From assembly GCA_017651565.1 (NCBI GenBank), contig JAGCCQ010000026.1, positions 1 through 32,923 of the forward strand: DNA of 32,923 bases. Reading direction: 5' to 3'. The translations under genes and the position numbers were made by a program. Under the pieces are notes generated by a model. It did not search any database, was not told the origin of the DNA, and saw only the letters and a list, made by a program, of their open reading frames with translations. Source of the stretch: Bacilli bacterium. Its GTDB lineage: Bacteria; Bacillota_I; Bacilli_A; RFN20; CAG-826. Positions 1 through 32,923 of this stretch are shown here, in pieces (the stretch's first letter is position 1; every line of letters begins with the position of its first letter).

Positions 1-642
1 CGTGAAGTCTTAAAAGAAGCTCTCGCTCAAGCTCACGTTGCACGTGCTCAAATTAGAGAAGTCATGGCAAAAGCTATTTCTGAACCACGTAAAGATGTCG
101 GTAAATACGCTCCTAAGATGGATACATTCTATATCGATGCTGACAAGATTAGAGATGTTATCGGTACTGGCGGTAAAGTCATTAACGAAATCATCGCTAA
201 GAACGATAATGTCAAAATTGACATTGAAGACAATGGCCAAGTTACTATCTACCATATGGATAGAGCAGTCATCAACAATACAAAACAAACAATTTTAGAT
301 ATCGTTAGAGAAGCTAAAGTTGGTGAAGTTTTCGAAGGTGAAGTCACTAGAATCGAAGATTATGGTGCATTCGTCCACTTATTCGGTAACGTTGATGGTT
401 TATGTCACGTTTCATCTTTAGGATGGGGTTTCATTAACAAAGCAAGTGATGTCGTTAAACTTGGTGACAAACTCAAAGTTAGAGTTACCGAAATTGATGA
501 CAAGGGCAAAGTTAAAGTTTCCCATAAGGAATTCGCTGAAAAACCTGAGAATTATGATCCAGAAGCTGAGAAGAACGCAAGAATGCAACATTCTCACAAA
601 CCTGACAATTCATTCAAAGGTCCAAAGAAATTCAAAAAATAA
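1..642 (+). CDS. pnp: Polyribonucleotide nucleotidyltransferase (PNPase), C-terminal part
   Basis: The frame is open from base 1, so this is the 3' end of a gene that starts outside the window; the ATG at 64 is internal. PNPase degrades RNA 3'->5' by phosphorolysis and is a core RNA-decay enzyme. The visible part holds the end of the second RNase PH-like domain, then a KH domain with its GxxG loop (GTGG, about 163-174), then an S1 RNA-binding domain (about 319-540, with GEVTRIEDYGAFV and DGLCHVSSL). The tail is short, basic and Lys-rich. This KH-S1 order after that linker is diagnostic of PNPase. A strong intrinsic terminator follows 4 nt after the stop, so the gene ends its transcription unit. 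The catalytic core cannot be judged from this window. Confidence 0.96.
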   Translation, partial: REVLKEALAQAHVARAQIREVMAKAISEPRKDVGKYAPKMDTFYIDADKIRDVIGTGGKVINEIIAKNDNVKIDIEDNGQVTIYHMDRAVINNTKQTILDIVREAKVGEVFEGEVTRIEDYGAFVHLFGNVDGLCHVSSLGWGFINKASDVVKLGDKLKVRVTEIDDKGKVKVSHKEFAEKPENYDPEAEKNARMQHSHKPDNSFKGPKKFKK

Positions 643-645
643 TTG

Positions 646-671
646 AAGAGTCCCAATAGGGACTTTTCTTT
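646..671 (+). terminator. Intrinsic terminator after pnp
   Basis: The arms AAGAGTCCC (646-654) and GGGACTTTT (659-667) pair around an AATA loop, with one G-T pair, and run into a T-rich tail. Confidence 0.85.
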
Positions 672-764
672 TACGCCTTTATATTTTATATAAAAATGCT
701 TTTTTATTGAGATTTTCTTGGGAATGTTAGAAAATAAACATGCTTTTTATTGGGGGTTATAAAA

Positions 765-1499
765 ATGATTAATCAAAAGCAAAAAATGAAAAAGTCCGCA
801 TTAATCGGCTCTTTATTATCTGCTGGTTTACTTTTTGGTGCGGTTGCATGTGAAAAGAATGGTGAATTTAAAGTTAAAGATAAGGTTTTATTAAAGAAAG
901 CTGGAACTCTTTATAATTCATTAACAACTATTGCAAATAACGAATACAAAAAGGTCAAAGGAATTACTGATGATGTTAACTACATCAAAGGTCTTGCTGC
1001 AGCTAATTGTTCTTTAAATGATTACATGCACGTTTCAGAGTATTACTGGTCAATGTATACCGATACAGACGTAATCACTGTAATAGTAAATGTTACAGGT
1101 GATAACGAAGATGATTGTGTTAATTATGTTAACTCAAACGTTAACAATGAAAACAATCCTGCTGTAGAAGTTGAGGTTGGAGAAATTTATACAAGTGATG
1201 CATTTGAAAAATTTGTTTTCGATAGTTTCACAAATAAAACAAAACCAGTAGAAAAAGGTAGTGAAAGATATTACATCGACGCAAATAAACCTAATAAGTT
1301 ATTAGGCTCAAAAGTTAATGATGATGATGTAGAATTCAGCATGACTGGAATTACATGCGCTAACATATTGTTCTCCACAATAAATTGGGATTACTCAATT
1401 AGCGGAAATACAAATACCGGTACAGGCCGTGGTGATGAAGTTGTTAAAGATGAAAAACCAATTACTTTCACTTTAATTACTGAATATGTTAAATATTAA
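765..1499 (+). CDS. Orphan predicted lipoprotein, Asn/Asp-rich
   Basis: I do not recognise this family. The start chosen is ATG 765 (244 aa), because a GGGGG stretch at 752-756 lies 8 nt upstream; a TTG at 750 is in frame but would include that SD. The N-terminus is a lipoprotein signal: basic residues (KQKMKK), a hydrophobic run, then GAVAC with the acceptor Cys29. The lipobox is slightly weak, with Ala at -3. The mature protein is acidic and Asn/Asp-rich, with three more cysteines (in NCS, DDC and ITC contexts). No transmembrane segment follows the signal. It is flanked by terminators on both sides, so it is monocistronic. It should be anchored on the outer face of the membrane; its function is unknown. 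Confidence 0.8.
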   Translation: MINQKQKMKKSALIGSLLSAGLLFGAVACEKNGEFKVKDKVLLKKAGTLYNSLTTIANNEYKKVKGITDDVNYIKGLAAANCSLNDYMHVSEYYWSMYTDTDVITVIVNVTGDNEDDCVNYVNSNVNNENNPAVEVEVGEIYTSDAFEKFVFDSFTNKTKPVEKGSERYYIDANKPNKLLGSKVNDDDVEFSMTGITCANILFSTINWDYSISGNTNTGTGRGDEVVKDEKPITFTLITEYVKY

Positions 1500-1520
1500 T
1501 CGAAACATTTAACTTAAGAG

Positions 1521-1548
1521 AAGAGCATTCGTGCTCTTTTTCTTTTTT
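1521..1548 (+). terminator. Intrinsic terminator after the lipoprotein gene
   Basis: A perfect 7-bp stem AAGAGCA/TGCTCTT (1521-1527 with 1532-1538) closes a stable TTCG tetraloop and is followed by a T-rich run to 1548. Confidence 0.9.
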
Positions 1549-1585
1549 ATAAAAAGGTTTTAATAATCACTATATTGTTATACAA

Positions 1586-1591
1586 TATTAT
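1586..1591 (+). promoter_or_regulatory. Candidate -10 box of the flavoprotein operon (possibly leaderless)
   Basis: TATTAT ends 6 nt before the ATG at 1598, and no SD is visible. This is the spacing seen at clearer leaderless starts elsewhere in the window. An alternative -10, TACAAT at 1581-1586, would give a leader of only about 5 nt. No convincing -35 box was found. Confidence 0.4.
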
Positions 1592-1597
1592 CAACCG

Positions 1598-3052
1598 ATG
1601 AAAAACTTAGATTCAAATTATGACGTTTTAGTAGTGGGCGCCGGTATTGTTGGTGCTTTCGTATCAAGAGAACTTTCAAAATATGATTTAAAAGTAGGAT
1701 TGATTGAAGCACACAATGATGTAGGAAATGGCTGCTCAGGTGCAAATAGTGCGATTATTCATAGTGGTTATGATCCTAATCCAGGAACTTTAAAAGCTAA
1801 GTTCAATGCTTTAGGCAATCCAATGTGGGATCAAATTGCTGATGAACTTGATATAGACTTTACCCGTAAAGGTTCTTTAACTGTAGCTTTATATAGCGAA
1901 CAACTTCCTTTATTGGCAGACCTAGTTCAAAGAAGCAAAAAGAATGGTGTTCCAGTTAGATTATTAAACGCTGATGAAGTAAAAGCGATGGAACCAAACA
2001 TTTCTCCTAAAATCAAAGCAGCATTATATGCTCCAACCGCAGGAATTATCGATCCATTCTGCGCTGTAGTTAATACAATTGAAAATGCAGTAGACAATGG
2101 TGTAGAACTACTTTTAAACAATAAAGTTCTTTCGATTAGAAAAGAAAATGACTATTTTATAGTCAAAACAAATAAAAAAGAATATAAGACCAAATTAGTT
2201 ATTAACTGTGCTGGTGTTCATAGTGATGAAATCGCAAATATGATTGAACCAATTGATTGGAAGACAACTCCAAGACGTGGCGAATATTTTGTTTTAGATC
2301 ATTTTATGGATGGATTTGCAAACCACACAATTTTCCCTATGCCTAGTGAAAAGGGTAAAGGAATATTGATAACCCCAACAACAAGTAATAATTATTTATT
2401 AGGCCCTAGTAGTGAACTTATCGATGATTACGATGATGTATCTACTGATAAACCAACATTAGATAATGTCAAAGCGCAGGTTTTGGATATGGTTCCTGGA
2501 ATTCCTCTAAATAAAGTTATTAGAGTATTCTCAGGAAATAGACCTACAACAACTAGACATGATTTCATTATTGAATATGCAAAAACAGATAATCATTTTA
2601 TAAATGTAGCAGGTATTGAATCTCCTGGATTTGTTTGTGCTCCTGCAATCGCAAGATATGTTGTAGAAGATTTAGTACGCAATGTATATTCTCTTAAAGA
2701 GAATAAAAACTATAATTCACGAATTAGAAAGCACATTAAAATCAATAAAATGACTTACGAAGAAAGAGTGGAGTTTATTAAAAAGAATCCAGAATATGGA
2801 CGTATTATTTGTAACTGTGAGCAAGTTTCATTGGGTGAAATCAAAGACGTATTATCTAGAAATGCTGCTCCTACAACTGTAAAAGGAATTAAGAAAAGAT
2901 GTAGAGCAGGATTTGGTTTATGCCAAGGTGGATTCTGCCAATCTAAAGTTGTTGAAATCTTAGCAGATTACTATAATGTTTCGCCTTTAGATGTTTTATA
3001 TGATGATGAAGGAAGTAATATTCTTCTTAATATAATTAAGGAGGGCAAATAA
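1598..3052 (+). CDS. FAD-dependent oxidoreductase with C-terminal BFD [2Fe-2S] domain (anaerobic glycerol-3-phosphate dehydrogenase-like, GlpA family)
   Basis: A 484-aa DAO-family flavoprotein. The N-terminal dinucleotide-binding motif GAGIVG is at residues 14-19. The region after it (CSGANSAIIHSGYD) is typical of GlpA and L-2-hydroxyglutarate dehydrogenases. A BFD-type iron-sulphur domain occupies about residues 400-450, with cysteines 405, 407, 435, 442 and 447. In the family such proteins oxidise glycerol 3-phosphate, or a similar 2-hydroxy substrate, and pass electrons to a partner. It is the first gene of an operon with a GlpB-like flavoprotein and a DUF1667 protein, a set often found with glycerol genes in Bacillota. 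No glycerol kinase or facilitator is in the window, so the substrate is inferred. The start at 1598 is fixed by the Rossmann motif and has no SD. Confidence 0.85.
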   Translation: MKNLDSNYDVLVVGAGIVGAFVSRELSKYDLKVGLIEAHNDVGNGCSGANSAIIHSGYDPNPGTLKAKFNALGNPMWDQIADELDIDFTRKGSLTVALYSEQLPLLADLVQRSKKNGVPVRLLNADEVKAMEPNISPKIKAALYAPTAGIIDPFCAVVNTIENAVDNGVELLLNNKVLSIRKENDYFIVKTNKKEYKTKLVINCAGVHSDEIANMIEPIDWKTTPRRGEYFVLDHFMDGFANHTIFPMPSEKGKGILITPTTSNNYLLGPSSELIDDYDDVSTDKPTLDNVKAQVLDMVPGIPLNKVIRVFSGNRPTTTRHDFIIEYAKTDNHFINVAGIESPGFVCAPAIARYVVEDLVRNVYSLKENKNYNSRIRKHIKINKMTYEERVEFIKKNPEYGRIICNCEQVSLGEIKDVLSRNAAPTTVKGIKKRCRAGFGLCQGGFCQSKVVEILADYYNVSPLDVLYDDEGSNILLNIIKEGK

Positions 3053-3054
3053 TT

Positions 3055-4299
3055 ATGAGAACAATTGATCTTGTAGTTATTGGTGGCGGTTCCGCTGGAA
3101 TGGCTGCAGCTCTTCAAGCTAGAAAAGAAGGAATTCAAGATATTTTAATATTGGAAAAAGAAGACTCGTTGGGTGGAATTTTAACTCAATGTATTCATAA
3201 CGGATTTGGTCTGACTGAATTTAAAGAAGAGTTAACTGGGCCAGAATATTTGCAACGTTTTGTAGATCAAGTTGTTGAAGAAAAGATTCCATATGAATGT
3301 GGTGCGCAAGTACTAGATTTATCTAGAGATAAGGTAATCACTTATTCTAAAGACGGCAAGTTTGAAACATTACAAGCAAAAGCTATCGTAATGGCGACTG
3401 GTTGCTATGAAAGAAGCGCTGGTGCAATCCAAACTCCTGGTGATAGATGCTCGGGAATTATTACTGCAGGTGCTGCACAAAAATACTGCAACATCAAAGG
3501 ATACATGGTTGGAAAACGTGTTGTTATTTTAGGAAGTGGTGACATTGGCCTTATCATGGCAAGACGTTTAACTTTAGAAGGGGCAAAGGTAATTTGTGTT
3601 AGTGAAATTATGCCATATAGTGCTGGGTTGAATAGAAACATTCAACAATGTTTAAAAGATTATGATATTCCACTTTATCTTTCTAGAAGTGTTTCAAGAA
3701 CAATTGGCAAAGATAGATTAGAAAAAGTAATCCTTTCTGCAGTAGATGAAAAGATGAGCTTTATTCCTGGAACAGAAATGGAAATTGAGTGCGATACATT
3801 AGTCCTTTCAGTTGGATTAATTCCTTATATATCCTTATTAAATAATATTGATTGTCCAACTAGCTCAACTAAGGGTGCTGTAGTTAATAACTACATGGAG
3901 ACTATGATTGATGGTATTTTCTCATGCGGAAACTGCTTACATGTTCATGATGTAGTCGACTTTGTTACTGATGAAGGTAGAACTGCAGGACATGGTGCTG
4001 CTTTATACTTACAAAATAAGATTCATAAAGAGAATGATGTTAATACAGTTGCAGGTAATGGCGTTAGCTATGTCGTGCCTCAGTTCATTAACAAAAATGC
4101 AGAAGAAAATGTGACTTTGAAACTCAGAGTTCGCACGCCTTTAAAAGACCAATGGGTATTAATTAAAAGCGGTGGAAATGTTATTCAAAAAGTATTTAAA
4201 TCTGCAGTAATTCCTAGCGAAATGTTACTATTGACTTTATCTAAAGATAAATTATCATTAATTTCTGATGATTTAACTTTTGAATTGGAGGGCAAATAA
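3055..4299 (+). CDS. NAD(P)/FAD-dependent oxidoreductase, GlpB/HcnB-like partner subunit
   Basis: 414 aa of the pyridine-nucleotide-disulphide oxidoreductase fold. The first Rossmann motif is GGGSAG at residues 10-15 and a second nucleotide-binding motif, GSGDIG, is at 160-165. A late FAD motif contains SCGNC, then HDVVDFVTDEG. Such proteins pair with GlpA-like flavoproteins as the electron-transfer subunit. The start is ATG 3055, with GGAGGG at 3040-3045, 9 nt upstream and inside the last codons of the previous gene. The gap to the upstream stop is 2 nt, so the genes are cotranscribed. The C-terminus FELEGK resembles the IIKEGK end of its upstream neighbour because both encode the SD of the next gene. 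Confidence 0.85.
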   Translation: MRTIDLVVIGGGSAGMAAALQARKEGIQDILILEKEDSLGGILTQCIHNGFGLTEFKEELTGPEYLQRFVDQVVEEKIPYECGAQVLDLSRDKVITYSKDGKFETLQAKAIVMATGCYERSAGAIQTPGDRCSGIITAGAAQKYCNIKGYMVGKRVVILGSGDIGLIMARRLTLEGAKVICVSEIMPYSAGLNRNIQQCLKDYDIPLYLSRSVSRTIGKDRLEKVILSAVDEKMSFIPGTEMEIECDTLVLSVGLIPYISLLNNIDCPTSSTKGAVVNNYMETMIDGIFSCGNCLHVHDVVDFVTDEGRTAGHGAALYLQNKIHKENDVNTVAGNGVSYVVPQFINKNAEENVTLKLRVRTPLKDQWVLIKSGGNVIQKVFKSAVIPSEMLLLTLSKDKLSLISDDLTFELEGK

Positions 4300-4300
4300 T

Positions 4301-4642
4301 ATGAGAGAATTTACATGCATAATTTGTCCGAGAGGATGCTCTTTGAAAGTAGATGATAACGGTAATGTTACAGGCAATTTCTGCCCAAGAGGAAAAGAAT
4401 ACGCAATTAACGAAATTACTAATCCAAAAAGAACAATTACTACAACAATTAGAGTAAAAAATAGAAAAGACACAGTTGTTAGCGTCAAGACAACTTGTGC
4501 TGTACCTAAAGGTATGATCTTCCAAGTTATGGAAGTTATTAATACCTTATCTGTTGACGCACCTACTAGAATCGGAGATGTTGTTTATAACAACATTCTT
4601 GATACTGGTGCCGATGTAGTTATTACAAAAAATATTGATTAA
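4301..4642 (+). CDS. DUF1667 family cysteine-rich protein
   Basis: 113 aa from ATG 4301; GGAGGG at 4287-4292 is 8 nt upstream, and earlier in-frame starts would swallow that SD. The N-terminus carries C6-x2-C9-x3-C13 and C28 (CIICPRGC, then FCPRG), a likely metal or Fe-S site that recalls the N-terminal cluster motifs of molybdopterin oxidoreductases. DUF1667 proteins regularly follow GlpA/GlpB-like pairs, where they may replace the Fe-S electron carrier GlpC. It sits 1 nt after the upstream stop. Biochemical function is not established; the electron-transfer role is inferred. Confidence 0.85.
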   Translation: MREFTCIICPRGCSLKVDDNGNVTGNFCPRGKEYAINEITNPKRTITTTIRVKNRKDTVVSVKTTCAVPKGMIFQVMEVINTLSVDAPTRIGDVVYNNILDTGADVVITKNID

Positions 4643-4644
4643 TA

Positions 4645-4672
4645 TTGATATTTATATATTTTGATATATAAT
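4645..4672 (+). promoter_or_regulatory. Promoter of the RNase J gene
   Basis: TTGATA (4645-4650), a 16-bp spacer and a perfect TATAAT (4667-4672). The predicted transcript starts near 4679, giving a leader of about 47 nt with a strong SD, GAGGTGAGG at 4711-4719. Confidence 0.75.
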
Positions 4673-4725
4673 AAACACGAAGATTTTGCATAGCCAATAA
4701 TCAAAATATAGAGGTGAGGTTTTTT

Positions 4726-6411
4726 ATGGCTGATATTATTAAAGTGTTGCCTTTAAGTGGGCTTGATGAGAAAGGAAGAGACTGTTACATTGTTGAAATC
4801 AACAATGATATCTTTGTTCTAGATTGTGGAACTGTTTCACCAGATAAAACAATTCCTGGTGTTGATTTTCTTTTACCAAACGCAAAATACCTTATCGATA
4901 ATAAATCTCGTTTAAAAGGCTATTTCATTACTCATGGTCATGATGAAAACATGGCTGCATTAAAGTATTTCTATAAAGATGCTCCAGCACCTATTTTCTG
5001 TAGTAAAGCAACTCGCATGATCATGGAAAAACAAGCTGAAATTCAAGGTGTTAAAGTTGATTTCCATTTCTATGAAGTTAATCCATCTGATGAAATAGTA
5101 GTAGCAAATAGAAAATTCATTTTCTTCCAAACTACACATAACTGTTGTTATTCTTCTGGTATCGCTATTGATACTGATAAAGGATACATCGTTTATACAG
5201 GAGACTTTATTGTCGATTATTCTTTAAAGAATAAAGCGTTCCAATTTGACTTAAAACAATTATCAAAGATTTCTGAAAAAGAAACATTCCTTTTAATGGC
5301 AGAAAGTAAGACTGCAGATAAACCTGGTTACTGTTCTCCTAAACACGAAGTAGCAAGTAAAATTGAAAAGTATTTCAAACAAGATAAACGTTTATTTGTT
5401 AACTGTTTCTGGCAAAATATTTTTAGAATTTATGAAATTGTTGATCTTTGTAAGAAATATAGAAAGAAAATCTATTGTTACAACCGTTATTCATACGATA
5501 TTTTCAATATGATTTTAGATATCGAACCAAGTTTATATCCAAGAGCAGACTTAGTTACAAAAGATAATCTTTTGAGAAATAGAAAAGAAGACACAGTTAT
5601 TTTAATTCTTGGTAAAGGCGAAGATTTATACACAGAAATTAGTAAAATCGTTAACAAAACTAATGATGATAAGAGAATTGCTTTTGAAAAGGGAGACATT
5701 TTCTTAAACTGTGCGCTTCCTACTCCAACATTAGAAGTTATTTCAACTAGATGCATCGATTCTATTTATAGAACTGAAGCAGATGTTGTTTGGATTAAAG
5801 GAAAAGATCTTTCATCCATGCATGCTAGACAAGATGACTTAAAGTTCTTCTTATCTGTTTTAAAACCAAAATATTATCTTCCTGTTAGAGGAACATATGT
5901 TGAAATGATGGCAAACGCTAAACTTGCTGTTTCAATGAATGTTGGTTTAACTCATAATTCAGTTTTTATTATTGATAATGGTATGGAACTCATATTCAAT
6001 AACGAAGGCAGAGTAAAAATTGTTAATAACGAAGAAAACGAAATTGCAATTGAACCAGTCATTGTTGATGGTAAGGCAATTTCTAACATTGGTTCTGAAG
6101 TTATTGAAGATAGAAGAAGACTTGGACGTGATGGTGTTGTCATCATCGCTTCAACAGTCTCTATTAAAAAACAACGTATCGTTTGTGGACCTGACTGCCA
6201 AATGAGAGGCTTTGTTTATGTTAAAGAAGCAGAGCCAATTGTTAAGGCAATAGTGAATATTTACATTGATGAAGTTAATAAAGCATTAGCTGCTGGAAAG
6301 AAGAGTTTCACTGAAGTTGAAGCTACAATTAAAGACAGAGTTAAGAAGTTCATCAAGCGTGAAAATGGTAGAGAACCACTCGTCCATCCTATCGTAATTG
6401 TCGGCGAATAA
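4726..6411 (+). CDS. RNase J family protein with degenerate second metal site (J2-like)
   Basis: 561 aa, the usual RNase J length, with an N-terminal metallo-beta-lactamase fold, an inserted beta-CASP domain and a C-terminal domain. RNase J is a 5' exo/endonuclease of mRNA decay in Bacillota. The start is ATG 4726, with GAGGTGAGG 6 nt upstream; an in-frame start at 4714 lies within that SD. The first-metal ligands are kept (H70, H72, H138, and D160 in TGDF). The second-site ligands are not: the usual HxHxDH reads H70-G-H72-D73-E74-N75, and the usual HGEY motif reads R388-G-T-Y. The following HA is N397-A. B. subtilis RNase J2 has a comparably altered motif and supports J1, so this is probably the weak or structural paralogue, with an active J1 elsewhere. 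It has its own promoter and terminator. Confidence 0.88.
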   Translation: MADIIKVLPLSGLDEKGRDCYIVEINNDIFVLDCGTVSPDKTIPGVDFLLPNAKYLIDNKSRLKGYFITHGHDENMAALKYFYKDAPAPIFCSKATRMIMEKQAEIQGVKVDFHFYEVNPSDEIVVANRKFIFFQTTHNCCYSSGIAIDTDKGYIVYTGDFIVDYSLKNKAFQFDLKQLSKISEKETFLLMAESKTADKPGYCSPKHEVASKIEKYFKQDKRLFVNCFWQNIFRIYEIVDLCKKYRKKIYCYNRYSYDIFNMILDIEPSLYPRADLVTKDNLLRNRKEDTVILILGKGEDLYTEISKIVNKTNDDKRIAFEKGDIFLNCALPTPTLEVISTRCIDSIYRTEADVVWIKGKDLSSMHARQDDLKFFLSVLKPKYYLPVRGTYVEMMANAKLAVSMNVGLTHNSVFIIDNGMELIFNNEGRVKIVNNEENEIAIEPVIVDGKAISNIGSEVIEDRRRLGRDGVVIIASTVSIKKQRIVCGPDCQMRGFVYVKEAEPIVKAIVNIYIDEVNKALAAGKKSFTEVEATIKDRVKKFIKRENGREPLVHPIVIVGE

Positions 6412-6413
6412 TT

Positions 6414-6436
6414 AGACCTAAATCTTAGGTCTTTTT
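6414..6436 (+). terminator. Intrinsic terminator after RNase J
   Basis: A perfect 8-bp stem AGACCTAA/TTAGGTCT (6414-6421 with 6425-6432), loop ATC, then a T-tail. The tail runs directly into the -35 box of the ftsK promoter at 6438. Confidence 0.9.
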
Positions 6437-6437
6437 A

Positions 6438-6466
6438 TTTACATAAAATTCTTATAGTTGTATACT
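6438..6466 (+). promoter_or_regulatory. ftsK promoter (leaderless type)
   Basis: TTTACA (6438-6443), 17-bp spacer, TATACT (6461-6466). Only 7 nt (TTGGTAT) separate the -10 box from the ATG at 6474, so +1 should fall at or one base before the start codon. No SD is present. Confidence 0.75.
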
Positions 6467-6473
6467 TTGGTAT

Positions 6474-9203
6474 ATGGCAAAAAAACCTATTAAAGAATTT
6501 TCAAAAAGAGCATATATCGTATACATAGGTGTGTTCCTATGTTTATTAAGCATAATACTGTTCCTTAACGCAGGGTACGTTGCGAAAGGATTATCATTTT
6601 CTTTTACTTATGTTTTAGGATTTACTAGTTACATTTTCTACGGACTATTATTTGCAGAAGGTGTTTTCTTTATCGTTAAAAATAAAGGTATTACTTTCAT
6701 CGCTAACAAATACTTCTGGTTCGCATTAGCTTTCATTATTGGCTTAAGCGGACTTGTAACTTATTTTTTAGTAGATCAAGAAAGTGCAATTTTATCTTTC
6801 GTTGATTCTGAAAAAGAAGTGAATATTTTTGGTGAATTACACAACATCACTGTTGATTACTTCAAAAGAGAAACAATTAAATCCAATTTCTTCTTCGATG
6901 GAAACCAAAAAATTGGCTGTGGTTTATTAGGCTATTCAGTGTTAGCTCTTGGTAATAGTGCTTTCACTAATCTTTATGGCGGCCTTATCCTTTCAATCTT
7001 ATCAATGTGTGTTGGCGCTGCTTTAATTATCATCTTCGCTATTGTTGAAGGCGTATCAGGTAAGAAATCAATCGAGAAAAATAGTGATGGTGTTAATAAA
7101 CATCAAAGAATTAAGAATATTAACGTAGTCAAAGACGCTAAAAAAGTCGATCCAGGAAAATATCATTCTGAAGTTTCTGGAGCTGGAAGAAATGTCAGAA
7201 ATCTTTCTGATGATCCACAAGATGGATATGATTCTCCATTCTCCGAAGAAACTTTAGAACATCACATTACTGAAAAAGATCCAATGATTGAATCTCTGGA
7301 TGAATTTAGAAAACCGGTTTTCGAAATGGATGATTTTTCACCTGCACCTATTATTTCAGGTAATTATGAACCATTAGTTAATAATGACTTTATGAACGCT
7401 CCTGAAGAATCGGATGTTTCTATGGATGATGGTGATGTTTTCGGTGATCCTTTCAAAGAAAGAACTTTCGAACCAACTCCAGCACCTGCTCCAGTTGAAA
7501 AACCTGTTGAACCTAGATATGAACCTCCTGTTCAAGAATATCAACAACCGGTTCAACAACCAAGATACGAACAACCAGTTCAACCTCAACCAAGATTCGA
7601 ACAACCTGTTAGACCTACATTTAATCAACCGGTTCAACCTCAACCACAACCAAGAGTTGAACCACAACAAAGTAGTGCTCAACCAGGAGCTAAAAAACCT
7701 AGAGTAAATTTCCAAGTCATTGGTAGTGGCTTATTAGAATCATATGAAACTGCACACGCTTTAGAAGTTAATACTGCTATGGCTGCAGAAAGAAAAGAAA
7801 TTATTAATAATACTTTTAAAGATTTCAATGTTGGCGCAGAAGTTATGGACTACACAATTGGTCCTAGTATTACTAGATACAACATTAGATATAATTCTAA
7901 TGTTTCATCAAGAGCTGTCGCTAATTTAGTCCAAGATATTTCTATTAGATTAAACGGTGTTAGTGCTCGTTTCGAATCTGTTATTGAAGGCCAATCAACT
8001 TCTGGTCTTGAAATTCCTAATAAGGAAATCACAACAGTTGCATTTAAAGATGTTTATGAAGCTCTTCCTGATCCAAAGAAACACCCTTTAGCAATTGCTT
8101 TTGGTAAGAATATTAAAGGTAGCGTCATTTACGCTGACTATGATGAATTCCCTCATATGTTAATTTCAGGTACTACTGGTTCTGGCAAATCTGTTTTCGT
8201 TAACTCAATCATTTGTACTTTAATCATGAGAAATTCACCAGATGATTTAAAACTCGTTTTAGTTGACCCTAAGAAAGTTGAAATGTCTCGTTATGCAGAT
8301 ATGCCTCACTTATTAACTCCAATTATCACTGAACCAACTAAAGTTAAATTGGTTTTAGATAAGTTAGTAGATGAGATGGAATATAGATATTCATTATTCA
8401 GTAAGAATAATGCAACTAACATTAAAGAATACAATGAAGACTGTGAATTTAATGGTAACGAAAGAATGCCATATATCTTAGTTGTTCTTGATGAATATGC
8501 TGATTTAGTCGAACAATGTAAAGATATTTCTTTCCCAGTTGTTAGTATTGCTCAAAAAGCTAGAGCTTGTGGTATTCACATCATGCTTTCAACTCAAAGA
8601 CCAAGTACTAACGTAGTTACTGGTGTTATTAAAGCTAACATGCCTACTCACGTTGCACTTATGACTGCAAACTATGTTGATAGTACAACAATCATTGGTG
8701 AAGGTGGTGCTGAAAAACTTTTAGGTAAAGGTGATATGCTTGTTCAATCTCCATTAGTTTCTAGAGTTGGCGTATGTCGTTTACAATCATGTTTCATTAA
8801 TAGAAGAGAAATTATCAAGATTGTTACAGAATTAAAGAATAAATATCCAACTAACTTTGATCCTGAATTCATGAACTTAGAAGAACAAAAACCAGAAACA
8901 GCATTTGCTCCTGGTGATCTTCCTGAAGGCGGCAGCGGAGATAATGATTTCGACGCAAAATACAATTCAATCAAAGATTGGGTTATGGGACAAGAATATA
9001 TGTCTATGTCAAAAATCCAAAGAGATTGTGGCGTTGGATTTAATAGAGCAGGTCGTATCTTCAATAGATTACAACAAGAAGGTATTGTTGCTCCTGAATC
9101 AGAAGGCAGTAAAGGATGCAGAGTCCTCCAACAAAATAAATTTGGTGACATCAGTGATGATGATCTAATCCCAACTAGCGAAGAAAATTCTTATATTAAA
9201 TAA
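6474..9203 (+). CDS. ftsK: DNA translocase FtsK/SpoIIIE
   Basis: 909 aa. Four hydrophobic membrane segments lie at about residues 14-34, 44-66, 78-100 and 165-190. A long acidic linker follows, then a Pro/Gln-rich stretch at about 353-402 with repeats of QPVQ/EQPV type. The motor has Walker A GTTGSGKS at 566-573 and Walker B VVLDE at 670-674. The C-terminal gamma winged-helix domain contains GFNRAGRIFNRLQQEGIV, which reads polar DNA motifs. The protein pumps chromosomal DNA through the division septum. The start is ATG 6474, directly downstream of a -10 box with no SD. The pullulanase gene begins 2 nt after the stop, so the two are cotranscribed although functionally unrelated. Confidence 0.95.
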   Translation: MAKKPIKEFSKRAYIVYIGVFLCLLSIILFLNAGYVAKGLSFSFTYVLGFTSYIFYGLLFAEGVFFIVKNKGITFIANKYFWFALAFIIGLSGLVTYFLVDQESAILSFVDSEKEVNIFGELHNITVDYFKRETIKSNFFFDGNQKIGCGLLGYSVLALGNSAFTNLYGGLILSILSMCVGAALIIIFAIVEGVSGKKSIEKNSDGVNKHQRIKNINVVKDAKKVDPGKYHSEVSGAGRNVRNLSDDPQDGYDSPFSEETLEHHITEKDPMIESLDEFRKPVFEMDDFSPAPIISGNYEPLVNNDFMNAPEESDVSMDDGDVFGDPFKERTFEPTPAPAPVEKPVEPRYEPPVQEYQQPVQQPRYEQPVQPQPRFEQPVRPTFNQPVQPQPQPRVEPQQSSAQPGAKKPRVNFQVIGSGLLESYETAHALEVNTAMAAERKEIINNTFKDFNVGAEVMDYTIGPSITRYNIRYNSNVSSRAVANLVQDISIRLNGVSARFESVIEGQSTSGLEIPNKEITTVAFKDVYEALPDPKKHPLAIAFGKNIKGSVIYADYDEFPHMLISGTTGSGKSVFVNSIICTLIMRNSPDDLKLVLVDPKKVEMSRYADMPHLLTPIITEPTKVKLVLDKLVDEMEYRYSLFSKNNATNIKEYNEDCEFNGNERMPYILVVLDEYADLVEQCKDISFPVVSIAQKARACGIHIMLSTQRPSTNVVTGVIKANMPTHVALMTANYVDSTTIIGEGGAEKLLGKGDMLVQSPLVSRVGVCRLQSCFINRREIIKIVTELKNKYPTNFDPEFMNLEEQKPETAFAPGDLPEGGSGDNDFDAKYNSIKDWVMGQEYMSMSKIQRDCGVGFNRAGRIFNRLQQEGIVAPESEGSKGCRVLQQNKFGDISDDDLIPTSEENSYIK

Positions 9204-9205
9204 GT

Positions 9206-11326
9206 ATGTCATTCATTAAAGCAAACTTAGTTTCAAAAAAGAAAATAGATGTATTTGTATTTACCTCTATGGGTAAACCAGATAATCTTTTTTTCAAACT
9301 ATTTAAGGACGATGTTCAAAAACCAGTAAAAATTGTTAAACAAAGTAGCTCAAACGATACTTATTTTTATTCATTTGAAATGGGTGAAGAATTTGAATAC
9401 GGACGCTGCTATTCTTTATTAATGACTGACTTTCCAACAATTACTGTTGATGTAAGTAACGCAGTCAATTTTCCCGATTTTGATGAAGAATTCTATTATG
9501 ACGGAAACGATTTAGGAGCGATTTATAGCAAAAAATGCACAAAATTCGCCGTCTGGGCTCCAACAGCTAGTGAAGTAATACTAAAACTCGAAGACGAAAA
9601 AAACGGTTTTAATTTGATTAAAATGGAAAGAACTGAAAAAGGGGTTTACAGAGCTTCTGTTTCAGGCGACTTATTAAATAAGAAATACCATTACTTAGTT
9701 ACTAATAGCGGAGTTACTAGAGAATCTAACGACCCTTATGGAAAAGGCGTTTCTTTAAATTCTGAATATAGTGCGGTTGTTGATTATGAATCTTTGTTAA
9801 ATGAGAAAAGATACGTTCCTGCAACAAAGATTGATAATTATGTAGATGCAATTATCTATGAAACTAACGTAAGAGATTTTACAGAAGATAAAAATACTGA
9901 TATCAAAGAAAAAGGTAAATATTTAGGCTTTGTTGAAGAAAATAGAAAAACAGTAGGTGGAAATCCTGCTGGTATTGATTATTTAAAATATTTAGGAATT
10001 ACGCATGTTCAAGTTAATCCTATTTTCGATTTCGATAATGTTAAAGATGATAATGTAGCAGCAAGTTACAACTGGGGTTATGATCCTCTTTCGTATTTTG
10101 CGCTTGAAGGAAGTTATGCTTCTGATGCAATAAATCCAAGCAGCAGAATGAAAGAATTTTCTTTCATGGTAGAACAACTTCACAAAAATAATCTTAGATT
10201 AATTGTTGATGTGGTTTATAACCACGTATTTGAATATGCAACTTCTTATTATGAAAAAATAGTTCCAAATTACTATTTTAGAAGAAGAAGAACAGGCCAA
10301 ATTGCAAGAGCTAGTGGATGCGGAAATGATGTTGCTAGTGAACGTAAGATGGTTAGAAAACTTATTATCGATAGCGCCAAATATATTGTTAAATATTACA
10401 ATATCGATGGTTTTAGATTTGATTTAATGGGTTTACTTGATGTTGATACAGTTAACCAATTAGTTAAAGAATGTAAAGCAATTAAGAATGATTTGATGTT
10501 CTATGGTGAAGGTTGGAACATGGGCTATGAACTTCCTTTTGAAAAGAAGGCATGTTCAGATAACTGCAAGCTTATGCCTAATATGGCTTTCTTTAATGAT
10601 TCATATCGTGACATTGTTAAAGGCCCAACTAGCAGAGATAGAATTAGACAAAAAGGTTACATCAATGGTGATTTAAGCTATTCAAATGGAATGGACTATG
10701 CAATTAATGGAACAGTCAAAAACATTCTTTATCCTCGAAGATTTACTGATGGTAATCAATCAATCAACTATGTTGAATGTCATGATAATCACACATTATT
10801 TGATAAATTATTAGAATCTAACTATGAAGAATCTCCTGAAACTCTTTTAAGAAGAGTCGCTCTTTGTAATGAAGTAATTTTATATAGTATCGGTATTCCT
10901 TTCTTCCACATGGGTCAAGAAATTGGTCTTTCGAAGGAAGGTCTTGATAACACGTATAATGTTGTAAAGATTAACAACATGAGATGGGATCTTGTTGATG
11001 AAAGATTTGAAATGGTCAAGAAATTCAAAGCTCAAATTGAATTAAGAAAATTCTTTGCTTTCACTAAAATTCACTCTTATAAAGAAGTTGAAAATGTTTA
11101 TAAAATTGAACACTGGGATAATGGGGTTTATTGTGTGGTTATTTCTAATGAGACTTTTTCCAAACCATATAAGGAAATTGTCATACTTATCAATCCATTG
11201 AACCAAGACTTCACGTTTGAGTTCGATAACGAATATGCATTAATGCTTAGCATTAATGATAAGAATAATACAGTAGTTAAAAATGGTATTATTCCTAACA
11301 TTTCTTTATCTATTTATTACCGTTAA
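9206..11326 (+). CDS. pulA: Type I pullulanase (glycogen/maltodextrin debranching)
   Basis: 706 aa with no signal peptide, so cytoplasmic. It hydrolyses alpha-1,6 branches of glycogen or imported maltodextrins. An N-terminal beta-sandwich/CBM48 region (KFAVWAPTASEV near residues 110-125) precedes a GH13 barrel. The type I pullulanase signature YNWGYDP is at 288-294. The nucleophile is D406 in DGFRFDLMG, the acid/base is E435 in GEGW, and HDN at 526-528 is the substrate/transition-state motif. A C-terminal beta domain follows. Its ATG is 2 nt after the ftsK stop and has no clear SD, which suggests coupled translation. No other glycogen gene is in the window. Confidence 0.92.
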   Translation: MSFIKANLVSKKKIDVFVFTSMGKPDNLFFKLFKDDVQKPVKIVKQSSSNDTYFYSFEMGEEFEYGRCYSLLMTDFPTITVDVSNAVNFPDFDEEFYYDGNDLGAIYSKKCTKFAVWAPTASEVILKLEDEKNGFNLIKMERTEKGVYRASVSGDLLNKKYHYLVTNSGVTRESNDPYGKGVSLNSEYSAVVDYESLLNEKRYVPATKIDNYVDAIIYETNVRDFTEDKNTDIKEKGKYLGFVEENRKTVGGNPAGIDYLKYLGITHVQVNPIFDFDNVKDDNVAASYNWGYDPLSYFALEGSYASDAINPSSRMKEFSFMVEQLHKNNLRLIVDVVYNHVFEYATSYYEKIVPNYYFRRRRTGQIARASGCGNDVASERKMVRKLIIDSAKYIVKYYNIDGFRFDLMGLLDVDTVNQLVKECKAIKNDLMFYGEGWNMGYELPFEKKACSDNCKLMPNMAFFNDSYRDIVKGPTSRDRIRQKGYINGDLSYSNGMDYAINGTVKNILYPRRFTDGNQSINYVECHDNHTLFDKLLESNYEESPETLLRRVALCNEVILYSIGIPFFHMGQEIGLSKEGLDNTYNVVKINNMRWDLVDERFEMVKKFKAQIELRKFFAFTKIHSYKEVENVYKIEHWDNGVYCVVISNETFSKPYKEIVILINPLNQDFTFEFDNEYALMLSINDKNNTVVKNGIIPNISLSIYYR

Positions 11327-11357
11327 AACTTGGGAACAATTCTCAATTTGAGTAGTT

Positions 11358-11363
11358 TATAAT
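11358..11363 (+). promoter_or_regulatory. Candidate -10 box for the 86-aa gene
   Basis: A perfect TATAAT lies 23 nt before ATG 11387, without a good -35. It overlaps the 5' arm of the hairpin at 11361-11381. A transcript starting near 11370 would have a short leader with GAGG at 11374-11377. Confidence 0.45.
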
Positions 11364-11385
11364 ACCTTTAATCGAGGTATTTTTT
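11361..11385 (+). terminator. Putative terminator after pulA, abutting the next start codon
   Basis: The arms AATACCT (11361-11367) and AGGTATT (11375-11381) flank the 7-nt loop TTAATCG and are followed by a T-run that ends just before ATG 11387. The same bases overlap a TATAAT and the weak SD of the next gene, so one short stretch may serve three signals. Confidence 0.6.
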
Positions 11386-11386
11386 A

Positions 11387-11647
11387 ATGATTAGCGACGT
11401 GGTATTAGTGGGGATAGCTAAAGAAAATTTAAAAAGAGGTTTTAGGCATTTCGATATCGATTCAATTAATCCATTAACAGAGTCTAAAACACACTCGCTA
11501 ATCAAAGTGTCTTATTGGACAAGAGAAGATTATACTCGATTGAATCGAATAAAAAAAGATTCCCCAGTTGTGATAAAAGGACACATAGAAATCGATGAAG
11601 AATATGGCCTTTTTATACTGGCTGAGAGTATTTATTTGTGTTGTTGA
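11387..11647 (+). CDS. Small conserved-looking hypothetical protein, possible OB fold
   Basis: 86 aa, ending in TGA. I do not recognise a named family. The sequence is soluble and looks beta-rich. The last third (SPVVIKGHIEIDEEYGLFILAESI) resembles the closing strands of a small OB-fold nucleic-acid-binding protein such as a single-stranded DNA binding or PriB-like domain, but this is a weak pattern match. The start at ATG 11387 has only a weak GAGG about 9 nt upstream. It lies between pulA and plsC, and neither suggests a role. Confidence 0.65.
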   Translation: MISDVVLVGIAKENLKRGFRHFDIDSINPLTESKTHSLIKVSYWTREDYTRLNRIKKDSPVVIKGHIEIDEEYGLFILAESIYLCC

Positions 11648-11672
11648 TTTTTAATATTAAATATATTAATAT
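11644..11672 (+). promoter_or_regulatory. Candidate plsC promoter
   Basis: TTGATT (11644-11649, overlapping the end of the 86-aa gene), 17-bp spacer, TAATAT (11667-11672), then 8 nt to ATG 11681 with no SD. Alternative -10 registers exist in this AT-rich stretch (TATATT at 11670-11675). Confidence 0.4.
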
Positions 11673-11680
11673 ATTTGCGT

Positions 11681-12484
11681 ATGTCAAACGTAGGTAGAGC
11701 TGCTGTCAAAAGAATATTCACATTATTGCACGCTTACTTCTCATGGATCCTTCCATATTCAAGAAAGCCATCAAGACAGCCATTAAGTATAAAATTTAAA
11801 AAGTTAAAATATTTCGTTCTTAAGATCAATAAGAGTCTTAACGCAGATATGCACGTTAAAGGAACTGAAACTTTACCAACTGATGTAAAGTGCTGTTTCT
11901 TGCCTAACCACCTTTCTGCATATGACCCAATGATTATTTCAAGTATGTTGCCAGATGCAACAACTTACTTAAGCAAAGTTGAAAATAAGAAGATTCCAAT
12001 CGTCGGTAGAATTATTGCTGCTATGGAAGGTTGCTTCTTAGATAGAAGTAATTTCCAAAAAGCTATTGAAGCAATGCTTTATATTGAAAAAGATTTATCT
12101 GAACAAACTAAAAACTGGGTTATTTTCCCTGAAGGAACTAGAAATAAAGATCCATTAGCTCCATTGCTCGAATTCCACAAAGGTTCATTTAGAGCAATTA
12201 TGAAAGCTCATGCTCCAATTGTTCCTGTAGCATTATATGGAACTCAAAACGTATTAAAGAGCAAATATAGATTAAAGAGATTCCCAGTTTACTTAACTTT
12301 CTTAAAACCTCTTGTGCCAGAAGATTATGCAGAAATGACTCCTGATGAAGTAAGAGAAAAAGTTAAAAATATGATTCAAGAAGAAGTTAATATTCAAAGA
12401 AAAGCATACTTTGATGAACTTGAAACCTGTTTCAGAACAAAGAGAGCATTAAAAAAATATTTGAAAGAAAAGCCGGTTTGTTAA
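11681..12484 (+). CDS. plsC: 1-acyl-sn-glycerol-3-phosphate acyltransferase
   Basis: 267 aa from ATG 11681; an in-frame TTG at 11675 is less likely. The acyltransferase signature HX4D is H77-LSAY-D82 and the second block FPEGTR is at 149-154. PlsC acylates lysophosphatidic acid at the inner membrane face to give phosphatidic acid. The C-terminal tail is basic and amphipathic, as expected for a peripheral membrane enzyme. The stop overlaps the stop of the convergent rsmF-like gene, and both lie at the loop of a shared terminator. The acyl donor may relate to the AMP-ligase/carrier fusion at 25941-27950, but that is only inferred. Confidence 0.9.
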   Translation: MSNVGRAAVKRIFTLLHAYFSWILPYSRKPSRQPLSIKFKKLKYFVLKINKSLNADMHVKGTETLPTDVKCCFLPNHLSAYDPMIISSMLPDATTYLSKVENKKIPIVGRIIAAMEGCFLDRSNFQKAIEAMLYIEKDLSEQTKNWVIFPEGTRNKDPLAPLLEFHKGSFRAIMKAHAPIVPVALYGTQNVLKSKYRLKRFPVYLTFLKPLVPEDYAEMTPDEVREKVKNMIQEEVNIQRKAYFDELETCFRTKRALKKYLKEKPVC

Positions 12485-12496
12485 ACCAGCTTTTTT
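12468..12496. terminator. Bidirectional terminator shared by plsC and rsmF-like genes
   Basis: GGTTT/AAACC (12475-12479 with 12483-12487) encloses the loop GTT. After one C-A mismatch the stem continues as AAAAGC/GCTTTT (12468-12473 with 12489-12494). It has a T-run on the plus side and an A-rich flank (T-rich on the minus strand) on the other. The two stop codons, at 12482-12484 (+) and 12481-12483 (-), lie at the loop. Confidence 0.85.
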
Positions 12497-13758
12497 CTTA
12501 AGTACTTTGGATATCTATTTTTAATTATGTTGCCATCGCTTTTTGCAATGTCGATATTTATTCCTGCATATTTAAGGAGTATGAATCCTCTCTTCGAAGA
12601 GATGTTAAGACTCTCTCCTGAAATATATTTTAATGCAGATTGTAGGTCAATTTCTAATTCGTTATCAAAGTTAGAAATATAAGTCGCGTAGTGGTGATCA
12701 AATTTCAAAACTTGTCCAGAAATTTCTCCTAATTTAACGCCTTTTCTAATAACAGAAAGTTTCTTTAAATTATCATCATTTTCTAAATAGAATAATGAAT
12801 CTCCAAACTTATTTACGAATAAATCATTAATAACATTTATAAACTTATTTGGTTTGAATTTTGATTCTTTTATTACAGAATTATTTAACTTGCCAGGCTT
12901 AGCTAATAAGCAAATATAGTGGCCTTCTCCAGGGAATACATTTGGCAATAAATGAACACCTAAATCATTTTTGCCTGCAACAAATAAATCATTCCTAATA
13001 TCTATGATTTTTGCGTCTGTGTTATTAAGTAATTCTTCAACAACATCTTCGTCTTCTTCTTTAGAAAATGAGCAAGTTGAATATATTAATTTTCCACCTG
13101 GTTTTAGCATAAAATAAGCCGTTTTTATCAATTCTTTTTGAATTTCAGCAAATTTTAGTACCTTTTGAGAACTCCAATCTTCTTCCATTTCTCTTTGCTT
13201 TCTAAACATTCCAGAACCAGAACATGGAGCATCTAAAATGATTTTATCGAAGTGCTCATAATAGTCTTTATAAATAACGGAAAAGTCATTATTTGTTATA
13301 ACAACATTTCCTAAACCAAGTCGTTCAACATTTTGTAAGATTAAACCTGCTCTTTGATGGCTTAAGTCATTAGAAATAAGTAAGCCTGTTCCATTTAAAG
13401 CCATAGAAGCTTGAACTGTCTTTCCACCTGGAGCAGCACATAAGTCTAGGATTTTTTCGTTAGGCTCGATACCTAACAAATAAGATACACACATTGCGCT
13501 TGGATCTTGAAGATAGTAGGCACCTAATTCATGGAGAATGTGTTTGCCTAAATCATATTCGTCTTTATCGTATAAGTAAGCGTGACTTACTATTGGATGT
13601 GGGATAATATTTGGGAACATTTTTTTGAATGACTCATCACTAATTTTTTTAGTGTTCAGTAAAACTGCGTGCTTACTTTTATCTTCAGCAAGGGCGGAAA
13701 TTAAGTCATCAATTTCCTTATTATTCATCCAAGAAAGTAAATGTTCTTTAAATGTCAT
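12481..13758 (-). CDS. NOL1/NOP2/Sun-family 16S rRNA m5C methyltransferase, RsmF-like
   Basis: 425 aa. The SAM-binding motif ILDLCAAPGGKT is followed by motif IV DAPCSGSG with C179 and motif VI YSTCSFS with C229, the two cysteines used by m5C RNA methyltransferases. The C-terminal third, after about residue 290, matches the RNA-binding extension of Bacillota RsmF proteins and ends in a basic stretch. It should methylate cytosine in rRNA. The start is ATG at 13758; its -10 box TAAAAT ends 6 nt upstream and there is no SD. It diverges from pdp and converges on plsC. Confidence 0.9.
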   Translation of the reverse strand: MTFKEHLLSWMNNKEIDDLISALAEDKSKHAVLLNTKKISDESFKKMFPNIIPHPIVSHAYLYDKDEYDLGKHILHELGAYYLQDPSAMCVSYLLGIEPNEKILDLCAAPGGKTVQASMALNGTGLLISNDLSHQRAGLILQNVERLGLGNVVITNNDFSVIYKDYYEHFDKIILDAPCSGSGMFRKQREMEEDWSSQKVLKFAEIQKELIKTAYFMLKPGGKLIYSTCSFSKEEDEDVVEELLNNTDAKIIDIRNDLFVAGKNDLGVHLLPNVFPGEGHYICLLAKPGKLNNSVIKESKFKPNKFINVINDLFVNKFGDSLFYLENDDNLKKLSVIRKGVKLGEISGQVLKFDHHYATYISNFDNELEIDLQSALKYISGESLNISSKRGFILLKYAGINIDIAKSDGNIIKNRYPKYLRKKLV

Positions 13759-13764
13759 GTATAT

Positions 13765-13770
13765 ATTTTA
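13765..13770 (-). promoter_or_regulatory. -10 box of the rsmF-like gene (leaderless type)
   Basis: On the minus strand TAAAAT is followed by the 6-nt ATATAC and then ATG. No SD is possible in this space. The -35 is weak. Confidence 0.55.
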
Positions 13771-13778
13771 GCAATATA

Positions 13779-13807
13779 TTTAAATAAAATATATTTTTTT
13801 GTATAAT
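13779..13807 (+). promoter_or_regulatory. pdp promoter
   Basis: TTTAAA (13779-13784), 17-bp spacer, TATAAT (13802-13807). This predicts a short leader of about 17 nt containing GGTAGGT, a poor SD, before ATG 13831. Confidence 0.6.
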
Positions 13808-13830
13808 AGTTGCATTGGTAGGTATTACTT

Positions 13831-15138
13831 ATGAGAATGGTAGATTTGATTATCAAAAAAAGAGAAGGTTTTGAATTGTCTGAAGAAGAAATTAGATTCT
13901 GGATCTCTGGATATGTTAAAGGGGAAATTCCAGATTATCAAAGTTCTGCTATGCAAATGGCAATTCTCTTCAAAGGAATGACTAAAAACGAAGTTTCAGT
14001 TTTAACTGACGCTATGGAACATAGTGGTGAAACTTTAGATTTAAGTAATATAAAGGGCGTTAAAGTAGATAAACACTCTACTGGCGGAGTTGGTGATAAG
14101 ACTACTTTAGTATTAGGACCAATGGTCGCTGCTTGTGGTGGCGTTGTTGCTAAACTTTCTGGTAGAGGTTTAGGCCATACTGGTGGTACCTTAGACAAAT
14201 TAGAATCAATCCCAGGTTTATCAATTGCTATTGAAGGAAAAAGATTTGAAGAACAAGTCAATAGAATTGGTTTAGCTGTTGCAGGACAAACAAAGTCATT
14301 AGTTCCTGCAGATAAAAAGATGTACGCACTACGTGACGTTACAGGAACTGTTGAATCAATTCCTTTAATTGCTGCTAGTGTTATGTCTAAGAAATTAGCA
14401 AGTGGATCAGATGCAATTCTTTTAGATGTTACTGTCGGTGACGGTGCATTTATGAAGAACATGGACTCTGCTCGTGAATTAGCTTCAGTCATGGTTGAAA
14501 TTGGTAAGAAACTCGGTAGAGATACTAGAGCAATCATTTCCGATATGAGTGAACCTTTAGGTTTAGCTGTTGGCAATAACTTAGAAGTTAAAGAAGCAAT
14601 TGCTGCTTTAAAAGGCAATGGTCCAGAAGATTTAATGGAACTTTGTTACACAGCAGGAAGTATTATGCTTGTTCAATCAAATATCTATAAAACTACAGTA
14701 GAAGCTAGAAAAGCTTTAAAAGAGAATGTTGATAATGGTAAAGCATTTGAAAAACTTTGCTTAATGGTTGAAGCTCAAGGCGGAGACGTTAGCTACATTA
14801 AAGACCCAAGCAAATTTGAAATGGCTAAAAATATCGTTCCAGTAGTTTCAAAAGAAGATGGATATATCAAGGATATCAAAGCATTAACAATCGGTGTTTC
14901 TTCTATGAAACTTGGTGGTGGTAGAGAAACTCTCGAAGACACAATTGATATGTCTGCAGGCATTGTTTTAGCTAAGAAAGTTGGCGACTTCGTCAAAAAA
15001 GGCGATGTTTTATGCACAATTTATACAAATAAAGACGAAAAAACATATAACGAAATCATCGGTGAAATTTATACAGCTTATAGCTTCTCTACAGAGAAAG
15101 TTCCTCATACATCAGTCATTAAAGAGGTTATTGAATAA
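13831..15138 (+). CDS. pdp: Pyrimidine-nucleoside (thymidine) phosphorylase
   Basis: 435 aa. It cleaves pyrimidine nucleosides with phosphate to free base and (deoxy)ribose 1-phosphate for salvage. The phosphate-binding loop KHSTGGVGDKTT and the family signature SGRGLGHTGGTLDKLESIPG are both present. The C-terminal swivelling domain includes the KVGDFVKKGD turn. Its length fits the Pdp/DeoA family. The name pdp is chosen over deoA because Bacillota enzymes usually act on both uridine and thymidine; the sequence alone does not decide this. The stop shares one base with the dtd start (TAATG), so it begins an operon pdp-dtd-mnmA. Confidence 0.93.
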   Translation: MRMVDLIIKKREGFELSEEEIRFWISGYVKGEIPDYQSSAMQMAILFKGMTKNEVSVLTDAMEHSGETLDLSNIKGVKVDKHSTGGVGDKTTLVLGPMVAACGGVVAKLSGRGLGHTGGTLDKLESIPGLSIAIEGKRFEEQVNRIGLAVAGQTKSLVPADKKMYALRDVTGTVESIPLIAASVMSKKLASGSDAILLDVTVGDGAFMKNMDSARELASVMVEIGKKLGRDTRAIISDMSEPLGLAVGNNLEVKEAIAALKGNGPEDLMELCYTAGSIMLVQSNIYKTTVEARKALKENVDNGKAFEKLCLMVEAQGGDVSYIKDPSKFEMAKNIVPVVSKEDGYIKDIKALTIGVSSMKLGGGRETLEDTIDMSAGIVLAKKVGDFVKKGDVLCTIYTNKDEKTYNEIIGEIYTAYSFSTEKVPHTSVIKEVIE

Positions 15139-15593
15139 TGAGAGTTATCCTTTCTACTGTCCTTGATGCATCTGTAACTATTGAAGGTAGAACTGTCGGC
15201 CAAATTGGTCGTGGCTATCTACTTTTAGTTGGTTTTACTGATGGAGATGATAAAGAAATTGTTTCTAAAATGGTTGATAAGATTCTCTCTTTGAGAGTAT
15301 TCCCTGATGAACACGGAATGATTAATATTTCTCTTCAAGATGTTAAAGGTGGAATCCTTAGTGTATCTCAATTCACTTTATATGCAGATGCTGCCAAAGG
15401 CAGACGTCCTTCATTTGTGTACGCATTAAGACCAGGTGAAGCTGAACCGTTATATGATTATTTCAACACCCTTTTAGAAGAAAGATTTGGACCAATTTCT
15501 ACTGGAATCTTCGGTGCTGATATGAAAGTAAATTCAACTAATGATGGTCCATTTACACTCATTTTAGATAGTAAGGAATTGTTTAAAGAATGA
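15138..15593 (+). CDS. dtd: D-aminoacyl-tRNA deacylase
   Basis: 151 aa. The enzyme removes D-amino acids and mischarged glycine from tRNAs. The two family motifs are SQFTLYAD, then KGRRPSF, and the Gly-cisPro motif within NDGPFTL near the C-terminus. The N-terminal MRVILSTVLDASV differs from the common MRxVxQRVxxASV by loss of the QR pair. An AGAGG at about 15123-15127 serves as SD. The gene overlaps pdp by 1 nt and mnmA by 4 nt (ATGA), so translation is likely coupled. Confidence 0.94.
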   Translation: MRVILSTVLDASVTIEGRTVGQIGRGYLLLVGFTDGDDKEIVSKMVDKILSLRVFPDEHGMINISLQDVKGGILSVSQFTLYADAAKGRRPSFVYALRPGEAEPLYDYFNTLLEERFGPISTGIFGADMKVNSTNDGPFTLILDSKELFKE

Positions 15594-16720
15594 AAAAAGT
15601 TTTGTTGGGTTTATCAGGTGGCGTTGATAGCGCTGTTGCTGCTCATTTATTGCTTAAGCAAGGTTATGATGTAACTGGCTGTTTTATGCGTAACTGGGAT
15701 GCTTTAGCAGAAGGTGATTATCTTGGTAACCCAACAATTAATAATTCTCAATGCCCACAAGAAAAAGACTACGATGATGCAGTTGCAGTTGCTAAAAAGT
15801 TGGGCATTAAATTTATTAGAATCGATTACATCAAAGAGTATTGGGACAATGTTTTCTCTTATTTAATAAGAGAGTATGAATGTGGAAGAACTCCGAATCC
15901 TGATATTTTCTGCAATAAATACATTAAGTTTGGTCCATTCTTAAAATACGCTAGAGAGAACGGCTATGACTATATTGCAATGGGCCATTACGCAAAGCGT
16001 GTGGACAAAGATGGCAAGACTTATTTAGCTAAGTGTTACGACCAAAATAAAGACCAAACATACTTCTTATCTCAAATTGATCAATCACAAGTTTCTTTCT
16101 GTTTATTCCCTTTAGGGGATATTGATAAGACCGAAGTTAGAGAGGTAGCTCACTCACTCGATTTAGAGTCTGTTATGGACAAGAAAGACTCAACTGGCGT
16201 GTGCTTTATCGGAGAGAGAAACTTCAAAGAATTCTTAAAGAATTACATCCCTGCGCAAAACGGAGATATCGTTGATATTGAAACCGGTAGAGTTATTGGA
16301 CATCACGAAGGTGCAATGTATTACACAATAGGTCAAAGAAAAGGTTTAGGTATTGGTGGCATTAGTGGTGAAGAAGCTAAGGGATGGTTTGTTGTTAAAA
16401 AAGACATCAAGAAGAATATTGTTTACTGTACAAGTGGAGATGAATCCGACTGGTTACTCTCTGATTCTTGTACAATTACAAATCTAAACTGGATTACTTA
16501 TTTACCAACACTTAACAAAGTTATAGGTGCAAAATTTAGATATAGACAACCTGATAATGAAGTCAAAATTGTGGAACTTGGAGACAATTACGCAAAGATT
16601 GAATTCGTTAAACCAATTAAGGCAGTTACGCCTGGCCAAGCAGCTGTTTTCTATGATGATGGAATATGTCTTGGTGGAGGTTTAATTGATAAAGTTTATT
16701 ACAAAGGAAAGGAAAGATAA
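15590..16720 (+). CDS. mnmA: tRNA-specific 2-thiouridylase
   Basis: 376 aa. MnmA thiolates U34 of Lys, Glu and Gln tRNAs using ATP and a persulphide sulphur. The PP-loop SGGVDS is at residues 9-14. The catalytic cysteines are C108 (NPDIFCNKYIKF) and C205 (STGVCFIGER). The motif YYTIGQRKGLGIGG and the C-terminal beta-barrel region are intact. It overlaps dtd by 4 nt and is followed by an intrinsic terminator, so it ends the operon. The cysteine desulphurase donor is not in the window. Confidence 0.95.
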   Translation: MKKVLLGLSGGVDSAVAAHLLLKQGYDVTGCFMRNWDALAEGDYLGNPTINNSQCPQEKDYDDAVAVAKKLGIKFIRIDYIKEYWDNVFSYLIREYECGRTPNPDIFCNKYIKFGPFLKYARENGYDYIAMGHYAKRVDKDGKTYLAKCYDQNKDQTYFLSQIDQSQVSFCLFPLGDIDKTEVREVAHSLDLESVMDKKDSTGVCFIGERNFKEFLKNYIPAQNGDIVDIETGRVIGHHEGAMYYTIGQRKGLGIGGISGEEAKGWFVVKKDIKKNIVYCTSGDESDWLLSDSCTITNLNWITYLPTLNKVIGAKFRYRQPDNEVKIVELGDNYAKIEFVKPIKAVTPGQAAVFYDDGICLGGGLIDKVYYKGKER

Positions 16721-16740
16721 TTAATCTTTTCTTTTTATTT
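16707..16740 (+). terminator. Intrinsic terminator after mnmA
   Basis: The core stem GGAAAGAT (16711-16718) pairs with ATCTTTTC (16724-16731), extended by A-T pairs, with the loop AATTA. A T-rich tail follows. The mnmA stop lies in the 5' half of the loop. Confidence 0.75.
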
Positions 16741-16747
16741 TTAGTGT

Positions 16748-16968
16748 GATAAATTACTAGCAGCAGGAAAAGAATCTATTGATTCCTTACTAGAGAGCGC
16801 TACATGGTGGAAATGCGTTAAGGATAAATAGTGGGCTACTTCCGAAGTATCAGGGTAATGCCTGACGTCTCAATACGTTAGTTTGAAAATTAAGAGCGTA
16901 ACACAATAGTGTGCGAAATAGGATGGTAACGCGGTTATTAATCGTTCCTAGTTTCTAGGAACTTTTTT
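16748..16968 (+). promoter_or_regulatory. T-box riboswitch controlling alaS
   Basis: This leader fills the only long non-coding gap. Stem I features are visible: GATAAATTACTAG at the 5' end, AGAGAG (16794 region), GGTGGAAAT in the distal loop, and ACTA/TAGT closing pairs. The probable specifier is GCT (Ala) at 16835-16837, followed by A. The T-box core is AGGATGGTAACGCGG from 16920. The antiterminator pairs AGGA (16920-16923) with TCCT (16946-16949) and GCG (16931-16933) with CGT (16943-16945), leaving the 7-nt bulge TGGTAAC. The bulge base T927 can pair with discriminator A73 of tRNA-Ala. Uncharged tRNA-Ala should favour read-through. No clear promoter was identified upstream. Confidence 0.9.
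16944..16968 (+). terminator. T-box terminator hairpin
   Basis: A perfect 8-bp stem GTTCCTAG/CTAGGAAC with a TTT loop and a run of six T. Its 5' arm overlaps the antiterminator partner CGTTCCT, so the two structures are mutually exclusive. Confidence 0.9.
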
Positions 16969-16989
16969 ATTTATTTGGAGGTAAAGAGC

Positions 16990-19596
16990 ATGAAATACAT
17001 GACTTCAACTGAAATTAGACAAATGTGGTTAGACTTCTTTAAGAGCAAAGGTCACCATGTAGAACAAGGAGCAAGCTTAATTCCTAAGAATGATCCAACT
17101 TTATTATGGATTAACGCAGGTGTTGCTGCTTTAAAGAAATATTTTGATGGTAGTGAAATTCCGCCTTCAAGAAGAATTACAAACGCACAAAAATGTATTA
17201 GAACTAACGATATTGAAAATGTTGGTGACGCAACTCACCATACATTCTTTGAAATGTTAGGTAACTTCTCAATTGGTGATTACTTTAGAAAAGAAGTAAT
17301 TCCATGGGCTGTTGAACTTTTAACAAGTGAAAAGTGGTTTGGTTTTCCAAAGGAAAAACTTTATATGACATATCATCCAGATGATTTAGAAACAAAGAAA
17401 TGCTGGATGGATGCAGGTATTGAAGAAAGTCACTTAATTAAGAAAGAAGATAACTTCTGGGAAATCGGTGAAGGTCCATGTGGTCCTGATACTGAAGTTC
17501 ACTTCGATAGAGGTGAAGCATTCGACCCAGATCATATCGGAATTAAATTACTTGAAGACGATATGGAAGGTAATTTCAGATATGTTGAAATCTGGAATAT
17601 CGTTTTTTCACAATTCAACTCAGAACCAGGTAAAAAGAGAAGTGAATATAAAGAACTTCCAAGCAAAAACATCGATACAGGTGCTGGCTTAGAAAGATTT
17701 GTTAACGTTATTCAAGGCAAAGAAACTAACTTTGAAACTGACTTATTCTGGCCAACAATCGAAGCTACACAAGAATTATCTGGTAAGAAATACGAGGATA
17801 ACAAACGTGCTTTTAGAGTTATCGCAGACCACATTAGAGCAATCACATTCGCTACAAGCGATGGTGAAATGTTCTCTAACGAAGGTAGAGGCTACGTTTT
17901 ACGTAGATTATTAAGACGTGCGGAGAGATTTGGAAGAGTTTTAGGAATTACTAAACCTTTCTTATATACACTCGTTGACGTCGTCGTTAAGAAGATGGAT
18001 TCATACTATCCATACTTAGACGAAAAGAAAGATTTCGTAAGTAAGATTATCAAAGCTGAAGAAGAAAAATTCTTAAAGACATTAGATAATGGTGAAGCTT
18101 TATTAAAGAAAGAAATCGCTAATTCTAAAGTTCTTTCAGGTGAATCTATGTTCAAACTTTATGATACATATGGTTTCCCAAAAGAATTAACAATGGAAAT
18201 TTGTGAAGAATCTGGTGTCAAAGTTGATTTAGAAGTCTTCGAAAAATTAATGAAAGAACAAAAAGATAGAGCAAGAGCTGCAAGAAGTGACGCTCAATCT
18301 ATGAATAAACAATCTAAAGATTTAATGGATTGCACTGTTAAGAGCGAATTCACTTATGGTTCAACTCCAATTGAAGCTAAAGTTGTCGCTATGTTTAAAG
18401 ATGGCGAAAAAGTTGATGTTATTGATGGTGAAGGTGATGTCATCTTTGATAAGACAATTTTCTACGCTGAAAGTGGCGGCCAAGTTTGTGATACTGGCGA
18501 AGTTGAAAACGGTAACGCAAACGCTAGAGTTACAAATGTAACTAAGGCTCCAAATAAGCAACATTTACACCATGTAGTTTTAACCTACGGAGAAATCAAA
18601 GTAGGCGATACATTTACATTAAAAATTGATGAACAAAAGAGAAAAAATATTGCACGCAACCACTCAAGTGTTCACCTCTTACAAGAAGCTTTAATGGAAG
18701 TTTTAGGTGATCACATTGCTCAACAAGGTAGCTATGTAACTGCCGAATATTCTCACTTCGATTTCAATCACTTCGAAAAGATTACAAGTGAACAACTTGC
18801 TGAAGTTGAAAGAAAAGTTAATAACTGGATCAATCAAGGCATTGCAGGAGAAACAAAAGTTCTTCCAATCGAAGAAGCTAAAAAGCTCGGTGCAAAAGCA
18901 TTATTTGATGAAAAATATGGCGATGTCGTTAGAGTTGTTTGCTTCGGCGATGTAAGTAGAGAATTTTGTGGTGGTACTCACGTAACAAATACTGCTGATA
19001 TCGGTTGTTTCGTTATTGAATATGAAGAATCAGTCGCAGCAGGAATTCGTAGAATTCAAGCTAGAACATCATATGGTGCTTATGAATTATTAAAAGCACG
19101 TGAAACTTTATTAGCAAGAGCTAGCGGTTCATTAGGTGTTGCTTCGTATCAAGAAGTTAATCCAAAACTCAATTCTTTAATCGCCGAAAAAGACGCATTA
19201 AAGAAACAAGTTGAAACACTCAACAATAAACTTGCTAGTGCATCTGCAAAGAGCTTAATAAACGAATACAAAGATGTTAATGATTATAAAGTTTTAACTA
19301 AGTTTGTCAGTGGTGCTTCAAGAGCTAACTTAATGTCATTAGTTGATATGCTTAAAAATGGTGTTGATAACTATGTCATTGCTTTAGTTGGTGAAGAAAA
19401 TGGAACTTACCCAATCGTAGTTGCTTGTTCACAAAAAGCAGTCAAAGCAGGACTCATGGCTGGTAACTTAGTAAGAGAAGTTGCAAATAACCTACAAGGT
19501 TCAGGCGGTGGTAGACCAGATATGGCTAGCGGCGCTGGTAAAAATATCGATAAGATTGATGCTGCATTTGAAGCAGTTATGGCTAAGGTAAAATAA
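16990..19596 (+). CDS. alaS: Alanyl-tRNA synthetase
   Basis: 868 aa, the normal length for bacterial AlaRS. The class II catalytic domain starts at the N-terminus (TSTEIRQMWLDFFKSKGH and, later, the HHTFFEMLGNFSIGDYF motif). The editing domain has its zinc ligands H558xxxH562 and C660xxxH664 (CGGTH). A DHHA1-type C-terminal domain ends with GSGGGRPDMASGAGK. The start is ATG 16990, with GGAGG at 16977-16981, 8 nt upstream; an in-frame TTG at 16975 overlaps that SD. Expression is set by the T-box just upstream. Its stop shares one base with the ruvX start. Confidence 0.97.
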   Translation: MKYMTSTEIRQMWLDFFKSKGHHVEQGASLIPKNDPTLLWINAGVAALKKYFDGSEIPPSRRITNAQKCIRTNDIENVGDATHHTFFEMLGNFSIGDYFRKEVIPWAVELLTSEKWFGFPKEKLYMTYHPDDLETKKCWMDAGIEESHLIKKEDNFWEIGEGPCGPDTEVHFDRGEAFDPDHIGIKLLEDDMEGNFRYVEIWNIVFSQFNSEPGKKRSEYKELPSKNIDTGAGLERFVNVIQGKETNFETDLFWPTIEATQELSGKKYEDNKRAFRVIADHIRAITFATSDGEMFSNEGRGYVLRRLLRRAERFGRVLGITKPFLYTLVDVVVKKMDSYYPYLDEKKDFVSKIIKAEEEKFLKTLDNGEALLKKEIANSKVLSGESMFKLYDTYGFPKELTMEICEESGVKVDLEVFEKLMKEQKDRARAARSDAQSMNKQSKDLMDCTVKSEFTYGSTPIEAKVVAMFKDGEKVDVIDGEGDVIFDKTIFYAESGGQVCDTGEVENGNANARVTNVTKAPNKQHLHHVVLTYGEIKVGDTFTLKIDEQKRKNIARNHSSVHLLQEALMEVLGDHIAQQGSYVTAEYSHFDFNHFEKITSEQLAEVERKVNNWINQGIAGETKVLPIEEAKKLGAKALFDEKYGDVVRVVCFGDVSREFCGGTHVTNTADIGCFVIEYEESVAAGIRRIQARTSYGAYELLKARETLLARASGSLGVASYQEVNPKLNSLIAEKDALKKQVETLNNKLASASAKSLINEYKDVNDYKVLTKFVSGASRANLMSLVDMLKNGVDNYVIALVGEENGTYPIVVACSQKAVKAGLMAGNLVREVANNLQGSGGGRPDMASGAGKNIDKIDAAFEAVMAKVK

Positions 19597-20021
19597 TGAA
19601 GAAATACATTGGTCTCGATCTTGGAACTGTTACATTAGGAATCGCTAAAAGTGATGCTTTAGGATTCGTTCATCAAGTTGAAACTTTCAGATTCCCTAAA
19701 ACCCAATATGTTTTAGCTAGAAAAAGAGTATATGAACTCTGCGAAGAACTAGAAATTACAGATTTAGTCCTCGGACTACCTAAACATCTCAATAACACAG
19801 ATAGTGAAATGAGTAAGACTGTCGAACACTTTAGAGATGATTTAATTAGAGAACATCCAGAACTTACTGTAGAATTAGTAGATGAAAGATTATCTAGTGT
19901 AAGCGCTAATAACTTTATTTCTTTGAGCGGAATGAATCATCAACAAAGAAAGAATAATGTTGATGCAATTGCTGCCTCAATTATATTGGACACATATTTA
20001 CGTATGAAAGGAGTCAACTAA
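19596..20021 (+). CDS. ruvX: Putative pre-16S rRNA nuclease / Holliday junction resolvase-like YqgF
   Basis: 141 aa with an RNase H-like fold. The N-terminal strand holds the first acidic residue (IGLDLGTVTLGIA). VDERLSS and the C-terminal VDAIAASIILDTYL supply the other catalytic acids. YqgF matures the 5' end of 16S rRNA in E. coli, and a resolvase role has also been proposed. It follows alaS with a 1-nt overlap and precedes yrzB, the conserved Bacillota order. Confidence 0.93.
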   Translation: MKKYIGLDLGTVTLGIAKSDALGFVHQVETFRFPKTQYVLARKRVYELCEELEITDLVLGLPKHLNNTDSEMSKTVEHFRDDLIREHPELTVELVDERLSSVSANNFISLSGMNHQQRKNNVDAIAASIILDTYLRMKGVN

Positions 20022-20022
20022 A

Positions 20023-20292
20023 ATGGAACTTAAAAACGATAACGAAATGGTAGTCACTGATAGTGAAGGTAAAGAGCATTTAATGCACATTCTCTTCACT
20101 TACGATAATGAAGAAAGAGGATGTTCGTATGTATTCTTCTATGAAGTCGGAGACAACGAAGAAAATGTCATCGCTATGAGATACTCAGAAGATGGTGAAC
20201 TTGAAGAAATCGATGACGACGAAGAATATGATGAAGTCGAGGAAGTCTTTAATGCTTGGCAAGACGATCCTAAGATTCAAGAAATCAAATAA
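20023..20292 (+). CDS. yrzB: DUF1292 family protein, YrzB-like
   Basis: 89 aa, strongly acidic at the C-terminus (EEIDDDEEYDEVEEVF), with the DUF1292 pattern of an N-terminal beta-rich half that reads like VVTDSEGKEHLMHILFTY. Function is unknown in the family. AGGAG about 10 nt before the ATG is the SD. It closes the alaS-ruvX-yrzB operon, and its stop abuts the stop of the convergent chrA gene. Confidence 0.88.
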   Translation: MELKNDNEMVVTDSEGKEHLMHILFTYDNEERGCSYVFFYEVGDNEENVIAMRYSEDGELEEIDDDEEYDEVEEVFNAWQDDPKIQEIK

Positions 20293-20856
20293 TTAGAAAA
20301 TAATTAAACCGAATAAGCCTGAAATCAATAGTAAGACTATTGGATTCATGGCTTTTTTTCTTTTGCACTTATAGATAAAGGCAAGCGAAACCAACATAAT
20401 AAACAATGTAAATGCTTCTATGTTAAATGTAGAAATTTTACCGCCATTATATGGAATGACTGCTTTAAATAAGAAAACAATTGCGGTAGAAAGAATAAGA
20501 GATAAAACAATTGGTCTAACACCAAAAAGTGCACCCTTAACAAACTTATTTGCTAAGAATTTATTTAAAATCATCGCAACAATTATGATGATGATTATTG
20601 AAGGAAGAATAACTCCAAGAGTTGCACAAACCGCGCCAAAGATTCCTCCTGTTTGACTTCCAACAAATGTCGCAATATTGATAGCGAATGGACCAGGAGT
20701 CATTTCAGAAACTGCAATAAAATTTTGAAGTTCTGATAGTTCCATCCAACCATGAGAAGTTACTTGCTCACTGATCATTGGAATCATTGCGTATCCTCCA
20801 CCAAAAGTGAAGAGACCAATCAAAAAGAAAGTGTAAAACAATGTTAAATAAATCAT
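20293..20856 (-). CDS. ChrA-family transporter, second half-size subunit
   Basis: 187 aa, hydrophobic, about five or six membrane segments. The ChrA signatures GLFTFGGGYAMIP (near residue 14) and MTPGPFAIN are present. Short-chain CHR proteins come in tandem pairs that together make the equivalent of full-length ChrA. It starts with a 4-nt overlap with the upstream paralogue. Known members export chromate, but substrates in anaerobes are mostly untested. The alaS-operon terminator is encoded within its 3' end on the opposite strand. Confidence 0.9.
   Translation of the reverse strand: MIYLTLFYTFFLIGLFTFGGGYAMIPMISEQVTSHGWMELSELQNFIAVSEMTPGPFAINIATFVGSQTGGIFGAVCATLGVILPSIIIIIIVAMILNKFLANKFVKGALFGVRPIVLSLILSTAIVFLFKAVIPYNGGKISTFNIEAFTLFIMLVSLAFIYKCKRKKAMNPIVLLLISGLFGLIIF
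20316..20359 (+). terminator. Intrinsic terminator of the alaS-ruvX-yrzB operon, inside chrA
   Basis: A long hairpin: 20316-20332 pairs with 20336-20353 around loop AAG, with one A-A mismatch, one T-G pair and one bulged T. It is followed by six T (20354-20359). It starts 24 nt after the yrzB stop, wholly within the antisense coding region of the ChrA gene. The minus strand lacks a matching T-run, so it acts in the plus direction. Confidence 0.85.
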
Positions 20857-21437
20857 TTTTTCTTTCCTTTCAATAAAACTTCAGTAACGATTCCAAAAAT
20901 AAATCCAAATAGGATTAGAATCAAAGTGAAAAACGGAATAGTTATTTCTAGGAAATAATTAGCCACCAAATACGATGTGAGAACAATAAATAAAATAGCG
21001 GTCGAAATATTTAATTTAATGCTCTTTTTGAGTTTGAAAAATGCATTAGCAATAAGAACAATAACACCAATTGATAATCCTTTAAAAATTGCTTTTACTG
21101 CACTTATTTGCATGAATTGTTCATAGAATAATGAGATGACAAAAATGATTGTAAATGATGGAAGAGCTAATCCTAATGTCGCAAAGATTGAACCTAAAAC
21201 GCCAGCTACTCTATAACCAATATACGTCGCTGCGTTAACTGCAATAGGCCCTGGCGTAGATTCTGCAATTGCGATGATATCTACGATTTCTTCTTCACTG
21301 ATCCAATGTTTCTTTTCAACAGTTTCTTTTTGAATTAGAGGAATCATTGCGTATCCTCCTCCAAAAGTAAATAAACCTATCCTCATGAAGGTCAACATTA
21401 GATCTATCAAATTTAAAAATTTGCTTCTCTTTTTCAC
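20853..21437 (-). CDS. ChrA-family transporter, first half-size subunit (GTG start)
   Basis: 194 aa with the same layout as its partner: a short basic N-terminus, GLFTFGGGYAMIP, STPGPIAVN, and about six membrane helices. The start is GTG at 21437: the next ATG (in LMLTFM) would cut into the first helix. A TATAAT ends 7 nt upstream and there is no SD. It overlaps the second half by 4 nt (ATGA), so the two subunits are made together. The chromate assignment is by family only. Confidence 0.88.
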   Translation of the reverse strand: MKKRSKFLNLIDLMLTFMRIGLFTFGGGYAMIPLIQKETVEKKHWISEEEIVDIIAIAESTPGPIAVNAATYIGYRVAGVLGSIFATLGLALPSFTIIFVISLFYEQFMQISAVKAIFKGLSIGVIVLIANAFFKLKKSIKLNISTAILFIVLTSYLVANYFLEITIPFFTLILILFGFIFGIVTEVLLKGKKK

Positions 21438-21444
21438 GATTTCA

Positions 21445-21450
21445 ATTATA
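21445..21450 (-). promoter_or_regulatory. -10 box of the chrA pair (leaderless type, GTG start)
   Basis: Minus-strand TATAAT, then TGAAATC (7 nt), then GTG. There is no SD. The -35 is weak (TTTATT with a 17-bp spacer). Confidence 0.55.
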
Positions 21451-21496
21451 TATGTTCGTCAAAATTAAATAAACTATGGAATAAATTAAGCGATAT

Positions 21497-21505
21497 TGTT
21501 ATAAT
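21497..21505 (+). promoter_or_regulatory. greA promoter, extended -10
   Basis: TGTTATAAT is a full extended -10 (TGn plus TATAAT). The leader is about 23 nt and carries AAAGGAAAA before ATG 21535. The -35 is poor, as is usual with an extended -10. Confidence 0.7.
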
Positions 21506-21534
21506 ATCGAGCGACAAATAAAAGGAAAATTATT

Positions 21535-22005
21535 ATGGCTGAAAAAATTAAATTAACAAAAGAAGGTTATAAGAAACAAGAAGAAAGATTAAGATTCTTA
21601 ATCGAAGTCGAAAGAGAAAACGTTAAGGTTCAATTAGCTGAAGCTCGTGCTCAAGGTGACTTATCCGAAAACGCTGACTACGATGCAGCTAGAGGCAGAC
21701 AAGCTGAAATCGAAGCTGAAATCAAAGAAATCGAATTCACATTAAATAACTGCGAAATCATTGATGGTAAAGCTTCAACAAAGAAAGTTGCTTTAGGTAG
21801 CACTGTTACAATTAGAAACATTGACAACGGCAAAGAAAGCACATTCATGATTGTTGGTACAGTTGAAAGTGATCCTGTAAATGGCAAAATTTCTAACGCT
21901 TGCCCATTAGGCGAAGCAATCGTTGGTAAAATGGTTGGTGACATCGTAGATGTCAAAGCTGTTAAACAATACAAAGTTGAAATCTTAAAAATCGAAATTA
22001 AATAA
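21535..22005 (+). CDS. greA: Transcription elongation factor GreA
   Basis: 156 aa. The N-terminal coiled coil carries the acidic tip motif LSENADYDAARGRQ, which enters the RNA polymerase secondary channel and stimulates cleavage of backtracked RNA. The C-terminal FKBP-like domain ends with PLGEAIVGKMVGD. It is codon-biased toward TTC, AAC and GAC compared with comEC, in line with high expression. Confidence 0.96.
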   Translation: MAEKIKLTKEGYKKQEERLRFLIEVERENVKVQLAEARAQGDLSENADYDAARGRQAEIEAEIKEIEFTLNNCEIIDGKASTKKVALGSTVTIRNIDNGKESTFMIVGTVESDPVNGKISNACPLGEAIVGKMVGDIVDVKAVKQYKVEILKIEIK

Positions 22006-22041
22006 ATTTTTTCACAAATTTTATCATATTTTTAAAAAATG

Positions 22042-22071
22042 CCTCCTCTATATAAGTAAGGAGGTTTTTTT
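22042..22071 (+). terminator. Terminator hairpin after greA that contains the comEA SD
   Basis: CCTCCT (22042-22047) pairs with AGGAGG (22059-22064) around an 11-nt loop, followed by seven T up to the ATG at 22072. The 3' arm is also the only SD of comEA. A -10-like TATAAG (22051-22056) lies in the loop. Confidence 0.7.
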
Positions 22072-22611
22072 ATGATCAAATTAATGATCGGCGCTATTTG
22101 CGTAGCGTTTATCGTTATCGTTGGATTTCTTGTAATCGACCCAGAAATTCAAGTCAATGATAACAACGTAGTAGAAGTTGCAGATGAATCTACAACTAGC
22201 AGAAAGTATTCAATCGAGGGGGAAATTAATAAGCCGGGTACTTATTCTTTTAATGATGCTCCTACAATGAATCAACTTATTTCAGCGGCTGGTGGATTAA
22301 CATCTAACGCAGATGAACGCACATATTACACAACATATGCGCTTACAGAAGGCAAAACTTATTATATTGCTAGTTTCTATGAATCCAGTGATTTATGCGG
22401 AAGTAATAGTATAGAAAAAGCAAATATTAATAAGGATGATGCTGAAAGATTATCTGAAATTAATGGCATTAGTAAAACAATTGCAACTTCAATAGTCTCT
22501 TATAGGACTGATAAAGGTGATTTTAAGTGCCTTGAAGATTTGCTTAATGTTTACGGCATAGGTAACGCTACATATCGTAAAATACGAAATTATGTAATTT
22601 TGCATGAATGA
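22072..22611 (+). CDS. comEA: Competence protein ComEA
   Basis: 179 aa. An N-terminal membrane anchor (residues 1-24) is followed by a short linker, an SLBB domain (SIEGEINKPGTYSF and MNQLISAAGGL, about 45-80), and two helix-hairpin-helix units (LSEINGISKTIATSIVSYR and LLNVYGIGNATYRKIRNY). ComEA binds incoming double-stranded DNA at the cell surface. AAGGAGG at 22058-22064 is the SD, inside a hairpin. The stop overlaps the comEC start by 4 nt. Confidence 0.92.
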   Translation: MIKLMIGAICVAFIVIVGFLVIDPEIQVNDNNVVEVADESTTSRKYSIEGEINKPGTYSFNDAPTMNQLISAAGGLTSNADERTYYTTYALTEGKTYYIASFYESSDLCGSNSIEKANINKDDAERLSEINGISKTIATSIVSYRTDKGDFKCLEDLLNVYGIGNATYRKIRNYVILHE

Positions 22612-24626
22612 TACTATTATTTTTATTCCTTTCACTATGGCTTGGCTTATTGTGCAAGAGTAATTTAATAGTTTTCATACCTCTCCTTTGCATCTTTTTG
22701 CTATTTGTTTTTTATAGATTCTCAAACAAACGCTTGGTTTTTCTAATTTTTTCATCATTTTGTATAGGCTTGGGTTTGAGTTTTGTAAATATATCTACAA
22801 ATCGCAACGAATGCAAAGGAGCAGTCGTTGAGACAAAGGAAAACTATTATATTCTCGATTCATTTGGAGAAAAATTCTATATTTACGAGAAAAATAACAC
22901 AAAAGAAGTAGGGGATTGGCTTTCAATTAAAGGAAAACAAGAAGAATTAGACTTTATTACTTTAGAAAGTGAATTCAACTTCGAAGACTATTTAAATAAA
23001 TGTGGGGTTTATAAGAGGTTTACAATTTATCAGGAAGAAACTGTTTTTAGAACTCCAATAAGAACTAAAAAGGTCAGAAATAACTTTTTATCTCATTTTG
23101 ATGAAAATACAAAAGATCTTTACAGTTCAATTTTATTTTCTAATTCTTTAAACGGCGAATTAACAACATCATTAAGAAATATCAATATAAGTAGGTTAAT
23201 TTCTTTTGGTGGAGTTTATATATATGCATTCTTGAAAATCCTGGAGATGTTATTGTCCAAATTTTGTAAAGAAAAGGCCGCTAACATTGTTTCTACAAGC
23301 ATACTCGGATTCTATTCAATTTTCACATTTCCAAGGTTCACCGTGATAAAAATTTTGTTTATTAGAATTCTTAGATTGATAAATAAATATAAGCTCAAAA
23401 ACGCGTTTTCAAACGCTTCTATTATAGGTTTTTCCGGAATTATTTTTCTTTTGCTAAACGCACGTTTAGCGAAACAAGATGCTTTTATTTTGGGTTATTT
23501 AATACCAATAAATAATATTCTTTCAAGCGGACTTTTCATAAAATTAAAAGGTTTCAAAAAGAAAATAATTCCACTTATTTGGCTTTATTTTTTCTTTATT
23601 CCATTTGAATTAAATTACAATCATTGCACAAATTTTGTTTCATTTTTTGGACAAATTATTTTGTCTCCAATTTTCATTTTGAGTGGATTTATAGGATTTT
23701 TATGTTTCTTTAAAATACCAATTTATCCAGTTGCAAATTTATCTACTAATTTAATTGTTTGGATTTCTAAAGGCCTTTCGTTTATTTCTTTTTCGATTAA
23801 TGTTCCTGAATTTTCTGCATATTTTATCCCGTTTTATTATTTTGGGTATTACGCATTGATGTACTATTCTCAAATTAAATTCATTCCAATTTTAAGATTT
23901 TTGAGAATTTCTTACGCAAGTGTTTTGCTTTTGTATATTTTTCCAATTAAGAATTCTATCACTCAAGAAGTCACTTTTATAAATGTTGGACAAGGAGATT
24001 GTTGTTTAATTAGAGATGGAAATAATACAGTCTTAATAGATACAGGAGGATTAACATATAAAGATTTAGCTACATCGTCTTTAATCCCATATTTTAAGAG
24101 TAAAAGACTATATAACATTGATTGCGTGTTCCTAACTCACCAGGATTTTGATCATTGTGGTGCGTTAGATTCTTTAAAAGAGCATTTTAAAGTTAAAAAC
24201 GTAGTGACTTCTCATAAATTATTTCCAATTAAAATTGGAAATGTTGAGTTCAAAAACTACAATATCTTTTCTTATTCAAGTTCAGAAGAAAATGATAATT
24301 CTTTAGTTATTGGATTTGAAATAGGGAAATTAAATTATTTAGTTACAGGTGATGCTCCGATTGAAATTGAAAATAAGATAATGGAACGTTATTCAAATAT
24401 TCCATGTGATATTTTAAAAGTCGGACATCATGGTTCAAAAACTTCTACATCAGATGCTTTTGTTAAATATTTATCGCCAAAAGAAGCGATTATATCTTGT
24501 GGTAAGAACAATAAATATGGTCATCCACATGATTCTGTAATTAAGATTTTGAAAAACAATAATATAACAATTAAACGAACTGATATTTTAGGAACTATTA
24601 CGTATTCTAACTACAAATCTTTGTAG
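22608..24626 (+). CDS. comEC: DNA uptake channel ComEC/Rec2
   Basis: 672 aa, a little shorter than the 776 aa of B. subtilis. Two N-terminal helices are followed by an OB-like DUF4131 region (CKGAVVETKENYYILDSFGEKF), a multi-helix Competence domain (about 165-445), and a C-terminal metallo-beta-lactamase domain. The latter has NVGQGD at 459-464, THQDFDH at 510-516 and GHHGSKTS, the ligands expected for the nuclease that degrades one strand during uptake. Base use is more AT-rich than greA or alaS, typical of a weakly expressed membrane protein. The last codons form a palindrome, CTACAAATCTTTGTAG (24611-24626). Confidence 0.92.
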   Translation: MILLFLFLSLWLGLLCKSNLIVFIPLLCIFLLFVFYRFSNKRLVFLIFSSFCIGLGLSFVNISTNRNECKGAVVETKENYYILDSFGEKFYIYEKNNTKEVGDWLSIKGKQEELDFITLESEFNFEDYLNKCGVYKRFTIYQEETVFRTPIRTKKVRNNFLSHFDENTKDLYSSILFSNSLNGELTTSLRNINISRLISFGGVYIYAFLKILEMLLSKFCKEKAANIVSTSILGFYSIFTFPRFTVIKILFIRILRLINKYKLKNAFSNASIIGFSGIIFLLLNARLAKQDAFILGYLIPINNILSSGLFIKLKGFKKKIIPLIWLYFFFIPFELNYNHCTNFVSFFGQIILSPIFILSGFIGFLCFFKIPIYPVANLSTNLIVWISKGLSFISFSINVPEFSAYFIPFYYFGYYALMYYSQIKFIPILRFLRISYASVLLLYIFPIKNSITQEVTFINVGQGDCCLIRDGNNTVLIDTGGLTYKDLATSSLIPYFKSKRLYNIDCVFLTHQDFDHCGALDSLKEHFKVKNVVTSHKLFPIKIGNVEFKNYNIFSYSSSEENDNSLVIGFEIGKLNYLVTGDAPIEIENKIMERYSNIPCDILKVGHHGSKTSTSDAFVKYLSPKEAIISCGKNNKYGHPHDSVIKILKNNNITIKRTDILGTITYSNYKSL

Positions 24627-24634
24627 TTTACATA

Positions 24635-24640
24635 TATAAT
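24635..24640 (+). promoter_or_regulatory. -10 box of holA (leaderless type)
   Basis: A perfect TATAAT, then TTTCTT (6 nt), then ATG 24647. There is no SD. The -35 is weak. Confidence 0.65.
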
Positions 24641-24646
24641 TTTCTT

Positions 24647-25618
24647 ATGGTTTATTTTATCTATGGTAATCAATCAATAAGGATTAAATCTCAATTAAAA
24701 GCTATTGTTAAAAAAGTTTTAGGTGAGACTGATGAATTAAATTTTGGTAGATTTGATTTTACTCAAACTCCTCTTTTTGAAATCCTTGATGATGCTTCAT
24801 ATTTACCACTTGGATATGAACATAAAATCGTTGTTGTAGATAACGCAATGTTTTTAGGAAAAGATAAATTTAAAGATAAATTAAATAAACCTGAAGACTT
24901 TGATGAACTTAGACAAACAATTGCAGGAAAAGACGAAAACATCGATCTAATCTTCCTTTTAAGTTCAAGCAATGTCGATAAAAAGAATGAATTTTATAAA
25001 ACGATCGATGAATATGGTCAAATATATTTCTTAGAAGATCCAGACGCAAAACAGTGGATTGATGTAGTTAAGGCATACATGGTTACTAAATTAGGTGTAA
25101 CTATTGATTTTGATGCGCTTAAAGAACTCTCTAATAGAACAAATGGAGATTATGCTGCGTTATATTCTAACGGCTCTAAATTAGCGCTATATACAGATCA
25201 CATTTCTTATAAGGATGTCGATTTGATGGTGACTAGACCTTTAGAAGATAATACATTCCAAATATTCAATTATTTATTAAATAAAGATAATTCTGCTGCT
25301 ATTGGATTATTTAGAGATCTAAAAGTAAGTAATGTTGAACCAGTTATCTTAATTTCTCAATTAGCTACTCAATTTAGACTTTTGGGTGAAGTCTTATATT
25401 TAACTAACTGCGGAATTAATAATGATGCAATAGCAGAAGAATTAAAGATTAAACCTATTAGGGTTCAAATCATGAGAAAATATCAATTCTCCATCTCTTT
25501 ATCAAAGATAAGAAAAGTATTAGATGATTTATTTGAACTCGATAAGCAAATTAAAAGCGGCCTTGTCGACCGCTATTTTGCATTTGAGTTGTTCTTAATT
25601 AATTTTAAAACTAACTAA
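24647..25618 (+). CDS. holA: DNA polymerase III delta subunit
   Basis: 323 aa. HolA opens the sliding clamp within the clamp loader. The N-terminus MVYFIYGNQSIRIKSQ matches the family start (MxYLIYGxE), which fixes the ATG at 24647. AAA+-like folding is seen around FLLSSSNVDKKNEFYK, and the C-terminal collar region has DLKVSNVEPVILISQLATQFR. There is no Walker motif, as expected for delta. The comEC-holA-rpsT order is conserved in Bacilli. Its stop abuts the stop of rpsT, and the rpsT terminator lies within its last 65 bases on the other strand. Confidence 0.93.
   Translation: MVYFIYGNQSIRIKSQLKAIVKKVLGETDELNFGRFDFTQTPLFEILDDASYLPLGYEHKIVVVDNAMFLGKDKFKDKLNKPEDFDELRQTIAGKDENIDLIFLLSSSNVDKKNEFYKTIDEYGQIYFLEDPDAKQWIDVVKAYMVTKLGVTIDFDALKELSNRTNGDYAALYSNGSKLALYTDHISYKDVDLMVTRPLEDNTFQIFNYLLNKDNSAAIGLFRDLKVSNVEPVILISQLATQFRLLGEVLYLTNCGINNDAIAEELKIKPIRVQIMRKYQFSISLSKIRKVLDDLFELDKQIKSGLVDRYFAFELFLINFKTN
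25553..25574 (-). terminator. rpsT terminator inside holA
   Basis: On the minus strand AGCGGTC (25574-25568) pairs with GGCCGCT (25562-25556) around loop GACAA, followed by TTT. The sixth pair is U-G on the minus strand but C-A on the plus strand, so the fold is better on the minus strand. It begins 45 nt after the rpsT stop. Confidence 0.75.
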
Positions 25619-25882
25619 TTATTTAACAGAATCAACCAAACGTGAGACTTCTGATTTTTGTCTTGCAGCTGTATTCTTGTGTTGAATACCATCAGAAACT
25701 GATTTGTCAATTAAACGGAAAGCTGCGTTTGCTGCTTCAACAGCAGCTGCTTTATCGTTAGCTGCGACTGCAGCTTTAACTTTCTTAATAGAAGTACGAA
25801 CAGCACTCTTTGCGCTTGCGTTTCTGATACGTGCTTTTTCGTTTGTACCGACACGTTTAATTTGAGATTTAATGTTTGCCAT
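25619..25882 (-). CDS. rpsT: 30S ribosomal protein S20
   Basis: 87 aa, highly basic and Ala-rich. The start [18 protein letters not shown] and the end [16 protein letters not shown] match S20, which binds 16S rRNA early in assembly. GAGG about 7 nt upstream is the SD, and the leader is about 25 nt. It converges on holA with no bases between the two stops. Confidence 0.97.
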
Positions 25883-25911
25883 ATTTTACCTCGCTTATTT
25901 TAACCTGTGTA

Positions 25912-25940
25912 ATAATACCAAAATGAATAAAATAATTCAA
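25912..25940 (-). promoter_or_regulatory. rpsT promoter
   Basis: Minus strand: TTGAAT (25940-25935), 17-bp spacer, TATTAT (25917-25912). The -35 directly follows the stop of the upstream AMP-ligase gene. Confidence 0.65.
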
Positions 25941-27950
25941 TTATTTATTCGTTTTTTTAGAATCGTCTGCTTTTACGTTAATTTTTTTAAGAGTAGCGAT
26001 TTCTAAAACGAAGTCATTAATACAAGTTAATTTACCATATAATTCTTCAGGAATGACGATGTCGAATTTATCTTGTAAATCTCTAACTAATTCAACGTAG
26101 CTCATTGAGTCACCGCCGAGGTCATTGACCCAGTGTGCAGCATCATCAATCTTGAATAATGGAAGAATTAAGATCTTTGAGAAGATTTCTCTAGTTGGAA
26201 CTAAGATATCATTGATTGTCTTTTCATCGAAACCATCAAATGATTTCTTTTCTTTCTTAGCATTAATGAGGACATAATCAGGGCTATTCGATTCAATAGC
26301 TTTCTTAATCATGTAACGTTTAACTTTCATGCTGTTTGCTAATGGAAGTTTGTTCTTTGATAAGTAAATGTGTCCAATCTTAACACCGTGAGGTAGGTTA
26401 ATATCGTTAACCATTTTTTGAAGTTCAGCAACTTCTTTTTCTGTAATTTGATTATCTAATTCTAAGACTAAAGCAACGTTTTCATCTTTTGAATTCTTCT
26501 TAGCAATACCAAGAACGCTTAAGTGAGTGACCTTTGGTAAATCCTTGAAGAAGATTTCTAATTCATCAGGGAAGATGTTTTCACCATCAGCGTTGACGAT
26601 GATATCTTTAATTCTACCTTTCATGTAGTAACCGTTTTGTGCATCACATTCAACGATATCACCTGTACGGAAGAATCCATCTTCTAATTCAGTGTATTTT
26701 TCGACGCCACCGACAATTTCTTTAATGTGAATGTTGTCTGATTTAACTAATAATTCGTGATTCTTTTCATCGATCATGTATTCAACACCATGTAATGGGT
26801 GACCGATTCTACCTTTTAATCTAATTTCAACTTCTGGTGATAATTCAACGGAAGTAACACCGATTTCAGTCATACCATATCCATTATATAATGGATAACC
26901 TAAACCGTTGATTGTTGTTAAAGTTTCTTTTGATAAGAAACCGCCACCAGAAATACAGAACTTGATGTGGTTACCTAAAATCTTCTTTTGAACGAATGAG
27001 ATAGCCATTCTCTTTGCTGCAAGGCCAGCCATATCAGCCGAAAGTCTGCCAGTATTGTAACCAATCATTCTATCTAAGAAAGCAACTTTTTCTGGTCCTT
27101 CCATAGCCATTTTTCTAGTAATATTTCTTGCTAATGCATCCCAGAATAATGGAACTGAGAAGACGTGAGTAACTTTACATTTTTGTGAGATGTAAAGGAT
27201 ATCGCTTGGTGTATTGCTTGTTGGGAATACAATTGTTTTTCCGAAGAATGTAAACCACAAGAAGACAGCAACAAAACCAAAGATGTGATGGAATGGAACC
27301 ATAGCTAAAATCTTTAGATTTCCATATGCTTTTGGATACATGATATCTAATGATTCTTCTGGCATATCTAATGCACAGCAGATTTGATTAACAAAGTTTT
27401 CGCCATTGTAAATCATCATTTTGACATCGCCTGTTGTACCACTGGAACAGAAGATAACTTCATTTTCCCAGACTGGTGTAAATGCGTATGTTTTTTCACC
27501 ATAAAGAATATCGTCCATTGTGATCTTTAAGCAATCATATTGGTAAGCATCGTCAGTAATAACTGCAAGTGCTTTACCTTGCTTAATCATGTTTTCAGTA
27601 CCTTCTTTAGTGGTTTTTGCATCGATTAATAATGGTCTATAGCCTGTCATTAAAACTGCCCAGAATATTTCGCCCCAATGTGGTGTATTTGGAAGCTTAA
27701 TGATAATGTTCTTATGTTTTGGTTTTTCAAATAAAATCTTACTTAATACAGATGCGTGAGCATATGCACGTGCTCTGAAGTAAGAATATCTGTATTTTTT
27801 GATTTTACCTTCTTCGTTTACATAGTTAACAGCAACGTTTCTAACGTTCTTTTTTGTGATTGCATAAAAAATATCTTCCATTCTTCTGGAAGTACCGAGC
27901 AAGTCTTTTGCTCTAGCCAAAAAGGCCTTAGTTTTTGTGTATTGACTCAT
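25941..27950 (-). CDS. AMP-forming acyl ligase fused to a C-terminal acyl/peptidyl carrier domain
   Basis: 669 aa. The ANL adenylation domain has the P-loop SSGTTG at residues 169-174, YNGYGMTE (A5) and the linker/A8 region FRTGDIVECD...KGRIKDII. The A10 region is LPLANSMKVKR, with the expected Gly replaced by Met. The last ~80 residues form a carrier domain with DLGGDS, whose Ser615 should carry 4'-phosphopantetheine. The protein should activate a carboxylate as acyl-AMP and load it on its own carrier. It has no condensation, reductase or thioesterase domain. It is 12 nt downstream of yfcE with AAGGAAAA as SD. It could be an acyl-ACP synthetase-like enzyme for scavenged fatty acids, or a small-molecule loading module; the substrate is not readable. 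Confidence 0.85.
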   Translation of the reverse strand: MSQYTKTKAFLARAKDLLGTSRRMEDIFYAITKKNVRNVAVNYVNEEGKIKKYRYSYFRARAYAHASVLSKILFEKPKHKNIIIKLPNTPHWGEIFWAVLMTGYRPLLIDAKTTKEGTENMIKQGKALAVITDDAYQYDCLKITMDDILYGEKTYAFTPVWENEVIFCSSGTTGDVKMMIYNGENFVNQICCALDMPEESLDIMYPKAYGNLKILAMVPFHHIFGFVAVFLWFTFFGKTIVFPTSNTPSDILYISQKCKVTHVFSVPLFWDALARNITRKMAMEGPEKVAFLDRMIGYNTGRLSADMAGLAAKRMAISFVQKKILGNHIKFCISGGGFLSKETLTTINGLGYPLYNGYGMTEIGVTSVELSPEVEIRLKGRIGHPLHGVEYMIDEKNHELLVKSDNIHIKEIVGGVEKYTELEDGFFRTGDIVECDAQNGYYMKGRIKDIIVNADGENIFPDELEIFFKDLPKVTHLSVLGIAKKNSKDENVALVLELDNQITEKEVAELQKMVNDINLPHGVKIGHIYLSKNKLPLANSMKVKRYMIKKAIESNSPDYVLINAKKEKKSFDGFDEKTINDILVPTREIFSKILILPLFKIDDAAHWVNDLGGDSMSYVELVRDLQDKFDIVIPEELYGKLTCINDFVLEIATLKKINVKADDSKKTNK

Positions 27951-27962
27951 AACTTTTTTCCT

Positions 27963-28403
27963 TTATTTTATATTTATAAATGTGTGTTTCACACGGTCAT
28001 TTTCAATTTCAAGTATTAAGTACGATAGGTCATGCCCGTCCCTGGCATAGCTTATTGCACCGGGATTAATATAAACTATATTTCCTATTTTTTCAAATCT
28101 TCTTTTGTGCGTGTGGCCGTGACAGATGATTTTAATTCCACATTTTTCGGCCTCAATTGGGTCGACAAGTGGTGGCTTATGAGTAGCAAACAAATAACCT
28201 ACATCTGTTCTAACCATAAATTTTTCGTCTGCAGTAGAAAAATAATCGCAGTTACCTTTTACTGTTACAAATGGCCTTAACATTTCAGGAGTGGATTCAG
28301 AGTCTCCAAGATGAAGATACAAGTCCATATCTGGATGTAGTTTTACAAGCTTATCTAGAACCTCATTATTACCATGAGTGTCACTTACCAAAAGTATTTT
28401 CAT
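27963..28403 (-). CDS. YfcE/MJ0936-type metallophosphodiesterase
   Basis: 146 aa, a compact calcineurin-like phosphoesterase. The ligand motifs appear in order: SDTHGN (D8, H10), LHLGDSE, KGNCD and CHGHTHK. Family members are manganese-dependent phosphodiesterases with unclear natural substrates. The start is certain because the first motif lies seven residues in. The -10 box ends 6 nt upstream and there is no SD. It heads an operon with the AMP-ligase and shares a bidirectional promoter with fmt. Confidence 0.92.
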   Translation of the reverse strand: MKILLVSDTHGNNEVLDKLVKLHPDMDLYLHLGDSESTPEMLRPFVTVKGNCDYFSTADEKFMVRTDVGYLFATHKPPLVDPIEAEKCGIKIICHGHTHKRRFEKIGNIVYINPGAISYARDGHDLSYLILEIENDRVKHTFINIK

Positions 28404-28409
28404 GGTCTT

Positions 28410-28459
28410 ATTATATTCTTTTCGAAATTTATTCCAAACATATTATATTAATGTATAAT
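28410..28459. promoter_or_regulatory. Symmetric bidirectional promoter, yfcE (-) / fmt (+), both leaderless
   Basis: One hexamer, TTCCAA (28432-28437), reads as TTGGAA on the other strand and serves as -35 both ways. Exactly 16 bp on each side lie perfect TATAAT boxes (28454-28459 on plus; 28415-28410 on minus). Exactly 6 nt after each comes the ATG (28466 and 28403). Neither gene has an SD. Confidence 0.7.
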
Positions 28460-28465
28460 ATCGGT

Positions 28466-29410
28466 ATGGCAATTAACGTAAAAGAATTAAGAATTGTTTT
28501 TATGGGCACCCCAGAAATTTCTGCGGGTCTTTTAAGAACATTGTTAGATAATAAATACAATATTGTAGCAGTCATTGCTCAACCTGATAAACCTGTTGGT
28601 AGAAAAGGAATTTTGCAAAAGGTTCCTACAAAAGTAGTGGCTGAAGAATTTAATGTTCCTGTTTATCAACCAGTCAAGATTAGAAAGGATTACGAATTTC
28701 TAGAAGAAATTAATCCTGATTTAATCCTTACTTTTGCTTATGGTCAAATCGTTCCAGAAGGAGTATTAAATATTCCTAAATATGGATGCTTAAATTTCCA
28801 CGGATCTTTACTTCCTAAATATCGTGGAGCAGCTCCTATTCAATTCTCTTTAATCAATAATGAAAAAGTGACTGGCGTTACTTTAATGGAAATGATTAAG
28901 GAAATGGACGCAGGGAAAATGTATGCTTCCAAAGAAGTAGTGATTGAAGATAGTGATAACTCAACTTCTTTGTTTAAGAAGATTGAAACAGCTTCTTGTG
29001 AGCTTGCACTTGAGAAACTTCAAGACTATATCGATGGTAAGCTTCCTGGTGAAGAACAAGATGTTTCTAAAGTTACATTTTGTCCAACAATTAAACCCGA
29101 AGAAGAAAAGATTAATTTAGATCTTTCTGCAAAGGAAATTTGGGGCTGGATTAGAGCTCTTTCTGATGAACCAGGAGCATTCTTATATTTAAACAATCTA
29201 AAAATAAAAATTTTTAAAGCATTATTAATAGATGATAATTCTACCGGTCAACCTGGCGAAATTATCAAAGCAGATAAGTCTGGTTTTGTATTCCAGACAA
29301 AATGCGGTTGTATATCCATTTTAGAACTTCAAAAAGAAGGGAAAAGCAGAATGGATTACAAGTCTTTCTTAAACGGAAATCAAGGCCTATTAGGCAAGAA
29401 ATTTAACTAA
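28466..29410 (+). CDS. fmt: Methionyl-tRNA formyltransferase
   Basis: 314 aa. It formylates initiator Met-tRNA using 10-formyl-THF. The start is ATG 28466, chosen because MAINVKELRIVFMGTPEIS matches the family N-terminus; the open frame further upstream is antisense to yfcE. The catalytic motifs are LNFHGSLLPKYRGAAPIQ (Asn/His) and TGVTLMEMIKEMDAG (Asp). A C-terminal OB-like tRNA-binding domain follows. The nuclease-helicase gene starts 2 nt after its stop. Leaderless mRNAs depend strongly on fMet-tRNA at the 5' AUG, which makes the leaderless start of fmt itself notable. Confidence 0.95.
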   Translation: MAINVKELRIVFMGTPEISAGLLRTLLDNKYNIVAVIAQPDKPVGRKGILQKVPTKVVAEEFNVPVYQPVKIRKDYEFLEEINPDLILTFAYGQIVPEGVLNIPKYGCLNFHGSLLPKYRGAAPIQFSLINNEKVTGVTLMEMIKEMDAGKMYASKEVVIEDSDNSTSLFKKIETASCELALEKLQDYIDGKLPGEEQDVSKVTFCPTIKPEEEKINLDLSAKEIWGWIRALSDEPGAFLYLNNLKIKIFKALLIDDNSTGQPGEIIKADKSGFVFQTKCGCISILELQKEGKSRMDYKSFLNGNQGLLGKKFN

Positions 29411-29412
29411 TT

Positions 29413-31764
29413 ATGGATGACTTCCTTCAATTATCCGTCCATCAACTAGTAGATTTTTTATTAAGAACAGGTGACATAGATTCACGAATTTTTAATTCGT
29501 CTTCTATGCAAGAAGGAAGTAGGCTTCACGCTGCTTATCAAGCAATTCAAAAGAATAATTATTTATCTGAATATCCATTGTCTTTTAAGACTGCGATTGA
29601 CGAAGTTCAAATTGAATTAATAGGTAGAGCTGATGGAATTATTGTAAACAATAATACTGACTATACTATCGATGAAATTAAAACTACAGTAGTTGAACTC
29701 CAACAATTTAGAAATCAAAACTTTGAATGGCATATTGGACAAGCAAAGTGCTATGCATTTATGTTTGCTGAAGAGCGTAATTTATCAAAAATAAATGTAC
29801 GTTTGACTTATATTAGACAAGGCAAAGAAAAAGAGAAACTAAAAGAAGAATATTGCTTTAGCTATACAGAACTTAAACAGTTTGTTTTTACTCTTCTTGA
29901 TGACTACTTAAATTTCTATAAAATCATACTTCGAAAAAACGAAGAAAGAGACGATTCAATCAAACAAATCTCATTTCCATTTGGAAAATTTAGAGCAGGT
30001 CAAAGAGAGCTTGCAAAGTACTGTTACGGCATAACCAGAAATGGTGGAAGATTGTTCTGCGAAGCTCCTACTGGAATTGGCAAAACAATGTCTACTCTTT
30101 TCCCATTCATTAAAGCAATGAGTGAAGATGATAAATCAAAGATTTTCTATTTAACTGCAAAGACTAGTGGTAGGGAAAGCGCGATGAACGCAATCGCTAT
30201 CTTAAAAACTAGAGGACTAGTGGTTAATAATATTGAGATTACTGCTAAGGATAAAATATGTTTTTGCAAAGGAAAATCATGTAATCCTGACGAGTGTCCA
30301 TACGCTAAAAATTACTATTCAAAAATCCAGCAAATTATAAGATATGCAATTTTGAATTATACTACATTTGATTATCAAACAATTGTTGACTTAGCAAATG
30401 AGCACGAAGTTTGCCCATTCGAGCTTGAACTAGATTTGTCACTCTTTAATGACATCATTGTCTGTGACTATAACTACCTATTCCATCCTATTTCTTACAT
30501 GAAAAGATTCTTTGATGAAGACTCTTCTCATTACTTGGCATTAGTTGATGAGGCTCATAATTTGGTTGATAGAAGTAGAGATATGTATAGCGCTCATATT
30601 TGTTCTGCAAGTTTGAGCAAGGCAAGAAAGTCAATTCGTCACTCGTCTTGTAATAAATTAAAGAATCAACTTGCAAAAATGCAGAAGATGTTTAACTCGT
30701 ATGAAGATAGTTTCCCTTTAGGGAAAAGTATAGTAGATAACTTTATGGATGAATCTTATAAAATAATGCAGAGGTTTATCATAAACATGCAACTTATTTT
30801 AAAAGAGGAATCTAAAGAGGTTACACGCGAAGTTTTAGACTTTTATTTAGATGTTCATCAGTTCATGAAAATTAGTGAATACTACTCAGAAAGATACTTA
30901 TCCTACATAAATATTGAAAATGACGACGTAATTTTGAATTTATTCTGTAAGGATTGTTCTGTATATTTGAATAGAATTACAAGCAAATTAAAAGGAACAA
31001 TTTTCTTCTCAGCAACTTTCTCTCCATTAAAGTATTTTGTTAACACTCTTGGCGGAGATATTACAACTGATTCTCAACTCGTTTTATCCTCCCCGTTCCC
31101 AAAAGAAAATTTAAAGATTATGATAGCTCCAAAAGTCTCTATTAAATATAAGGATAGGGATGCTTCAATTTCTGAAGTCAGAGATTATATTAAGTCATTT
31201 GTTTCTAAAAAAGTTGGCAATTATTTTGTCTATGTTCCTAGCTATGAATACTTGGACAAATTAACCGATGATATTGAGATTGATGGTGCTGACATTTTTA
31301 TTCAAGCAAAAGAGATGACCGATATAGAAAAAGAAGATTTCTTACTTAATTTTGAAAGTAATCCGGTTAAAACTTGTGTAGGCTTTCTTGTTATTGGCGG
31401 AACTTTCTCAGAAGGTATTGATTTAGTTTCTGATAGATTAATTGGAGCTGTGGTAGTGGGTATTGGCTTACCAAAGATAAATTTTGAAAGCGATCAAATT
31501 GCTGATTTTTTTGATGAAAAAGATTTACCAGGGAAAGATTACGCGTATCTGAACCCTGGCATGAATAAAGTCATGCAAGCGGTTGGACGTGTAATTAGAA
31601 GTGAAACTGATAAAGGTGCGGTTTTATTAATTGACGATAGATATTTATTACAACAGTATAGAGACTTATTTAAAGTTGAATGGTCAGAATATGAAGTTGT
31701 CTTTTCTCCTAAAGAAGTAGAAGATATTTTGACTGATTTTTTCAAAGAAAAAGAATCCGATTAG
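29413..31764 (+). CDS. Fusion of a RecB/Cas4-like PD-(D/E)XK nuclease and a DinG/XPD-type helicase
   Basis: 783 aa. Residues 1-170 form a RecB-family nuclease: G35xxxH39xxxQ43, D74 in GRADG, E88-I-K90, and Q110xxxY114. After a linker comes a superfamily 2 helicase: Walker A EAPTGIGKT at 217-225, cysteines 283, 285, 290 and 295 for a likely 4Fe-4S cluster, DEAH at 379-382, and the last motif AVGRVIRS. Such proteins unwind 5'->3' and are linked to repair of unusual DNA or R-loops. It is cotranscribed with fmt (2-nt gap, no SD). This nuclease-helicase layout is known in Bacillota genomes, usually annotated only as ATP-dependent helicase. Confidence 0.9.
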   Translation: MDDFLQLSVHQLVDFLLRTGDIDSRIFNSSSMQEGSRLHAAYQAIQKNNYLSEYPLSFKTAIDEVQIELIGRADGIIVNNNTDYTIDEIKTTVVELQQFRNQNFEWHIGQAKCYAFMFAEERNLSKINVRLTYIRQGKEKEKLKEEYCFSYTELKQFVFTLLDDYLNFYKIILRKNEERDDSIKQISFPFGKFRAGQRELAKYCYGITRNGGRLFCEAPTGIGKTMSTLFPFIKAMSEDDKSKIFYLTAKTSGRESAMNAIAILKTRGLVVNNIEITAKDKICFCKGKSCNPDECPYAKNYYSKIQQIIRYAILNYTTFDYQTIVDLANEHEVCPFELELDLSLFNDIIVCDYNYLFHPISYMKRFFDEDSSHYLALVDEAHNLVDRSRDMYSAHICSASLSKARKSIRHSSCNKLKNQLAKMQKMFNSYEDSFPLGKSIVDNFMDESYKIMQRFIINMQLILKEESKEVTREVLDFYLDVHQFMKISEYYSERYLSYINIENDDVILNLFCKDCSVYLNRITSKLKGTIFFSATFSPLKYFVNTLGGDITTDSQLVLSSPFPKENLKIMIAPKVSIKYKDRDASISEVRDYIKSFVSKKVGNYFVYVPSYEYLDKLTDDIEIDGADIFIQAKEMTDIEKEDFLLNFESNPVKTCVGFLVIGGTFSEGIDLVSDRLIGAVVVGIGLPKINFESDQIADFFDEKDLPGKDYAYLNPGMNKVMQAVGRVIRSETDKGAVLLIDDRYLLQQYRDLFKVEWSEYEVVFSPKEVEDILTDFFKEKESD

Positions 31765-31795
31765 TTCTTTTGATAAAATTAGCATATTTATATGT

Positions 31796-31817
31796 AAGTG
31801 GCACTTTTGTGACTTTT
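31796..31817 (+). terminator. Weak intrinsic terminator after the helicase gene
   Basis: AAGT and ACTT (31796-31799 with 31812-31815) and, inside a GG bulge, CAC/GTG (31802-31804 with 31809-31811), loop TTTT, short T-tail. Confidence 0.4.
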
Positions 31818-31821
31818 ACGT

Positions 31822-31830
31822 TGCTATGAT
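31822..31830 (+). promoter_or_regulatory. Candidate extended -10 promoter of the small membrane protein gene
   Basis: TGCTATGAT fits the TGn-TATnAT pattern. It predicts a leader of about 37 nt with AGGAGG at 31861-31866, 7 nt before ATG 31874. No good -35 was found. Confidence 0.45.
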
Positions 31831-31873
31831 ATTTGAACAATAACTGAATTTATCTCGATGAGGAGGATTTGAG

Positions 31874-32263
31874 ATGAAGAAAAGAAGTGTTTTAGCCACA
31901 ATTGTTCAAGTAGTTTCTACTATAGGCGGAATTGTTGGTCTTGTATATTTAGTAGCCTTATATATCCCAGCATCAAAGGTATTTTTTACTGACGATGCGG
32001 ATTTAGGCGATGTTATCGCAACAGTCTTAGCATTTATTCCACTTAGTTTATTAATTGGTCCTGTTTGTATGGTTTTCGGCATTATTGTGCTAATTATTTC
32101 AATCAAACAACGTAAGAATCCTGAAACAAAGGATGTACTATCTTTAGTGTTTTTAATTTTTGGAATTATTTTTATAGTTATACCTGCAATTATGATTTCA
32201 TCCATGTTCATAGCTTCTGCTGCAAAAGGTAGTACTGAATCAGCAATTAGATTAATTCTTTAA
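31874..32263 (+). CDS. Small membrane protein of unknown function
   Basis: 129 aa, with a strong SD (AGGAGG). There are three clear hydrophobic segments at about residues 8-31, 45-77 and 87-117. The second is long enough to be two helices or one with a kink. Between the second and third lies a basic loop (KQRKNPETK). The pattern of two to four helices with Gly-rich packing is common in uncharacterised Bacillota membrane proteins; no specific family can be named. It lies alone between the helicase gene and lepA. Confidence 0.75.
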   Translation: MKKRSVLATIVQVVSTIGGIVGLVYLVALYIPASKVFFTDDADLGDVIATVLAFIPLSLLIGPVCMVFGIIVLIISIKQRKNPETKDVLSLVFLIFGIIFIVIPAIMISSMFIASAAKGSTESAIRLIL

Positions 32264-32281
32264 TTTCATATAAATGAATCC

Positions 32282-32310
32282 TTCATATTTAATGAAGAGT
32301 AGTATATACT
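32282..32310 (+). promoter_or_regulatory. lepA promoter (leaderless type)
   Basis: TTCATA (32282-32287), 17-bp spacer, TATACT (32305-32310), then TTTTGTT (7 nt) and ATG 32318. There is no SD. An inverted repeat CTTCATATTTAATGAAG (32281-32297) covers the -35. Confidence 0.65.
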
Positions 32311-32317
32311 TTTTGTT

Positions 32318-32923
32318 ATGGTTTTCGATAAATCAAAGATTCGTAATTTTTCTATCATCGCTCATATCGATCACGGTAAGTCAACGTTGGCTGACCGTAT
32401 TTTAGAGCAAACCGGCGCCATTGAATCTCGTGAAATGAAGGATCAAATCCTCGATTCAATGGATTTGGAAAGAGAAAGAGGTATTACTATCAAGCTTAAT
32501 GCTTGCACTCTTTCATATAAGGCTGATGATGGTGAAACATATATTTTCAACTTAATTGATACTCCTGGGCATGTCGACTTTACATACGAAGTATCTAGAA
32601 GTTTAGCAGCTTGTGAAGGCGCTATTTTAGTTGTTGATGCTACTCAGGGAGTAGAAGCACAAACTTTAGCTAATGTTTATCTAGCGGTTGATAACGATTT
32701 AGATATTCTTCCAGTTATCAATAAAATTGATTTACCAAGTGCTTCTCCAGATATGGTTAAAAAAGAAATTGAAGATAGAATCGGAATTGATTGTTCAGAA
32801 GCAGTGGAGGTTTCTGCTAAAACAGGCTTACACATTCATGAACTTTTAGAAGCAATCGTTCATATGATTCCTGCTCCAACAGGAGATGCTAATAATCCTT
32901 TAGAAGCATTAATTTTTGATTCA
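32318..32923 (+). CDS. lepA: Elongation factor 4 (LepA), N-terminal part
   Basis: 202 codons, running off the window end. LepA is a ribosome-associated GTPase. The G1 motif is AHIDHGKST, followed by the LepA-type switch I region [17 protein letters not shown]. Then come DTPGH (G3), NKID (G4) and SAKTG (G5). The start [23 protein letters not shown] matches the family closely, so ATG 32318 is secure despite the absence of an SD. Confidence 0.96.

Follow-up and report, generated by a model that had tools for sequence, protein, structure and literature searches.

The gene at positions 4726 to 6411 of the window, by which we mean the whole 32,923-nucleotide stretch of DNA analysed here, is very probably rnjB (we put this at about 85%), encoding RNase J2, a diverged paralogue of RNase J1 that would act as the structural partner of J1 and show at most a weak nuclease activity with a single metal. 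Its product is an ordinary RNase J2, and the loss of metal ligands that it displays has already been described in the literature. The features of the region are given below, with residues matched to B. subtilis J1 numbering.

4645–4672, plus strand: promoter-like sequence, TTGATA-16-TATAAT, 11/12 match (motif scan)
4726–6411, plus strand: rnjB, assigned to RNase J2, complete gene of 561 aa (ORF call, profile matches, alignment, tree, fold)
4933–4950, plus strand: motif HGHDEN, aa 70–75 (HGHEDH in J1), with H70 and H72 retained, D78 replaced by E74 and H79 by N75 (alignment)
5137–5139, plus strand: H138, matching J1 H142, a ligand of the first metal, retained (alignment)
5203–5205, plus strand: D160, matching J1 D164, which bridges both metals in J1, retained (alignment; ligand roles as reported in PMC7864078)
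5821–5823, plus strand: H366, matching J1 H368, the substrate-loop histidine, retained (alignment)
5887–5889, plus strand: R388, matching J1 H390, a ligand of the second metal, now Arg (alignment)
5914–5916, plus strand: N397 (of 'NA'), a conserved J2 residue at no metal-ligand position (alignment)
6414–6432, plus strand: terminator-like hairpin 3' of rnjB (motif scan)
6474–9203, plus strand: ftsK/spoIIIE, conserved downstream neighbour of rnjB

The 561-residue protein comprises a metallo-β-lactamase (MBL) domain (aa 17–196), a β-CASP domain (aa 221–344), an RMMBL domain (aa 363–401) and the RNase J C-terminal domain (aa 459–558), and the Pfam models PF00753, PF22505, PF07521 and PF17770 all match at or above their gathering scores. 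The NCBIfam models of RNase J1 and of the RNase J family match it over the full length, both under cut-off, with a score of 348 against 820 for NF047419 and of 347.8 against a curated 400 for TIGR00649 (RNase J family). It is a divergent member of RNase J that falls below the TIGR00649 cut-off, yet is placed in the family by fold and tree.

Ligand positions were read from an alignment to four solved RNase Js, namely B. subtilis J1, S. epidermidis J1 and J2, and S. coelicolor RNase J. In S. epidermidis J1 one Mn is reported to be held by H74, H76, H142 and D164 and the other by D78, H79, D164 and H390 (PMC7864078). The window protein keeps H70 and H72, which align with H74 and H76, together with H138 and D160, and is changed at E74, N75 and R388, the last lying in an RGTY sequence where J1 has HGEY. 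This bears out an earlier note on this DNA, which had claimed from the letters a loss confined to the ligands of one metal site in a full-length protein; the 561-aa frame lies where that note placed it. The SMH loop had been overlooked there: its histidine is retained as H366, and J1 H364 is Leu in the window protein.

The assignment to RNase J2 rests first on a tree of 160 rows, computed by a quick search with the 13 active-site columns removed, in which the long rows L076 and L077 are placed less surely. All 103 rows lacking the intact ligand set, S. epidermidis J2 (6k6w) included, form one clade with an SH-aLRT support of 100, and the 57 rows with all seven ligands fall on the opposite side of that single branch. 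The nearest rows in the tree are close relatives, and a lateral or otherwise odd origin of the gene was rejected. S. epidermidis RNase J2 is also the closest match in the Protein Data Bank by sequence. An AlphaFold2 model of the window protein reached a mean pLDDT of 91.6 and a pTM of 0.79; its input alignment held 65 rows, four of them J1, with five J2 rows of total first-metal histidine loss excluded (L061, L074, L076 and others), and H70 and H72 are invariant in it because rows without those histidines had been left out. The best structural match of the model is again 6k6w (Z 47.4, rmsd 2.1 over 437 residues), and the top Foldseek match is 9a5v, an integrative model whose entry title names RNJ2-RNJ1 and whose species we take to be B. 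subtilis. Compared with a same-genus relative, dN/dS is 0.087 for rnjB and 0.054 for J1, and rnjB is under strong purifying selection. Since close relatives share the pattern of kept and changed ligands and dN/dS is this low, the selective loss is not due to chance, in agreement with the earlier note.

How widely the pattern extends was read from a larger set, after omission of ORFs shorter than 450 aa and near-identical rows. A 'J2 row' is here a row without all seven ligands, a definition backed by the tree for the first 160 rows and carried over to the 112 rows added later. Among the 58 J2 rows at the level of the order, a count that omits L043 to L054 (L043 and L044 being same-order loci), H74, H76 and H142 are each kept in 55, H368 in 55 and D164 in 53, and a histidine stands at position 79 or at position 390 in none. 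Across the class, the seven-ligand set is intact in 0 of 215 J2 rows, as their definition dictates; H390 is kept in 2 and absent from 213, H79 is kept in 16, and the three first-metal histidines are retained together in 170. Parsimony on the 160-row tree requires two changes for His390 and four for His79, from which it follows that the loss at 390 is old. Families f14, f16, f18, f19, f21 and f23 still carry HxHxDH or something near it, but mostly have Ile at 390. Judged from these alignments and the tree, the loss of second-metal ligands is a property of the J2 clade inherited from the J2 ancestor, and is thus not peculiar to the window gene. A first sample had suggested all-or-none joint loss of H74, H76 and H142; this was dropped, as the larger sample holds partial losses (HHQ 6, QHH 4 and others). 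The later change of 'HA' to 'NA', which the earlier note had listed after the changed ligands, is not the loss of a ligand: N397 carries no information on metal, because Asn is found there in 191 of the 215 J2 rows and also in the two-metal S. coelicolor RNase J.

A search of the window protein's own genome (80 contigs, 73.7% complete) for a second, intact RNase J returned exactly one other match. This RNase J1 (L002) carries HGHEDH, THS, TGD, HSSGH and HGEH, with every ligand present, and sits immediately 3' of a gene read by eye as peptide deformylase. With a complete J1 in the genome, and with tree, fold and gene neighbourhood all pointing to RNase J2, the earlier note's suggestion of a J2-like scaffold or a single-metal enzyme is supported. 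By the match table, a J1-type and a J2-type match occur together in 53 of 58 genomes, this one included, where some of the matches counted are fragments (as in G034 and G036). A single RNase J match was found in G005, G024, G048, G049 and G051, four of which are less than 90% complete. In G020, a near-complete genome, the coding sequence of RNase J2 is divided among three reading frames that overlap (L075, G020:C1:367500-371200), reflecting either a frameshifted gene or assembly errors. G046 yielded two J2-like matches (L058) plus a J1, and may be a mixed bin because its contamination is 4%.

The start of rnjB is likely best placed at the ATG at 4726, which is preceded by AGAGGTGAGG at 4710–4719; the alternative GTG at 4714 falls within AGAGGTGAGG. 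The strong expression signals that had been read here survive in part, as the 11/12 promoter match and the hairpin at 6414–6432 are present, but the signals are only moderate, with 12 promoter-like sites against 12.6 in shuffles, a number not above chance. Terminator-like sites in the region number 4 against 0.7 in shuffles. One such hairpin, at 4788–4807, lies within the first rnjB codons, where it may reflect attenuation or chance. The ftsK/spoIIIE gene stands directly 3' of rnjB on the same strand in the window and in most of the near relatives whose flanks are long enough, and ftsK also follows the J2 gene directly in two families of this class, f20 and f25; in B. subtilis, too, rnjB lies near spoIIIE. 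Upstream, window positions 1598–4642 hold a type 2 glycerol-3-phosphate oxidase-like gene, an FAD/NAD oxidoreductase and a small CxxC protein, which we take to be DUF1667-like, and this gene order recurs in close relatives.

We propose that the window J2 would form a complex with RNase J1, like the J2s of B. subtilis, S. aureus and E. faecalis, with the cutting site supplied by J1. J2 itself would hold one structural metal and bind both RNA and J1, its nuclease activity being at most weak and of the one-metal type, and the guanidinium group of R388 might sit where the lost second metal was bound and make up for its charge. The mechanism with the best support is that of a partner of J1 which carries one metal and itself cuts little or not at all. 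The retained H70, H72, H138 and D160 could also mean a structural metal without catalysis. A scaffold and a weak one-metal enzyme are not separable from the sequence. Not every J2 would be a pure scaffold, since the activity of E. faecalis J2 is reported to be required for pilus production (PMC5383250) and S. mutans J2 is reported to be a potent nuclease (PMC6759994).

The protein could instead be an active single-metal ribonuclease with RNA targets of its own, in which H366 or R388 helps to activate water or to hold the scissile phosphate, a possibility that we regard as unlikely even though several observations speak for it. The ligands of the first metal and H366 are strongly retained, at 55 of 58 order-level rows; activity of E. 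faecalis J2 is reported to be lost in H69A and H71A and not in D73A, so that it rests on the two matching histidines rather than the Asp (PMC5383250); and S. epidermidis J2, with one metal, is reported to cleave RNA in vitro (PMC7864078). However, the activity of J2 is given as far below that of J1 in B. subtilis and E. faecalis (PMC5383250), and in S. aureus deletion of J2 is reported to give a phenotype where the active-site mutant gave none, and a structural role in a J1-J2 complex was proposed (PMC3937233). Moreover, several relatives keep the J2 gene though their first-metal ligands are lost.

Such relatives lend some weight to a pure scaffold that binds no metal, its retained histidines being a structural or RNA-binding remnant. 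In all 17 J2 rows of genus g26 (L061, L226, L235, L238, L244, L250, L256, L260, L261, L265, L268, L273, L277, L278, L280, L283 and L286), positions 74 and 76 are Lys, 142 is Ala or Ser and 78 is Asn or Gln; D164 and H368 are kept, and position 390 is Glu (15) or Lys (2). A single event on the tree suffices for the two lysines, and dN/dS between the closest g26 pairs is 0.05 to 0.07, so these proteins are maintained; they are conserved and presumably metal-free J2s. All three histidines are missing from three order-level rows, and likewise from three J2s (L151, L152 and L153, with N/A/S, N/A/S and K/S/T) of a family in which TGA codes for an amino acid; the sole J1 read from that family (L154) is intact. 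Genus g7 shows scattered ligand losses in 10 of 11 assignable J2 rows. Taken at the level of sequence, the g26, g7 and TGA-code lineages argue that a J2 can work without a catalytic metal. For the window protein, in which, as in the 170 J2 rows counted above, all three histidines are present, a metal-free scaffold is quite improbable. That the gene is a decaying RNase J pseudogene, to which the lost second-metal ligands might point, was rejected outright, given the full-length frame, the low dN/dS, the high-confidence predicted fold, the J2-type genes of most relatives and the one pattern across the whole clade.

The partner role preferred here leaves room for a further, tentative proposal about what replaced the metal. 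Position 390 is basic in 144 of the 215 J2 rows (Lys 97, Arg 47), and the pairs at positions 78 and 390 number 84 for DK, 44 for ER, 7 for EK and 0 for DR. On the tree the 78-390 pairing amounts to three to five independent contrasts, none of them contrary, with which a sign test is unable to reach 0.05; shared descent may account for the counts, and the pairing is not claimed as established. In a large branch of J2, the second metal might have been replaced by a buried Lys or Arg at 390 beside an acidic residue at 78 (Asp where 390 is Lys, Glu where it is Arg), and in g26 two lysines might in turn have taken the place of the residues that bind the remaining metal, D164 and H368 staying where they are, to give a metal-free J2 in which side-chain charges substitute for both ions; the proposal is plausible, but we lean somewhat against it as it stands. 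If true, J2 would be a subunit that binds RNA without cutting it and preserves the form and charge of a metallo active site. Among open-licence PMC papers we found no direct match for Lys or Arg at H390 or for a metal-free J2, and likewise did not find in print the Lys/Arg at 390 or the g26 lysines at H74 and H76, which appear to go beyond the known literature. At the sequence level, some J2 lineages have discarded both metal sites yet kept the gene, and these naturally occurring forms (HHH combined with K/R, the KK form of genus g26 and the eroded genus g7) suit tests of the need of J2 for metal alongside RNase J1.

The closest known system is RNase J2 of S. epidermidis (6k6w), whose crystal structure is reported to hold one Mn, at the site matching the kept ligands of the window protein (PMC7864078). 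The two are alike in clade, fold, the kept first-metal histidines and the lost second-metal ligands. They differ in that S. epidermidis J2 has His, itself a ligand, at D78, Glu at D164, Gln at H390 and a kept H364, where the window protein has E, D, R and L, and the one-metal geometry differs because of that fifth ligand and the Glu at 164. Whether a site for one metal is usual among RNase J2s is a question raised by PMC7864078 that the present survey answers at the sequence level, with H390 missing from nearly all J2 rows sampled across the class and the first-metal histidines mostly kept. E. faecalis RNase J2 offers a second likeness, as the second-zinc ligands are described as not conserved in RNase J2s and the first-metal histidines are needed there for activity; the same paper lists D73 (J1 D78) as conserved, where the window protein has Glu, E74 (PMC5383250). 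RNase J1, both that of the same genome (L002) and that of B. subtilis (3zq4), shares family and domain order with the window protein at about 25% identity, but has all seven ligands where the window protein lacks three. Among eukaryotic β-CASP proteins, CPSF73/CPSF100 and IntS11/IntS9 are pairs of an active metallo-nuclease and a diverged partner without metal ligands. Both are eukaryotic complexes, and they resemble the pairing of J1 with J2 by analogy.
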